A program made the translations under genes and the position numbers. From the NCBI RefSeq assembly GCF_008124525.1, contig NZ_VNHJ01000003.1, positions 1 to 64,000 on the forward strand: a DNA stretch of 64,000 nucleotides, written 5' to 3'. This stretch comes from Oceanicella actignis. GTDB lineage: Bacteria > Pseudomonadota > Alphaproteobacteria > Rhodobacterales > Rhodobacteraceae. Below, one piece after another: positions 1 through 64,000 of the stretch (positions are counted from its first letter, which is position 1; each line of letters opens with the position of its first letter). The notes beneath the pieces were generated by a model. That model searched no databases and was not told the DNA's origin. It was given only the letters and a program-made list of their open reading frames with translations.

Positions 1-296
1 CAGCCATAGGCCGGGTGCTCGAGCGCCAGCGCCTTGATCTTCTCCACCGTCTCCGGCGGGGTCGTCTGCGGGTGGCTCTTGTGGATCGGCGGCAGGTCCT
101 TCAGCCCCTCGAAGCCGTGGGTCTGAAACCGCCGCCGCCATTCGTAGAAGCTGGTGCGGTCCATGCCCCGCCGCCGGCATGCCTCGGCGACGTTGCCAAG
201 CTCTCTGGCCAGTTCAAGCACGCTCAGGCGCTGCTCGGCCACCTTCGTCGCCGCGTCACGCGACCCGCGCTTCTTTGCTGTCAATGATTGTCCCAT
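1..296 (-). CDS. IS481-family transposase, N-terminal part (truncated by window edge)
   Basis: The frame starts with ATG at 296 behind a strong ribosome binding site (AAAGGAGG) and stays open for 98 residues to the left edge. The visible part is the DNA-binding region of an IS481-type transposase: a helix-turn-helix (about residues 25-60, containing RRRGMDRTSFYEWRRRF) followed by the family phrase GLKDLPPIHKSHPQTTP and EHPAYG. The DDE catalytic core should lie beyond the window. The protein would cut and join the element's ends. No defect is visible, but completeness cannot be judged. Confidence 0.85.
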   Translation of the reverse strand, partial: MGQSLTAKKRGSRDAATKVAEQRLSVLELARELGNVAEACRRRGMDRTSFYEWRRRFQTHGFEGLKDLPPIHKSHPQTTPPETVEKIKALALEHPAYG

Positions 297-346
297 GAGA
301 TGGTCCTCCTTTCCCTGTATCGCACGGAAAGAAGGTTAAGGGAACA
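1..346 (-). mobile_element. IS481-family insertion sequence, one end (runs off the left edge)
   Basis: Only the 5' end of the element is in the window. Read on the minus strand, it begins at position 346 with TGTTCCCTTAACC, a TGTT-type terminus typical of IS481-family ends, followed about 50 bases later by the transposase start. The sequence to the right of 346 is in the middle of another transposase frame (IS110 type), so 346 is a sharp junction. The other end, the target duplication and the full length cannot be seen. Confidence 0.75.
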
Positions 347-754
347 GCTTATGACCGGTCGACCGCGCGAAAGCGCGACATCCTGTGTTCGATCCCCGGC
401 CTTGGCCCGATCGTGGCGGCGGCGATCCTCGCCTTCCTGCCCGAAATCGGCTCGCTGGGACGGAAACAGGCCGGAAGCCTGGCCGGGCTGGTTCCTCACC
501 GCCGCGAGTCCGGCCAGTGGAAGGGAAAGTCCTTCATCAGCGGCGGGAGAAAACCCCTGCGCGATGCGCTCTACATGCCGGCGCTCGTCGCCATGCGCTT
601 CAACCCGGACCTGAAGGCCAAATACACCGCGCTTCGCGAAGCCGGAAAACCTGCAAAGGTTGCTCTCGTAGCCCTCATGCGCAAGCTGATCGAAACCGCA
701 AATGCGCTGGTCAAGGCCGATCGACCCTGGGTCGAAAATCGCGCTTGCGCATGA
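347..754 (+). pseudogene. IS110-family transposase, 3' fragment interrupted by the IS481 element
   Basis: From the junction at 347 a frame runs without start codon into an IS110/IS116/IS902-type transposase C-terminus. It reads CSIPGLGPIVAAAILAFLPE, then a stretch with GLVPHRRESGQWKGK, GRKPLRDALYM and ALVKADRPW, and ends with TGA at 754. This is the C-terminal helix-hairpin-helix plus serine-containing domain of the family. The N-terminal DEDD catalytic half is missing here and was presumably separated by the IS481 insertion; it may lie to the left of the window. A GTG at 413 could start a 113-residue remnant, but it would have no nuclease domain, so the copy is dead. The gene ends only 8 bp before the next gene. 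Confidence 0.85.
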
Positions 755-761
755 CGGATAC

Positions 762-2561
762 TCAAAGCGTCTGCAACAGGGCCCGTGCGCGCGCGCCATG
801 GGGGCCGTCGGGGTCCAGCTCGACGGCGCGGCGCAGGCGGCTGCGCGCCTCGTCGCGCGCGCCCAGCTGCGCCAGCAGCGCGCCCAGATCGGCCAGGATC
901 TCGGGCTGGTCGGGCGCCGAGCGGGCCGCGGCCTCGAGCCGCGCGCGCGCCTCGTCGAGGCGCCCGGCGCGCATCAGCGCCACCCCCAGCGTGTGCGCGA
1001 CCGCGGGATGGGCGGGGTTGATGCGCGCGGCCTCCTCGGCGGTCTCGAGCGCCTCTTGCGCGCGGCCCATGCGCAGCAGCACCAGCGCCAGATTGTTGAG
1101 CGCCGGCCAGTGCCCGCGCACCTGCGCGATCAGGGCGCGGTATTGGGCGGCGGCTTCGTCGTCGCGGCGCGCGGCGTCCAGCAAGGTCGCAAGGTAGAAG
1201 CGCGCGGCGGCGTTCTCGGGATCGACCTCGACCGCGCGGCTGGCCAGCGCGATGGCGTCGTCCGGATCGCCCGCGGCGGCGGCGGTCCGCGCCGCTTCGT
1301 GCAGCGCGACCGGGTCCGAGGGCCCGCGGCGCAGGGCCTCGTCGGCGGCGGCGCGCGCGGCGGCCAGATCGCCCAGATCGCGTTCGAGCCGCGCGCGCGC
1401 CGCGGGGCCAAGGGGCAGGGCGGGCCATTCGCGCGTCAGCCGCTCGAGCGTCGCGCGCGCCCCGGCCGCGTCGCCGGCCTCGGCGCGGATCTCGGCCAGA
1501 AGGCGCAGCGCCTCGGGCGTCGCCGCCTCGCCCTGCGTCGCCTCGGCCAGGATCGCCGCGCCTTCGGTCGGGCGCCCGGCGCGGCGCAGAACCGTGGCCA
1601 TGCGCAGCGCGACCGCCAGCGGATCGGCCGCCAGCGGCCGGGCCTTGCGCAGGGTCTCGACGGCCTCGTCGGCGCGACCCTCGCGCGCCAGCTGGTCGGC
1701 GATGTGGATCAACGGCGCGGGGTCGGCGGGATCCAGCCGCGCGGCTTCGCGCAGCGCTTCCATGCCCTCGGCCGCGCGCCCTTCGGCGATCAGCGCCAGG
1801 CCGCGGCCCATCTGCGCGCGCGCGTCCTCGGGCGCCAGGGCGGCGGCCAGCTCGAATTGCTTGAGGGCCAGCGCCGGGCGGCCCGAGCCCAGATAGGCGT
1901 CGCCAAGGGCCTTGTGCGCCTCGGGAAAGCGGCTGCGGTCGTTCTCCCACGGCGCCAGAAGGCCGATGGCGCGCGAATGGGCGCGCTTGAGGTTGTAGAG
2001 CGCGGCCAGGTTCACGCGCGCGCCCGGCTCGGCGCCGGCGCTGGGGGGCAGGGCGGTTTCGTATTCGCGGATGGCGGCGTCGATCTGGCCGCGCGCCTGC
2101 AGCAGCGCCGCCAGGCGCAGCCGCGCCGCGGTCAGCGAGCGGTCGCGGCGCAGGGCCTCTTCCAGCGCCTGCTGCCCCTCGTCCTCGCGCCCGAGCGCCA
2201 GCAGCGCAAGCGCGCGGCGGTGGTGCAGGCCGGCCGAGGCGGGGTCGCGCTCGAGCGCCCCGTCGAAGACCTGCAGCGCCTCTTCGGCGCGGCCGTCGCG
2301 CAGCAGCGCCTCGCCCAGAAGCGACATGGCCCGGGCGTCGTCGGGGCTTTGTTCGAGATGCGCGCGCAGCAGGCCCGCGGCCTCGGCGGCGCGGCCCTCG
2401 GCCAGCAGCCGGGCGGCGCGTTCGAGCGTGCGGGTCTGCTCGCGCTCTTGCGCGCCGCCGAGCGGGTCGATCACTGCCGCCGCGGCGCACAGGGGCGCGG
2501 CGGTCAGGGCCAGAGCGGCGAGCGCCCCGAGGGCGGGGCGTCGGAAGAGGGGGTCGGTCAT
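762..2561 (-). CDS. TPR-repeat protein beside the exosortase gene (PrsT-like)
   Basis: 599 residues. An N-terminal hydrophobic segment (about 10-28, [20 protein letters not shown]) looks like a signal peptide; the cysteine is not in a good lipobox. The rest is almost entirely tetratricopeptide repeats, recognisable by spaced A/G-E-A-L and DP-A patterns (for example AAEAAGLLRAHLEQSPDDA, EEALQVFDGALERDPASA). It probably acts in the periplasm or outer envelope as a protein-interaction scaffold. It is divergent from xrtD, with 183 bp between the starts. TPR proteins of the PEP-CTERM/exosortase gene sets (PrsT family) are a known companion, so a role in exopolysaccharide or sorted-protein export is inferred from context. 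The 3' end lies 8 bp from an IS110 remnant but the frame closes normally. Confidence 0.75.
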   Translation of the reverse strand: MTDPLFRRPALGALAALALTAAPLCAAAAVIDPLGGAQEREQTRTLERAARLLAEGRAAEAAGLLRAHLEQSPDDARAMSLLGEALLRDGRAEEALQVFDGALERDPASAGLHHRRALALLALGREDEGQQALEEALRRDRSLTAARLRLAALLQARGQIDAAIREYETALPPSAGAEPGARVNLAALYNLKRAHSRAIGLLAPWENDRSRFPEAHKALGDAYLGSGRPALALKQFELAAALAPEDARAQMGRGLALIAEGRAAEGMEALREAARLDPADPAPLIHIADQLAREGRADEAVETLRKARPLAADPLAVALRMATVLRRAGRPTEGAAILAEATQGEAATPEALRLLAEIRAEAGDAAGARATLERLTREWPALPLGPAARARLERDLGDLAAARAAADEALRRGPSDPVALHEAARTAAAAGDPDDAIALASRAVEVDPENAAARFYLATLLDAARRDDEAAAQYRALIAQVRGHWPALNNLALVLLRMGRAQEALETAEEAARINPAHPAVAHTLGVALMRAGRLDEARARLEAAARSAPDQPEILADLGALLAQLGARDEARSRLRRAVELDPDGPHGARARALLQTL

Positions 2562-2670
2562 CGGGCGCCTTTCCTGCGGCTCCTGCGGCGCCGCCCGCCG
2601 GAGGGCGTGGGGCGCGCGCCTTCAGCCTAACCGCCGTTCGGCCTGCGTTCAACGCGGGCGCGCCGACGGT

Positions 2671-2698
2671 TTGATCGCCGGGGCCGATGGGTTATGTT
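2671..2698 (+). promoter_or_regulatory. possible sigma-70 promoter of xrtD
   Basis: TTGATC, a 16-base spacer and TATGTT lie about 50 bases before the xrtD start. The match is fair to the housekeeping consensus and the location is right. No experimental or comparative support is available. Confidence 0.3.
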
Positions 2699-2744
2699 GG
2701 CAGGCGGGCGCCCGGCGCCCCGGATTGCGTGACGAAGGAATTCC

Positions 2745-4376
2745 ATGCCCATGACCAGTTCCGCCGATGCCGCCGCGCAGGGCGCGCGCCCCTCGTCCGC
2801 CGGGCCCGTCTGGCTTGGCCTTTGCCTGCTCGGCTCGGCGCCGATCTTCTGGCCGGGGATCGAGTCGCTGCTCAAGGCCTGGAGCACGCCCGAATACAGC
2901 CACGGGCCGGTGATTCCGCTGCTCTCGGGCTACTTGTATCTACGCGAGATGCGCGACGTGCCGCCCGCGCAGGGCCCCATCCGCGACCGCGGCAAGGGGC
3001 TGGCGGTGCTGGCGCTGGGGCTGTTCCTGGCGGTGGCGGGCAATCTGGTGCGCATTCCCGACATCGTCACCTACGGCATGATCGTCTGGATCTTCGGCAT
3101 GATCCTGACGGCCTACGGATTCCGTCGCGGGCTGACCTTCTGGCCCTCGGTGCTGCACCTGGTGTTCATGCTGCCCTTGCCGCAATTCCTCTACTGGCAG
3201 GTGACGGTGGGGCTGCAGCTGATCTCGTCGCAGATCGGGGTCGAGCTGATCCGCCTGGCGGGGGTGCCGGTGTTCCTGGACGGGAACGTGATCGACCTGG
3301 GCGTCTACAAGCTTCAGGTCGCCGAGGCGTGCTCGGGGCTGCGCTACCTGTTCCCGATCATGTCCTTCTCCTACGTGTTCTGCGTGCTCTACCGCGGGCC
3401 CTGGTGGCACAAGGCGGCGCTGCTGCTGTCGGCCATGCCGCTGGCGGTGCTGATGAACTCGATCCGCATCGGCATCATCGGCGTGCTGGTGGACCGCTAC
3501 GGCATCGGCATGGCCGAGGGCTTTCTGCACCTGTTCGAGGGGTGGGTGATCTTCGCCGCCTGCATCGGCCTTCTGTTCCTGCTGGCCTGGACGCTGCAGC
3601 GGCTTCAGCCGCGGCCCATGCCGCTGGCCGAGGCGCTGGACCTGGATTTCGACAACGTGCTGCCGCAGCTGCGCCGCGCCTTCGACATCGCCCCGGGGCG
3701 CGCGGCGCTGGCGGCGCTGGCGCTGACGGCGGGAACCTCGGCGGCCTGGGCGCTGGCCCCGGGCGCCGACCGCGCCGAGGTCCCGCGCGAGCCTTTCGCG
3801 CTGTTCCCGCGCCAGCTCGGCGAATGGCGCGGGGCAAGCGGCCTGCTCGACCGCGACATCGAGCGCGTGCTGGGCGCGGACGACTACTACACCGCCCTTT
3901 ACGCGCGTCCGGGCGATGCGGACGGGGTGGATTTCTTCGTCGCCTATTACGACAAGCTGACCGAGGGCGGGGGCATTCACTCGCCCGAAGTGTGCATTCC
4001 CGTCGGCGGATGGGAGATGTCGCGCATCGCGCTGCAGGAGCTGACCTTCCCGCCCGAGACCGGCATCGCGCCCTTCGTCGCCAAGCGCGCCGTCATCCAG
4101 AAGGGCGAGAACCGCCAGCTGGTCTATTACTGGTTCGAGCAGCGCGGGCGGCGCATCACCAACGACTTCCTGGCCAAGGCGCTTGTGGTGTGGGATTCGC
4201 TGCGGCTGGGGCGGACCGACGGCGCGCTGGTGCGCGTGATCACCCCCATCGGCCGGGGCGAGAACGCCATGGCCGAGGCCGAGGCGCGCCTGCGCGACTT
4301 CCTGGCCGAGGCGCTGGTTCCGCTGCCGCGTTTCGTGCCGCCCCACCCGCCGCTGGCCGATCCGCGCGCGGGCTGA
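2745..4376 (+). CDS. xrtD: exosortase XrtD (VPLPA-CTERM type) fused to an EpsI domain
   Basis: 543 residues. Residues about 20-285 form the multi-pass exosortase domain with the three conserved catalytic positions: Cys196 in [10 protein letters not shown], Arg241 in NSIRIGIIG and His262 in FLHLFEGW. After a linker, residues about 345-525 match the EpsI domain ([30 protein letters not shown]). Exosortases are membrane transpeptidase-like enzymes that process a C-terminal motif-TM-basic tail in exported proteins. The XrtD branch is the fused form paired with VPLPA-CTERM substrates, and two such proteins occur at 24920-25870 and 36806-37888. GAAGGAA precedes the first ATG; a second ATG two codons later is possible. 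The family call is strong; the exact enzymatic outcome is inferred. Confidence 0.92.
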
Positions 4377-4429
4377 GGGGCGCGGTCCAAGGGGGCGGGG
4401 GGCCGGCCGCCGGGGCTGGCGGCGCCGAG

Positions 4430-4462
4430 GGCCGACGGGGGGCCGACGGGGGGCCGACGGGG
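4430..4462. repeat. three perfect 11-bp tandem repeats between convergent genes
   Basis: GGCCGACGGGG occurs three times head to tail, followed by degenerate copies. It lies in the 190-bp gap between the ends of xrtD and the corC-like gene. There is no coding potential and no U-tract, so it is not an obvious terminator. It could be a slippage product. Confidence 0.8.
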
Positions 4463-4566
4463 AACCGACCGGCGACGGCCGTGGGACCGGGGGGAAGACC
4501 GGGCGAATCGGGCTGCGGCGCGCGGGCGGGGCGAGGGGGCAGGCCGCCCCGCGCACGTGCGCTGCG

Positions 4567-5892
4567 TCAGTCCAGCTTCTTGACCCGCAGGCGCGTGATG
4601 CGGTTGCGCTTGCGCTCGAGCACCTCGAAGCGGAAGCCGTGGAAGCTGAAGATCTGCCCCGGCGTCGGAATGGCCTGCGCCTCGTGGATCACCAGCCCGG
4701 CGACGGTGTTCGCCTCGTCGTCGGGCAGCGACCAGTCGCAGGCGCGGTTGAGGTCGCGGATGGTCATGGCGCCGTCCACGATGACCGAGCCGTCGGGCCG
4801 GCGCTCGAGCCCCTCGCGCGTGGGGTCGTGCTCGTCCGAGATGTCGCCCACGATCTCTTCCAGAATGTCCTCGAGGGTGATGAGCCCTTGCAGGTCGCCG
4901 TATTCGTCCACCACCAGCGCGAAATGGCTGCGGCGCTTGAGAAAGGCGCGCATCTGCTCGTCCAGCGAGGTGGTGTCGGGCACGAACCAGGGCTGCATGG
5001 CGATCGCCAGCGGGTCGAGCTTGCGCACCGCCGCGCTCCAGTCGCCGCCGTTCTCGCGCACCAGGCGGTTGACCTCGCGCAGCAGGTCCTTGGCGTGGAT
5101 GACGCCGACGATGTTCTCGGGGTTGTCCTTCCAGATGGGCAGCCGCGTGTGGGTCGAGGCAAGGCACGCGTCGATCAGCTCTTCGGGCGGCAGCGAGGCG
5201 TCGATCATCTCGATGTTGCGCCGATGGGTCATCACCTCGGACACCTCGCGGTGACGCAGGTCCAGCGCCGCCAGAAGGCGGTCGCGGTCGTCCTTGGCCA
5301 CGGCGCCCTCGTGATGGTGCATCACGATGGCCTCGGCGATCTCCTGATGCGCCAGCACCTTGGCCTCGGGGTCGGTGCGCACGCCCAAAAGCCCCAGAAA
5401 CCCGCGCACGAAGCGCGACACCGCCGCCACCGCCGGCGCCAGCGCCCACACCAGCAGCGCGATGGGACGCGAGACGCGCTCGGCCGCCGCCTCGGGCTCG
5501 GTGATGGCGTAGGTCTTGGGCGCGACCTCGGCGAAGATCAGCACCAGCAGGGTCATGACCAGCGTCGCCAGCGCCACGCCGCTTTCGCCGAACAGCGCCG
5601 TGAACAGCGTGGTCGCCAGCGCCGCCGACAGGATGTTGACCAGGTTGTTGCCCAGCAGAATCGCGCCGATCAGCCGCTCGGGCTCGCCGCGCAGGCGCAG
5701 CGCAAGCGCCGCCCCGCGCGAGCCCTTTTCGGCCATGGCGTGCAGCTTGGCGCGGTTGGCGGCGGTCAGCGCGGTTTCCGAACCCGAGAAGAAGGCGGAC
5801 ATCAGCAGCAGCAGAAGGATCGCCGCGCCGTTCCACAAAATCGCGGGGTCGTCGAAAGCCATCAGTGCGGGGGCCGTTTCGGACATGGACAT
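4567..5892 (-). CDS. CorC/HlyC-family (CNNM/CorB-like) membrane protein with CBS domains
   Basis: About 441 residues. The N-terminal part (to about residue 190) is a DUF21/CNNM membrane domain: FFSGSETALTAANRAKL, then GNNLVNILSAALATTLF and IFAEVAPKTYAITEPE. It is followed by a CBS pair (MTHRRNIEMIDA..., HTRLPIW, VVDEYGDLQGLITLEDILEEIVGDI) and a C-terminal CorC_HlyC domain ending RITRLRVKKLD. Members are implicated in magnesium or cobalt efflux or homeostasis in the inner membrane; the substrate here is unknown. The start is one of two ATGs (5892 or 5886) behind AAGGA; the spacing favours 5886, and a longer in-frame extension to 5946 lacks a good ribosome binding site. It is divergent from cysS and convergent with xrtD. 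Confidence 0.88.
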   Translation of the reverse strand: MSMSETAPALMAFDDPAILWNGAAILLLLLMSAFFSGSETALTAANRAKLHAMAEKGSRGAALALRLRGEPERLIGAILLGNNLVNILSAALATTLFTALFGESGVALATLVMTLLVLIFAEVAPKTYAITEPEAAAERVSRPIALLVWALAPAVAAVSRFVRGFLGLLGVRTDPEAKVLAHQEIAEAIVMHHHEGAVAKDDRDRLLAALDLRHREVSEVMTHRRNIEMIDASLPPEELIDACLASTHTRLPIWKDNPENIVGVIHAKDLLREVNRLVRENGGDWSAAVRKLDPLAIAMQPWFVPDTTSLDEQMRAFLKRRSHFALVVDEYGDLQGLITLEDILEEIVGDISDEHDPTREGLERRPDGSVIVDGAMTIRDLNRACDWSLPDDEANTVAGLVIHEAQAIPTPGQIFSFHGFRFEVLERKRNRITRLRVKKLD

Positions 5893-5999
5893 GCTTCCTT
5901 TCTTGCGCGCAACGCCGTTATGCGCCGATCGCCTCGGGCGCGGCAAGAGCGCGCGCGCCGCGCTGGACAGCGCGCGCGGAATGGGGCATCAGAGGGGCC

Positions 6000-6056
6000 A
6001 TGACCGTCGCCGCCAGAACCGCCGTTCACATCGCCGCAATCCGCATCATCCGCTGA
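6000..6056 (+). other. possible 18-codon upstream ORF before cysS
   Basis: ATG at 6000 follows AGAGGGG and opens an 18-codon frame ending RIIR-stop, 84 bp before cysS. It has no recognised family and could be chance. GC-rich segments downstream of it (around 6063-6075 and 6105-6114) can pair. An attenuation leader is conceivable but unsupported. Confidence 0.12.
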
Positions 6057-6140
6057 CTTGCCCTCCGCGGCGGCGCGTCCTTTCGACCATCGGGAAGGCG
6101 GCCGGCGCCGCGGAAGGCGCCGCGCATCCGGGGCCTTGCC

Positions 6141-7583
6141 ATGACCGAGCATCCGATCCGACTCCGCAACTCGCTGACCGGCCGCAAGGAGGCGTTCGTC
6201 CCCATCGACTGGACGCGCGACATGCCCGACGAGTCGCGCCGCGTGCGCATGTATGTCTGCGGCCCCACCGTCTATGACCGCGCCCATATCGGCAATGCGC
6301 GCCCGGTGGTCGTCTTCGACGTGCTGTTCCGCCTGCTGCGCCGCCTCTACGGCCCCGAGCGCGTGATCTACGCGCGCAACATCACCGACATCGACGACAA
6401 GATCATCGACCGCGCGCGTCTTGCCGGCCGCCCCATCGAGGACATCACCCGCGAGACCGCCGCCTGGTTCGCCGAGGACATGGCCGCGCTCGGCGCGCTT
6501 CCGCCCACGCTTCAGCCGCGGGCGACGGAATGGGTCGGGCGCATGATCGCCATGATCGAAACGCTGATCGCCAGGGGGCACGCCTACGAGGCCGAAGGCC
6601 ATGTGCTGTTCTCGGTCGACAGCTGGCCGCAATACGGCGCGCTCTCGCGCCGCTCGGTCGAGGACATGATCGCCGGCGCCCGCGTCGAGGTCGCGCCCTA
6701 CAAGAAGAACCCCATGGATTTCGTGCTGTGGAAGCCCTCGACGCCCGAGCAGCCCGGCTGGGACAGCCCCTGGGGGCGGGGGCGTCCGGGCTGGCACATC
6801 GAGTGCTCGGCCATGGCGCAAGAGCTGCTAGGCGCCGATTTCGACATCCATGGCGGCGGCGCGGACCTGATCTTTCCCCATCACGAGAACGAGATCGCGC
6901 AGTCGTGCTGCGCCGCGCCGGGCAGCGGCTTTGCGCATGTCTGGATGCATAACGGCATGATCCGCGTCGATGGGCGCAAGATGTCGAAGTCGCTTGGAAA
7001 CTTCATCACTGTCAAGGATTTGCGAGATGAAATTCATCCGCAGGTGATCCGCCTGACGCTGCTTTCCGTCCATTACCGCAAGACGCTGGACTGGACCGCG
7101 CAGCGCGTGGCCGAGATGGCCGACTGGCTGGCCTCGGCCATCGCCGCCACGCCCCCCGACTGGAACGGCGAGGAGCTGGGCCCCGTGCCCGAGCAGGTGA
7201 TGCGCCGGCTGTGCAACGATCTCGACACCCACGGCGCCTTCGTCGAGATCGGCCTGCTGCGCACTGCCGCGGGGCCGGGCGGGCGCGACGACGCCGAGGC
7301 CTCGCGCCAGGTGGCCAGCGCGCTGGCCTTCCTCGGCTTCGACCGCTCGTGGCTGATCGCGCGCGAGTCCGGCGCGGCCGACCTGCGCGCCAGCGCCGCG
7401 CCGCTCATCGAGAAGCTGCTCGAAGAGCGCCGCGCCGCCCGCGCCGCGCGCGACTTCGCCCGCGCCGACGCCATCCGCGATCTGTTCAAGGCCGCCGGCG
7501 TTCTGGTCAAGGACACCCCGCAGGGCCCCGAGTGGGAGCTGGGCCCCGATTTCGACCCCGCCAAGCTGGAGAACGCGCAATGA
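6141..7583 (+). CDS. cysS: cysteinyl-tRNA synthetase
   Basis: 480 residues, the usual length. This class Ia synthetase charges tRNA-Cys in the cytoplasm. The N-terminal Rossmann fold has the family opening [19 protein letters not shown], where C40 is a zinc ligand and HIGN (49-52) is the nucleotide signature. Further family motifs are [18 protein letters not shown], the zinc-binding [11 protein letters not shown] and KMSKS (280-284). The C-terminal helical DALR-type domain is present. It is the first gene of a run with cimA and the squalene/phytoene-synthase-like gene, each overlapping the next by ATGA, which suggests translational coupling. Confidence 0.97.
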
Positions 7584-9211
7584 CCGCCCGCGAGCGTCTT
7601 TTCCTTTACGACACCACGCTGCGCGACGGCCAGCAGACCGCCGGCGTCGATTTCTCGGCCGAGGAGAAGGCCCGCATCGCCCGCGCGCTGGACGCGCTGG
7701 GGGTGGATTACGTCGAGGGCGGCTGGCCCGGCGCCAACCCCACCGACAGCGATTTCTTCGACGCCGCCCCCAGCCTTTCGCGCGCGCGCCTGACCGCCTT
7801 CGGCATGACGCGCCGGGTCGGGCGCTCGGCGGCCAATGACGACGTGCTGGGCGCGGTGGTCAATGCGGGCACGCAGGCGGTCTGCCTGGTGGGCAAGACC
7901 CATGACTACCACGTCACCGCCGCGCTCGGCGTCTCGCTGGACGAGAACCGCCAGGCCATCGCCGACAGCCTGCGCCATCTGGCCGCGCTGGGGCGCGAGG
8001 CGCTGTTCGACGCCGAGCATTTCTTCGACGGCTACAAGGCAAACCCCGATTACGCGCTGTCCTGCGTCGAGGCCGCCATCGAGGCCGGGGCGCGCTGGGT
8101 GGTGCTGTGCGACACCAACGGCGGCGCCCTGCCGCACGAGATCTTCGAGATCACGCAGGAGGTCACGCGCCGCTTTCCCGGCGAGCGCATCGGCATCCAT
8201 TGCCATGACGACGCGGGGCTTGCGGTGGCCAACTCGCTGGCGGCGGTGGATGCGGGCGCGCGGCAGATCCAGGGCACGCTCAACGGTCTGGGCGAGCGCT
8301 GCGGCAACGCCAATCTGATCACGCTGATCCCGACGCTGATGCTCAAGCCGCCCTATCGCGACCGCTTCGAGACCGGCGTCACCCCCGAGGCGCTGACCAC
8401 CCTGACCTCGGTCAGCCGCATGGTGGACGACATCCTCAACCGCGTGCCCGACCGTCACGCGCCCTATGTCGGCGCGGCCGCCTTCACCCACAAGGCGGGG
8501 CTGCACGCCTCGGCCATCCTCAAGGATCCCTCGACCTACGAGCACATTGCCCCCGAGCTGGTCGGCAACGAGCGCGTCGTGCCCATGTCGAACCAGGCCG
8601 GCCAGTCGAACCTGATCCGCCGCCTGTCCGAGATGGGGATCGCGGTCGAAAAGGGCGACCCGCGCCTGGCGCGCATCCTCGACCTGGTCAAGCGGCGCGA
8701 GGACGAGGGCTATGCCTATGACGGCGCGCAGGCCAGCTTCGAGCTGCTGGCCCGGCGCGAGCTGGGCCTTCTGCCGCGCTTCTTCGAGGTCGAGCGCTAC
8801 CGCGTCACGGTCGAGCGGCGGCGCAACGCCCTGCAGCGCGAGATCACCGTGTCCGAAGCCGTGGTGGTCGTGCGCATCGACGGCGAGCGGGTGATGAGCG
8901 TGTCCGAGTCGCACGATCCCGTCTCGGACGCCGACCGCGGGCCGGTCAACGCGCTGAGCCGCGCGCTGGCCAAGGATCTGGGCCGGTATCAGAGCTACAT
9001 CGACGACATGCATCTGGTAGATTTCAAGGTGCGCATCACCGGCGCGGGCACCGAGGCGGTGACCCGGGTGCTCATCGACAGCGCCGACGGGCAGGGGCGG
9101 CGCTGGTCCACGGTCGGGGTTTCGGCCAACATCGTCGACGCCAGCTTCCAGGCGCTGCATGACGCGCTGGTGTGGAAGCTGGTGCGCGACGGCGCGCCCG
9201 CCGCCGCATGA
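7580..9211 (+). CDS. cimA: (R)-citramalate synthase
   Basis: 543 residues. It belongs to the alpha-isopropylmalate/homocitrate synthase family: N-terminal DRE-TIM barrel with [13 protein letters not shown] and the metal-binding HCHDDAG, and a C-terminal LeuA-type dimerisation/regulatory domain (about residues 410-530). The length, the [10 protein letters not shown] and KTHDYHV stretches and the SNQAGQSN region fit the citramalate synthase type rather than LeuA; a separate leuA lies at 29394-30968. The enzyme condenses pyruvate and acetyl-CoA in a threonine-independent route to isoleucine. The ATG overlaps the cysS stop. Confidence 0.88.
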
Positions 9212-10077
9212 GCGCCCCCGCCCGCGTCCCCGCCCACGACGCCGACGCCGAGGCCTGCGCCGAGCTGCTGCGCCGCGGCGATCCCGACCGGCTGCGCACG
9301 GCGCTGGCGGCGGGGGACAAGGCGCCGCGGCTGCTGGGGCTTTACGCCTTCAACCTCGAGGTGGCGCGCATCGCCTCGGCCGCGCGCGAGCCCATCCTGG
9401 CGCAGATGCGGCTGCAATGGTGGCGCGACGCGCTCGAGCGGCTGCACGCCGGCGGCGCGGCGGCCGACCATCCGGCGCTGGCGCCGCTGGCCGAGGCGAT
9501 GGCCGCGGCGCGGCTCGATCGCGCCTTGTTCGACCGCTATCTGGATGCGCGCGCGCTTGATCCCGAGGGGCCCAGCTTCGCCGAGGAGGGGGCGCTGCAC
9601 GCCTATCTGGCCGATACGGGCGGCGCGCTGATGCGGCTGGCGGCGCGGGCGCTGCTGGACGGGGCCGACGCCGACGCCCTGGCCGTCGCGGACGAGGCCG
9701 CTGCGCATATGGGCTGGGCCTCGGCCGCGGCCAATCTGACGCGCGCGCTGCCCGCCCTTTACGCGCGCGGGGCCGAGCCCTTGCCGCTGGACGCGCCCGC
9801 CGATCGCGCGGCCATGGCCGAGGGGCGCACCCCGCCGGCGCTGCGCCCGGCGCTGGCGGCGCTGGCGCGCGCGGGGCTGGGGCGGCTGGCCCGGGCGCGG
9901 GCGCTGCGCCGGCGCGTGCCGCGCGCCGCGGCCCCCGCCTTTCTGGCCGGCTGGGAGGCCGAGCGCATTCTTCGCGCCGCCGCGCGGCCCGATTACGACA
10001 TGTTTTCAGGGCATCAGGCGTCCGAGTTCAGACGCCGCGGCAGCCTGGCGCTGCGCGCGCTGACGGGGCTTTGGTGA
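9208..10077 (+). CDS. squalene/phytoene synthase family protein, probably non-catalytic (NDUFAF6-like)
   Basis: 289 residues starting at an ATG that overlaps the cimA stop. The fold family is shown by LLGLYAFNLEVARI and the MRLQWWRDALE helix. The two aspartate-rich motifs (DxxxD) that bind diphosphate in real squalene or phytoene synthases are not seen: where the second should lie, the sequence reads AANLTRALPALYARG. This pattern resembles the alphaproteobacterial and mitochondrial branch related to NDUFAF6, a complex I assembly factor. Prenyl transferase activity is therefore doubtful. It is the last gene of the cysS-cimA run and converges with the methyltransferase 8 bp away. Confidence 0.75.
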   Translation: MSAPARVPAHDADAEACAELLRRGDPDRLRTALAAGDKAPRLLGLYAFNLEVARIASAAREPILAQMRLQWWRDALERLHAGGAAADHPALAPLAEAMAAARLDRALFDRYLDARALDPEGPSFAEEGALHAYLADTGGALMRLAARALLDGADADALAVADEAAAHMGWASAAANLTRALPALYARGAEPLPLDAPADRAAMAEGRTPPALRPALAALARAGLGRLARARALRRRVPRAAAPAFLAGWEAERILRAAARPDYDMFSGHQASEFRRRGSLALRALTGLW

Positions 10078-10084
10078 GCGCGGC

Positions 10085-10618
10085 TCAGAGCTTGCGCATG
10101 ACGTAGAGCGTCGCCTCGCGCCCGTCCGGGGCCCGATGCAGACCGCGCTCCTTGACCTCGAGCAGCGCCGCGCCCGAGTCGAGCAGCTCGGTCAGCCGCG
10201 CCAGGCGCTCGCGCTCGGTCTCTTCGTCGATGGCGGTCGCGACCAGCCCTTGCGGCGCGGCCAGCGCCAGCGCGCCGTCCAGCAGCTCGGGCGGGGCGTC
10301 TTCGGGCGGGGTCAGCAGCACGACCCCCGCATAGCCCCCCGGCGCCGCGGCCGCGGCCGCATCGGCCGGGTCCGCCTCGATCAGCCGGCGATAGGCGCCC
10401 ACGGCCTGCGCCTGCGCCAGAAGCGGCTTGCGCGGGTCCAGCCCGTCGATGGCGCGAAAGCCCAGATCGCTCAGCGCCGCGCCGGTCAGGCCGGCGCCGC
10501 AGAAAAGGTCGAGGATCGGCGCGCCGCGATCGGCGATCAGCTCGGCCAGCGCCGCGGCGGCGCGCAGATGCGCGTCCGCGCGCGCGGCGTCGGTCGATGG
10601 TGCAGCGTTCATGTTCAT
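10085..10618 (-). CDS. SAM-dependent methyltransferase-like protein
   Basis: 177 residues. Motif I of a class I methyltransferase is clear: PILDLFCGAGLTGAALSDLG, then an acidic position after strand 2 (IDGLDP). A later strand (GVVLLTPPEDAPPELL) corresponds to the post-motif region. Its closest visible resemblance is to small WBSCR27-type methyltransferases; the substrate is unknown. The start at 10618 is chosen because GGGAGG lies just upstream; an earlier in-frame ATG (10639) would leave that site inside the gene. It sits 44 bp after trmFO on the same strand. Confidence 0.65.
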   Translation of the reverse strand: MNMNAAPSTDAARADAHLRAAAALAELIADRGAPILDLFCGAGLTGAALSDLGFRAIDGLDPRKPLLAQAQAVGAYRRLIEADPADAAAAAAPGGYAGVVLLTPPEDAPPELLDGALALAAPQGLVATAIDEETERERLARLTELLDSGAALLEVKERGLHRAPDGREATLYVMRKL

Positions 10619-10662
10619 GGCATCCTCCCGCAAAGTCATTCTCCGACCTTGGGGGGCGCAAG

Positions 10663-12027
10663 TCAAACCGGCGCCGCCGCGGGGGCGAGCCGCGCCCATT
10701 CGCGCCACAGCGGCTTGGCGCGCTCGGTGTAGGCGCGCGCGCGCTCGCGCTTGCCGCGCCGCCCGCCGCGCGCCCCGTCCAGCGGCGGGAACAGGCCGAA
10801 ATTCACGTTCATGGGCTGGAAGGTCTCGGCCTCGGCCCCGCCGGTGATATGCGCGTGCAGCGCGCCGATGGCGGTTTCGCGCGGGGGCGGGGGCAGGGGG
10901 CGGCCCAGCCGCTCGGCCGCGGCCAGACGTCCGGCCAGCAGCCCCATGGCGGCGCTTTCCACATAGCCCTCGACGCCGGTGATCTGGCCCGCCAGGCGCA
11001 GCCGCGGATCGGCGCGCAGGCGCAGCTCGGCGTCCAAAAGCCGGGGGGCGTTGATGAAGGTGTTGCGGTGAATGCCGCCAAGGCGCGCGAAGCGGGCGTT
11101 CTCGAGCCCCGGAATCATCCGAAAGACAGACACTTGCGCGCCGTGCTTCATCTTGGTCTGGAAGCCGACCATGTTGTAGAGCGTGCCCAGCGCGTTGTCG
11201 CGGCGCAGCTGCACCACCGCATGGGGCTTGACGTCGGGCTGGTGCGGATTGGTCAGCCCCACGGGCTTGAGCGGACCGTAGCGCAGGGTCTCGCGGCCGC
11301 GCTCGGCCATGACCTCGATGGGCAGGCAGCCCTCGAAATAGGGGGTGTCGCGCTCCCAGTCCTTGAACTCCGTCTTCTCGGCCGCCAGCAGCGCGTCGAC
11401 GAAGGCCTCGTATTGCGCGCGGTCCATGGGGCAGTTGAGATAGGCGGTGCGCTCGGCCTCGGTCTCGCCCTTGTCGTAGCGCGACTGGAACCAGGCCTTG
11501 GACATGTCGATGCTGTCGGCATGCACGATGGGCGCGATGGCGTCGAAGAAGGCCAGCCCGTCCTCGCCGGTCAGGGCGCGCAGGCGCTCGGCCAGCGCGG
11601 CCGAGGTCAGCGGACCCGTGGCGATGATGACGCTGCGCCAGCTTTCGGGGGGCCAGTCGATTTCCTCGCGGCGGATCTCGATCAGCGGGTGCGACTCGAG
11701 CGCGGCGGTCACGGCGGCCGAGAATGGCTCGCGATCGACGGCCAGGGCGCCGCCGGCGGGCACGCTGTGCCGGTCGGCCATGCGCATGATCAGGCCGTCG
11801 GCCTCGCGCATCTCCCAATGCAGCAGGCCCACGGCGTTCGTCTCGTCGTCGTCCGAGCGGAACGAGTTCGAGCAGACCAGCTCGGCCAGCCCGTCGGTGC
11901 GATGGGCGTCGGTGGCGCGCACGGGGCGCATCTCGTGCAGGATGACGGGCACGCCCATGCGCGCAGCCTGCCATGCGGCTTCGGAGCCGGCCATGCCGCC
12001 GCCGATGATGTGAACGGGTTCGATCAT
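10663..12027 (-). CDS. trmFO: FADH2-oxidising methylenetetrahydrofolate-tRNA-(uracil-54-C5)-methyltransferase
   Basis: 454 residues. The enzyme makes ribothymidine at position 54 of tRNA using methylene-THF and FAD. Evidence is the N-terminal dinucleotide-binding [15 protein letters not shown], the family phrases [16 protein letters not shown] and [12 protein letters not shown], the substrate region [16 protein letters not shown], and the C-terminal [17 protein letters not shown] and [13 protein letters not shown]. The ATG at 12027 gives the usual N-terminus ([10 protein letters not shown]); an ATG three codons upstream (12036) is also open. Neither has a strong ribosome binding site. Confidence 0.95.
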
Positions 12028-12064
12028 GGCGCCCATGTAGGGCTTTTCGCGGGGATTTGCAAAG

Positions 12065-13354
12065 TCATCCGCGCTGCGCTTCGGCCAGGCCCGCGGCGAC
12101 CGGAACCGAGGCCGCGCTCATCAGCGCAAGCGCGGCCAGCGCCGCGGCGGGTCCGGCCAGCTGCGCCAGCAGCCCGACGCCGCCCCCCAGCAGCAAGAGC
12201 GCGCCGATCGCCGTGTTCGCCAGGGCCACAAGGCGCGCGCGCTGTTTCTCGTCGGTCATGTCGGTCAGATGCACCTTGCGCGAGACGCGCGCGCCCGCAT
12301 GCGCCAGCTGAAGGGCGAACAGCGCCCCCGCCGCGGCCCATGGCCCCGCCCCCGCGCCCTGAAGGGCGGTGATGAGCGCGCCCGCGCCCAGCGCCGCCGC
12401 GCCCAGCGCCCCCGCGGCCATCATCGCCCGCCGGCTCGAGCGGTCGGCCGCGCGGCCCCACACATAAGAGGACAGCGCCGCCGCCAGCGCCGAGGCCAGC
12501 ACCAGCGGGCCGAGAGCCCCCTCCGCGCCGCCGCCCTTCAGCGCGGCGGCGCCCATGACCAGAAAGGGCGGCCCCAGCGCCGTCGCCGCCAACAGGCCCC
12601 GCGCGGCGACGAAGCGGCGAAAATCGCCCGGGCGAAGCAGCGGCGCCAAGGACGGCCAGGCGTCGCCGCGCCCGGCGTCCTCCGGCCCCGCGGGCGCGCC
12701 AGGCTCTTCCTCGAGACGCAGAAAGACCGCCGCCGCCGCCAGCCATGCCAGGCCCGCCAACGCCGCGGCGCCCGCCAGCGCCGATTGCGTCTGCGGCACG
12801 ATCCCGAGCCAGAGCAGCGCGCCGAAGGCCAGCGCTCCGGCCGAACCCGGCGTCGCCGCCACCCCCGTGACCGCGCCGCGCCGCGTCTTTCCGACGGTGC
12901 GGGCCAGCGCGTCCTTGTGGCTGACCGAACAGGCGGCCCGCGCCACGGCCAGCGCCGCCAGGCACAGCGTCGCCGCAATGCCCGCCGGCCAGCCCGACAG
13001 CGTCGCGCCCGCCGCCGCGATCCCCAGCGCCGCCGCGCCCTGGCCCGCCGCGCCCAGGGCCCAGACGCGCTTGCGCAGCGGCGCGCGGCGCACCCGCTCG
13101 GCCAGGGCGATCTGGGGCAGCAGCGCGCCGGCCTCGCGCACGGGCGCCAGCGCGCCGATGAAGGCGGCGGGCGCCCCGGCGGCGCTCAGCAGCCAGGGCA
13201 GGACCAGCTTGGGGTCGATGAGCGCGTCGGCCAGCCGCGTCAGCGTCAAGGCCGCGACGTGGCGCAGGAAATCGCGCGGCTCGGCCGCCCGCGGCGCAGG
13301 AGCGCTCGGCCCCGAGGGCGCCAGCGCGCGGAAGATGACCTCGCTCATCGCCAT
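12065..13354 (-). CDS. MFS-type membrane transporter, substrate unknown
   Basis: About 429 residues with roughly eleven to twelve hydrophobic segments rich in Ala, Gly and Leu, for example [18 protein letters not shown] and [20 protein letters not shown]. The basic loops between segments ([27 protein letters not shown]) are of the major facilitator kind. No substrate signature is recognised. The start is taken at 13354 (MAMSEVIF), because the frame upstream overlaps gyrA and has no transporter character; the ribosome binding site is weak and 13348 is an alternative. It is followed 37 bp later by trmFO. Confidence 0.7.
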
Positions 13355-13511
13355 GCGCGCAGGATAGGCCGCGCCGCGCGGCGGCGGCAAGAGCGCGCCA
13401 CGGGCGCGTCGGACGCGGCGCGGGCGCGTCTGGGGAACGGGGCGGGGGCGCTGGGGCGCGGGCATATGGCGCAGGGCGCGGCGCGGGGCCGCGCCCTTGA
13501 TGCCGGGCGCC

Positions 13512-16334
<2,823 letters not shown>

Positions 16335-16510
16335 GGGCTCGTCCTGTTCGGGATCGTCGTTGAATCGCGGGCTTGTCGCGCGGCCCGCGCGCGGGCGCTC
16401 CCTTATAGGACGCGGGGCCGGCGGGGGCAATCGCCGCGGGGCTTTCGCGGGGTCTTGCGGGTTGGCCCGGGCGGGCGGGCGCGGCGGCCCCGCGGGCGGC
16501 GCGCGCGGGG

Positions 16511-17722
16511 TCAGAGCGCGCGCAGATCGCGCGCGGGGTCGGCCAGCGCCTCGGGGTCGGGCGAATGGCCGGCCTCGAGCCAGCGCTTGCCGGTCATGTA
16601 GGCGCGCGGATCGTTCATCGCCTCGACGGCGACGAGGCGCGCGCCGCGGAACAGCCAGACCGACAGCGCCCCTTCGCGCGGGCCGGGGCGCGCGACGGCG
16701 CGGTCATGGCCCGCGCCCAGCCCGGCGATCTGCAGCTTGACGTCGTATTGATCCGACCAGAACCAGGGAACGGGCGCGTAGGGGCGCGCGCGCCCCAGCA
16801 TGTTGGCCGCCGCCGCCTGCGCCTGGTCGATGGCGTTCTGCACGCTTTCGAGCCGCACCCGCGCGCCCTCGAGCGGAAACGAGGCGCAGTCGCCCGCCGC
16901 GAAGATGTCGGGGTCCGAGCTGCGGCAGAATTCGTCGACCGCCACGCCGTTCTCGCAGGCCAGGCCCGCCGCCTCGGCCAGCGCGACGTCTGGCGCGGCG
17001 CCTATGCCGATGACGGCGAAATCGGCCTCGATGCGCGCGCCGTCGGTCAACTCGGCGCCGACGAGCGCGCCGTCGCGCCCGATCAGCCGCGCCACGCCCA
17101 CGCCCTCGCGCAGATCGACGCCATGGGCGCGGTGCAGGTCGCGAAAGAACGCCGCCGTGCGCGTCGCGGCGACGCGGCCGAGGATGCGTTCGGCCGCCTC
17201 GACCAGCGTCACGCGCAGCCCGCGCGCCGCGCACACCGCCGCGACCTCGAGCCCCACATAGCCGCCGCCGACGATCAGCGTCCGGCGCCCGGCGCGCAGC
17301 TGCGGCGCCAAGGCGTCGGAATCGGCCAGCGTGCGCAGCGTGAACACCCCCGCCAGATCGCCGCCGATGGCCGCGGGCAGGCGGCGCGCGCGCGCGCCGG
17401 TGGTCAGCGCCAGGCGGTCATAGGGCAGGGCGCGCCCGTCCTCCAGATGCACCAGCCGCGCGGCGCGGTCGATGCGTGCGGCCCGCGCGCCGCGGATCAG
17501 CTCGACGCCATGCTCGGCGTAATGGCTTTCGGGACGCAGGAACAGGCGCTCGCGCGGGATCTCGCCCAGAAGGTATTTCTTGGACAGGGGCGGGCGCTGA
17601 TAGGGCGGGGCGGGCTCTTCGCCGACAAGGGCGATGGGGCCCGCATGCCCCTCGGCGCGCAGCGCCTCGCACAGCGCCGCGCCGGCCTGCCCGGCTCCGA
17701 TGACGACGATCCGCTCGGCCAT
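16511..17722 (-). CDS. FAD-dependent ferredoxin/putidaredoxin-reductase-like oxidoreductase
   Basis: 403 residues. There are two dinucleotide-binding folds: FAD ([17 protein letters not shown], residues 5-21) and NAD(P)H ([21 protein letters not shown], near 147-168). The second FAD signature is [28 protein letters not shown] is characteristic of the ferredoxin (rubredoxin/putidaredoxin) reductase branch with the reductase C-terminal domain. It would pass electrons from NAD(P)H to a [2Fe-2S] ferredoxin; the partner is not in the window. It lies 21 bp after ssb on the same strand. Confidence 0.85.
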
Positions 17723-17743
17723 GCAAGGCGCCCCGCGCGGCGA

Positions 17744-18256
17744 TCAGAAGGGGATCTCGTCGTCGTCGATGCCCGACCCGCCCGAGGGGCCGGCGCCGAA
17801 ATCGTCGGCGCGCCCGCCTCCGCCCGAGCCCCCGCCCGAGCCCCCGCCCGAGCCGCCGCCCGAAGGCCCGCCATAGCCGCCGCCGAAGTCGCCGCCGCCC
17901 TCGCCGCGGCTGTCGAGCAGGGTCAGCTCGCCGCGATAGGGGCGCAGGACGATTTCGGTGGTGTAACGGTCCTGCCCGCTCTGATCCTGCCATTTGCGGG
18001 TCTCGAGCTGGCCTTCGATATACACCTTCGACCCCTTGCGCAGGTAGCGCTCGGCGATGTTGGCCAGGGGTTCGGAAAAGATCGCCACCGAGTGCCACTC
18101 GGTGCGCTCGCGCCGCTCGCCGGTGTTGCGGTCCTTCCAGGTCTCCGACGTCGCAATGCGCAGGTTGCAGACCTTTCCGCCGTTCTGGAAGGTGCGAACC
18201 TCGGGATCGCGCCCGAGATTGCCGATGAGGATGACCTTGTTGACGCTGCCCGCCAT
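17744..18256 (-). CDS. ssb: single-stranded DNA-binding protein
   Basis: 170 residues. The OB fold fills residues 1-110 ([48 protein letters not shown]). A flexible glycine/serine linker follows, with several GSGGG units encoded by a short GC-rich DNA repeat around 17825-17870. The acidic tip DDDEIPF binds partner proteins. It protects single-stranded DNA in replication, repair and recombination. It is divergent from uvrA with 144 bp between, a common arrangement. I see no GTTC-N7-GTTC LexA box of the alphaproteobacterial type in that gap. Confidence 0.97.
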
Positions 18257-18400
18257 GCGCTTCTCCAGTGCCGCGATTCCGTGGTTGCGCGCAGCCTATC
18301 GAAGGCCGCGGCGGGTTTCCAACGGTGATTGAGCGCCGCGGGGACTCGCATCCGCGCGCGGATGGTTTATGTAGCGGCGGTGACCTGAGCGGAGCCGAGC

Positions 18401-21268
<2,868 letters not shown>

Positions 21269-21352
21269 GAGCGCGGGCCAACGCGCGCCTTGACGGGCGC
21301 GCGCGCCCCGGTCACGCTTGAGCAAAGCGATGCAGCCGGGAGGAAGACGCGC

Positions 21353-21787
21353 ATGATCGTCCTGCAGATTCTCAAGAGCAAGGGCTCGTCCAAGGTCGAG
21401 ACCATCCGCCCCGACGCGCCGTTGTCCGAGGCCGCGGCGCGGCTGTCGGCGCGGCGCATCGGCGCGCTGATCGTGTCGCGCGACGGCCAGACGGTGGACG
21501 GCGTGATTTCGGAACGCGACATCGTCCGCGTGCTGGGAACCGAGGGCGCCGCCTGCCTCGACCGCCCGGTCGAGGCGGTCATGACCCGCAAGGTCAGCAG
21601 CTGCGCGCCGTCGGACAAGGCCGTCTCGGTGCTGGCGCGCATGACCGAAGGGCGCTTTCGCCACATGCCCGTGCTCGAGGACGGCAAGCTGGCCGGGGTG
21701 ATCTCGATCGGCGACGTGGTCAAGGCGCGCATCGAGGAGGTCGAGCGCGAAAACGCCGCCATGGCCGACATGATCAGCGGCGCCTGA
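21353..21787 (+). CDS. CBS-domain pair protein
   Basis: 144 residues, almost entirely two CBS motifs: SEAAARLSARRIGALIVSRD with VISERDIVRVL, and AVMTRKVSSCAPSDKA with GRFRHMPVLEDGKLAGVISI. Stand-alone CBS pairs bind adenine nucleotides and act as energy sensors or regulators of partner proteins; the partner is unknown. The start at 21353 follows GGGAGGA; the upstream frame lacks family character. It lies between uvrA and coaD and may be its own unit. Confidence 0.85.
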   Translation: MIVLQILKSKGSSKVETIRPDAPLSEAAARLSARRIGALIVSRDGQTVDGVISERDIVRVLGTEGAACLDRPVEAVMTRKVSSCAPSDKAVSVLARMTEGRFRHMPVLEDGKLAGVISIGDVVKARIEEVERENAAMADMISGA

Positions 21788-21875
21788 GCCCGGGGCGCTT
21801 TGGGCTTGACCCGGGCGGCGCAATATTGTTGCGTCGCAGCGCGAGCGACGAAGCAAGCGAGGGGAGCACGCCCGA

Positions 21876-22370
21876 ATGCGCACTGGACTTTACCCGGGCA
21901 CCTTCGATCCCGTCACCTACGGGCATCTCGACATCATCCGCCGCGCCGCCAAGCTGGTCGACCGGCTTGTGATCGGCGTGGCGATCAACCGCGACAAGGG
22001 GCCGCTCTTCTCGCTCGAGGAGCGCACCCGCATGCTCGAGGCCGAGGTCGCCCCCATCGCGCGCGAGGCGGGCATCGAGATCGTCGCCGAGCCCTTCGAG
22101 AACCTGCTCATCCACTTCGCCGAGCAGGTGGGCGCGCAGGTCATCGTGCGCGGGCTGCGGGCGGTGTCCGACTTCGAATACGAGTTCCAGATGGTCGGCA
22201 TGAACCGCGCCATGAACGACCGCATCGAGACGCTGTTCCTCATGGCCGACGCGCATCACCAGGCCATCGCCTCGAAGCTGGTCAAGGAGATCGCGCGCCT
22301 TGGCGGGGACGTGTCGCGCTTCGTCCCGCACGAGGTCGAGCGCGCGCTGTTCTCGCGCCTCAAGAGCTGA
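21876..22370 (+). CDS. coaD: phosphopantetheine adenylyltransferase
   Basis: 164 residues, the normal size. It transfers AMP from ATP to 4'-phosphopantetheine in coenzyme A synthesis. The nucleotidyl transferase opening is YPGTFDPVTYGHLDIIRRA (with the GH of the HxGH-type motif). Also present are VAINRDKGPLFSLEER, VRGLRAVSDFEYEFQM and the ATP-contacting end (IASKLVKEIARLGGDVS). It is followed 19 bp later by two cyclophilin genes in the same direction. Confidence 0.97.
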   Translation: MRTGLYPGTFDPVTYGHLDIIRRAAKLVDRLVIGVAINRDKGPLFSLEERTRMLEAEVAPIAREAGIEIVAEPFENLLIHFAEQVGAQVIVRGLRAVSDFEYEFQMVGMNRAMNDRIETLFLMADAHHQAIASKLVKEIARLGGDVSRFVPHEVERALFSRLKS

Positions 22371-22389
22371 GCGCAGGGAAAGGAAGCCG

Positions 22390-22971
22390 ATGCCCCTGAA
22401 CATCCTCCGCCGCCTCGCCGCCGGCCTGTGCGCCGCCGCGCTGGCGCTGACGGCCGCCACCGGCCCGGCCGCCGCCGCCGATCCCGAGAACACGCTGGTC
22501 ATCGAGCTGGAATCGGGGCCGGTGCTGATCGAGATGCTGCCCGACCTCGCGCCGCGCCATGTCGAGCGCATCAAGACCCTGGCGCGCGCCGGCGCCTATG
22601 ACGGCGTGATCTTCCACCGCGTGATCGAGGGCTTCATGGCCCAGACCGGCGACGTGCGCTACGGCCGCGCCGACCGGCTGGACCTGCGCCGCGCGGGGAT
22701 GGGCGGATCGGATCTGCCGAACCTGCCGGCCGAGTTCTCGAACATCGCCGCCTTCGAGCGCGGCGCCGTGGGCATGGCCCGCGGCCGCGATCCCGACAGC
22801 GCCAACTCGCAATTCTTCATCATGTTCCGCGCCGCGCCGCATCTGAACGGGCAATACACGCTCTGGGGGCGGGTGATCTCGGGCATGGAGCATGTCGACC
22901 GCATCGCCCGCGGCGAGCCGCCGCGCAACCCGGACCGCATGCTGCGCGTTTACGTCCAGGCCGATCGCTGA
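22390..22971 (+). CDS. exported cyclophilin-type peptidyl-prolyl isomerase
   Basis: 193 residues. Residues 1-31 form a signal peptide (basic start, LCAAALALTAATGPAAAA), so it acts in the periplasm. The cyclophilin core follows: FHRVIEGFMAQTGD (catalytic Arg in FHRV), NSQFFIMF and LNGQYTLWGRVISGMEHVD. It catalyses cis-trans isomerisation of X-Pro bonds. The start at 22390 is chosen for GGGAAAGGAAG upstream and because the signal peptide begins there. It stands in tandem with a cytoplasmic paralogue 35 bp downstream, a paired arrangement common in the group. Confidence 0.93.
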   Translation: MPLNILRRLAAGLCAAALALTAATGPAAAADPENTLVIELESGPVLIEMLPDLAPRHVERIKTLARAGAYDGVIFHRVIEGFMAQTGDVRYGRADRLDLRRAGMGGSDLPNLPAEFSNIAAFERGAVGMARGRDPDSANSQFFIMFRAAPHLNGQYTLWGRVISGMEHVDRIARGEPPRNPDRMLRVYVQADR

Positions 22972-23006
22972 GGCCGACCCCGCAAGGGGCCAGACAGGAA
23001 AGACAA

Positions 23007-23492
23007 ATGGAAATCAAAGACCCCGAGAACACTCTTGTCATCACGCTCGAACATGGCGAGGTGGCGATCGAGATGCGCCCCGACCTGGCCCCGCAGCATG
23101 TGGCGCGCATCAAGGAGCTGGCGCGCGAGGGTTTTTACGACGGCATCCCCTTTCACCGCGTGATCGAGGGCTTCATGGCCCAGACCGGCTGCCCGCACGG
23201 GCGCGGCACGGGCGGCTCGTCCAAGCCGAACCTGCCGGCCGAGTTCTCGGACGAGCCGTTCGAGCGCGGCACGGTGGGCATGGCGCGCACGCCCGATCCG
23301 AACTCGGCCAATTCGCAGTTCTTCATCATGTTCGCGCCCGCGCCGCATCTGAACGGGCAATACACCGTCTGGGGCAAGGTGATCTCGGGCATGGAGCATG
23401 TCGACGCCATCGCCCGCGGCGAGCCGCCGCGCAACCCGGACCGCATGCTCAAGGTCCGCGTGGCCGCCGACGCCCCCGCCGCCGAGGGCTGA
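23007..23492 (+). CDS. cytoplasmic cyclophilin-type peptidyl-prolyl isomerase
   Basis: 161 residues with no signal peptide. The core motifs match the preceding gene nearly word for word: FHRVIEGFMAQTGCPHGRGTGGS, NSQFFIMFAPAPHLNGQYTVWGKV, GEPPRNPDRML. The two genes are evidently a tandem duplication with different cell locations. The TGA stop is directly followed, in the same frame, by the PIN-domain coding sequence. Confidence 0.94.
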   Translation: MEIKDPENTLVITLEHGEVAIEMRPDLAPQHVARIKELAREGFYDGIPFHRVIEGFMAQTGCPHGRGTGGSSKPNLPAEFSDEPFERGTVGMARTPDPNSANSQFFIMFAPAPHLNGQYTVWGKVISGMEHVDAIARGEPPRNPDRMLKVRVAADAPAAEG

Positions 23493-23495
23493 GCG

Positions 23496-24062
23496 ACGGC
23501 CCCGCGCCGCGCCTTTCTGGACGCCTGCGTCCTCTACCCGCCGCTGGTGCGCCGGCTGCTGCTGGCGGCGGCGGGGCGGGGGCTGCTGCGGCCGCTGTGG
23601 TCGGCGCGGGTGCTCGAGGAATGGGCGCGCGCGGCCGAACGCCGCCATGGGCTGGACGAGGGCCGCGCCGTGCGCGCCGAGGGCGCGCTGCTTGACGCGC
23701 TGTGGCCCGAGGCCTCGATCCCGCCCGCCGCGGGGCCCGCGCCGACGCTGCCCGACCCGGACGATGCGCATGTGCTCGCGGCGGCGCTGGCCGGGCGGGC
23801 CGAGATCCTCGTCACCTTCAACCTGCGCGACTTTCCCGCCCCCAAGCTGCGGCGGCTGGGGCTGGCGCCGCTGCATCCCGACGCCGCCTTGTGGGAGCTG
23901 TGGGGCGCCGCGCCCGAGCTGATGCGCGCCGCGACCGCCGAGGCGCTGGCCGCCCATGTTCCGCCCGGCGCGCCGCCCCTTGCGGCGCACGAGGGGCCGC
24001 AGGCGATCAAGCGCGCGGGCCTGCCGCGTCTGGCGCGGCTGATGCGTCGCGAGATGGGCTGA
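23496..24062 (+). CDS. PIN-domain protein with no standard start codon
   Basis: The conserved opening of this PIN family (FLDACVLYPP, with the first metal-binding Asp) is present. The rest follows the family: RPLWSARVLEEWARA, LPDPDDAHVLAAALAG with acidic ligands, LVTFNLRDFP. PIN proteins are Mg-dependent nucleases, often RNases. No ATG, GTG or TTG precedes FLDAC after the previous stop. The best candidate is ACG at 23496, seven bases after GAGGG; the first standard codon, GTG at 23547, would remove the catalytic Asp. The frame is also the same as that of the upstream cyclophilin, separated by one TGA, so readthrough is formally possible. No antitoxin gene is adjacent. Confidence 0.7.
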   Translation, partial: TAPRRAFLDACVLYPPLVRRLLLAAAGRGLLRPLWSARVLEEWARAAERRHGLDEGRAVRAEGALLDALWPEASIPPAAGPAPTLPDPDDAHVLAAALAGRAEILVTFNLRDFPAPKLRRLGLAPLHPDAALWELWGAAPELMRAATAEALAAHVPPGAPPLAAHEGPQAIKRAGLPRLARLMRREMG

Positions 24063-24074
24063 GGCGCGCGGGCC

Positions 24075-24788
24075 TCAGCCGCCGGGCTCGGCGCAGCCGT
24101 TCTTGCGCGCCCCCTCGTCCCAGCGCGCGTGCAGGGCGCGGATGCGGGCGATGCGCTCTTCGATCTTCGGGTGGCTGGCCAGCCAGGCGGGGCCGCCGGC
24201 GGGGCCGGCGATGTCGGCCAGCTTGCGGAACATGGAGATCTGCGCCGCGGCGGGCAGGCCGGCCGCGCGCATCAGCGCGGCGGCGTAGGCGTCGGCCTCG
24301 AACTCGTCCCGGCGCGAAAGCCGCGCGGCCAGAAGGCCGGTCAGCAGCGTCGCGATCCATGCGCCGATCCCGGGCAGGAGCCGCCCCAGCACCATGGCCA
24401 GCGCCGCGCGCGCCGCGTTCTGCCCGGTCCAGTCGATCATGCGCCGGCGCGCGTGGCCCAGCGCCACATGGCCCAGCTCATGCGCGATGATCGAGCCGAT
24501 CTCCTCGGCCGAGAGCCGCCCCAACCGATACTGGTCGATCACGCCCTGGGTGACGAAGATGCGCCCGTCGGGCGCGGCAAGCCCGTTGAAGACCGGAATG
24601 CGATAGACATGCGCGCGCAGGTTCTCGGCCCCGGCGGCGCGGCCCAGGCGGCGCACCACGGCTTCGAGCGGCGGATCGTCCAGCGGCGCCGAGCGCGCGT
24701 CGAGCTCGCGTCGCAGCCGCCAGGCCGAGAAGCGCCACATCGCCAGCGCCCAGGCGATCATCAGAAGGATCGGCGTCAGCTTCAACAT
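24075..24788 (-). CDS. M48-family zinc metalloprotease
   Basis: 237 residues starting MLKLTPILLMIAW, an N-terminal membrane anchor (4-20). The zinc site HELGH (103-107) has a third ligand in RRDEFEADAYAAA. A second hydrophobic region (LLPGIGAWIATLLTGLLA) lies between them. Members (HtpX/YggG-like) degrade misfolded membrane or envelope proteins. The start is at the first ATG that gives the anchor; the upstream frame is basic and unconserved. It is convergent with the PIN gene and divergent from the SGNH hydrolase. Confidence 0.85.
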   Translation of the reverse strand: MLKLTPILLMIAWALAMWRFSAWRLRRELDARSAPLDDPPLEAVVRRLGRAAGAENLRAHVYRIPVFNGLAAPDGRIFVTQGVIDQYRLGRLSAEEIGSIIAHELGHVALGHARRRMIDWTGQNAARAALAMVLGRLLPGIGAWIATLLTGLLAARLSRRDEFEADAYAAALMRAAGLPAAAQISMFRKLADIAGPAGGPAWLASHPKIEERIARIRALHARWDEGARKNGCAEPGG

Positions 24789-24884
24789 GCCTTGGATATA
24801 GGGCGCAAAGGCGCGCGCGTCACCCGCATTGACGCGGCGTCGCCGCAAGCGGCGCTTGCGCGCCAGGGGGGCGTGCGGCAAGCT

Positions 24885-24896
24885 TTGGTTAACCAA
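24885..24896. promoter_or_regulatory. palindrome TTGGTTAACCAA upstream of the VPVPA-tagged hydrolase
   Basis: A perfect 12-bp palindrome ends 24 bp before the start codon, in an AT-rich patch that is rare in this sequence. TTGGTTAAC recurs at a near-identical distance before the second VPLPA-CTERM gene (36773). A further 7-bp dyad (CGCAAGC, GGC, GCTTGCG) lies at 24844-24860. A shared regulator is inferred; TTAACCA also resembles CtrA half-sites. Confidence 0.4.
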
Positions 24897-24919
24897 TATT
24901 GCGATCCAGGGAGGGATTC

Positions 24920-25870
24920 ATGAAACATCCATTCGCCGCGGCGGCGCTGGCGGCGCTGCTGGCCGGGCCGGCGGGGGCCGTCACCGTCGCCGAGCGCTAT
25001 TCGAGCTTCATCGTCTTCGGCGACAGCCTGTCCGATCCGGGCAATCTCTATGCCGCCACCGGCGGCGCGGTTCCGCAAAGCCCGCCCTATTACGCCGGCC
25101 GCTTCTCGGACGGTCCGGTCTGGGCCGAGACGCTGGGCGCGAAATTCGCGGCCGAGGGCAAGCCCGTGGCGAATTACGCCTTCGGCGGCGCCAAGGCGGT
25201 GCAGGCGACCGATTCTCCGTTCGACATTCCAGATCTGGCGGACGAGCTGGGCCTTTTCGCCTTTTCGGGCATGCCCGCCGCGCTTGGTCCCGAGCCCCTG
25301 GCGGCGCTGTGGTTCGGGGGCAACGATCTGTTCAAGGCCCAGGGCGACGGCGGCGCGGCGCTGATCGCGGCGGCCGAGGCGGCGGCCGATGCCGTGGCGG
25401 ATGCGGCGCAGAGCCTGTTCCTGTCCTACGGCATCGAGGACATCCTGCTGGTCAATCTGGGCGATGTGGGCGCGACGCCCGCCTATGCGGGCGGGCCGCT
25501 CGAAGCGGACATGACCGCGGCGACCCTGGCCTACAACGCGCGGCTTGGGGCGAACGCCGACCTTCTGCGCCTTTCGGGGCTGAAGGTGACCCTGTTCGAC
25601 AGCTATGCGCTGGGCAAGCGCATCGCCGACGATCCCGCGGCCTATGGCATCACGAACGCGACGGACGCGTGCTTCGACGGCGCGACGGTCTGCGCCGATC
25701 CGACCGCCTACGCCTTCTTCGACGGCGTGCATCCGTCCTCGACCGCCCACAACATCCTGGCGGCGCGCATCGAGGCGGCGCTGCCCGTGCCGGTTCCGGC
25801 GGCCGGCGGGATGCTGTTGCTGGGGCTTGGCGCGCTGGCGGCGGCGGGCGCGCGGCGCAAGGCCGCCTGA
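24920..25870 (+). CDS. SGNH/GDSL-family hydrolase with VPVPA C-terminal sorting signal
   Basis: 316 residues. A signal peptide spans 1-20. GDSL block I is VFGDSLSDPGN with nucleophile Ser36; block III is FGGND with Asn135; block V is DGVHPSS with Asp268 and His271. The enzyme is thus an intact esterase/lipase-type hydrolase, substrate unknown. The last 27 residues are V290-P-V-P-A294, a hydrophobic segment (MLLLGLGALAAAG) and RRK: the motif-TM-basic tail of exosortase substrates. I infer processing by XrtD (2745-4376). The start at 24920 follows GGGAGGG with good spacing; an earlier in-frame codon (24899) lies inside the putative regulatory region. Confidence 0.88.
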   Translation: MKHPFAAAALAALLAGPAGAVTVAERYSSFIVFGDSLSDPGNLYAATGGAVPQSPPYYAGRFSDGPVWAETLGAKFAAEGKPVANYAFGGAKAVQATDSPFDIPDLADELGLFAFSGMPAALGPEPLAALWFGGNDLFKAQGDGGAALIAAAEAAADAVADAAQSLFLSYGIEDILLVNLGDVGATPAYAGGPLEADMTAATLAYNARLGANADLLRLSGLKVTLFDSYALGKRIADDPAAYGITNATDACFDGATVCADPTAYAFFDGVHPSSTAHNILAARIEAALPVPVPAAGGMLLLGLGALAAAGARRKAA

Positions 25871-25876
25871 GCGGCG

Positions 25877-25904
25877 CGCGCCCCGTCCGAGCGGGCGGGG
25901 CGCG
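25877..25904. terminator. GC-rich hairpin between convergent genes
   Basis: CGCGCCCCG and CGGGGCGCG form a 9-bp stem with a 10-base loop in the 34-bp gap between the hydrolase stop and the VWA gene stop. There is no U-tract on either side, so termination efficiency is uncertain. Confidence 0.4.
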
Positions 25905-27092
25905 TCAGCGGCTGAGCTCCTTCATCGCGCCTTCGAGGCCCTGAAGGGTCATCGGATACATGCGGTCGGCGAAGATCTCGCGGATCATCTGGATCGAATG
26001 GGTGTAGCCCCACCGGTCCTCGGGCACGGGGTTGATCCAGACGTTCGAGGGCCACTGGTCGATGGCGCGGCGCAGCCAGACCTCGCCGGCCTCTTCGTTC
26101 CAGTGCTCGTTGGCGCCGCCGGGATAGGCGATCTCGTAGGGGCTCATGGACGCGTCGCCGATGAACACGCACTTGTAGTCGCGCCCATAGGTGCGCAGCA
26201 CCTCCCAGGTGGGGATCTGCTCGGTCCAGCGGCGGCGGTTGTCCTTCCACACGCCTTCGTAAAGGCAGTTGTGGAAATAGAAGTATTCAAGGTGCTTGAA
26301 CTCGGACCGCGCGGCCGAGAACATCTCTTCCATCACCTTGACGTGGTCGTCCATCGAGCCGCCCACATCCATGAACAGCAGCACCTTGACCGCGTTGCGC
26401 CGCTCGGGGCGGGTCTTGACGTCAAGATAGCCATGCTCGGCGGTCGAGCGGATGGTGCCGTCGAGGTCCAGCTCCTCGGCCGCGCCCTCGCGCGCCCAGC
26501 GGCGCAGGCGCTTGAGCGCGACCTTGATGTTGCGCGTGCCCAGCTCGACCGAGTCGTCGAAGTTGCGGAACTCGCGCCGGTCCCAGACCTTGACCGCGCG
26601 GCGGTGGCGCGAGCGGTCCTGCCCGATGCGCACGCCCTCGGGGTTGTAGCCATAGGCGCCGAAGGGCGAGGTTCCGGCCGTGCCGATCCACTTGTTGCCG
26701 CCCTGGTGGCGGCCCTTCTGCTCTTCGAGCCGCTTGCGCAGCGTCTCCATAAGCTTGTCGAAGCCGCCGAGCGCCTCGATCTGGGCCATTTCCTCGGGGG
26801 TGAGGTGCTTTTCGGCCAGCTTGCGCAGCCATTCCTCGGGCAGGGCGACGGGCGAGCCGCCCTCGGGCGCGCCCGAGACGGCCTCGAGCCCCTTGAACAC
26901 CTGGGCGAAGACGCGGTCGAACTTGTCGATGTTGCGCTCGTCCTTCACCAGCGCCGCGCGGGCCAGGTAGTAGAAGCCCTCGACGTCATACATGACGACC
27001 TGCTTCTCCATCGCCTCGAGCAGCGTCAGGTATTCGCGCAGCGACACGGGCACCTTGGCCTCGCGCAGCGCAAGAAAGAAGTTCACGAACAT
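25905..27092 (-). CDS. VWA-domain (CoxE-like) protein paired with MoxR
   Basis: 395 residues. The N-terminal half is helical (FVNFFLALREAKVPVSLREY); the C-terminal half is a von Willebrand A fold with a MIDAS-like VLLFMDVGGSMDDH, where Gly replaces the first Ser of DxSxS. Proteins of this kind work with MoxR AAA+ ATPases as chaperones that mature or insert cofactors into enzyme complexes. A moxR gene heads the same minus-strand run (27737-28579). The client complex is unknown; no carbon monoxide dehydrogenase genes are in the window. Confidence 0.85.
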   Translation of the reverse strand: MFVNFFLALREAKVPVSLREYLTLLEAMEKQVVMYDVEGFYYLARAALVKDERNIDKFDRVFAQVFKGLEAVSGAPEGGSPVALPEEWLRKLAEKHLTPEEMAQIEALGGFDKLMETLRKRLEEQKGRHQGGNKWIGTAGTSPFGAYGYNPEGVRIGQDRSRHRRAVKVWDRREFRNFDDSVELGTRNIKVALKRLRRWAREGAAEELDLDGTIRSTAEHGYLDVKTRPERRNAVKVLLFMDVGGSMDDHVKVMEEMFSAARSEFKHLEYFYFHNCLYEGVWKDNRRRWTEQIPTWEVLRTYGRDYKCVFIGDASMSPYEIAYPGGANEHWNEEAGEVWLRRAIDQWPSNVWINPVPEDRWGYTHSIQMIREIFADRMYPMTLQGLEGAMKELSR

Positions 27093-27120
27093 GGCGCCGG
27101 CCTCCGAAGGAATTGGCGGG

Positions 27121-27294
27121 TCAGTTGGTCAGTCCCTGCCAGTCGCCGATGGTGACGACGGCGTAAAGCGCCAGCGCCGCCGCCAGGCCGTGGACGATGC
27201 CGTAGCGGATGCGGTCGGCCAGGCCGCCGCCGGCGCGGCGCGCGCGCAGCCATCCCAGGGCGAAGAAGGCGATGAAGACGGCAAGCAGGATCAT
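27121..27294 (-). CDS. 57-residue single- or double-span membrane protein
   Basis: ATG at 27294 overlaps the stop of the GNAT gene (ATGA) and opens a 57-residue frame ending at 27121. The sequence has a hydrophobic N-terminus (ILLAVFIAFFALGW), a basic loop (RARRAGGGLADRIRY) and a second hydrophobic stretch (IVHGLAAALALYAVVTI). This layout matches short membrane proteins common in Rhodobacterales that are sometimes misnamed apolipoprotein acyltransferase. Function is unknown. The tight overlaps and its position between GNAT and the VWA gene support a real gene in the moxR operon. Confidence 0.7.
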   Translation of the reverse strand: MILLAVFIAFFALGWLRARRAGGGLADRIRYGIVHGLAAALALYAVVTIGDWQGLTN

Positions 27295-27736
27295 GGGCGC
27301 TCCGCTCGGGCATACTTGATGAAGGGCGTGCGTTCGGCGACGCGGTCATACAGGGCGCGTGCCGCGTGGTTGAACTCTTGCGTCAGCCAGTAGACCGTCG
27401 GCCGTCCGGCCTGGTCGGCGGCGGCGTAGACGGCCTCGATCAGCGCGCGGCCAAGGCCGGCGCCGCGCGCGGACGGGTCCACATAGAGATCCTGCAGATA
27501 GGTGACCCCCTCGGGGCGCCAGCAGTGATCGTGGAAGATGAAGTGGACCAGCCCCGCCGGCGCGCCGTCGCGCTCGGCGATCAGCGCGCGCATGTTCGCC
27601 GAGCCGCCCGGCAGGAGGCGCGCGAAGGTTTGCGCATAGGTCTCTCCGGGCAGCGCGGCGCCGTAGAAGTCGAGATAGCCGCGCCAGAGCGCGCGCCAGC
27701 GCGGCGCGTCCTCGGGCGCGAGGGGGCGGATGACGC

Positions 27737-27740
<4 letters not shown>
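27291..27740 (-). CDS. GNAT-family N-acetyltransferase
   Basis: 149 residues starting at GTG 27740, which overlaps the moxR stop (GTGA). The acetyl-CoA-binding region is clear: VTYLQDLYVDPSARGAGLGRALIEAVY, followed by VYWLTQEFNHAARALYDRV, the usual beta4-alpha3 and beta5-alpha4 elements. The acceptor substrate is unknown. It lies inside the moxR operon between moxR and the small membrane protein. Confidence 0.85.
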
Positions 27741-28579
<839 letters not shown>

Positions 28580-28862
28580 CGAATCCTGCCTGAATTTCGC
28601 GTGACGATGGTCGCTTGACGGCGCAAATTGCCCTGATAGCGGCGCGGAGGCAAGCTTTGCCTCGATTTGCGGAACGGCGTGCCGCATCGCCTCGCGCCCG
28701 CAAGGTTGAACGGAAAAGCGCAAGCTTTCGCGTGACATGCGCCGGGTCTGGCGCTATCAGTTCGACCCAAGGCGGGCGGCCGCGGCAGGGGAGGGCCGGG
28801 CGCGACAGGCGCCGAAAAGGCGACGCGCCGCCTTAGGGGAAGCCAATGCGAGGTGTTGGGAG

Positions 28863-29285
28863 ATGAAGTCCGAAATCGTGCTTGAGCCCGGCTATGTTCC
28901 GGCTGAGGACGAGCCGTTCATGAACCCGCGGCAGAAGGAATATTTCCGCCGCAAGCTGCTTGCCTGGAAGGAAAGCATCCTGAACGAGAGCCGGAGCACG
29001 CTGGAGGGCCTTCAGGAAGGGCCGATCTACGCCCCGGACATCGCCGACCGCGCCGCCGCCGAGACCGACCGGGCGATCGAGCTGCGCACGCGCGACCGCC
29101 AGCGCAAGCTGATCGCCAAGATCGACGCGGCGCTGCGCCGGATCGAGGACGGCACCTACGGCTATTGCGAGGTCACGGGCGACCCGATCAGCCTCAAGCG
29201 GCTGGACGCGCGCCCGATCGCCACGCTGAGCCTGGCCGCGCAGGAGATGCACGAGCGCCGCGAGAAGGTCTATCGCGACGACTGA
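28863..29285 (+). CDS. dksA: DksA/TraR-family RNA polymerase-binding protein
   Basis: 140 residues. A long coiled coil (about 25-100) carries the acidic-tip region IADRAAAETDRAIELRTRDR. It is followed by the C4-finger region, which reads YGYCEVTGDPISLKRLDARPI and ATLSLAAQEMHERR. Three of the four E. coli zinc cysteines are replaced, leaving one. This one-cysteine form is usual in alphaproteobacteria and is thought to be less dependent on zinc. It modulates rRNA and amino-acid promoters together with ppGpp. A good terminator follows. Confidence 0.92.
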   Translation: MKSEIVLEPGYVPAEDEPFMNPRQKEYFRRKLLAWKESILNESRSTLEGLQEGPIYAPDIADRAAAETDRAIELRTRDRQRKLIAKIDAALRRIEDGTYGYCEVTGDPISLKRLDARPIATLSLAAQEMHERREKVYRDD

Positions 29286-29326
29286 GGCGCGGGCCTCGCC
29301 CGGCCGAATCGCAAGGCGAAGAAAAC

Positions 29327-29364
29327 GGGCCGCGCCGGCAGATCCGGCGCGGCCCCTTTCGTTT
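29327..29364. terminator. strong intrinsic terminator after dksA
   Basis: A perfect 12-bp stem (GGGCCGCGCCGG, loop CAGAT, CCGGCGCGGCCC) is followed by CTTTCGTTT. GAAAA on the left allows it also to serve the convergent leuA. Confidence 0.85.
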
Positions 29365-29393
29365 CGCGCGGCGTCCCTGCCGCGGGCGGGGGC

Positions 29394-30968
29394 TCAGGCC
29401 CCCTTGGCCATGGCGTCCGGGGCGCGCTTTTCCCGCCGCACCATCAGGCGGTTGAGCGCGTGCACATAGGCCCGCGTCGAGGCCAGGATGGTGTCGGTGT
29501 CGGCCGACTGGCCCGAGGCGATGCGCCCGTCCTCCTCGATGCGGACCGAGACGGTGGCCTGCGCGTCGGTCCCCTCGGTCACGGCGTGAACCTGGTAGAG
29601 CTGCAGCCGCGCCTGGTTCGGCACCAGCTGGTTGACCGCCTTGAAGCAGCTGTCCACGGGGCCGTCGCCGGTCGCGGTGGTGGTCTTCTCTTCGCCGTCG
29701 ATCTCGAGCGTCAGCACCGCCGAGGGACGCAGCGTGCCGCAGGTGACGGTCAGCGACTTGACCTTCACGCGGTCCGAGCCAGCGTCCGAGTGCATCTCGG
29801 TCATCAGCGCCAGCAGGTCCTCGTCATAGACCTCCTTCTTCTGGTCGGCCAGGGCCTTGAAGCGCACGAACACGTCGTTGAGCTGGTTGTCGCCCAGCTC
29901 GAAGCCCAGCTCGCGCAGCTTGGCGCGCAGGGCGTTGCGGCCCGAATGCTTGCCCATCACCAGGTTCGAGGCGGTCAGGCCCACATCCTCGGGGCGCATG
30001 ATCTCGTAGGTGCCGGCGTGCTTGAGCATCCCGTCCTGGTGGATGCCCGATTCATGCGCGAAGGCGTTCTTGCCGACGATGGCCTTGTTGTATTGCACCG
30101 GAAAGCCGGTGATGCGGCTGACCAGGCGCGAGGCCTGCATGATCTTGGTCGTGTCCACGCCCGTGCGCCAGGGCATGATGTCGTTGCGCACGCGCATGGC
30201 CATCACCACCTCTTCGAGCGCGGCGTTGCCCGCGCGCTCGCCCAGGCCGTTGATGGTGCATTCCACCTGCCGCGCGCCCGCCTCGACCGCCGCCAGCGCG
30301 TTGGCCACGGCCATGCCCAGATCGTTGTGGCAATGGGTCGAGATGACGACCTTGTCGATGTCGGGCACGCGCTCCTTGAGCATGCGGATCAGCGCCGCGC
30401 TTTCGCCCGGCGCGGTGTAGCCGACCGTGTCGGGGATGTTGATCGTGGTCGCGCCGGCCTTGATCGCGGTCTCGACGGCGCGGCACAGGAAATCGTGCTC
30501 GGTGCGGGTGCCGTCCTCGGGGCTCCACTGCACGTCGTCGGTCAGCGAGCGCGCATGCGAGACCGAGCGCGCGATGGCCTCGAGCACCTCTTCGGGCTCC
30601 ATCTGCAGCTTGTATTTCATGTGCAGCGGCGAGGTGGAGATGAAGGTGTGGATGCGCGCGCGCCGCGCGCCCTGCAGCGCCTCCCAGGCGCGGTCGATGT
30701 CCTTCGCGCCGGCGCGGGCGAGCCCGCACACCACCGCGTTCTTCACCACCTTGGAAATCTCGCGCACCGCTTCGAAATCGCCTTCGGAGGCGATGGGAAA
30801 GCCGGCCTCGATGATGTCGACGCCCATCTCGTCCAGCAGCGTCGCGACCTCGAGCTTCTCGGTCAGCGTCATGGTCGCGCCGGGCGACTGCTCGCCGTCG
30901 CGCAGCGTGGTGTCGAAGATCAGCACGCGCTCCTGCTCGGGGGCGCCGTTTGCGGTCTGTTCGGTCAT
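29394..30968 (-). CDS. leuA: 2-isopropylmalate synthase
   Basis: 524 residues. It performs the first committed step of leucine synthesis (2-oxoisovalerate plus acetyl-CoA). The DRE-TIM barrel opens with IFDTTLRDGEQSPGATM; HCHNDLGMAVANALAAVEAG is the metal-binding HxH strand; NAFAHESGIHQDGMLK is the linker active-site region. The C-terminal leucine-binding regulatory domain (about 390-515, VTCGTLRPSAVLTLEIDGE) is present, so feedback inhibition is likely. It is monocistronic, convergent with dksA. Stretch 30969-31221 upstream holds no gene that I can support. Confidence 0.96.
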   Translation of the reverse strand: MTEQTANGAPEQERVLIFDTTLRDGEQSPGATMTLTEKLEVATLLDEMGVDIIEAGFPIASEGDFEAVREISKVVKNAVVCGLARAGAKDIDRAWEALQGARRARIHTFISTSPLHMKYKLQMEPEEVLEAIARSVSHARSLTDDVQWSPEDGTRTEHDFLCRAVETAIKAGATTINIPDTVGYTAPGESAALIRMLKERVPDIDKVVISTHCHNDLGMAVANALAAVEAGARQVECTINGLGERAGNAALEEVVMAMRVRNDIMPWRTGVDTTKIMQASRLVSRITGFPVQYNKAIVGKNAFAHESGIHQDGMLKHAGTYEIMRPEDVGLTASNLVMGKHSGRNALRAKLRELGFELGDNQLNDVFVRFKALADQKKEVYDEDLLALMTEMHSDAGSDRVKVKSLTVTCGTLRPSAVLTLEIDGEEKTTTATGDGPVDSCFKAVNQLVPNQARLQLYQVHAVTEGTDAQATVSVRIEEDGRIASGQSADTDTILASTRAYVHALNRLMVRREKRAPDAMAKGA

Positions 30969-31221
30969 CTCATTGATTCCCTGTCCGGGTCCGGCATCGC
31001 CGGGTTGCTTCCTGCGGCGCGAAGCGGCGTCCCCTGAGCGCGCGCGCCGACGACCCCGGCACGCTCAGGGGCGGCTAAGGAGAAGAAGCGCGGCGCGCAC
31101 GCCGCCGGTCCCGCGGCGGGCGCGGGGCAGGGGCAGGGGGCGTATGGGCGCGCGGTGCGTCATGCGGCCGAATATACGCGCCGCGGCGCGAAAGAAAAGC
31201 GCATCTTGCGCGCCGCGCGCG

Positions 31222-32637
31222 TCACTGCGCCTGGCTGGGGGCGGGCGCCGAGGCGCGGCGGCCATCGATCCACTCGCCCTCGTAGACGGCGCCCGAGGCG
31301 TATTCCATCTTGCCCTCGCCATGGCGCTGACCGTTGCGGAAGGCGCCGGTGTAGACGTCGCCGTTGCGGTAGACCGCCACGCCCTGGCCGTGGATCTCGC
31401 CGCCTTTCCACGAGCCGGCGTATTCGAAGCCGTCGGGCATGGTGATGCGGCCCTGACCCTCGCGCAGCCCCTCGACGAAGTCGCCCTCGTAGACCGAGCC
31501 GTCGGGGAAGGTGGTGCGGCCCTTGCCGTGCTGCAGGCCGGCCTTCCATTCGCCCTCGTAGACGTAGCCGTCGGGGTAGGTGATCTTGCCCACGCCGTCC
31601 TGCTTGCCGTCCTTGAAGGCGCCCTCGTAGACGGCGCCGTTGGCGTAGCGCGCCACGCCCTGGCCCTCGATGCGGCCCTCGACCCAGTCGCCTTCATACG
31701 AGCCGCCGTCGGCATAGGTGATCTTGCCCTTGCCGTGCTGCTTGCCGTCCTTGAACTGGCCCTCGTAGACGGCGCCGTCGGGATAGACCGCGCGGCCCTG
31801 GCCGTCGATCTTGCCGCGCGACCACGTCCCCTCGTAGCGGAAGCCGTCGGCGGCGACGAAGGTTCCCTGGCCGTGGCGCTCGTCGGCGTCGAACTCGCCC
31901 TCATAGACGTCGCCGTTGGCGTAGCGCGCGACGCCCCGGCCATGGCGGTTGCCCTGGACGAACTCGCCCTCGTAGACGTCGCCATTGGCCTGCACGGCGA
32001 CGCCGACGCCGTCGATCTCGCCGGCCTTCCACGAGCCCTTGTAGACGAAGCCGTCGGGCAGGCGGATCTCGCCCTGGCCCTCGCGCTTGCCGGCCACCAG
32101 GCGGCCGGCATAGACAGAGCCGTCGGGATAGGTCACCACGCCTTCGCCGTCGGGCAGGCCGTCCTTGAATTCGCCCTCGTAGCGGTAGCCGTTGGGGCGG
32201 GTCATGACGCCCTTGCCGTTCTGGCGCGAGTCGCGGAACGCGCCCTCGTAGACGATGCCGTTGGCATAGCGCGCCACGCCCTGGCCCTCGATGCGGCCCT
32301 CGACCCAGTCGCCTTCATACGAGCCGCCGTCGGCATAGGTGATCTTGCCCTTGCCGTGGGGGCGGCCGTCCTTGAACTGGCCCTCGTAGACCGAGCCGTT
32401 GGGATACTCGGCGCGGCCCTGACCCTCGATGCGGCCCTCGACCCACTCGCCGACATAGCGGAAGCCGTCGGGGCGCGTGAAGGCGCCCTTGCCGTGCTGC
32501 TTGCCGTCCTTGAACTCGCCTTCATAGACGTCGCCGGTGTCGTAGGTCTTCTTCACCACCTCGGCGCGCGCCGAGAGCGGCCCCGCGGCCAGGGCCGCGG
32601 CCAGCGCCGCGAAAGCGAATCCGGGCTTGCTGCGCAT
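31222..32637 (-). CDS. exported MORN-repeat protein with 18 full repeats and a partial one
   Basis: 471 residues. The signal peptide covers about 1-24 (FAFAALAAALAAGPLSARA). The remainder is a regular array of 23-residue MORN repeats of type (V/R)YEGE(F/W)xxGxxxGxGxxxxxxG: 18 complete units and a final partial one, with no other domain. MORN arrays form elongated beta-solenoids that bind lipids or proteins, so an envelope role is likely but undefined. Repeats 3-5 and 12-14 are almost identical in protein and partly in DNA, showing a nine-unit duplication. The start at 32637 follows a GGATGGAAG site. A weak hairpin and T-run (31190-31206) follows the stop. Confidence 0.88.
   Translation of the reverse strand: MRSKPGFAFAALAAALAAGPLSARAEVVKKTYDTGDVYEGEFKDGKQHGKGAFTRPDGFRYVGEWVEGRIEGQGRAEYPNGSVYEGQFKDGRPHGKGKITYADGGSYEGDWVEGRIEGQGVARYANGIVYEGAFRDSRQNGKGVMTRPNGYRYEGEFKDGLPDGEGVVTYPDGSVYAGRLVAGKREGQGEIRLPDGFVYKGSWKAGEIDGVGVAVQANGDVYEGEFVQGNRHGRGVARYANGDVYEGEFDADERHGQGTFVAADGFRYEGTWSRGKIDGQGRAVYPDGAVYEGQFKDGKQHGKGKITYADGGSYEGDWVEGRIEGQGVARYANGAVYEGAFKDGKQDGVGKITYPDGYVYEGEWKAGLQHGKGRTTFPDGSVYEGDFVEGLREGQGRITMPDGFEYAGSWKGGEIHGQGVAVYRNGDVYTGAFRNGQRHGEGKMEYASGAVYEGEWIDGRRASAPAPSQAQ
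31646..31737. repeat. 92-bp exact internal repeat in MORN gene, copy 1
   Basis: Identical base for base to 32267-32358. The offset of 621 bp equals nine 69-bp MORN units, so the copies are in register. This indicates recent duplication or gene conversion inside the gene. Confidence 0.85.
32267..32358. repeat. 92-bp exact internal repeat in MORN gene, copy 2
   Basis: Partner of 31646-31737; it encodes the same repeats (ARYANG, GSYEGDWVEGRIEGQG, GKGKITYADG region). Confidence 0.85.
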
Positions 32638-32966
32638 CGATCTTCCATCCCCTGCCGGCGCATGGCGCCTTGTTGTTCCTTGCGTTGCGCGCAGCGGGCC
32701 GGTCCGCGCGCGTCGCCGGGCGGCGACACGATACGGGCGGCGCTTTCGCCGCGCAACGATGCTGCGCATGGTGCATTCAAATTTCGTTCATTTCAATCCG
32801 TCCGCGCCGCCGCACGCCCGCCATGCGCCCCTCCGGGGCGCGCGCTCGGGCCGCGGCGGGCAACGCGCCCTTGTCTCGGCGCCCGCGCTGGGGCTATCTG
32901 CCAAGCGCGAAAGCCGCGACCCGCGGCGCGCGTCGCCGAGGCCAACAGACGGGATCATACGCCGCC
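32638..32966. other. divergent intergenic region between the MORN gene and nadE
   Basis: 329 bp with no supported gene. It must contain promoters for both neighbours. The only notable feature is an AT-rich patch at about 32770-32796 (ATTCAAATTTCG, TTCATTTCAAT) within otherwise very GC-rich DNA, a plausible promoter site. I cannot assign elements. Confidence 0.5.
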
Positions 32967-34661
32967 ATGGACACCGCTGCCGCCAGACCCGACCCGCGCC
33001 GGCTGCGCATCGCCCTGGGCCAGCTGGGCCCGCGGGTGGGAGACTTGGCCGCAAACGCCGACAAGGCGATCGCCGCCCATGCCCGCGCGCGCGAGGCCGG
33101 CGCCGACCTTCTGGCGCTGCCCGAGATGTTCCTGGCCGGCTACCAGCCGCAGGATCTGGTGCTCAAACCCGCCTTCCTGCGCGCCGCCCGCCGCCAGATC
33201 GACCGGCTGGCCGCCGCCTGCGCCGAGGGCCCCGCGCTGGGAATCGGGGCGCCGGAATTCGCCGAGGGGCGCGTGTGGAACGCGTGGTTCGTGCTCGAGG
33301 GCGGCGCCGTCAAGGCGGTGATCCGCAAGCACGAGCTGCCCAATTACGGCGTCTTCGACGAAAAGCGCCTCTACGCCCCGGCCGAGCCGCAGGGGCCCGT
33401 CTCGATCCGCGGCGTGCGCGTGGGCGTGCCGATCTGCGAGGACGCCTGGACGCCCGAAGTGTGCGAGACGCTGGCCGAGACGGGGGCCGAGATCCTGCTG
33501 GCGCCCAACGGCTCGCCCTACGAGCGCGGCAAGCTCGAACAGCGCCACGCGCTGATGGTCGCGCGGGTGATCGAGACGGGGCTGCCGCTGATCTACCTCA
33601 ACATGACGGGCGGGCAGGACGACCAGGTCTTCGACGGCGGCTCCTTCGCGCTGGCGCGCGGCGGGCGGCTGGCGCTGCAGATGCCGCTCTTCGACGAGGC
33701 GCTCGAGATCGTCGAGCTGGAGGAGGGCGACGAGGGCTGGCGCTTCGTCGCCCCGGCGGGGCGCGCGGCGCTGGCGCCCGTGCCCGGCCCGCTCGAGACC
33801 GACTACCGCGCCATGGTCGAGGGCACGCGCGACTACGCCGCCAAGACCGGCTTCTCGCGCGCGGTGCTGGGCCTTTCGGGCGGGGTGGACAGCGCGCTGG
33901 TCGCGGCGGTGGCGGCCGACGCGCTGGGGCCCGGGAACGTGCGCTGCGTCATGCTGCCCTCGCGCTACACCTCGGCGCAGTCGCTCAAGGACGCGGCGGC
34001 GGTGGCGCGCGCCCTGGGCTGCGCGCTGCACGAGCTGCCCATCGAGGGGGCGGTCGAGGCGGTGGGGCGGGGGCTGGCGCCCTTCTTCGCCGGCCTCGCC
34101 CCCGACGTGACCGAGGAGAACATCCAGTCGCGCCTGCGCGGGCTCTACCTCATGGCCTTGTCGAACAAGTTCGGCGAACTGCTTCTGAGCACGGGAAACA
34201 AGTCCGAGCTGGCCGTGGGCTACGCGACCCTTTACGGCGACATGAACGGGGGCTGGAACCCGCTCAAGGACGTCTACAAGTCGCGCGTCTTCGCGCTGTG
34301 CCGCTGGCGCAACGCCCATCACCGGCCCTGGATGCTGGGGCCGGCGGGCGAGGTCATCGCGCCGCGGATCATCGACAAGCCCCCCAGCGCCGAGCTGCGC
34401 GAGGGCCAGCGCGACGAGGACAGCCTGCCGCCCTACGAGCGGCTCGACGCCATGCTCGAGATGCTGATCGAGCAGGACGCCGCCATCGAGGACCTTGTCG
34501 CCGCGGGCCATGACCGCGCCGAGGCCGAGCGCGTCGAGGGGCTGCTGCTGCGGGCCGAATACAAGCGCTTCCAGTCCGCGCCGGGGCCCAAGCTGGGGCC
34601 GAAGGCGTTCTGGCTGGACCGGCGCTATCCGATCGCGAACGCATGGCGGGACAGGGAATGA
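32967..34661 (+). CDS. nadE: glutamine-dependent NAD+ synthetase
   Basis: 564 residues, the long two-domain form. The N-terminal carbon-nitrogen hydrolase (glutaminase) domain has the triad Glu53 (LPEMFLAGY), Lys121 (RKHELPNYGVFDEKR) and Cys157 (PICEDAW). The C-terminal synthetase has the PP-loop SGGVDSA (304-310) and STGNKSELAVGYATLYGD. It amidates deamido-NAD with ammonia channelled from glutamine. The ATG at 32967 begins the conserved region; the upstream frame is spurious. The stop overlaps the next gene's ATG. Confidence 0.95.
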   Translation: MDTAAARPDPRRLRIALGQLGPRVGDLAANADKAIAAHARAREAGADLLALPEMFLAGYQPQDLVLKPAFLRAARRQIDRLAAACAEGPALGIGAPEFAEGRVWNAWFVLEGGAVKAVIRKHELPNYGVFDEKRLYAPAEPQGPVSIRGVRVGVPICEDAWTPEVCETLAETGAEILLAPNGSPYERGKLEQRHALMVARVIETGLPLIYLNMTGGQDDQVFDGGSFALARGGRLALQMPLFDEALEIVELEEGDEGWRFVAPAGRAALAPVPGPLETDYRAMVEGTRDYAAKTGFSRAVLGLSGGVDSALVAAVAADALGPGNVRCVMLPSRYTSAQSLKDAAAVARALGCALHELPIEGAVEAVGRGLAPFFAGLAPDVTEENIQSRLRGLYLMALSNKFGELLLSTGNKSELAVGYATLYGDMNGGWNPLKDVYKSRVFALCRWRNAHHRPWMLGPAGEVIAPRIIDKPPSAELREGQRDEDSLPPYERLDAMLEMLIEQDAAIEDLVAAGHDRAEAERVEGLLLRAEYKRFQSAPGPKLGPKAFWLDRRYPIANAWRDRE

Positions 34662-35209
34662 GCGAGCTTGAGCGCGCGCTGCGCATGGGCGACGGCGAAA
34701 ACCACGTCGAGACAAGGTTTTACCTCAACCCCTTCAAGTTGTGGTCGCTGGTGGCGCTGCTGCTGGGCGGGGCCTTCTTCTTCGCCTGGCACGCCGTGCG
34801 CGCGGGCTGGCGGCCCGACACGCCCGAGGCGCCCGGCACGCTGGCGCTGGGCGCGCTGGCGGTGGTTCTGTTCGCGCTGGCGCTGGTCTTCCGCCGCGAG
34901 GCCAGGGACCCGGCGCCGGCGCTCGAGGTCACGCCCGAGGGGCTGCGCGACCGGCGCCTTGGCTTCGTCCCCTGGTCGGATGTGGACAATTACCGCCTGC
35001 GGGGCGGCATGTTCACGCCCTGCTTCGGCTACGATCTGCGCCGCGGCGTCCGGCCCGAGCGCGGCGCGCTGTTCTACCGCGTGACCGGCACGCTGGCCTG
35101 GATGGGCGGGCTGCCGCGCCGCAACTTCCGCAAGGCGATGATCGTCGGCGGACTTGAACCGATGCTTGAAGCTTGCCGGGCCATGCGCCCGGATCTGGAG
35201 CGAAAATGA
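34658..35209 (+). CDS. two-span membrane protein of unknown function (STM3941-like)
   Basis: 183 residues. Two hydrophobic segments (about 31-51, LWSLVALLLGGAFFFAWHAV, and about 66-83, LALGALAVVLFALALVF) are followed by a soluble domain. That domain has EVTPEGLRDRRLGFVPWSDVDNYRL, a pattern seen in small STM3941-type or PH-like membrane proteins. The start overlaps the nadE stop (ATGA) and the stop overlaps the gltX start, so the three genes are probably co-translated. Function is unknown. Confidence 0.7.
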   Translation: MSELERALRMGDGENHVETRFYLNPFKLWSLVALLLGGAFFFAWHAVRAGWRPDTPEAPGTLALGALAVVLFALALVFRREARDPAPALEVTPEGLRDRRLGFVPWSDVDNYRLRGGMFTPCFGYDLRRGVRPERGALFYRVTGTLAWMGGLPRRNFRKAMIVGGLEPMLEACRAMRPDLERK

Positions 35210-36543
35210 CCGTCGTCACCCGTTTCGCGCCGTCGCCGACGGGGCTCTTGCATGTGGGCAATCTGCGCACGGCGCTGTTCAACTGGCTGTTCGCGCGCAA
35301 GGCCGACGGGCGCTTCGTGCTGCGGCTCGACGACACCGACGCCGAACGCTCGCGCCCCGAATTCGCCGACGCCATCCGCCGCGATCTGGAATGGATGGGG
35401 CTCGACTGGGACCAGGAGCTGCGCCAGTCCGAGCGCATGGATCTTTACCGCGCGCGTGCCGACGAATTGCGGGGGCAGGGGCGCCTTTACCCGTGCTGGG
35501 AGACCCCCGACGAGCTTGAGCGCAAGCGCAAGCTTCGGCGCATGCAGGGCCGCCCCCCGATCTACGACCGCGCGGCGCTGGCGCTGGACGAGGACGAGCG
35601 CGCGCGCCTTGGCGCCCAGCGTCCGCCGCACTGGCGCTTTCTGCTCGAACATCGCCGCGAGGGATGGGACGATCTCTTCCTCGGCCCGCGCGAGGTGGAC
35701 GCCGCCTCGATGTCCGATCCGGTGCTGATCCGCGAGGACGGGCAGTTCCTGTATACGCTGTGCTCGGTGGCCGATGACGCGGATCTGGGCGTGACGCATG
35801 TGCTGCGCGGCGCCGATCATGTGTCGAACACGGCGGTGCAGATGCAGATCTTCCGCGCGCTGGGGGCCGAGGCGCCGGTCTTCGGCCATCACGCGCTGCT
35901 GACGGGGCCGGGCGGCGCGCCCTTGTCCAAGCGCCTTGGCGGCCTGTCGCTGGCCGATCTGCGCGCGCAGGGGGTCGAGCCGATGGCCCTGGCGTCGATC
36001 CTGGCCCGGCTGGGCGGCGCCGCGGCCCCCGAGCCGCGGCTGAGCCTGCGCGAGCTGATCGCCGAATTCGACCCCGCCGCCTTCGGCGCCGCGCCGGCCG
36101 CCTTCGATCCGGCCGATGCGCGCGCCATGACGGCGCGCATTCTGCGCCAGACGCCTTACGAGGCGGCGGCCCCGGCGCTGGCGGCGCGCAACGCCGATCT
36201 CGGGCCGCGCTTTTGGGAGACGGTGCGCGAGAACGTCGACTCATGGGACGAGGCCGCCGCCTGGGCGCGCATTCTGCGCGAGGGCGCGCGACCCGACGTT
36301 GCGCCCGAGGACCGCGCCTTCGTGGCCGAGGCGCTGGCGCTTCTGCCGCCGCGGCCTTGGGACGAGACCGCGTGGAAGCGTTGGACCGACGCGGTCAAGG
36401 CGGCGTCGGGGCGCAAGGGGCGGGCGCTTTTCCTGCCGCTGCGCAAGGCGCTTACGGGCAAAGGCTCGGGCCCGGACATGTCGCGCCTCATGCCGCTGAT
36501 GCAGGGCCCGGCGCCGCGTCCCGAGGACGTTTCCGCCGATTGA
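35206..36543 (+). CDS. gltX: glutamyl-tRNA synthetase
   Basis: 445 residues. The class I signature is FAPSPTGLLHVGNLRTALFNW (HIGH equivalent HVGN). The KMSKS-equivalent loop is GAPLSKRLGGLSL. The catalytic region LRLDDTDAERSRPEFADAI and the SDPVLIREDGQFLYTLCSV segment are typical, and the helical anticodon-binding C-terminus is complete. It charges tRNA-Glu; in alphaproteobacteria, which often carry two GltX forms, one may also mischarge tRNA-Gln. Which type this is cannot be decided here. The ATG at 35206 overlaps the previous stop. Confidence 0.92.
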   Translation: MTVVTRFAPSPTGLLHVGNLRTALFNWLFARKADGRFVLRLDDTDAERSRPEFADAIRRDLEWMGLDWDQELRQSERMDLYRARADELRGQGRLYPCWETPDELERKRKLRRMQGRPPIYDRAALALDEDERARLGAQRPPHWRFLLEHRREGWDDLFLGPREVDAASMSDPVLIREDGQFLYTLCSVADDADLGVTHVLRGADHVSNTAVQMQIFRALGAEAPVFGHHALLTGPGGAPLSKRLGGLSLADLRAQGVEPMALASILARLGGAAAPEPRLSLRELIAEFDPAAFGAAPAAFDPADARAMTARILRQTPYEAAAPALAARNADLGPRFWETVRENVDSWDEAAAWARILREGARPDVAPEDRAFVAEALALLPPRPWDETAWKRWTDAVKAASGRKGRALFLPLRKALTGKGSGPDMSRLMPLMQGPAPRPEDVSAD

Positions 36544-36595
36544 GGGCGGGGCGCGGGTTTGCGGCGCGCGCGGATCTGGTCATATCCGAAGTGCG

Positions 36596-36611
36596 CATAA
36601 TCAATATTATG
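36596..36611. promoter_or_regulatory. AT-rich perfect dyad CATAAT-N4-ATTATG
   Basis: A 16-bp inverted repeat with a four-base spacer, in the most AT-rich spot between gltX and the VPLPA-CTERM gene. It could be an operator or promoter element of the latter. No known regulator is assigned. Confidence 0.3.
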
Positions 36612-36772
36612 TAAAATAATGGCCGCTCATGGGGGTGCAGCCGATGCCGCCGCCGCAGGTTCTCGGCCATGGCGTCGATCAAGGCCTGCGTGCTGCATGG
36701 TCCGGCTGCCGGTCTCCGGCGCGAAGGCCTCATTCCAATTGACATGAACCCCCGCCTTCAGCATGTTCAGAT

Positions 36773-36784
36773 TTGGTTAACATT
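36773..36784. promoter_or_regulatory. TTGGTTAAC element upstream of the VPLPA-CTERM gene
   Basis: TTGGTTAACATT starts 33 bp before the start codon. The first nine bases equal those in front of the VPVPA-tagged hydrolase (24885, 35 bp before its start). The match and spacing suggest common control. Confidence 0.4.
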
Positions 36785-36805
36785 GATGAGCGAGGGGTAT
36801 GCGCA

Positions 36806-37888
36806 ATGTCGCACCTGCCAAGGCATTCAAGATCATTCGCGCTGGGCGCGATCGCAAGCGTCATGTTCGCCGGCGCCGCTTCGGCCGCCGCGATCATCAG
36901 CAATGGCACGGTCGCGCTGGGCGTCGATGATTTCGGGCAGCTCAACGTCGCCGGGGGGCCGCCGTCTGCGCACGAAGGCACGACCTATGTCGGCCTGCGC
37001 CATGTGCCGACGAAACTGGAGGCGACCTCGCATGGCTGCCTGTGCGAGGGCTGGGGCGTGGGCATCGCCGATGCCGACAAGAACCGGATCGCCTCGGGCA
37101 GCGCGAACAACGCTGTTGGTGGGGTGGTCAACCTCTCCGCGGTGAGCTTCGCCTCCACGGCCTCGACGGCGACGTCGGTCGTCGAGCTGAGGGACGACGC
37201 CGACACCACGTCGCTTTTGCGCATCACCCACGCCTTCGGGCCGGCGGCCGAGACGTCGGACCTCTACCGGGTAAACGTGACCATCGAGAACATCTCGGGG
37301 GCGGCGATCGACGACCTGCGCTACACGCGCACCTTCGACTGGGACATCGAGCCCGACCCCTTCAACGAGGTCGTCACCCATGCCGGCGTCGCCTCCACGA
37401 CGACGGTGCTGCTGGCGGTGGACAATGGCTTCGTCAATTCCGATCCGTTCGCCGGCGGCCGCACCGAGCAGGTGGCGGACGGCACGGGCGACTTCGTCGA
37501 TCTCGGCCCGAGCGATCACGGCTCGAACTTCGACTTCGGCTTCGGTTCGCTGGACGCGGGCGACAGCTTCTCCTTCGACATCTTCTACGGCGCGACCCGC
37601 ACCGAGGCCGCGGCGCTGGCGGCGCTGGGCGAGGTCGGGGCCGAGCTCTACTCGCTCGGCCAGCCGGGCTGCGATCCGACGGGCGCCGGAACCGGAACCG
37701 GCTGCACCTACGGCGACAACCTGGCTACGGCGACGTTCATCTTCGGCTTCGCCGGCGTGGGCGGCTCGATCATCATCCCCGACCCGACGCCGGGCGGCGT
37801 GGTGCCGCTGCCGGCCGCGGCGTGGCTGCTGTTGACCGGCATCGGCGCTCTGGGCGCCGGCGGGGCGATCCGCCGCCGCAAGGCGTGA
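36806..37888 (+). CDS. VPLPA-CTERM sorting-domain protein, probably secreted structural or matrix protein
   Basis: 360 residues. A signal peptide covers about 1-29 (FALGAIASVMFAGAASAAA). The central part is beta-rich, acidic and Gly/Asp-rich without a recognised enzyme motif; it contains RYTRTFDWDIEPDPFNEV and four cysteines (CLC; CDPT...CTYG). The C-terminus is V333PLPA337, a hydrophobic span (AWLLLTGIGALGAGGA) and RRRK, the classic VPLPA-CTERM signal for XrtD. Fate after processing (cell surface or matrix) is inferred from the family. The start at 36806 follows GAGGGG; a TTG at 36773 is also open but lies in the TTGGTTAAC element. A strong terminator follows. Confidence 0.88.
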   Translation: MSHLPRHSRSFALGAIASVMFAGAASAAAIISNGTVALGVDDFGQLNVAGGPPSAHEGTTYVGLRHVPTKLEATSHGCLCEGWGVGIADADKNRIASGSANNAVGGVVNLSAVSFASTASTATSVVELRDDADTTSLLRITHAFGPAAETSDLYRVNVTIENISGAAIDDLRYTRTFDWDIEPDPFNEVVTHAGVASTTTVLLAVDNGFVNSDPFAGGRTEQVADGTGDFVDLGPSDHGSNFDFGFGSLDAGDSFSFDIFYGATRTEAAALAALGEVGAELYSLGQPGCDPTGAGTGTGCTYGDNLATATFIFGFAGVGGSIIIPDPTPGGVVPLPAAAWLLLTGIGALGAGGAIRRRKA

Positions 37889-37903
37889 TCGCATGACGAC
37901 AGG

Positions 37904-37941
37904 CCCCGCCGCGCCGGATCCGGCGCGGCGGGGTTCTTCTT
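37904..37941 (+). terminator. intrinsic terminator after the VPLPA-CTERM gene
   Basis: A perfect 30-bp palindrome (CCCCGCCGCGCCGGA and its complement) is followed by TTCTTCTT. It ends transcription before the IalB-like gene. Confidence 0.85.
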
Positions 37942-37963
37942 GACCTCGGACCGGGGGGAACGC

Positions 37964-38458
37964 ATGGCCGGGATGCGCGGCGCGGGCAGGACAGGACTTC
38001 GGGCGACGCTGGTCGCGTTGGCGCTGGCGTGGGCCGCCGCCCCGCCGGCCGCGGCGCAGGCGCGGGCTCCGAACTGGCTGAAAAGCTGCGAGAACGGCCG
38101 CTGCACGGTTGCGGCGCGGCTGGTGGCCGACGGCGCGGACCGCATTTTCGCCACCATCGTCATCGGCTTCGACGAGCGAGGGGGCGCGCCGACGCTGACG
38201 CTGGTCGCCCCGCTGGGCATCGCCGTGCCGCCCGGGGTTCGGCTGGTGGTGGACGGGGAACGCGCCATCGACGCGCCGGTGACGGTGTGCCTGCCCGATG
38301 GCTGCCGGGCGGCGCGGGCGCTGAGCGAGGACGAGCTGGCGGCGCTGGCGCGGGCCCAGACGCTGGAAGTGCGCTATTTCGAGGCCGCCGGCGGACGGCA
38401 GCTGGCGGCGCCGGTCTCGACCGCGGGGCTCTCCGCCCTGCTGGCCGACGCGCGCTGA
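37964..38458 (+). CDS. invasion-associated locus B (IalB)-family exported protein
   Basis: 164 residues. A signal peptide spans about 1-31 (LRATLVALALAWAAAPPAAA). The mature part shows the family pattern: WLKSCENGRCTVAARL, TLVAPLGIAVPPGVRLVVDG, and VCLPDGCRA with paired cysteines. IalB-family proteins are common small periplasmic or envelope proteins of alphaproteobacteria; the name comes from Bartonella and does not imply invasion here. GGGGGAA precedes the start. The 204 bp after it (38459-38662) hold no gene I can support. Confidence 0.8.
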   Translation: MAGMRGAGRTGLRATLVALALAWAAAPPAAAQARAPNWLKSCENGRCTVAARLVADGADRIFATIVIGFDERGGAPTLTLVAPLGIAVPPGVRLVVDGERAIDAPVTVCLPDGCRAARALSEDELAALARAQTLEVRYFEAAGGRQLAAPVSTAGLSALLADAR

Positions 38459-38662
38459 GCGCGGGCGCCCGATCAGCCCGGCGCGCCGCCCTGCCCTGCG
38501 GCGGCTTCGCCCCAGCTTCCCGACCTGCGGAACGGCGTTCGGGCTGCCCCCCTCCACCGCCGTGAACAGGACTCGGCGCAAGCGGGAGATCCGGCCTCGC
38601 CGCCGGACCGCTCGCACCTCCGCGGCGCGGGTCCGCGGCCGTCTCGGGGCGGCGAAGTCGGC

Positions 38663-39967
38663 CTAGCCGCTCTCGGGCGTCGCCAGGGTCGCGAAGCGTT
38701 TCTCGAATCGCGCCAGCACCTCGGGATCGGCGGCCACGGTCATGCGCGCCTCGTTCTCGGCGTGGTCCTCGGCGATCACGCGCGCATGTTCGTGCAGCCA
38801 GGCGCGCGCCGCGCCCTCGGCGGCGGGAATGCGGTAGACTCGCGTCTGCTCGGCCGCGCCGAGCCGCGCGGCGATCATCTCGCGCAGGCGCTCGATCCCC
38901 TCGCCCGTGACCGCCGAGACCGCCGCCGCGCCGGGCAGCCGCGCGGCCTCGTTCAGCGCCGCGGCCCGCGCTTCGGGCGCCAGAAGGTCGATCTTGTTGC
39001 GCACCTCGATCATGGCGTCGCGGCGCGCCTCGTCCACGCCCAGCTCTTCGAGCACGTCCAGCACGTCGGCCTTCTGCGCCTCGGCGTCCGGGTGGCTGAC
39101 GTCGCGCACATGCACGATCAGATCGGCTTCGAGCACCTCTTCGAGCGTGGCGCGGAACGCGGCCACCAGCTGCGTGGGCAGGTCCGATATGAATCCCACC
39201 GTGTCCGAGATGATCGCCTTGCGCCCGCCCGGCAGCGTGACGCCGCGCATCGTCGGGTCGAGGGTGGCGAACAGCATGTCGCGCGCAAGCACGCCCGATT
39301 CCGTCAACCTGTTGAAGAGCGTTGATTTTCCCGCGTTGGTGTAGCCCACCAGCGCCACGACGGGGAACGGAACCTTGCGCCGCGAGGCGCGATGCAGATG
39401 GCGCGTGCGCACCACGCGCTCGAGCTTGCGGTTGATGCGCGCGATCTTCTCGGCGATGGCGCGCCGGTCGGCCTCGATCTGCGTCTCGCCCGGGCCGCCG
39501 ACGAAGCCCAGCCCGCCGCGCTGACGCTCGAGATGGGTCCAGGAGCGCACGAGGCGCGACTTGGCGTAGTTCAGATGCGCCAGCTCGACCTGCAGCACGC
39601 CCTCGCGCGTGCGGGCGCGCTCGCCGAAGATCTCGAGGATCAGGCCCGTGCGGTCCAGAAGCTTGACGTTCCAGGCCTTTTCAAGGTTGCGCTGCTGGAT
39701 CGGCGTGACCGGCCCGTCCACCACCACGAGATCGGCGCGCGCCTCGGCCAGGCGCCCGGCCAGCTCGGCGACCTTGCCCGAGCCGAACAGCGTGCCCGCC
39801 TGGGGCGCGGCCAGGGGCACGACCTCGGCGCCGGCCAGCTCCAGATCCAGCGCCGCGGTCAGCCCGACGGCCTCTTCGAGCGAGCGCGCGGGATCGCGGC
39901 GCGCGCGTCCCTCGTCGGCCCGGGCGCGGGCGCGGATGTCGGGGTGCAGGACGTAGACGCGCGTCAT
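38663..39967 (-). CDS. hflX: GTPase HflX
   Basis: 434 residues. The N-terminal HflX domain ([45 protein letters not shown]) and a linker with [16 protein letters not shown] are followed by the Ras-like GTPase: G1 GYTNAGKS (208-215), G3 DTVGF and G4 NKIDL. HflX binds the 50S subunit and rescues or splits stalled or heat-damaged ribosomes. It lies 9 bp after hfq, the classic hfq-hflX pairing. Confidence 0.95.
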
Positions 39968-39976
39968 GCGCGCCGC

Positions 39977-40216
39977 TCAGCTCTGGTCTTCGCCGTCATG
40001 CAGATTGATCGGCTGCGACGGCATCACCGTCGAGATCGCGTGCTTGTAGACCAGCTGCCCCTGCCCGTCGCGGCGCAGCAGCACGCAGAAATTGTCGAAC
40101 CAGGTGATGATTCCCTGCAGCTTGACCCCGTTCACCAGAAAGATCGTCACGGGAACCTTGTTCTTGCGAATGTGATTGAGAAAAGCGTCCTGAAGGCTTT
40201 GCTTGTCGGCGGCCAT
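39977..40216 (-). CDS. hfq: RNA chaperone Hfq
   Basis: 79 residues, the usual short alphaproteobacterial form. The Sm1 motif is [20 protein letters not shown]; Sm2 is YKHAIST. The hexameric ring binds small RNAs and mRNAs to adjust translation and stability. The C-terminal tail is short and acidic. It sits between trkH (138 bp upstream) and hflX, in the conserved ntr-trk-hfq-hflX order. Confidence 0.98.
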
Positions 40217-40354
40217 GGTTGATGCAACCCCTTAGCTGGTGCGTTGTTGTTGGCGCTGATGCGCGCGCCGCGGGGCGCGTCCGCGGCGTCATGTTCCGAG
40301 AGAAACAGCCTGTCGCCCCGTCTTGCAACCGCGAAATGCGCAAGACGGGCGCTT

Positions 40355-41893
40355 TCAGCCGCCGCGGCCGCCCAGCGCGCCGGGATTGAGCAGCGCGACG
40401 AAGGCCAGGATCTCGATCCGGCCCAGGATCATCGCGCCGCACAGCGCTAGGCGCGCCTCGGGGGCCAGCGCCTTGTAGGCGGCCGGATCGCCCGTGACCA
40501 TGACCAGCGCCGGCCCGGTGTTGGAAAGCGCGGCGATCGTCGCCTCGAGCGACAGCGCGAAGGGCGCCTCGGTCAGCGTCAGCAGCGCCGTGCCCGTGGC
40601 CATCGCCGCCAGGAACAGCGCCATGTAGACCCAGGCGTTCATCACGTCGGCGCGCGTCAGGCGCCCGGCGGGGGTGCGGGCGGTCTCGATCATGTGCGGA
40701 TGGACCATGCGCGCAAGCTCGGCCGATCCGTGCCGGAACAGCGCGTAGGCGCGAAACAGCTTCAGCCCGCCCGCCGTCGAGGCCACGCCCCCGCCCATGG
40801 CCGCAAGGCCCAGCAGCATCAGCGTCGGCGTATCCAGCCCCGACCAGTAGCGCGCCGCCGCCCAATCGGCCGAGACGTAGCCCGTCGTGGTCAGGAAGCT
40901 GATGCAGGTCATCGCCGCGCCCCACAGCGCCACGAAGCCGCCCGCGATGGTGTCGCGCAGCTCGGGCGCGGCTTCGGTCAGCGTCAGCGCCCCGATCCAG
41001 TGCCGCACGAACAGCCATCCCGCGCAGATCGCCGCCGTCAGCGCCAGAAGCCGCATTTCGGGGTCGGCGGTCCAGGCGCGCCAACCCTCGCGCGCGATCT
41101 GGCGGCGATAGATCAGCCTGCTGGCCGCCAGGATCATGCCCGCCAGCGCCGCCGCCTCGGCCCAGCGGTTGTCGAGCGCCGCGAACCCGCCGTCGAGCGG
41201 CGAGATCCCGCTGGTCGAGACCACCCCCATCGCATGCGCCGCCGCCGCCAGCCCGTCGCCCGCGCCCGAGGCCAGGAAGGCCAGCGCCAGCGCCGCCGTC
41301 AGCGCCCCGTAGATCGGCGCGATGCGCCTCAGCGCGCGCAAGGTCCGCCCGCCCGAATCGACCAGCGCCACCACCCTGCCCGCGCGCGCCGATTCCGGCA
41401 TGACCTGCGAGGCGCCCGGCGCCTGCGTCAGCCCCCGCGGCAGCAGCACCGCCGCCGCCGCCGTCAGCGTCGCCAGCCCGCCCGCCCAGCCCAGCATGGC
41501 GCGCCACAGCTGCACCGCGCGATGGCTTTCCTGCGGGCGGTCGAACAGCGTCGCGCCCGTGGTGGTCATGGCCGAGACTGCCTCGAAATACGCCCCCTCG
41601 GCGCCCAGCGCCGGATGCAGCAGCCAGATGGGAATGGCGGCGAAGACCGGCAGCCAGGTGAAGAAGCCCAGAATGGCCATGAGCTCGGTCTGCGCGCCGG
41701 CGCGCTCGGGGCGCGGATCATGCGCCGCCGCGCCCCAGATGGCCGCGAAGAAGCCGACGAAGATGGCCGAATACAGAAAGAAGCGCGCCGCGCGCCAGTC
41801 CTGCTCGACCGCGGCGAACAGCGCCGGAACCAGCATCAGCCCGCCCAGCGCCGCCAGGGCCATCGCCAGCAGCGGAACCCCGCGCACGCGCAT
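40355..41893 (-). CDS. trkH: Trk-type potassium uptake membrane subunit TrkH
   Basis: 512 residues, about ten to twelve membrane segments. The four pore-loop selectivity filters are visible as SAMTTTGATLF, VSTSGISPL, LTTTGYVSA and LSNTGPALV. It conducts K+ across the inner membrane, gated by the cytoplasmic TrkA ring encoded 3 bp upstream. The frame starts at the ATG at 41893 immediately after the trkA stop. Confidence 0.93.
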   Translation of the reverse strand: MRVRGVPLLAMALAALGGLMLVPALFAAVEQDWRAARFFLYSAIFVGFFAAIWGAAAHDPRPERAGAQTELMAILGFFTWLPVFAAIPIWLLHPALGAEGAYFEAVSAMTTTGATLFDRPQESHRAVQLWRAMLGWAGGLATLTAAAAVLLPRGLTQAPGASQVMPESARAGRVVALVDSGGRTLRALRRIAPIYGALTAALALAFLASGAGDGLAAAAHAMGVVSTSGISPLDGGFAALDNRWAEAAALAGMILAASRLIYRRQIAREGWRAWTADPEMRLLALTAAICAGWLFVRHWIGALTLTEAAPELRDTIAGGFVALWGAAMTCISFLTTTGYVSADWAAARYWSGLDTPTLMLLGLAAMGGGVASTAGGLKLFRAYALFRHGSAELARMVHPHMIETARTPAGRLTRADVMNAWVYMALFLAAMATGTALLTLTEAPFALSLEATIAALSNTGPALVMVTGDPAAYKALAPEARLALCGAMILGRIEILAFVALLNPGALGGRGG

Positions 41894-41896
41894 GGT

Positions 41897-43273
41897 TCAG
41901 AAATACTCGGCCGAGACGCGGAACAGCTGCTCGACCTCGCGCAGCCGCTCGCTGAGGGCGAAGACCAGCACCCGGTCGCCTTCCTCGATCACCAGGTCGC
42001 CGCGCGGCATCCGCAGCCCGTCGCGCCCCATCACCGCGCACACGATCGCCCCCGAGGGGATGCCCGCCGCGCGCAGCGGCTTGCCCGCGATGGGCGAGGT
42101 GCCCAGCACCACCGCCTCGATGGCCTCGGCCTCCTGATCGCCGACCGAATACACCTGCCGCACCCTGCCCCGGCGCACATGGCGCAGGATCGAAGAGACC
42201 GTCGTCGCGCGCGGCACGATCATGGCGTCGATGCCCAGCGGCTCGGCCAGCTCGGAATAGCTGGCGTCGTTCGACAGCGCGATGGCCGTGGCGCAGCCCG
42301 CCCGCTTGCCGCGCGCGGCGGCCAGAAGGTTGGTCTTGTCGTCGTCCGTCAGCGCCAGAACCGCCGCGCCCTCGCCCACCCCGGCCTCGGCCTGAAGCTC
42401 GGGGTCCAGACCGTCGCCCATCAGCACGATCGTGCGCTCGAGCGTCTCGGCCGCGCGCTCGGCCCGGGCGCGGTCGCGCTCGATCATCTTCACGCGCAGA
42501 TGGCTCGGGTCGTTCTCGATCATGCGCGCCACCGAAAGCCCCACGCTGCCGGCGCCGATCACCGTCACGCGCCCCGCGCGCGGCGCCTCGCGGCCGAACA
42601 GGCCGATGGCGCGGCGCACATCCTCGGCCGCGGCGACGAAATAGATCTCGTCGCCCGCGTAAAGCTGGTCCTCGGGCTCGGCCACATGCAGCCGTCCGTC
42701 GCGCCGATAGGCCGCCACGATGGCGCGCAGCGTCGAGAACAGCTCGGTCAGCTGGCGCAGCGGCGTGTTGAGCAGCGGGCAGTTCTCGTCCAGCCGCAAG
42801 CCCACCAGGCGCGCGTGGCCGTCGAGGAAATCGGCGCTGTCGAAGGCTTCGGGCTCGAGCAGGCGGCGCATGGCCACGCGCGCCACCTCGAGCTCGGGCG
42901 AGATCACCACGTCGATGGGCATGTGGTCGCGCCGGAACAGGTCCGACCATTCGGGCGCCAGATAGGACTGGGCGCGGATGCGCGCGATCTTCTGCGAGAC
43001 CGAGAACACCGAATGCGCGATCTGGCACGCGACCATGTTCACCTCGTCCGAGAAGGTGGCCGCGATCAGCATCTCGGCGTCTGCCGCGCCCGCGCGCTCG
43101 AGCACGTCGGGATGCGAGGCGAAGCCCGTCACGCCGCTCACGTCATAGGCCTCGGTCACGCGCCGCACCAGGCCCGGGTCCTGATCGACGATGGTGACGT
43201 CGTTGCGCTCGCCCGCCAGATGCCGCGCGATCTGCGAGCCCACCTGGCCCGCGCCGCAGATGATGATCTTCAT
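41897..43273 (-). CDS. trkA: Trk system potassium regulator TrkA
   Basis: 458 residues with two RCK modules, each with an NAD-binding fold (MKIIICGAGQVGSQIARHL at the start; TVIGAGSVGLSVARMIE near 230) and a TrkA_C domain. It binds NAD(H)/ATP and gates TrkH. It is located after ntrX and just before trkH, an arrangement known in alphaproteobacteria. Confidence 0.95.
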   Translation of the reverse strand: MKIIICGAGQVGSQIARHLAGERNDVTIVDQDPGLVRRVTEAYDVSGVTGFASHPDVLERAGAADAEMLIAATFSDEVNMVACQIAHSVFSVSQKIARIRAQSYLAPEWSDLFRRDHMPIDVVISPELEVARVAMRRLLEPEAFDSADFLDGHARLVGLRLDENCPLLNTPLRQLTELFSTLRAIVAAYRRDGRLHVAEPEDQLYAGDEIYFVAAAEDVRRAIGLFGREAPRAGRVTVIGAGSVGLSVARMIENDPSHLRVKMIERDRARAERAAETLERTIVLMGDGLDPELQAEAGVGEGAAVLALTDDDKTNLLAAARGKRAGCATAIALSNDASYSELAEPLGIDAMIVPRATTVSSILRHVRRGRVRQVYSVGDQEAEAIEAVVLGTSPIAGKPLRAAGIPSGAIVCAVMGRDGLRMPRGDLVIEEGDRVLVFALSERLREVEQLFRVSAEYF

Positions 43274-43349
43274 GCCGTCTCGCTCACGAATGCGGCTCCC
43301 TACGCGGTCTGCGGAGCCCAGCGCGCGCGACTATGCGCCCGCCCGCGCC

Positions 43350-44807
43350 TCAGGTCAAACCGGCGTCCGCCGCGCCCGCTTCGCCCTCGTCGCCATCCTC
43401 GCGCGCGGGCGATGGCGCATCGTCCTGGGCCACGGCCACGCGCGCGCCCCCGCGCACGGTGGTCACCACGCCCAGCGACTTGAGCTTGCGGTGCAGCGCC
43501 GAGCGCTCCATGCCCACGAACTCGGCCGTGCGCGAGATGTTGCCGCCGAAGCGGTTGATCTGCGCGATCAGGTAGTCGCGCTCGAACAGGTCGCGCGCCT
43601 CGCGCAGCGGCAGCGAGATGATCAGCGCCGACAGCCCCGCCCCCGAATCCGCCGAGGGCGCGCCCAGGGGCAGCTCTTCGGGCGCGATCTCGGCCGCGCC
43701 GGCGCCCAGGATCAGCACCTGCTCCATCATGTTGCGCAGCTGGCGCACATTGCCCGGCCAGTCCTGCGTCTGCAGCAGCGCCGCAGCCTCGGGGCTCAGC
43801 GTGCGGCGCGGCAGCCCCTCGGCCCGGCTCAGCCGCTCGAGAAAGTGATCGGCCAGAAGCGGGATGTCCTCGCGCCGGGCGGCCAGGGGCGGCACCTCGA
43901 TCGGCACCACCGAAAGGCGGTGATAGAGGTCCTCGCGGAAGGCGCCCTGCGCGATCAGCGCCTCGAGGTCGCGGTTGGTGGCCGAGATCACCCGCACGTC
44001 CACCCGCACCGTCTCGGACCCGCCGCGGCGCTGGAAGGTCTGGTCGACCAGCGCGCGCAGGATCTTGGATTGCGCGCCCATGGGCATGTCGGCCACCTCG
44101 TCGATGAAGAGCGTGCCGCCATGGGCCTTCTCGAACAGGCCCGGCTCGTGGCCGCCATCCTCGCGCATGCGGCCGAACAGGGTTTCCTCCATCCGGTCGG
44201 GGTCGATGGTGGCGGCGTTGACCACCACGAACGGGCCGTCGGCGCGCGCCGAGCGGGCGTGGATGTAGCGCGCGGCCACCTCCTTGCCCGCGCCCGGCGG
44301 CCCCGACAGCAGCACCCGGCTGCCGGTGCGCGCCACCTTGTCGAGCTTGGCGCGCAGCGCGCTCATGGCCGCCGAGGCGCCGATCAGCTCGGCCGCCTGC
44401 TGGTCCTGGCGGCGCAGGCGCGCATTCTCGCGCCGCAGCCGCGAGGCCTCGAGCGCGCGGCCCACCACCACCATCAGCTGGTCGATGGTGAAGGGCTTCT
44501 CGATGAAGTCGTAGGCGCCCTTCTTGACCGCCGCCACGGCGATCTCGATGTTGCCGTGGCCCGAGATGATGACTACCGGAATGTCGGGCATGTTGCGCTT
44601 GACGGTCGTGAGCACCTCGATCCCGTCCATGCGGCTGCCCTGAAGCCAGATGTCGAGGATGATCAGGTCCGGCGGCGACGCCTCGATCGCGGCCATGGCC
44701 TGGTCCGCGTCGGCGGCCATGCGCGCCTCGTGGCCCTCGTCCTCGAGGATGTCGGCGATCAGGGCGCGGATGTCGGCCTCGTCGTCCACGACAAGAATGT
44801 CAGCCAT
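43350..44807 (-). CDS. ntrX: response regulator NtrX (AAA+ regulator without GAFTGA)
   Basis: 485 residues. The receiver domain has Asp52 in LIILDIWLQGSRMDG. The AAA+ domain has Walker A SGPPGAGKE (168-176) and Walker B TLFIDEVADMP. The C-terminal Fis-type helix-turn-helix is NISRTAEFVGMERSALHRKL. The GAFTGA loop that contacts sigma-54 is missing: after ETLFGRMREDGGHEPG the sequence goes directly to the Walker B region. It therefore probably acts at sigma-70 promoters or as a repressor. It overlaps ntrY by 8 bp and is its cognate regulator for nitrogen or redox control. Confidence 0.93.
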   Translation of the reverse strand: MADILVVDDEADIRALIADILEDEGHEARMAADADQAMAAIEASPPDLIILDIWLQGSRMDGIEVLTTVKRNMPDIPVVIISGHGNIEIAVAAVKKGAYDFIEKPFTIDQLMVVVGRALEASRLRRENARLRRQDQQAAELIGASAAMSALRAKLDKVARTGSRVLLSGPPGAGKEVAARYIHARSARADGPFVVVNAATIDPDRMEETLFGRMREDGGHEPGLFEKAHGGTLFIDEVADMPMGAQSKILRALVDQTFQRRGGSETVRVDVRVISATNRDLEALIAQGAFREDLYHRLSVVPIEVPPLAARREDIPLLADHFLERLSRAEGLPRRTLSPEAAALLQTQDWPGNVRQLRNMMEQVLILGAGAAEIAPEELPLGAPSADSGAGLSALIISLPLREARDLFERDYLIAQINRFGGNISRTAEFVGMERSALHRKLKSLGVVTTVRGGARVAVAQDDAPSPAREDGDEGEAGAADAGLT

Positions 44808-47232
44808 TTTCGGTTTCCTCTTGCGTTGCGCCCGGCGGCGGGCCCGCCTGCGCCGCGGGCAGCACGATCAGCGCCATGGCCCCCGGCCCGTCGGGGGAAT
44901 CGGTCAGCGCGAAGGTTCCGCCGTGCTCCTCGACGATCTTCTTGACGATGGCGAGGCCAAGGCCCGCGCCCTTTTCGCGCGTCGTCACATAGGGCTCCAT
45001 CAGCCGCGCGCGGTTTTCCGCCGGCAGGCCGGCGCCGTTGTCGATGATGCGGATTTCCACCCGGTCGGGGGCGTAGAGGATGCGCGCGCGCACAAGGCCC
45101 GGCGGCTCGGGCGCGCGGGCCAGCCGGGCCTCGACCGCCTCGGCCGCGTTCTTGAGCAGATTGGCCAGCGCCTGCCCCATCAGCCCACGGTCGCAGGGCA
45201 CCGGGCGCGGGGCGCCCTCGGTCTCGACCTCGAAGGCGACGCCGGCGGCCGCCTCGCCGCGCAACAGCGCCGCTTCGTCGAGGATCTGGCGCAGATCGTT
45301 CGGCGCCGGCTCGGGCGCGGGCATGCGCGCAAAGCGGTTGAACTCGTCGACCATGCGGCGGATGTCGCCGGCCTGGCGCACGATCATGTCGGCATACTGG
45401 TCGAAGCGCGCGCGCGCCTCGCCAGACAGCCCGGCGCCGAACTTGCGCTTGAGCCGCTCGGCCGAGAGCTGGATGGGGGTGAGGGGGTTCTTGATCTCGT
45501 GCGCGATGCGCCGCGCGACGTCGCCCCAGGCGGCCATGCGCTGGGCCGAGACCAGCTCGGTCAGGTCGTCGAAGGTCAGCACCAGGCCGCCCTGCCCCGC
45601 GCCCTCCTGCCCGGCGGCGTCGGCGGCGTCGCCGGTCGGCTCGCCCCCGGCGCCCTCGGCCGCGCCCGTGCGCGCGACGCGGGCCAGGAAATCGCGCTCG
45701 CGCCCGCCGACATGGCCATGCACCCGCGCCTCGGCCTCGCCGGCGCGGCGGGCGCGGGCGGTTTCGACCAGCTCGGCGAAAAGCGGCGCGACCTCGGCCA
45801 GCGGGCGGCCCGCCGCCTGCGCCGCGTCCACGCCCAGAAGGCGCGCGGCGGCGTCGTTCATCAGCTCGATCCGACCCTCGGCGTCAAGGCGCACCACCCC
45901 CGCCGTCACGCCCGCCAGCACCGCCTCGATGAAGCGGCGGCGGCGCTCGGCCTCGCGGTTGGCGGCCATGAGCGCGTCGCGCTGGGCGGCGACCTGCTCG
46001 ATCATGCGGTTGAACACGCGCGAGAGCACGGCGACCTCGTCGTCGCCCTGATCGACGGGCACGCGCACGCCCAGATCGCCCGCGCCCACCCGCTGCGCCG
46101 CGCCCGCCAGGCGCCCGATCGGGCGGGCCAGCTTCTCGGCGAACCACAGGCCCAGCCAGACAGCCGCCAGGATGACCAGGAGCGCAAAGCCGAGGTAAAG
46201 CGCGGCGAATTCCAGCAGCACCCCGTCGCGGCTGGCCTCGAGCGTTTCGTAAAGGCGCACGGTCTCGCGCGTCTCGTCCAGCAGCGACAGGATGTTGCCG
46301 TTCACCGGCCGGGCGACGAGCAGGTAGTAGTCGAACAGGTCGCGCAGCCAGACCAGCGCGCCGATCTCGCCCGCCTCCTTGTCCTCGAGGATCACCACCT
46401 CGCCGGCGCGCGCGCGCGCCATCTGCTCGGGCGTGGGCGGGCGGAACCAGAACAGATACGAGAACTCGCCGCGCGCGCGCAGGTCCATCGCGCTGTCGAA
46501 GACATAGGCCTGCGGCACCTCGCGCAGCCGCGCCTGGGCGCGCAGCACCTCGCCCAGCTGCGCGTCGCCCGCGCCCAGCGCGCCCGCGCGCCCCAGCTCG
46601 GCCGCGATGGCCACCGCGTCGCCGCGGATGCGCCCGCGATGCTCGCGCTCATAGGCCTGCGCCGTCGCCAGCGAGTTGCGCACCACCGAGCGGATCTGGT
46701 CCGAGAACCAGCCCTCGAGCCCGTAGCTGACCGTGAGCGTGGCGAACACCGCCACCAGCACCGTCGGCGCCAGCGCCACCAGCGTGAACACCGCCGTCAG
46801 GCGCAGATGCAGCCGCGAGCCGGCCGAGCGCGCGCGCCGCGCCGAGATCAGCGTGGCGATGCGCCACACCACCAGCGCCGCCACCACGATCACATAGACC
46901 AGATCCAGAAGGTAGACCCCGCGTACCAGCTCGGGCGAGGCCAGCTCCTGCCCCTCGCGCGTGGCGGTGGCCACGGTCAGCACCGCCAAGAGTGGCCCCA
47001 GCGCGACCAGCGCAGCCGCCGCCCAGCCGCGCAGGCCGCGCAGCTTGGCGCCGAGGGGCCGCGCCGCGCCCGCGCGCGCGAACGGGTTCGGCGCCCGCGC
47101 CTCGGGCGCGCCCGCCGGCGCCGGCGGGGCGGCTGGCCCGTCGGTCTGCGCGATGTTGTGACCGCTGCGCTCGATGCGTTCGACCTCCGCCTGGGGCGCG
47201 CCGGCCGGCGGCGCCCGATGCGTCCACGCCAT
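44800..47232 (-). CDS. ntrY: sensor histidine kinase NtrY
   Basis: 810 residues. There are several N-terminal membrane segments and a periplasmic or extracytoplasmic region, then HAMP (LARPIGRLAGAAQRVGAGDL), PAS (VLAGVTAGVVRLDAEGRIELM), the histidine box [20 protein letters not shown] and the HATPase motifs [17 protein letters not shown] and GAGLGLAIVKK. The first 60 residues are a Pro/Ala-rich cytoplasmic extension. It phosphorylates NtrX. It lies 25 bp after ntrC in the same operon. Confidence 0.93.
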   Translation of the reverse strand: MAWTHRAPPAGAPQAEVERIERSGHNIAQTDGPAAPPAPAGAPEARAPNPFARAGAARPLGAKLRGLRGWAAAALVALGPLLAVLTVATATREGQELASPELVRGVYLLDLVYVIVVAALVVWRIATLISARRARSAGSRLHLRLTAVFTLVALAPTVLVAVFATLTVSYGLEGWFSDQIRSVVRNSLATAQAYEREHRGRIRGDAVAIAAELGRAGALGAGDAQLGEVLRAQARLREVPQAYVFDSAMDLRARGEFSYLFWFRPPTPEQMARARAGEVVILEDKEAGEIGALVWLRDLFDYYLLVARPVNGNILSLLDETRETVRLYETLEASRDGVLLEFAALYLGFALLVILAAVWLGLWFAEKLARPIGRLAGAAQRVGAGDLGVRVPVDQGDDEVAVLSRVFNRMIEQVAAQRDALMAANREAERRRRFIEAVLAGVTAGVVRLDAEGRIELMNDAAARLLGVDAAQAAGRPLAEVAPLFAELVETARARRAGEAEARVHGHVGGRERDFLARVARTGAAEGAGGEPTGDAADAAGQEGAGQGGLVLTFDDLTELVSAQRMAAWGDVARRIAHEIKNPLTPIQLSAERLKRKFGAGLSGEARARFDQYADMIVRQAGDIRRMVDEFNRFARMPAPEPAPNDLRQILDEAALLRGEAAAGVAFEVETEGAPRPVPCDRGLMGQALANLLKNAAEAVEARLARAPEPPGLVRARILYAPDRVEIRIIDNGAGLPAENRARLMEPYVTTREKGAGLGLAIVKKIVEEHGGTFALTDSPDGPGAMALIVLPAAQAGPPPGATQEETENG

Positions 47233-47257
47233 GAATTCGGCGCCGACTGTTGCGTCG

Positions 47258-48729
<1,472 letters not shown>

Positions 48730-48733
<4 letters not shown>

Positions 48734-49842
48734 GCGTCGTCCTCCTGCGGGGCCTCGTCCCGCCCCGAGTCGCGCCAGATGGGCAGCAGCACGCGAAAGA
48801 CCGTGCGGCCGGGCTCGGATTCGCACTCGACCGCGCCGCCAAGATCGGCCACGATCTTGGCCACCAGCGCCAGCCCCAGCCCCGCCCCCGCGCTCTTGGT
48901 GGTGACGAAGGGCTCGAAGATGTCGGCGCGGATGCTTTCGGGCACGCCGGGGCCGTTGTCGATGACCGCGATCTCGAGGGGCAGGCTCTCGCGCCGGCCC
49001 GAGGGCAGCGACAGGCGCAGGCCCGGCCGGTAGCTGGTGCGCACCGCCACCGCGCCGCCGACCCTGGGCGCCGCCTCGGCCGCGTTCTTGAGCAGGTTCA
49101 GAAACACCTGCATCAGCTGGTCGGGATCGGCCGCCGCCGGCGGCAGCGAGGGGTCGTATTCGGCGCTCAAGCGCAGATGCGACGCGAAGCCCGCCTGCGC
49201 GGACAGGCGCGCGCGGTCGAGCACGTCGTGGATGTTGACGGGCCGGCGCTCGACCGGGCGGCTGTCGCCGAAGCGATCCACGCGGCCGATCAGCTTGACG
49301 ATGCGCTCGGCCTCGTCGCGGATCAGGCGCGTGAGCTCGCGCTCTTCCTCGCCAAGGTTCATTTCCAGCAGCTGCGCCGCGCCCGAGATGCCCGCGAGGG
49401 GGTTCTTGATCTCGTGCGCCAGCATCGCCGCCATGCCCGAGATCGTGCGCGCCGCCGAGCGGTGCGACATGCTGCGGTCCATCTTGCGCGCCAGCGACTG
49501 CGGCTGGATCAGAAGCAGCGCGTCGCCCGCGCCCTCGGCCACCGGGGCGGCGTGAATGTCGGCGCGGCAGGGCGGGCGCTCGGGCATGAGCAGCTCCATG
49601 TCGTATTCCGCCACCGTGGCCGCGCCGCGCCTGAGCTGCGCCAGCAGATCCAGCACGCGGCTGGCGGGGCCGAACAGGTCGGCCAGCGCGCGCCCGCGCA
49701 GCGAACGCGCGCTCAGCCCCAGAAAGGCCTCGGCGGCGCCGTTGACCTCGAGCACCCTGTCCTGCGCATCCAGCGCAAGGGCCGGCGCGGGCAGCGCGTT
49801 CCACAGCGCCGCGTGATCGGGTCGGCGGGAAGGGGCGTTCAT
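48730..49842 (-). CDS. ntrB: nitrogen sensor kinase NtrB
   Basis: 370 residues, soluble. The N-terminal PAS domain ([21 protein letters not shown]) is followed by the histidine box [18 protein letters not shown] with His143, then [19 protein letters not shown] and [14 protein letters not shown]-binding motifs. NtrB phosphorylates or dephosphorylates NtrC under control of PII proteins, which signal glutamine and 2-oxoglutarate. Its ATG overlaps the dusB stop, so the dusB-ntrB-ntrC order is translationally coupled. Confidence 0.95.
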
Positions 49843-50843
49843 GCCGCGGCTCCTTCGACGGTCGGGGCGGCGGCGCACAGCGCCGGCAGCTCGGTTTCGA
49901 TGGCGCGGCGGATGGCCGCGGGATCGGTCATGCGCATCAGCCGCGCGCGCAGCGCCTCGGCGCCGGGGACGTGCTCGAGATGCCACGAGATGTGCTTGCG
50001 CGCGCAGCGCACGCCCAGCTCGCGCCCGTAGAAGGACAGCATCTCTTCATGCTGGCGCGCCAGAAGCTCGGCGCGCGCGGCGCCGTCGGGCTCGGGCGGA
50101 ACCGGGCGCCCGGCCAGCGCCGCGGCGATCTGCGCCGACAGCCAGGGGCGGCCGCGCGCCGCGCGTCCGATCATCACCCCGTCCGCGCCCGAGGCCGCGA
50201 GCGCCGAGCGCGCCGTCGCGGCGTCGCGGATGTCGCCGTTGACGATCAGCGGGATCGAGATGGCGCGCCGCACCTCGGCCACGGCGGCCCAGTCGGCGCG
50301 CCCCTCGTAGAACTGCTGGCGCGTGCGCCCATGCACCGTGACCATCGCGGCGCCGGCCTCCTGCGCGCCGCGGGCGATGCGCGGCGCGGTGATCGCGCTT
50401 TGGTCCCAGCCCAGGCGCATCTTCACCGTCACGGGAACCGAGACCGCGCGCGCCGTCGCCTCGATCAGCCGCAGCGCGTGGTCCGGGTCGCGCATCAGCG
50501 CCGAGCCCGACAGCCCCTTCGTCACCTTCTTGGCCGGGCAGCCCAGATTGATGTCGATGATCGGCGCGCCCAGGTCCTCGAGCATGCGGGCGCATTCGGC
50601 CATCGCCCCGGCCTCGCGCCCGGCGATCTGCACGGCCGCCGGGCCGATCGCGCCGTCCAGCTCGGCGCGCGCCAACGCCGCGGCGCGGCCGGTCAGCGCC
50701 TCGCCGCTGGCGACCATCTCGGACACGGTCAGCCCGACGCCGAAGCGCGCCGCCGCGCGGCGGAACGGCAGGTCGGTGATGCCGGCCATCGGGGCCAGCA
50801 GGACCGGATCGCTCAATTCATGGGCGCCTATGCGCAGGCTCAT
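49839..50843 (-). CDS. dusB: tRNA-dihydrouridine synthase (NifR3/DusB type)
   Basis: 334 residues. A FMN-binding TIM barrel: [30 protein letters not shown] with the catalytic Cys, [25 protein letters not shown] and [13 protein letters not shown]. It reduces specific uridines in the tRNA D-loop. This is the nifR3 position at the head of the ntrBC operon, well known in Rhodobacter and relatives. It is divergent from ispDF; a dyad sits between them. Confidence 0.95.
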
Positions 50844-50875
50844 GTGCTTGTTCCTTGTGCAGGCGCTTCTGATTA

Positions 50876-50901
50876 CCCTTGCCGCTTGTGCGCGGCAAGG
50901 G
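50876..50901. promoter_or_regulatory. 10-bp inverted repeat between dusB and ispDF
   Basis: CCCTTGCCGC, loop TTGTGC, GCGGCAAGGG. It lies in the 107-bp divergent gap, 33 bp from the dusB start. It may be an operator for one or both units, or a hairpin in a leader; no U-run follows. Confidence 0.35.
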
Positions 50902-50950
50902 CTCGGGCTAACTGCCGGGGTCCGCGCAACTGCAGCCCAGAGGATCCGCC

Positions 50951-52150
50951 ATGACCGTTCACGCCGTCATCCTGGCCGCCGGGCGCGGCACGCGCGCCGG
51001 GCCCGGCGCTCCGAAGCAATACCGAGACCTGGGCGGCGCCACGGTGCTGCGCCGCGCCGTCGAGGCGCTGCGCGCCGCGCCGGGGGTGGACGGCGTGCGC
51101 GTCGTCATCCATCCCGAGGACCGCGCCGCCTACGAGGCGGCCGTCGCCGGGCTTGACCTGCCGCCGCCCATCCTGGGCGGGGCGACGCGCGCGGCCTCGG
51201 CGCTGGCCGCGCTCGAGACCCTGGCCGCAGAGGGCGCCGCGCCCGACGACCTGGTGCTGCTGCACGACGCGGCCCGCCCCTTCCCGTCGCCGCGGCTGAT
51301 CGCGCAGGTCATCGCGGCGCTGGCGCGTCATCCGGCCGCCTGCCCCGCCCTGCCCATGACCGACACCGTGCGGCGCGCGGCCGAGGGCGGGCTGGCCGGC
51401 GCCACGCTGGACCGCGCGGGCCTTGTGCGCGCGCAGACGCCGCAGGGCTTTCGCCTGGGGCCGATCCTGCGCGCGCACCGCGCCGCGCGCGACGCCGGCC
51501 GGCATGACGCGGCGACCGACGACGTGGCCCTGGCGCAGGCGGCGGGGCTTGACGTGGCGCTCACGCCCGGCGACGAAGACAACGCCAAGATCACCACCGC
51601 GCAGGATCTGCGCCGCGCGCGCGCCCTGGCCGCCGCGCGCCGCGCCGCGCAAGGAGGACGCATGGACATCCGCATCGGCTCGGGCTTCGACGTGCACGCC
51701 TTCGGCCCCGGCGACCATGTCACGCTGTGCGGCGTGCGCATACCGCACGAGCGCGGGCTGACGGGCCATTCCGACGCCGATGTGGGCCTGCACGCCATCG
51801 CCGACGCCATCTTCGGCGCCCTGGCCGAGGGGGACATCGGCCGCTGGTTCCCGCCATCTGACCCGCAATGGCGCGGCGCGCGCTCCGAGATCTTCCTGGC
51901 CAAGGCGGCCGAGCGGGTGCGCGCGCGCGGCGGGCGCGTCGGCAACGTCGACTGCACCCTGATCTGCGAGCGCCCGCGCATCGGCCCGCACGCCGAGGCG
52001 ATGCGCGCCGAGATCGCCCGCATCCTGGACATCCCGGCCGAGCGCGTCTCGGTCAAGGCGACCACGACCGAAAGGCTGGGCTTCGCCGGCCGCGAGGAAG
52101 GCATCGCCGCCCAGGCCAGCGCGCTGATCGTGCTGGAGGGCGAAGCATGA
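50951..52150 (+). CDS. ispDF: bifunctional IspDF (MEP cytidylyltransferase / MECDP synthase)
   Basis: 399 residues. The IspD half (1-233) has [30 protein letters not shown] and [13 protein letters not shown]. The IspF half (238-399) begins [20 protein letters not shown], with [18 protein letters not shown] metal ligands and [20 protein letters not shown]. It does two steps of the non-mevalonate isoprenoid route. The fusion is common in alphaproteobacteria. The ATG at 50951 follows AGAGGA. An internal ribosome-site-like AAGGAGG at the domain junction (51652-51658, before the IspF ATG) may allow separate IspF synthesis. Confidence 0.97.
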
Positions 52151-52653
52151 GCGCCCCGGCGCCGAGCGGCGGGCTGGCGACGCTGTGGGGGCTGGGCGCG
52201 CGCGTGCCGGCGCCCGGCAGCTGGGGAGCGGCGGCCGCCTTGCCGCTGGGCTGGCTGGCGCATTGGGCGGGGGGCTTCGGCCTGTTCGCCGCGACGCTGG
52301 CGGCGGTGACGGCGCTGGGCTGGCGCGCGACGGCGCGGCATCTGGCGCGCACCGGCCGCAAGGACCCGTCCGAGGTCATCGTCGACGAGGTCGCCGGCCA
52401 GCTGGTCGCGCTGGCGCCGCTGTCGCTGGGGCTGTGGCTGGCGGGCGCGGCGCCGCATGTCTTTCCCTGGCCCGGCTGGGTCGGCGCCTTCGTGACCTTC
52501 CGCTTCTTCGACATCCTCAAGCCCCCGCCCGTCAGCTGGGCCGAGCGCCTGCCCGGCGCGGCGGGCGTGATGGCCGACGATCTGGTCGCGGGGGTTCTGG
52601 CCGCGCTTTGCGTGACGCTGGCCGCGGCGCTGGCGCATGGGTGGCTGGCATGA
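52147..52653 (+). CDS. pgpA: phosphatidylglycerophosphatase A
   Basis: 168 residues. The PgpA family pattern is visible: [42 protein letters not shown] and [32 protein letters not shown], with three to four membrane segments. It dephosphorylates PGP to phosphatidylglycerol in the inner membrane. The ATG overlaps the ispDF stop and the stop overlaps the next gene. Confidence 0.93.
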
Positions 52654-53141
52654 GCGCGCCCGATCTCGGCGCGCTCGCCGCGCGGGCGCTCGCGGCCGCG
52701 CAGGCGGCGGGGCTGAGCGTGGCCGCGGCCGAGAGCTGCACCGGCGGCATGGTCTGCGCCGCGCTGACCGAGATCCCCGGCGCCTCGCGCACGCTCGACC
52801 GCGGCTTCGTCACCTACTCCAACGCCGCCAAGACCGAGATGCTGGGCGTTCCCGCGGCGCTGATCGCCGCCCATGGCGCGGTCTCCGAGCAGGTCGCCGC
52901 GGCGATGGCCGAAGGGGCGCTGACGCATTCGCGCGCCGATCTGGCGGTCGCGATCACGGGCATCGCCGGGCCGGGCGGGTCCGAGTTCAAGCCCGAGGGC
53001 CGGGTCTGCTTCGCCCTGGCGCGGCGTGGGGCCCCCACGCGCACCCTGACCGAAGAGTTCGGCCCGCTTGGGCGCGCGCGCGTGCGCGCGGCGGCCGCGG
53101 CGCGCGCGCTCGAGCTGCTGGAGGCCGGCGCGCGGGGCTAG
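52650..53141 (+). CDS. CinA C-terminal-type protein (nicotinamide-nucleotide amidohydrolase)
   Basis: 163 residues. The PncC/CinA-C domain is complete: [24 protein letters not shown] (Ser/Thr active-site region), [27 protein letters not shown]. The family deamidates NMN to NaMN in pyridine nucleotide recycling. The N-terminal molybdopterin-binding-like half of full CinA is encoded separately at 57169-57996. It ends the ispDF-pgpA run, joined by an ATGA overlap. Confidence 0.9.
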
Positions 53142-53156
53142 TTCGCGCATACATCA

Positions 53157-53177
53157 GGCGCCCGGATATTGGGCGCC
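53157..53177. promoter_or_regulatory. dyad upstream of amt (possible NtrC site)
   Basis: GGCGCCC, spacer GGATATT, GGGCGCC: 7-bp arms, about 50 bp upstream of the sigma-54-like element. An NtrC enhancer site is inferred from position only. Confidence 0.35.
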
Positions 53178-53189
53178 GCGGCGGGCGCA

Positions 53190-53206
53190 TGCCCAAATCA
53201 TGGGCA
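53190..53206. promoter_or_regulatory. dyad TGCCCA-N5-TGGGCA upstream of amt (possible NtrC site)
   Basis: It has the same 17-bp geometry as the enteric NtrC box (TGCACC-N5-GGTGCA) and shares the TGC and GCA ends. It lies 21 bp before the sigma-54-like element. Confidence 0.4.
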
Positions 53207-53226
53207 ATCGCGCGTCAAACCGCCCG

Positions 53227-53241
53227 CGGCACGCGCGTTGT
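53227..53241 (+). promoter_or_regulatory. sigma-54-like promoter of amt
   Basis: CGGCAC-N5-TTGT versus consensus TGGCAC-N5-TTGC: the invariant GG and the spacing are right, but the final C is T. The start of transcription would give a leader of about 65 bases. Confidence 0.35.
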
Positions 53242-53318
53242 TCGTTGCATTTCCCCCTGGGCGCCCTTCAGAACGGCCGCCGACGCGCAGTCGCGCGCGC
53301 AAAGGAGGGAATGCCACG

Positions 53319-54482
53319 ATGAATGGAGCGGACGCCGCCTGGGTCGCCGTCGCCTCGGCGCTTGTGCTTTTCATGACGCTGCCGGGGCTGGCGCTGTTCT
53401 ATGGCGGGCTCGTGCGGGCGCGCAACTTCCTGTCCGTGCTGGCGCAGTGCCTGGCCATCGCATGCCTCATGTCGCTGCTCTGGCTGGCGGCGGGCTATTC
53501 CATCGCCTTCGGCGACGAAGGCGGGGCGCTGTGGGGCGGGCTGGGCAAGGCCTTCATGCTGGGCGTCGGGCCCGATGCGCTGCGCGGCACGATCCCCGAG
53601 ATCCTGTTCTTCCTGTTCCAGATGACCTTCGCCATCATCACCCCGGCTCTGATCGTCGGCGCCTGGGTCGAGCGGGCGCGCTTCGGCTTCGTGCTGCTGT
53701 TCTCGAGCGCATGGATGCTCCTGTGCTACGCCCCGGTGGCGCACTGGATCTGGGGCGGCGGCTGGCTGGCGCGGATGGGAACGGTCGATTTCGCCGGCGG
53801 CATCGTGGTGCATGAGACGGCGGGCCTTGCGGCGCTGGTCCTGGCGGCGATGCTGGGTCCGCGGCGCGACGGCGCGCGCCCGCCCCATGCGCCGGCGATG
53901 ACCATGATCGGCGGCGCGATGCTGTGGGTGGGCTGGTTCGGCTTCAACGGCGGCTCGCAGCTGGCGGCCGACGGCGGCGCGGCCATGGCGATGACGGTCA
54001 CGCATCTGTCGGCCTCGGCCGGGGCGCTGAGCTGGGCGGCGTATGAGCGGGTGCGCTACGGCAAGGCCTCGCTCATCGGGCTTGCCACGGGCGCCATTGC
54101 GGGGCTGGCCACGATCACGCCGGCGGCGGGCGAGGCCGGGCCGCTCGAGGCCGTGCTGCTGGGCGCCGTCGCGGGCGTTCTGTGCCAGCTTTGCGTGGTG
54201 TGGGTGCGCACGGGGCTGCGCATCGACGACTCGCTCGACGTCTTCGCCGTGCACGGGGTGGGCGGCGTCTTCGGCACGATCATGCTGGCGGCGCTCGGCC
54301 ATGCCGACCCGGCGGCGCAGCTGACGGCGCTGGCCGCGGTGGGCGCCTTCGTGGTCGCGGTCACCTGGGCGCTGGCGCGGCTGTGCGCGCTGATCGTTCC
54401 CATGCGCGTGAGCGCCGAGGACGAGACCGAGGGCCTCGACTACGCCTCGCATGGCGAGCGCGCCTACGACATCGTCTCCTGA
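53319..54482 (+). CDS. amt: ammonium transporter
   Basis: 387 residues, eleven membrane segments. The Amt/Rh pore is shown by FQMTFAIITPALIVGAWVER, AHWIWGGGWLARMGTVDFAG, the first pore His (THLSASAGALSW) and second (AVHGVGGVFGTIM), and WVGWFGFNGGSQLAAD. It takes up ammonium across the inner membrane. The start is the ATG at 53319 after AAAGGAGGG; upstream in-frame codons lie in the control region. No glnK gene is adjacent, unlike the usual glnK-amtB pair. Control by NtrC and sigma-54 is suggested by the upstream sites. Confidence 0.94.
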   Translation: MNGADAAWVAVASALVLFMTLPGLALFYGGLVRARNFLSVLAQCLAIACLMSLLWLAAGYSIAFGDEGGALWGGLGKAFMLGVGPDALRGTIPEILFFLFQMTFAIITPALIVGAWVERARFGFVLLFSSAWMLLCYAPVAHWIWGGGWLARMGTVDFAGGIVVHETAGLAALVLAAMLGPRRDGARPPHAPAMTMIGGAMLWVGWFGFNGGSQLAADGGAAMAMTVTHLSASAGALSWAAYERVRYGKASLIGLATGAIAGLATITPAAGEAGPLEAVLLGAVAGVLCQLCVVWVRTGLRIDDSLDVFAVHGVGGVFGTIMLAALGHADPAAQLTALAAVGAFVVAVTWALARLCALIVPMRVSAEDETEGLDYASHGERAYDIVS

Positions 54483-54499
54483 GCGCGGGGACCGGGCGG

Positions 54500-55375
54500 T
54501 CAGTCGAGAAGCCCCATCTCGTGAAAGCTGGCCACCCGGTCCTTGCCCACGATGACGTGGTCGTGCACGCGCAGCCCCATGGACTCGCAGGCCAGCACGA
54601 TGCGGTGGGTCATGTCGATGTCCGACTGGCTGGGCGTGGGGTCGCCCGAGGGGTGGTTGTGCACCAGGATCAGCGCCGACGCCTCGAGCGCAAGCGCGCG
54701 CTTGACCACCTCGCGCGGGTAGACGGGAACATGATCGACCGTGCCGCGCTGCTGGGCCTCGTCGGCGATGAGCACGTTCTTGCGATCCAGATAGAGCACG
54801 CGGAACTGCTCGGTGCGCTCATGCGCCAGGCGCTGGCGCAGATAGGCCACCAGCGCGTCCCATGACGAGATCGCCTCGCGCCCCAGCACCCGCGCCTGGG
54901 CCAGGCGGTGGGCGGCGGCCTCGACGATCTTGAGCTCGCGAATCACGGCCTTGCCGGCGCCGCGCACCTCGGCCAGGCGTTCGGGCGGGGCCGAGATGGC
55001 GTGGTTGAAGTCGCCGAAGGCGCGGATCAGCCGCTTGGCCAGGGGCTTGACGTCCTGGCGCGGGATGGCGCGGAACAGGATCAGCTCGAGCAGCTCGTAA
55101 TCGTCCAGCGCATCGGCGCCGCGGCGCATGAAGCGCTCGCGCAGGCGCTCGCGATGGTCGGCATACCAGGGCTCGTCCGGGGCCTTGGCCGCGGCCGGAT
55201 CGGGGATCGCGGCCGGCGCCGGCGCGGCGCTCGGCGCCCGCGGACCGTCCGCCCCCGCCGTCCGGGCGCGCCGCGCCTCGCCCGGCTGCGCCGCCCCGGC
55301 GGCGTCGAACAGGCCTGGCTGCGGCGCCTCGGCGAAGGCGTCAGCGGTCGGGAAGCGGCGGTGCTGCGTCGGCAT
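54500..55375 (-). CDS. radC: RadC/JAB-domain protein
   Basis: 291 residues. The first 75 residues are a low-complexity Ala/Pro extension. Then come a UPF0758 helix-hairpin-helix-like region (DDYELLELILFRAIPRQDVK; VRGAGKAV) and a JAMM metalloprotease-like domain with LILVHNHPSGDPTPSQSDID. RadC is often named DNA repair protein, but its role is not settled. It is the last gene of sfsA-map-radC on the minus strand and convergent with amt. Confidence 0.9.
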   Translation of the reverse strand: MPTQHRRFPTADAFAEAPQPGLFDAAGAAQPGEARRARTAGADGPRAPSAAPAPAAIPDPAAAKAPDEPWYADHRERLRERFMRRGADALDDYELLELILFRAIPRQDVKPLAKRLIRAFGDFNHAISAPPERLAEVRGAGKAVIRELKIVEAAAHRLAQARVLGREAISSWDALVAYLRQRLAHERTEQFRVLYLDRKNVLIADEAQQRGTVDHVPVYPREVVKRALALEASALILVHNHPSGDPTPSQSDIDMTHRIVLACESMGLRVHDHVIVGKDRVASFHEMGLLD

Positions 55376-55450
55376 GGGCGGCGTGCTCCTTGCGGGTCGC
55401 GCCGATCTTGGCCGCCGGATGGTTGCCGAAGCGTTAAGCCCGTCGCGGCC

Positions 55451-56269
55451 TCAGGCCTGCCGCGCCCAGGTCGGGTGGAAGCGGCCGGCGGGCGAGAGGG
55501 TGAAGATCTCGCACCCATCCTCGGTCACGCCGATCGAGTGCTCGAACTGCGCCGAAAGCGACTTGTCGCGCGTGACGGCGGTCCACCCGTCGGCCAGGAT
55601 CTTGGTGTCGGGGCGGCCCAGATTGACCATCGGCTCGATGGTGAAGAACATGCCCGGCTCAAGCCGCGGACCCGCGCCGGGGCGGCCGAAATGCAGAACG
55701 TTGGGCGGCTCGTGAAAGGCGCGGCCCAGACCGTGGCCGCAGAAGTCGCGCACCACCGAGCAGCGCTGGGCCTCGACATAGGTCTGGATGGCGTGGCCGA
55801 TGTCGCCGAAGGTCGCGCCCGGCCGCACGGCGGCGATGCCGCGCATGAGGGCCTCGTGGGTGACGTCGATCAGGCGCTCGGCCTTGCGGCTGGGCGCGCC
55901 GGCCACATACATGCGCGAGGTGTCGCCATACCAGCCGTCCACGACCACCGTGACGTCGATGTTCAGGATGTCGCCCTCGCGCAGCTTCTTGGGGCCGGGG
56001 ATGCCATGGCAGACCACGTGATTGACCGAGATGCACGAGGCGTGCCGGTAGCCGCGATAGCCGATGGTGGCCGAAACGGCGCCGGCCTCGGCGACCATGG
56101 CCTCGATGCGCGCGTCCAGCTCTTCGGTCGCGACGCCGGGGGCGACATGCTCGGCGATGCGGTCGAGGATCTCGGCCGCCACGCGGCCGGCGCGGCGCAT
56201 GCCCTCGAAATCCTCGGGGCGGTAGAGCTTGATCCCTTCGGGGGTGATCGCGGGGCTGGGGGTGTCCAT
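55451..56269 (-). CDS. map: type I methionine aminopeptidase
   Basis: 272 residues. It removes the initiator methionine from nascent proteins. Pita-bread fold with five metal ligands: Asp in ILNIDVTVVVDGWYGDTSR (two), His in GHGLGRAFHEPPNVLH, Glu in FFTIEPM and Glu in QFEHSIGVT; substrate His in CHGIPG. The start at 56269 has GAGGA seven bases upstream. The frame continues upstream into sfsA without family character. Confidence 0.95.
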   Translation of the reverse strand: MDTPSPAITPEGIKLYRPEDFEGMRRAGRVAAEILDRIAEHVAPGVATEELDARIEAMVAEAGAVSATIGYRGYRHASCISVNHVVCHGIPGPKKLREGDILNIDVTVVVDGWYGDTSRMYVAGAPSRKAERLIDVTHEALMRGIAAVRPGATFGDIGHAIQTYVEAQRCSVVRDFCGHGLGRAFHEPPNVLHFGRPGAGPRLEPGMFFTIEPMVNLGRPDTKILADGWTAVTRDKSLSAQFEHSIGVTEDGCEIFTLSPAGRFHPTWARQA

Positions 56270-56301
56270 GGCGGCGTCCTCGTCAAGTCGGTCGGTCGGG
56301 A

Positions 56302-57048
56302 TCATAGCGCATCGCCCGCGGCGGCGCGATCCGCCCGTTCGGGCGGGGCCTCGGCCAAAGGCAGGGCGGGGCCGAGCGCGACGCCCGCGCGCGAGAGGGC
56401 CGCGCGCCGGACCAGGACGCGCACCCCGGCCGCGCGGGCGCGGTCGAAGGCCTCGGCATAGGCCGGATCGATGTCGCGCGCAACGGCGGCGCGCGCGGCG
56501 TCGTCGCGCTGCACGAAGAACAGCAGCGCCGCCTCGTCGCCCGCGCGGGCGGCGGCGGCCAGCTCGTCCAGGTGGCGGGCGCCGCGGGCGGTGCGCGCGT
56601 CGGGAAACTCGGCCAGATCGCCCCGGCGGCGCAGGCTGACGGTCTTGACCTCGAGCCACAGCGTCGGGCGCCCGGGCGCGGTCAGCGCGAAATCCACGCG
56701 CGAGCGCGCGCCCAGCCGGGCCTCGGGGCGAACCTCGCGGCCGGCCAGCTCGGGGATGGCGCCGGCGGCCAGGGCCTCGGCGACCACGCGGTTGGCGATA
56801 GAGGTGTCGACGCCCGCAAGGCCCCCGCCGGGCGTCTCGACCAGCTTCCAGCTCCAGCGCAGCTTGCGGCGCGGATCGTCGTTCGGCTCGATCCAGCAGC
56901 GCAGGCCGGGGTCGGCCAGCCCCGTCATCGCGCCCGGATTGGCGCAGTGGACGGTGACCTCGCGCCCGTCATCGAGGCGCATGTCGGCCAGAAAGCGCTT
57001 GTAGCGGCGCAAGAGGCGCGCGGGCTGCAGGGGGCGATCGAAGTCCAT
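56302..57048 (-). CDS. sfsA: SfsA-family protein
   Basis: 248 residues. Family signatures are FLADMRLDDGREVTVHCANPGAM, KLRWSWKLVETP, RVDFALTAPGRPTLWLEVKTVSL and FPDARTARGARHLDEL, a PD-(D/E)xK-like nuclease core. Named sugar fermentation stimulation protein; the true role is probably nucleic-acid binding or cleavage. A slightly extended C-terminal tail is Ala/Glu/Arg-rich. It is followed 32 bp later by map, and divergent from the CinA N-terminal-type gene. Confidence 0.93.
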   Translation of the reverse strand: MDFDRPLQPARLLRRYKRFLADMRLDDGREVTVHCANPGAMTGLADPGLRCWIEPNDDPRRKLRWSWKLVETPGGGLAGVDTSIANRVVAEALAAGAIPELAGREVRPEARLGARSRVDFALTAPGRPTLWLEVKTVSLRRRGDLAEFPDARTARGARHLDELAAAARAGDEAALLFFVQRDDAARAAVARDIDPAYAEAFDRARAAGVRVLVRRAALSRAGVALGPALPLAEAPPERADRAAAGDAL

Positions 57049-57168
57049 GCGCGCGACCTAGCGCGGCGGGCCGGCGAAGGCAACTTGCGCGCGCGCGGCC
57101 CGCGGCCTAAGTGCAACCCGTCGGGCGCCCGTGGCGGACAGGCCCGGCCCCGCGTCAGGAGAAGCCGC

Positions 57169-57996
57169 ATGACCGCAGACCACGCCCCAGAGCATGTCCC
57201 CGACCCGGCCGCCGGGGACGGCGCCCCTTCGCCCGCGCGCGTTCCCACGGCCGCCATGATCGTCATCGGCGACGAGATCCTGTCCGGGCGCACGCGCGAC
57301 AGCAACATGCACCACCTTGCGCGCGAGCTGACGGCCATGGGCGTGGCGCTGCGCGAGGCGCGCGTGGTGCCGGACGAGCGCGCGGCGATCGTCGCGGCGG
57401 TCAACGCGCTGCGCGCGGCGCATGACCATGTGTTCACCTCGGGCGGCATCGGCCCGACCCATGACGACGTCACCGCCGACGCCGTGGCCGAGGCCTTCGG
57501 CGTGCCGATCGACGTGCGCGAGGACGCGCGCGCGATTCTCGAGGCCTATTACGGCGACTCGGGCGCGCTGAACGCCGCGCGGCTGCGCATGGCGCGCATT
57601 CCCGAGGGCGCGGTCCTGATCCCGAACCCGATCAGCCAGGCGCCGGGCTTTCAGATCGGCAACGTCTATGTCATGGCGGGCGTGCCCGACATCTTCGCCG
57701 CGATGCTCGAAGAGGTGAAGCCGCGCATCGTCGGCGGCCCGCCCGTCCTGTCCCATGCGCTGCGCGTGCCCCTGGCCGAGGGCGACATCGCCGACGCCCT
57801 GGCCGAGGCGGCGCGCGCCCATCCGCAGGTGTCGATCGGCTCGTATCCCTTCTATCGCGGCGGCCTGGGCACGACGCTTGTCGCGCGGGCGCGCGATCGC
57901 GCGGCGCTCGAGGCGGCGGTGCGCGACCTGCGCGAGATGTGCGCGCGTCTGGGCGCGGCGCGCATCGAAGAGACGCCGCCGCCCGAAGGGGCCTGA
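57169..57996 (+). CDS. molybdopterin-binding / CinA N-terminal-type protein
   Basis: 275 residues. A MoaB/MogA-like fold: AAMIVIGDEILSGRTRDSNMHHLARELTAMG, then FTSGGIGPTHDDVTADAVAEAFG, and PNPISQAPGFQIGNVYVMAGVPDIF. It corresponds to the N-terminal (COG1058) half of CinA, whose activities include ADP-ribose pyrophosphatase in some homologues. The C-terminal half is a separate gene at 52650-53141. The start at 57169 follows CAGGAGAA. The first 25 residues are unconserved. Confidence 0.88.
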   Translation: MTADHAPEHVPDPAAGDGAPSPARVPTAAMIVIGDEILSGRTRDSNMHHLARELTAMGVALREARVVPDERAAIVAAVNALRAAHDHVFTSGGIGPTHDDVTADAVAEAFGVPIDVREDARAILEAYYGDSGALNAARLRMARIPEGAVLIPNPISQAPGFQIGNVYVMAGVPDIFAAMLEEVKPRIVGGPPVLSHALRVPLAEGDIADALAEAARAHPQVSIGSYPFYRGGLGTTLVARARDRAALEAAVRDLREMCARLGAARIEETPPPEGA

Positions 57997-58031
57997 CCCG
58001 CGCGCCCGAGGGGCCTGACCCGCGCGCCCGA
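57988..58031. repeat. two perfect 22-bp tandem repeats covering the stop codon of the CinA-N gene
   Basis: GGGGCCTGACCCGCGCGCCC-GA is present twice in direct succession; the first copy contains the gene's TGA. A simple duplication, without evident function. Confidence 0.85.
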
Positions 58032-58126
58032 ACGCGTTCCCGCCCGCCTGCCCCCGCCCGCCTTCCCCCGCCCGGCCGCGCGGCGCGGCTTGCCGGTGCG
58101 GCGGGCGCGGCCTATACCCGCCTCGG

Positions 58127-58211
58127 GGCCGCTTGCTGGAACCGGTAGACAGACCCGACTTAAAATCGGGCGCCTTCGGGCGTGGGGGTTCGAGTCCCCC
58201 AGCGGCCACCA
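58127..58211 (+). tRNA. tRNA-Leu (anticodon UAA)
   Basis: The acceptor stem GGCCGCT pairs perfectly with AGCGGCC, followed by A and encoded CCA. D arm TGGAACCGGTAGACAG; anticodon stem CCCGA/TCGGG with loop CTTAAAA, anticodon TAA at 58161-58163. A long variable arm (CGCCTTCGGGCG) marks a class II tRNA; T arm GGGGGTTCGAGTCCCCC. The bases after CCA (GCCGCTTTT) can form a hairpin with AGCGGC of the acceptor strand, perhaps acting as terminator. Confidence 0.97.
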
Positions 58212-58605
58212 GCCGCTTTTCCCGCTCAGGTTGTATGGAAGCGCACGGATTCGCCCCTCAACGAATCGGGTGACGTTCCGTAAAGCCTCTTGAATGGATA
58301 ATGAACCTTTTCTTTCAATGACTTGCGCGCGCCTTCCCCGCAATTTTCGGGGGGTGGACGAGCGGCGCGAAAATGTGCAACTTTACTCCCCGTAGCGTAG
58401 CGTGAAGCGTTGCAGGAAGCGCATCGTCGATGCACAGCATGGCGAGTGGCAAGCGTTCTGCGTAGTGAACGGCTTCCTGAAGACAGGCCCGGCGTTATTG
58501 GGCAGCGTGACCAAGCTAGCGGCCGGCGGGGGTCCCCAAACCCCGCCGGTTCTTGCTTTTGGGCCTATCCGATTCGCCGTGATCGAAACGTGACGCGCCC
58601 GCCGC
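58212..58605. other. unexplained region between tRNA-Leu and the TRAP genes
   Basis: About 390 bp, visibly less GC-rich than the surroundings (for example AATGAACCTTTTCTTTCAATG near 58300). The short frames here have no recognised family or ribosome binding site. It contains small dyads (GATTCG/CGAATC at 58248-58267; CCCCG/CGGGG at 58336-58352) and ends in a strong plus-strand terminator with no known gene in front of it. A non-coding RNA of about 150-200 bases, or the remnant of an element integrated at the tRNA, are both possible. I recognise no 6S, SRP, tmRNA or RNase P signature. Confidence 0.4.
58523..58560 (+). terminator. intrinsic terminator without an obvious upstream gene
   Basis: CCGGCGGGG (58523-58531) pairs with CCCCGCCGG (58541-58549) and is followed by TTCTTGCTTTT. 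It points to a plus-strand transcript from the preceding unexplained region. Confidence 0.7.
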
Positions 58606-59919
58606 TCAGCCGCCGCGCGCGCGCAACGCCTCGGGCAGCCACAGCGCCAGCTCGGGAAAGGCGGTCAGGATCGCCACCATCGCCACCATGATCGCGAACA
58701 TCGGCGCCGCGGCGCGGGCGATGTAGCCGATGGGCTTGCCGGTCATGCCTTGCAGCACGAACAGGTTGAAGCCGATGGGCGGCGTGATCTGCGCCATCTC
58801 GACCACCACGACGATGAAGATGCCGAACCAGATCAGGTCGATTCCCGCCTGGCGGATCATGGGCTCGACCACGGCCATGGTCAGCACCACCGACGAGATC
58901 CCGTCCAGGAACATGCCGATGACGATGTAGAACAGGGTCAGCGCCACGATCAGCTCGACCGGCGTCAGCCCCAGCGAGGCGATCCACTCGGCCAGCCGCC
59001 GCGGCAGCCCGGTGAAGCCCATCGACAGGCTCAGAAACGCCGCGCCCATCAGGATCAGCGCGATCATGGCCGAGGTGCGCGCCGCCCCCATCAGGCTTTG
59101 CGCGAAGGACTCGCGGCTCAGCGACCCCTGCCCCGCCGCCAGCGCCAGCGCGCCCAGCACGCCGAAGGCCGCGGCCTCGGTGGCGGTGGCGTAGCCCAGA
59201 TACATCGACCCGATCACCAGCAGCACCAGGCCGATCACCGGCGCCAGATGGCGCGAGTTGCGCAGCTTCTCGGCCAGCGGCATGGGCGGCTCGGGCGCCG
59301 GGCGCTGGTCGGGATGCAGAAGGTCCCACGCCGCGACATAGCCCATGAACAGCGCCGCCAGCGTCAGGCCGGGTAGCACGCCGGCCATGAACAGCTGGGT
59401 GATGCTCTCGTTCACCGTCACGCCGTAGACGATCAGCGTCAGCGAGGGCGGGATCATCAGCCCCAGCGTCGCCGCTCCGGCGAGCGTGCCCAGCGTCATG
59501 CGCTCGGGATAGCCGCGGCGCAGAAGCTCGGGGATCGACATGCGCCCGACGGTGCTGAGCGTGGCCGCCGACGAGCCCGACACCGCGGCGAAGATCGTGC
59601 AGCCGACCACGTTGGTGTGCAGAAGCCCGCCCGGCAGCCGCGCCATCCAGGGGCTGAGCCCGCGGAACATGTCCTCGGACAGGCGCGTGCGGTAAAGGAT
59701 CTCGCCCATCCAGATGAACAGCGGCAGCGCCGTCAGCGTCCAGCTCGATGCGCCGGTCCACACGGTGGTGATCATCGCGTCGCCCGCCGGGCGCGTGGTG
59801 AACAGCGCCATGCCCGCCCAGGCCGCGCCCATCAGCGCCAGCCCCACCCACACCCCCGCGCCCAGCAGCCCGAAGAGGGCGAAGAGGAACACCGCCGTCA
59901 GCGCCAGATCGCCGCTCAT
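58606..59919 (-). CDS. TRAP transporter large permease (DctM type)
   Basis: 437 residues with about twelve membrane spans. DctM signatures are seen: PLFIWMGEILYRTRLSEDMFRGLSPWM, GCTIFAAVSGSSAATLSTVG, AGAATLGLMIPPSLTLIVYG, and GMFLDGISSVVLTMAVVEPM and ITPPIGFNLFVLQ near the end. It is the ion-coupled translocation subunit. It overlaps the small permease gene by 4 bp; the last gene of a P-Q-M operon. Confidence 0.93.
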   Translation of the reverse strand: MSGDLALTAVFLFALFGLLGAGVWVGLALMGAAWAGMALFTTRPAGDAMITTVWTGASSWTLTALPLFIWMGEILYRTRLSEDMFRGLSPWMARLPGGLLHTNVVGCTIFAAVSGSSAATLSTVGRMSIPELLRRGYPERMTLGTLAGAATLGLMIPPSLTLIVYGVTVNESITQLFMAGVLPGLTLAALFMGYVAAWDLLHPDQRPAPEPPMPLAEKLRNSRHLAPVIGLVLLVIGSMYLGYATATEAAAFGVLGALALAAGQGSLSRESFAQSLMGAARTSAMIALILMGAAFLSLSMGFTGLPRRLAEWIASLGLTPVELIVALTLFYIVIGMFLDGISSVVLTMAVVEPMIRQAGIDLIWFGIFIVVVVEMAQITPPIGFNLFVLQGMTGKPIGYIARAAAPMFAIMVAMVAILTAFPELALWLPEALRARGG

Positions 59920-60428
59920 GGCTCAAGCCCCTCGGGCGCGTCGGCGGCGGGGTCGCCCCCGGCCGCGATCCAGATCAGCCGGTCCCACAGCGCCAGCGCC
60001 AGCAGGATCGTTCCCGCCGACATGGCCAGCTGCGGGATCCACAGCGGCGTCGCGTCCTGCCCCTGGCTGACGTCGCCCAGCTTCGCGCTCCAGATCGTGG
60101 CCTTGACCGCGTAGCGCGCGAAGAAGGTCGCCACGATGGCGCCGATCAGCGTGCAGGCCAGCTCGCCCCAGCGCCGGCGCGGCCCCAGCGCCCCCAGCAG
60201 GATCGAGACGCGCACATGCGCCCCGCGCCGCAGCGCATAGGCCAGCGTCAGAAAGGACGAGGCCGCCATGCAATAGCCCGCATAGTCGGTCGCGCCCGGA
60301 AAGGTCTGGCCCGTCCAGCGCGCCAGCATCTGCAGCACGATCAGACACAGAATGGCCAGCAGGAACATCGCCCCCAGCGCGCCCGCGGCCAGATAGAGGC
60401 CGTCCAGCGCCTTGCGCAGCGCCTTCAT
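59916..60428 (-). CDS. TRAP transporter small permease (DctQ type)
   Basis: 170 residues, four membrane segments. Family features are IVLQMLARWTGQTFPGATDYAGYCMAASS and LRRGAHVRVSILL. It pairs with the large permease. The ATG at 60428 is chosen for GGGAG seven bases upstream; an ATG six codons earlier is weaker. A stable hairpin lies between it and the binding-protein gene. Confidence 0.9.
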   Translation of the reverse strand: MKALRKALDGLYLAAGALGAMFLLAILCLIVLQMLARWTGQTFPGATDYAGYCMAASSFLTLAYALRRGAHVRVSILLGALGPRRRWGELACTLIGAIVATFFARYAVKATIWSAKLGDVSQGQDATPLWIPQLAMSAGTILLALALWDRLIWIAAGGDPAADAPEGLEP

Positions 60429-60494
60429 CGCATCGCTCCCGATCATTGCCCGGCGGATCGTTCGGGGGCGGCGCCGCCGCGCCCCGCAAGGTGG

Positions 60495-60520
60495 CGCGCC
60501 CGCCGCCGAGGGCGGGCGCG
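60495..60520 (-). terminator. intercistronic hairpin between TRAP binding protein and permease genes
   Basis: CGCGCCCGCC, loop GCCGAG, GGCGGGCGCG: a perfect 10-bp stem just after the binding-protein stop. Such hairpins protect the 3' end or partly stop transcription so that the binding protein is made in excess. There is no U-run. Confidence 0.55.
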
Positions 60521-60527
60521 GCGGCCG

Positions 60528-61496
60528 TCACCTGGCCGCGGCGAAGGCCTCGAGGATCGCCTTGCCGTCGGCGCCGGCGTCCTCGGCCCACTCGGCGGCC
60601 ATGGTCTTGCCGATCTTCTCGAGATCCGCGGCCAGCTGCGGGCCGGGCGCCTGCACCTTCATGCCGTTCGCGGCCAGCTGCTGCAGATACCAGCCCGACA
60701 GCTCGCGCGCGCGGGTGGTGCCGGCGACGCGCGCCATCATCGCCGCCGAGCGCAGGCAGTTGCGGTTGTGCTCGGACAGCCCGTCCCAGGCGTCCTTGTT
60801 CACGAAGACCGTGTTGCGCGGCAGCCAGGCCTGGGCGTCGTAGAAGTGGCTCAGATGCTCCCACACCTTGCGGTCATAGCCCGTCGATCCCGACGAGATG
60901 AACGCCTCGGCCACGCCCGTGGCCAGCGCCTGGCTCAGCTCGGCCGCCTCGATCTGCACCGGCACCATGCCGGCCAGCTCGGCCAGCCGCGCCGTCGCGG
61001 CGTTGTAGGCGCGGAACTTCAGGCCCTTGAGGTCGGCCAGCGACTCGACGGGCTTGTTGACGTAAAGCCCCTGCGGCGGCCACGGCACCGAGTAGAGATA
61101 GACCAGGTTCTGCGCCTCGAGCGCGGCCTCGATCCTGGGCAGCGCCACGTCCCACAGCTTGTCCGACGCCTCGAAGCTGGTGGCCAGGAAGGGCACGCTG
61201 TCGACGCCGAAGAGGGGGTTCTCGTTCTGATGGGCCGAGAGCAGCCGCTCGCCGATCTGCGCCTGTCCGGTCTGCACGGCGCGCTTGATCTCGTTGCCCT
61301 TGAACAGCGAGCCGCCGCCATGGACGGTGATCTTCAGATCGCCCCCCGTGCACAGCCCCACCGCCTGGGCGAAGAGCTTGCCGTTCTGGGTGTGATAGTT
61401 GCCGTCGGCATAGGCCATGGGCATGTCCCAGGTCTCGGCCGCGGCCGCCGAGGCCAGAAGCATCGCGCCTCCGGCGGCGAGAAGAATGCGCTTCAT
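60528..61496 (-). CDS. TRAP transporter substrate-binding protein (DctP family)
   Basis: 322 residues with a signal peptide (1-20, ILLAAGGAMLLASAAAAETW). DctP-type pattern: FAQAVGLCTGGDLKITVHGGGSLFKGNEIKRAVQTGQAQIG, YNAATARLAELAGMVPVQIEAAELSQALATGVAEAFISSG, and the family Arg region in LKGLKFRAYN. It captures a carboxylate-bearing solute in the periplasm. The nearby DadA-like and racemase-like genes hint at an amino-acid or related ligand. Confidence 0.93.
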   Translation of the reverse strand: MKRILLAAGGAMLLASAAAAETWDMPMAYADGNYHTQNGKLFAQAVGLCTGGDLKITVHGGGSLFKGNEIKRAVQTGQAQIGERLLSAHQNENPLFGVDSVPFLATSFEASDKLWDVALPRIEAALEAQNLVYLYSVPWPPQGLYVNKPVESLADLKGLKFRAYNAATARLAELAGMVPVQIEAAELSQALATGVAEAFISSGSTGYDRKVWEHLSHFYDAQAWLPRNTVFVNKDAWDGLSEHNRNCLRSAAMMARVAGTTRARELSGWYLQQLAANGMKVQAPGPQLAADLEKIGKTMAAEWAEDAGADGKAILEAFAAAR

Positions 61497-61602
61497 CGTC
61501 GTCTCCCTGTCGTTGTTCCGGCCTTTTCGGCCCTTGTCGCGAACCGCGCGCCCGCTGGCGGCGCGGCGGGCGCCTCAACGCTCATGGGCGCAGGCGCGCT
61601 TG

Positions 61603-62877
61603 TCAAGACGCGGGGCCGAAGCGCTCGGGCGCCAGCGCGCGCAGATCGGCGTTCGGCGCCCGCCCGGCGGCAAGGTCGGCCGCCATGCGCCCCAGCCGCG
61701 GGCCGATGGTCAGCCCCACATGCTGGCCGCCGAAGGCGCAGATGACGCGGGGCGCGCCCGGAACGGGGCCGAGCGCGGGCAGGCTGTCGGCGGTCGAGGG
61801 GCGGCGCCCCATCCAGCTGCGCGCCTCGTCCCAGCGCAGCTGCGGATACAGCCGCGCCGCCCCGCGCCGCAGCAGCCGCACGGGCGCGGCCGAGGGGGGC
61901 GCGTCGGCGTCGGCCAGCTCGACCACGCCCGCGCAGCGCAGGCCGCCCTCCATGGGCGTGGCGACGAACTTGGCGTCGGCGATCATGTAGGGGATCGGCG
62001 GCGCCGGGCGCGCGCCGCGCAGCTCCAGATGGTAGCCGCGCTCGGCGATCATGTTGATCTCGAGCCCCAGCCCGCGCGCCAGCTCGCGCGAGCGCACGCC
62101 CGCCGCCAGGATCACCCGGTCGGCGCGCAGCGTGCGCCCGTCTTCCAGCGTCATCGTCCCGTCGCGGGCGATGGCGCGCGCGCGCGCCTTCACATGCGCG
62201 CCGCCCTGGCGCAGGAAATGGCGCGCCAGCGCGGCGACGTAGCCGCCGGGCGACGCGATCCAGCCGTGATCCTCGAAGATCGCCGCGAAATCGTAGCGCG
62301 GGTTCAGCGCCGGATCGGCCGCGCGCAGCGCCGCGCCGTCGGCCTCGCGCCAGGCGAAGCCCAGCTCGCGGCGCAGGGCGAAGCCCCAGGCGTCCTTCTC
62401 GAAGGCGGTGCGCGAGGCGTAGAGATAGGCGTATTCCCCCGTGCGGATGAAGGGCGCGGCGGGCGTGCCCGCGGCCAGCTCCTGGTGCTGGCGCACGCTG
62501 TCCTCGGTCAGCATGGCCAGCGCGGCGGCGATGCGGCGGGCCTCGGCCTCGCGCCCGGCGCGCAGGAAGGGACCCAGCCAGGGCATGAGCCGCGGCAGGT
62601 CGCGCCAGCGCAGGAAGAGCGGGCTGCCCGGGTCGAGCAGCATGCGCGGCGCGCGCAGCGCCAGCCCCGGCGTCGAGACGGGCACGACCGCGCAGCGCGC
62701 CAGGATGCCGCCATTGCCGAACGAGGCCTGCTCGGGATCGCCGGGCTCGACCGGATCGACCAGCGTCGCCCGCCAGCCCTCGCGGCGCAGCCGCTCGGCC
62801 GCCGCCACGCCGGTGATGCCCGCCCCGATCACCAGCGCCGAGGGCGCTTCGCCGCCCCCCTTCGCCACTTCGCGCAT
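61603..62877 (-). CDS. FAD-dependent oxidoreductase of the D-amino-acid dehydrogenase (DadA-like) type
   Basis: 424 residues. The FAD-binding GxGxxG is ALVIGAGITGVAAAERLRREG. The DAO fold continues with QASFGNGGILA, VILAAGVRSRELARGLGLE, and the closing RPSTADSLPALGPVPGAPRV and FGGQHVGLTIGPRLGRMAAD, all as in DadA-like enzymes. It oxidises the C-N bond of amino acids or related amines and passes electrons to the respiratory chain. AAGGAGGG lies eight bases before the ATG. It precedes the TRAP genes on the same strand by 106 bp. Confidence 0.88.
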   Translation of the reverse strand: MREVAKGGGEAPSALVIGAGITGVAAAERLRREGWRATLVDPVEPGDPEQASFGNGGILARCAVVPVSTPGLALRAPRMLLDPGSPLFLRWRDLPRLMPWLGPFLRAGREAEARRIAAALAMLTEDSVRQHQELAAGTPAAPFIRTGEYAYLYASRTAFEKDAWGFALRRELGFAWREADGAALRAADPALNPRYDFAAIFEDHGWIASPGGYVAALARHFLRQGGAHVKARARAIARDGTMTLEDGRTLRADRVILAAGVRSRELARGLGLEINMIAERGYHLELRGARPAPPIPYMIADAKFVATPMEGGLRCAGVVELADADAPPSAAPVRLLRRGAARLYPQLRWDEARSWMGRRPSTADSLPALGPVPGAPRVICAFGGQHVGLTIGPRLGRMAADLAAGRAPNADLRALAPERFGPAS

Positions 62878-63003
62878 GTCTTCGCCCTCCTTCGCGCGGC
62901 CTTGCGCGCGCCGCGCGCCGCCGGCAGACTGCGGGCAGGTTTCCGCCGCGCGCGCGGCTTGTCAACGCGCCCGCCCGGGCGCCCCTGCACGATCGGGCCG
63001 AAC

Positions 63004-63771
63004 ATGCCGTCGATCCCGCCTCCCGAGGCCGTCCGGCCGCCCGGCCCCCTTCCAGACGCGGCCGAAGGCGCGCCGGCGTTGGGGATCATCGTTCTCGACA
63101 CCCGTTTTCCGCGCATTCCCGGCGATGTGGGCGCGCGCGCAAGCTGGCCCTTTCCGGTGCGCTTCGCCGTGGCGCGCGGCGCGACGCCCGAGGCGGCGGT
63201 GCTGCGCGGGGCGCGGCGCGCGCCGCCGGCCCTGCTCGAGGCCGTGATCGAGGCCGGGCGCGCGCTGACGGCGGCGGGCTGCGCGGGGGTGGCGACCACC
63301 TGCGGCTTTCTGTCGGTGTTCCAGGACGCGCTGGCGGCGGCGCTGGAGGTTCCGGTGGCCAGCTCGTCGCTCATGCAGGCGCGGCTCGTGGCGGCGACGC
63401 TGCCGCCGGGGCGCGTTCCGGGCATATTGACCGTCAGCGCGCGAAGCCTGACGGCGGCGCATCTGCGCGCCGCCGACGTGCCGCCCGGCGCGCCGGTGGG
63501 CGGGCTCGATCCGCGCTCGGCCTTCGCGCGCACGCTGCTCGAGGACCTGCCCGAGCTGGACCGCGAGGCCGCGCGGGCCGAGATGATCCGCGCCGCGCGC
63601 GCGCTGGTCGCGGCGCATCCGCGCGTCGGGGCGCTGGTGCTGGAATGCGCGAACATGTGCCCCTATGCCGCCGACGTGGCCGAGGCGACGGGCCTGCCGA
63701 CCCATTCGGCGCATGATTTCCTGACCTGGTTCCATGCCGGGCTGCGCCCGCCGCGCTTTCGCGCGCCCTGA
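63004..63771 (+). CDS. aspartate/glutamate/hydantoin racemase-family protein
   Basis: 255 residues. The family's two catalytic cysteine regions are visible: AGVATTCGFLSVFQ and LVLECANMCPYA, with the linking GIIVLDTRFPRIPGDVG at the N-terminus. Members racemise amino acids or hydantoins or isomerise related acids (maleate). It is divergent from the DadA-like gene with 126 bp between. A shared pathway for one substrate is inferred. The ribosome binding site is weak. Confidence 0.8.
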   Translation: MPSIPPPEAVRPPGPLPDAAEGAPALGIIVLDTRFPRIPGDVGARASWPFPVRFAVARGATPEAAVLRGARRAPPALLEAVIEAGRALTAAGCAGVATTCGFLSVFQDALAAALEVPVASSSLMQARLVAATLPPGRVPGILTVSARSLTAAHLRAADVPPGAPVGGLDPRSAFARTLLEDLPELDREAARAEMIRAARALVAAHPRVGALVLECANMCPYAADVAEATGLPTHSAHDFLTWFHAGLRPPRFRAP

Positions 63772-63904
63772 GGCGCGGCCCTCTTTTGCGCTGCGGCAAG
63801 CCGTGCTATGGCCCGCCCGGACGGCGCCGCGACCGGCTCGGGGCGCCCGCCCTCATCACCGCCTCGACAAGCCCCGCAGCGGGCCCGGACAAGCAGGAGC
63901 GAGC

Positions 63905-64000
63905 ATGAACATCGACAAGATCCCCGCCGGCAAGAACCCCCCCTCGGACATCAACGTGGTGATCGAGATCACCGGCGGCGCGGGCGGCGGCGCGCCGGTG
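63905..64000 (+). CDS. ppa: inorganic pyrophosphatase, N-terminal part (truncated by window edge)
   Basis: 32 codons are visible: MNIDKIPAGKNPPSDINVVI and EITGGAGGGAPV. The opening MNxDKIPxGxNxPxDxNVxIEI is the usual start of soluble family I pyrophosphatases, which drain PPi from biosynthesis. The GGAGGGA stretch before PV is longer than common. GCAGGAGCGAGC precedes the ATG. Catalytic residues lie beyond the window. Confidence 0.85.
   Translation, partial: MNIDKIPAGKNPPSDINVVIEITGGAGGGAPV

Follow-up and report, generated by a model that had tools for sequence, protein, structure and literature searches.

An exosortase gene that lies close to the end of a contig, beside a divergent gene for a TPR protein, raises the question of whether the two form a self-contained sorting locus or whether the enzyme serves the genome at large. 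The DNA analyzed here (the window) is a stretch of 64,000 bases, positions 1-64000 of contig C3 (392,523 bases), from a source genome of 3.28 Mb in 35 contigs. The window gene very probably encodes a general XrtD that serves some 14 scattered tailed proteins in trans, with the TPR gene as a lineage-specific neighbor and the exopolysaccharide island lying separately on contig C2. The features on which this reading draws are listed in Table 1.

Table 1. Features of the window (contig C3) and of the related loci on contigs C2 and C6
Location	Strand	Feature	Basis
3..296	-	IS481-type transposase fragment, truncated by the contig end	57 bits, under the cut-off of 224
413..754	+	IS110-type transposase, C-terminal fragment	model positions 233-342 of 343; 80.5 bits, under the cut-off of 140
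762..2561	-	TPR protein, 599 aa; signal-peptide-like N-terminus (by eye), no lipobox; outside the XrtD-associated TPR family	TPR_19, A1 profile
2562..2744	.	divergent intergenic stretch of 183 bp between xrtD and the TPR gene	ORF coordinates
2745..4376	+	xrtD, VPLPA-CTERM-specific exosortase with fused EpsI domain, 543 aa; C196, R241, H262	TIGR04152
24920..25870	+	GDSL-type esterase, VPVPA tail, predicted XrtD substrate	tail and profile
36806..37888	+	secreted protein of unknown family, VPLPA tail, predicted XrtD substrate	start picked by signal-peptide-like N-terminus
C6:10185-11798		second XrtD, 537 aa	TIGR04152, 458.1 bits, above cut-off
C2:193335-195734		TPR lipoprotein	TIGR02917, 273.4 bits, under the PrsT cut-off of 312.2
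C2 island		chain-length determinant	best TIGR03007, 223.0 bits
C2 island		ATPase	TIGR03015, 279.5
C2 island		RmlA	TIGR01207, 509.4
C2 island		export protein	TIGR03027, 105.4
C2 island		glycosyltransferase, outer-membrane barrel protein, sugar transferase

The window XrtD and the VPLPA-type tails

The window XrtD matches the whole TIGR04152 model (1-486 of 486) with 631.6 bits against a cut-off of 400. TIGR02914 places an EpsI domain at residues 352-527 (130.3 bits), and a PF11984 match also falls in the C-terminal half. Cys196, Arg241, and His262, which we take to be the catalytic residues of the exosortase with Cys196 as the nucleophile, are all intact, and their columns are at least 95% conserved among 118 other XrtD rows, against which the protein deviates at just 4 of 145 strongly conserved columns. 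An earlier note on this DNA had described the intact residues, the joining of EpsI to XrtD in a single chain, and a TPR gene of 599 residues divergent from xrtD; residue positions, full-length match, coordinates, and strands all bear these observations out. Because TIGR04152 itself spans both domains, the EpsI fusion is evidently the standard form of the family, with nothing special about it. Judged by its sequence, the window gene is an ordinary, intact XrtD of a known system. No solved structure matches it by sequence, and a literature search that covered few subscription papers found no paper naming both “XrtD” and “exosortase” and a single one naming VPLPA-CTERM.

The source genome has 19 matches to TIGR03370 at E ≤ 1, five of them above the cut-off; of 14 control genomes, five have matches at E ≤ 1 and none has one above the cut-off. 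Fourteen of the 19, a set that rests on this lax threshold, end in V/A/I-P-L/V/I-P-A/G/V some 23-31 residues ahead of the stop, the tail of L005 being VPVPA. Of the other five, L016 lacks a tail of this kind, and the matches in L018-L021 are not tails. A simple script based on hydropathy assigns a signal-peptide-like start to 12 of the 14 tailed ORFs, all but L004 and L007. A genome search for further VPxPA-tailed proteins, which the earlier note had proposed, thus returns 14, two of them inside the window, and the predicted sorting role of the window XrtD is supported. As the genome thus contains what recognition requires, these scattered VPLPA-type proteins are most likely handled in trans by the window XrtD.

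The TPR neighbor and the TPR family that accompanies XrtD

The protein encoded divergently from xrtD is a genuine TPR protein, with a TPR_19 match at 6.4e-47. Its best NCBIfam model is PrsT (TIGR02917), at 185.1 bits and below the cut-off of 312.2, and its first 60 residues contain no lipobox. According to PMC9850573, PrsT is needed for flocculation in Aquincola, which has a PEP-CTERM system. Together with the direct divergent adjacency and the predicted secretion of the TPR protein, this best model and the flocculation phenotype would fit a dedicated periplasmic partner of XrtD, a chaperone or adaptor that replaces PrsT without being its orthologue, so that the pair would form a compact sorting module. 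Such a partnership is very unlikely in view of the TPR family that does accompany XrtD and of the distribution of the window protein itself.

The accompanying family is represented by A1, an alignment of 29 XrtD-associated TPR proteins of about 820 aa from Rhodobacterales, 12 of whose rows come from the survey genomes. Among 198 genomes of the source's family, 45 have XrtD above the cut-off and 55 have an A1 TPR protein (E ≤ 1e-60, five candidates scored per genome). The two occur together in 44, XrtD alone in one, the TPR protein alone in 11, and neither in 142, such that the TPR protein is found in 44 of 45 XrtD genomes versus 11 of 153 others (Fisher p 2e-32, with kinship ignored). In the 44 genomes, the distance between the two genes is less than 10 kb in 22 and 10-30 kb in eight, and the genes lie on different contigs in 14. 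The source genome, whose top A1 match is the TPR lipoprotein on C2 (729.9 bits), is one of these 14, some of which are fragmented assemblies; it is therefore not alone in holding xrtD and the XrtD-associated TPR gene on separate contigs.

The same association is visible in the surroundings of xrtD. At named loci, taken from the best 80 of 199 relatives, an A1 TPR gene lies within the stretch in 58 of the 80; among the 55 loci flanked on each side by 7 kb or more, it does so in 42. When these loci are pooled with six plasmid stretches and with 40 of the 44 other survey genomes (126 stretches from overlapping sets), an A1 TPR gene occurs in 80 and is divergent from xrtD in none. On plasmids, whose gene table is incomplete, TPR proteins of 815-862 aa are encoded in four of the six annotated xrtD stretches, three of the four in the vicinity of genes for sugar transferase and polysaccharide export. 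A loose regular expression detects a lipobox in 61 of 74 distinct full-length A1-family members; that of the C2 protein reads LAGC. The survey yields a clearer rule for this family: XrtD is accompanied by a TPR protein some 820 aa long (44 of 45 XrtD genomes), often but not always close by.

The window TPR protein is no member of this family, although the source genome has one on C2. Against A1 it scores 119.8 bits over its whole length and 86.1 bits over its best stretch (model positions 352-811), next to 82.1 bits for the best stretch of a TPR protein on C8. At E ≤ 1e-20, with six candidates scored in each of the 198 genomes, it has one match beyond its own genome, at 40% over 190 residues and on a contig other than the one that carries xrtD there. 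Among 11,803 ORFs from 129 xrtD stretches, phmmer (E ≤ 1e-5) returns 76 matches and no orthologue: one match is the protein itself, and the other 75 belong to the A1 family and score no more than 72.3 bits. Nor is there a match on plasmids when the low-complexity filter is on. Among 41 relatives there is no other genome of the source's genus.

The absence of an orthologue from these ORFs, the persistence of the usual TPR gene on C2, the lack of a lipobox, and a divergent orientation that the XrtD-associated TPR gene adopts in none of the 80 stretches all argue against the dedicated partnership. The earlier note had cast the TPR protein as the partner of XrtD and had named missing conservation beside xrtD in relatives as counter-evidence; in the fetched xrtD stretches the gene is indeed not conserved, and the candidate was discarded once an A1 member had been located on C2. 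As far as these comparisons reach, the divergent gene is a lineage-specific neighbor and no conserved part of the system. With 13 TPR-matching frames and about 3,100 genes assumed, the chance that a TPR gene is one of the two neighbors of xrtD is about 1%, and the adjacency may for that reason still carry meaning.

The contig edge and the exopolysaccharide genes

Base 1 of contig C3 falls within the IS481-type fragment, and nothing farther left is in view. The TPR gene is flanked on its left by the IS110-type fragment and then by the IS481-type fragment, which reaches the contig end. Profile matches identify a CorC/CNNM-type gene and cysS to the right of xrtD, and the gene list, read by eye, holds nothing further to the right that resembles exopolysaccharide genes. 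A consensus scan finds no sigma-70-like promoter between the two divergent genes, and scans across positions 2400-4600 yield no promoters or terminators. A gene this near a contig edge is easily mistaken for a stand-alone one.

Exopolysaccharide genes, none of which is seen by eye in the 64-kb window, are present on other contigs. C2 harbors an exosortase-type exopolysaccharide island at 190.6-208 kb, with additional dTDP-sugar genes recognized by eye, and C6 a second exopolysaccharide locus that contains the second XrtD. According to TIGR02602, C3 and C6 are the only contigs of this genome that encode exosortases, so that C2 carries an island without xrtD and the window an xrtD without a visible island. 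RmlA is the sole scanned C2 protein above a curated NCBIfam cut-off; the others fall below the cut-offs of the XrtA system and are presumably XrtD-type rather than XrtA-type versions. Their homologues recur around xrtD at the 80 named loci (export protein at 54, chain-length determinant at 46, ATPase at 46, sugar transferase at 45, and barrel protein at eight). The absence of exopolysaccharide genes asserted in the earlier note thus holds for the window, as read by eye, and not for the genome, and the minimal, stand-alone arrangement proposed there gives way to one in which the associated TPR gene and the island are on C2 and further genes with a second XrtD on C6. For PrsK, the whole genome yields 16 matches, all of them under the cut-off.

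The window locus shares with the known XrtD system (TIGR04152) the full-length match, the fused EpsI domain, the catalytic residues, and the VPLPA-type tails elsewhere in the genome, and differs from it in that no exopolysaccharide genes are seen on the visible side of xrtD. The PEP-CTERM/EpsH system with PrsK, PrsR, and PrsT, as described in PMC1569441, has in common with the source genome an exosortase, sorting tails, an exopolysaccharide locus, and a TPR lipoprotein. In contrast to that system, the source genome has no PrsK above the cut-off, the window TPR protein has neither the score nor the lipobox of PrsT, and the TPR protein on C2 likewise stays under the PrsT cut-off.

Two papers, PMC1569441 (Haft et al. 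2006) and PMC12188702 (on a cyanobacterial crtB mutant), describe Sec export, retention by a C-terminal helix, processing by an exosortase, and delivery to the surface or matrix. By analogy, the tailed substrates would cross the inner membrane via Sec and would be retained in it by their C-terminal tails, which comprise the motif, a hydrophobic stretch, and basic residues. XrtD would then cut at the motif, with Cys196 as the nucleophile and the participation of Arg241 and His262, and the cleaved proteins would go on to the surface or to the exopolysaccharide matrix. We infer the cleavage, the order of events, and a coupling to the C2 island. Judged by homology, a role like that of PrsT would belong to the TPR protein on C2 and not to the one in the window.

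The second XrtD and its altered neighbor

The XrtD on C6 shares 47-48% identity with the window copy and has no match above 48% outside the source genome among 394 genomes. Plasmid matches annotated as xrtD (eight listed from 26 records) reach at most 46.4%, and a scan of viral contigs finds no relatives. Assignment to another exosortase class was considered and rejected, with TIGR04152 remaining the best model. Two XrtD proteins in one genome are exceptional: the source genome is the only one with two above the cut-off among the 45 XrtD genomes of the 198, and the only one with two at E ≤ 1e-80 among 92 XrtD-bearing genomes of the 394, in a search that scored up to three candidates per genome.

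Although the C6 copy retains the Cys/Arg/His triad, it deviates at 29 of the 145 strongly conserved columns, compared with four for the window copy and nine for the worst of the 118 defining rows. Its branch is very long in both of two trees (4.95 and 3.96 changes per column) and its composition is deviant, making its position unreliable; the data neither establish nor reject a clade that joins it to the window copy (p-AU 0.308).

The C6 gene sits among glycosyltransferase, flippase, chain-length, and kinase genes. This setting, along with the insertion-sequence fragments at the contig edge and the lack of visible exopolysaccharide genes near the window xrtD, could suggest that the window gene is a relic stranded next to insertion sequences and that the C6 XrtD does the sorting. 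However, it is the window copy that is conserved, its reading frame is intact, and 14 VPLPA-type tails persist, which makes a relic highly improbable. The window gene as a general XrtD acting in trans remains the preferred reading.

Directly upstream of the C6 xrtD, on the same strand, lies a gene for a 219-aa secreted protein that, scanned as a longer 254-aa reading, weakly resembles XDP1 (30 bits, cut-off 125). Its tail consists of TPGPGPFG followed by a hydrophobic stretch and basic residues. A search of 295 genomes (E ≤ 1e-4) yields 19 homologous matches in 18 other genomes, and 18 of the 19 end in V/I-P-L/V-P-A/S/P, L198 having no such tail. In the alignment, TPGPG lines up with VPLPA: both prolines are retained, whereas T replaces V and G replaces L. 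For five of the 18 genomes (G004, G079, G128, G151, and G233) no XrtD match is listed, and the VPLPA-type motif may there be read by another exosortase. In the source genome, PF07589 (E ≤ 10) has 11 matches, namely the C6 neighbor, six of the 14 tails, and four tailless frames; no second TPGPG-type protein is seen among them.

These observations permit the tentative reading that the two XrtD proteins share the work, the window copy acting on the VPLPA-type tails and the C6 copy on its TPGPG neighbor, as a private pair that has diverged jointly. The double occurrence, unmatched in both genome sets, and the coincidence of a divergent enzyme that keeps its triad with a tail altered where nearly all homologues are VPLPA-type are consistent with such a pair, which is also compatible with the preferred account of the window copy. 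However, the pattern comes from one genome and, in the larger set, from a search of up to three candidates each. The novelty of the motif is confined to two substitutions, V to T and L to G, as the motifs of five of the 14 ordinary tails of this genome likewise end in G. Relaxed selection (decay) fits the divergence equally well, and the trees give the C6 copy no place. A split of sorting into two channels, with VPLPA changed to TPGPG in step with the enzyme, is a doubtful proposition.

The presence of two XrtD genes, together with the altered tail encoded on C6, is the part of this system that deserves follow-up. If the two channels exist, enzyme and sorting signal would have co-diverged within one cell, providing a natural pair in which to find the residues that read the motif. 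Should the private pair be real, signal recognition by exosortases would become directly testable by tail swaps between the two enzymes.

Divergent XrtD and its neighbour

The same genome encodes a second, highly divergent XrtD on contig C6, and its Cys, Arg and His triad is intact. VPLPA-type motifs are found in 18 of 19 homologues of the secreted protein beside it, the C6 protein itself carrying TPGPG in the same place.

In Tateyamaria omphalii, the two pieces of the XrtD match (H15) are annotated separately, one as xrtD and the other as an EpsI protein; this is a fusion that has been either split or frameshifted.

Features discussed, by contig
Feature	Location	Strand	Remarks
IS481 transposase fragment	window 3-296	-	contig edge, near TPR gene
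IS110 transposase fragment	window 413-754	+	contig edge, adjoins TPR gene
Second XrtD	C6 (L022) 10185-11798	-
Secreted protein	C6 (L022) 11809-12468	-	tail TPGPG
Exosortase-type exopolysaccharide island	C2:190638-207941 (L161:638-17941)		XrtD-associated TPR lipoprotein, RmlA
XrtD match, two pieces	NZ_CP019318.1 41892-43396		T. omphalii

Contig edge and exopolysaccharide island

The IS481 and IS110 fragments are a likely cause of the assembly break at the window start. An exosortase profile search of the genome, together with gene reading, found no xrtD within the exopolysaccharide island on contig C2.

TPR family in genomes with no XrtD above threshold

Eleven survey genomes (G061, G079, G087, G106, G128, G133, G141, G151, G158, G160, and G180) harbor the XrtD-associated TPR family yet have no XrtD over the cut-off. 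There, the family may be used by another exosortase type.
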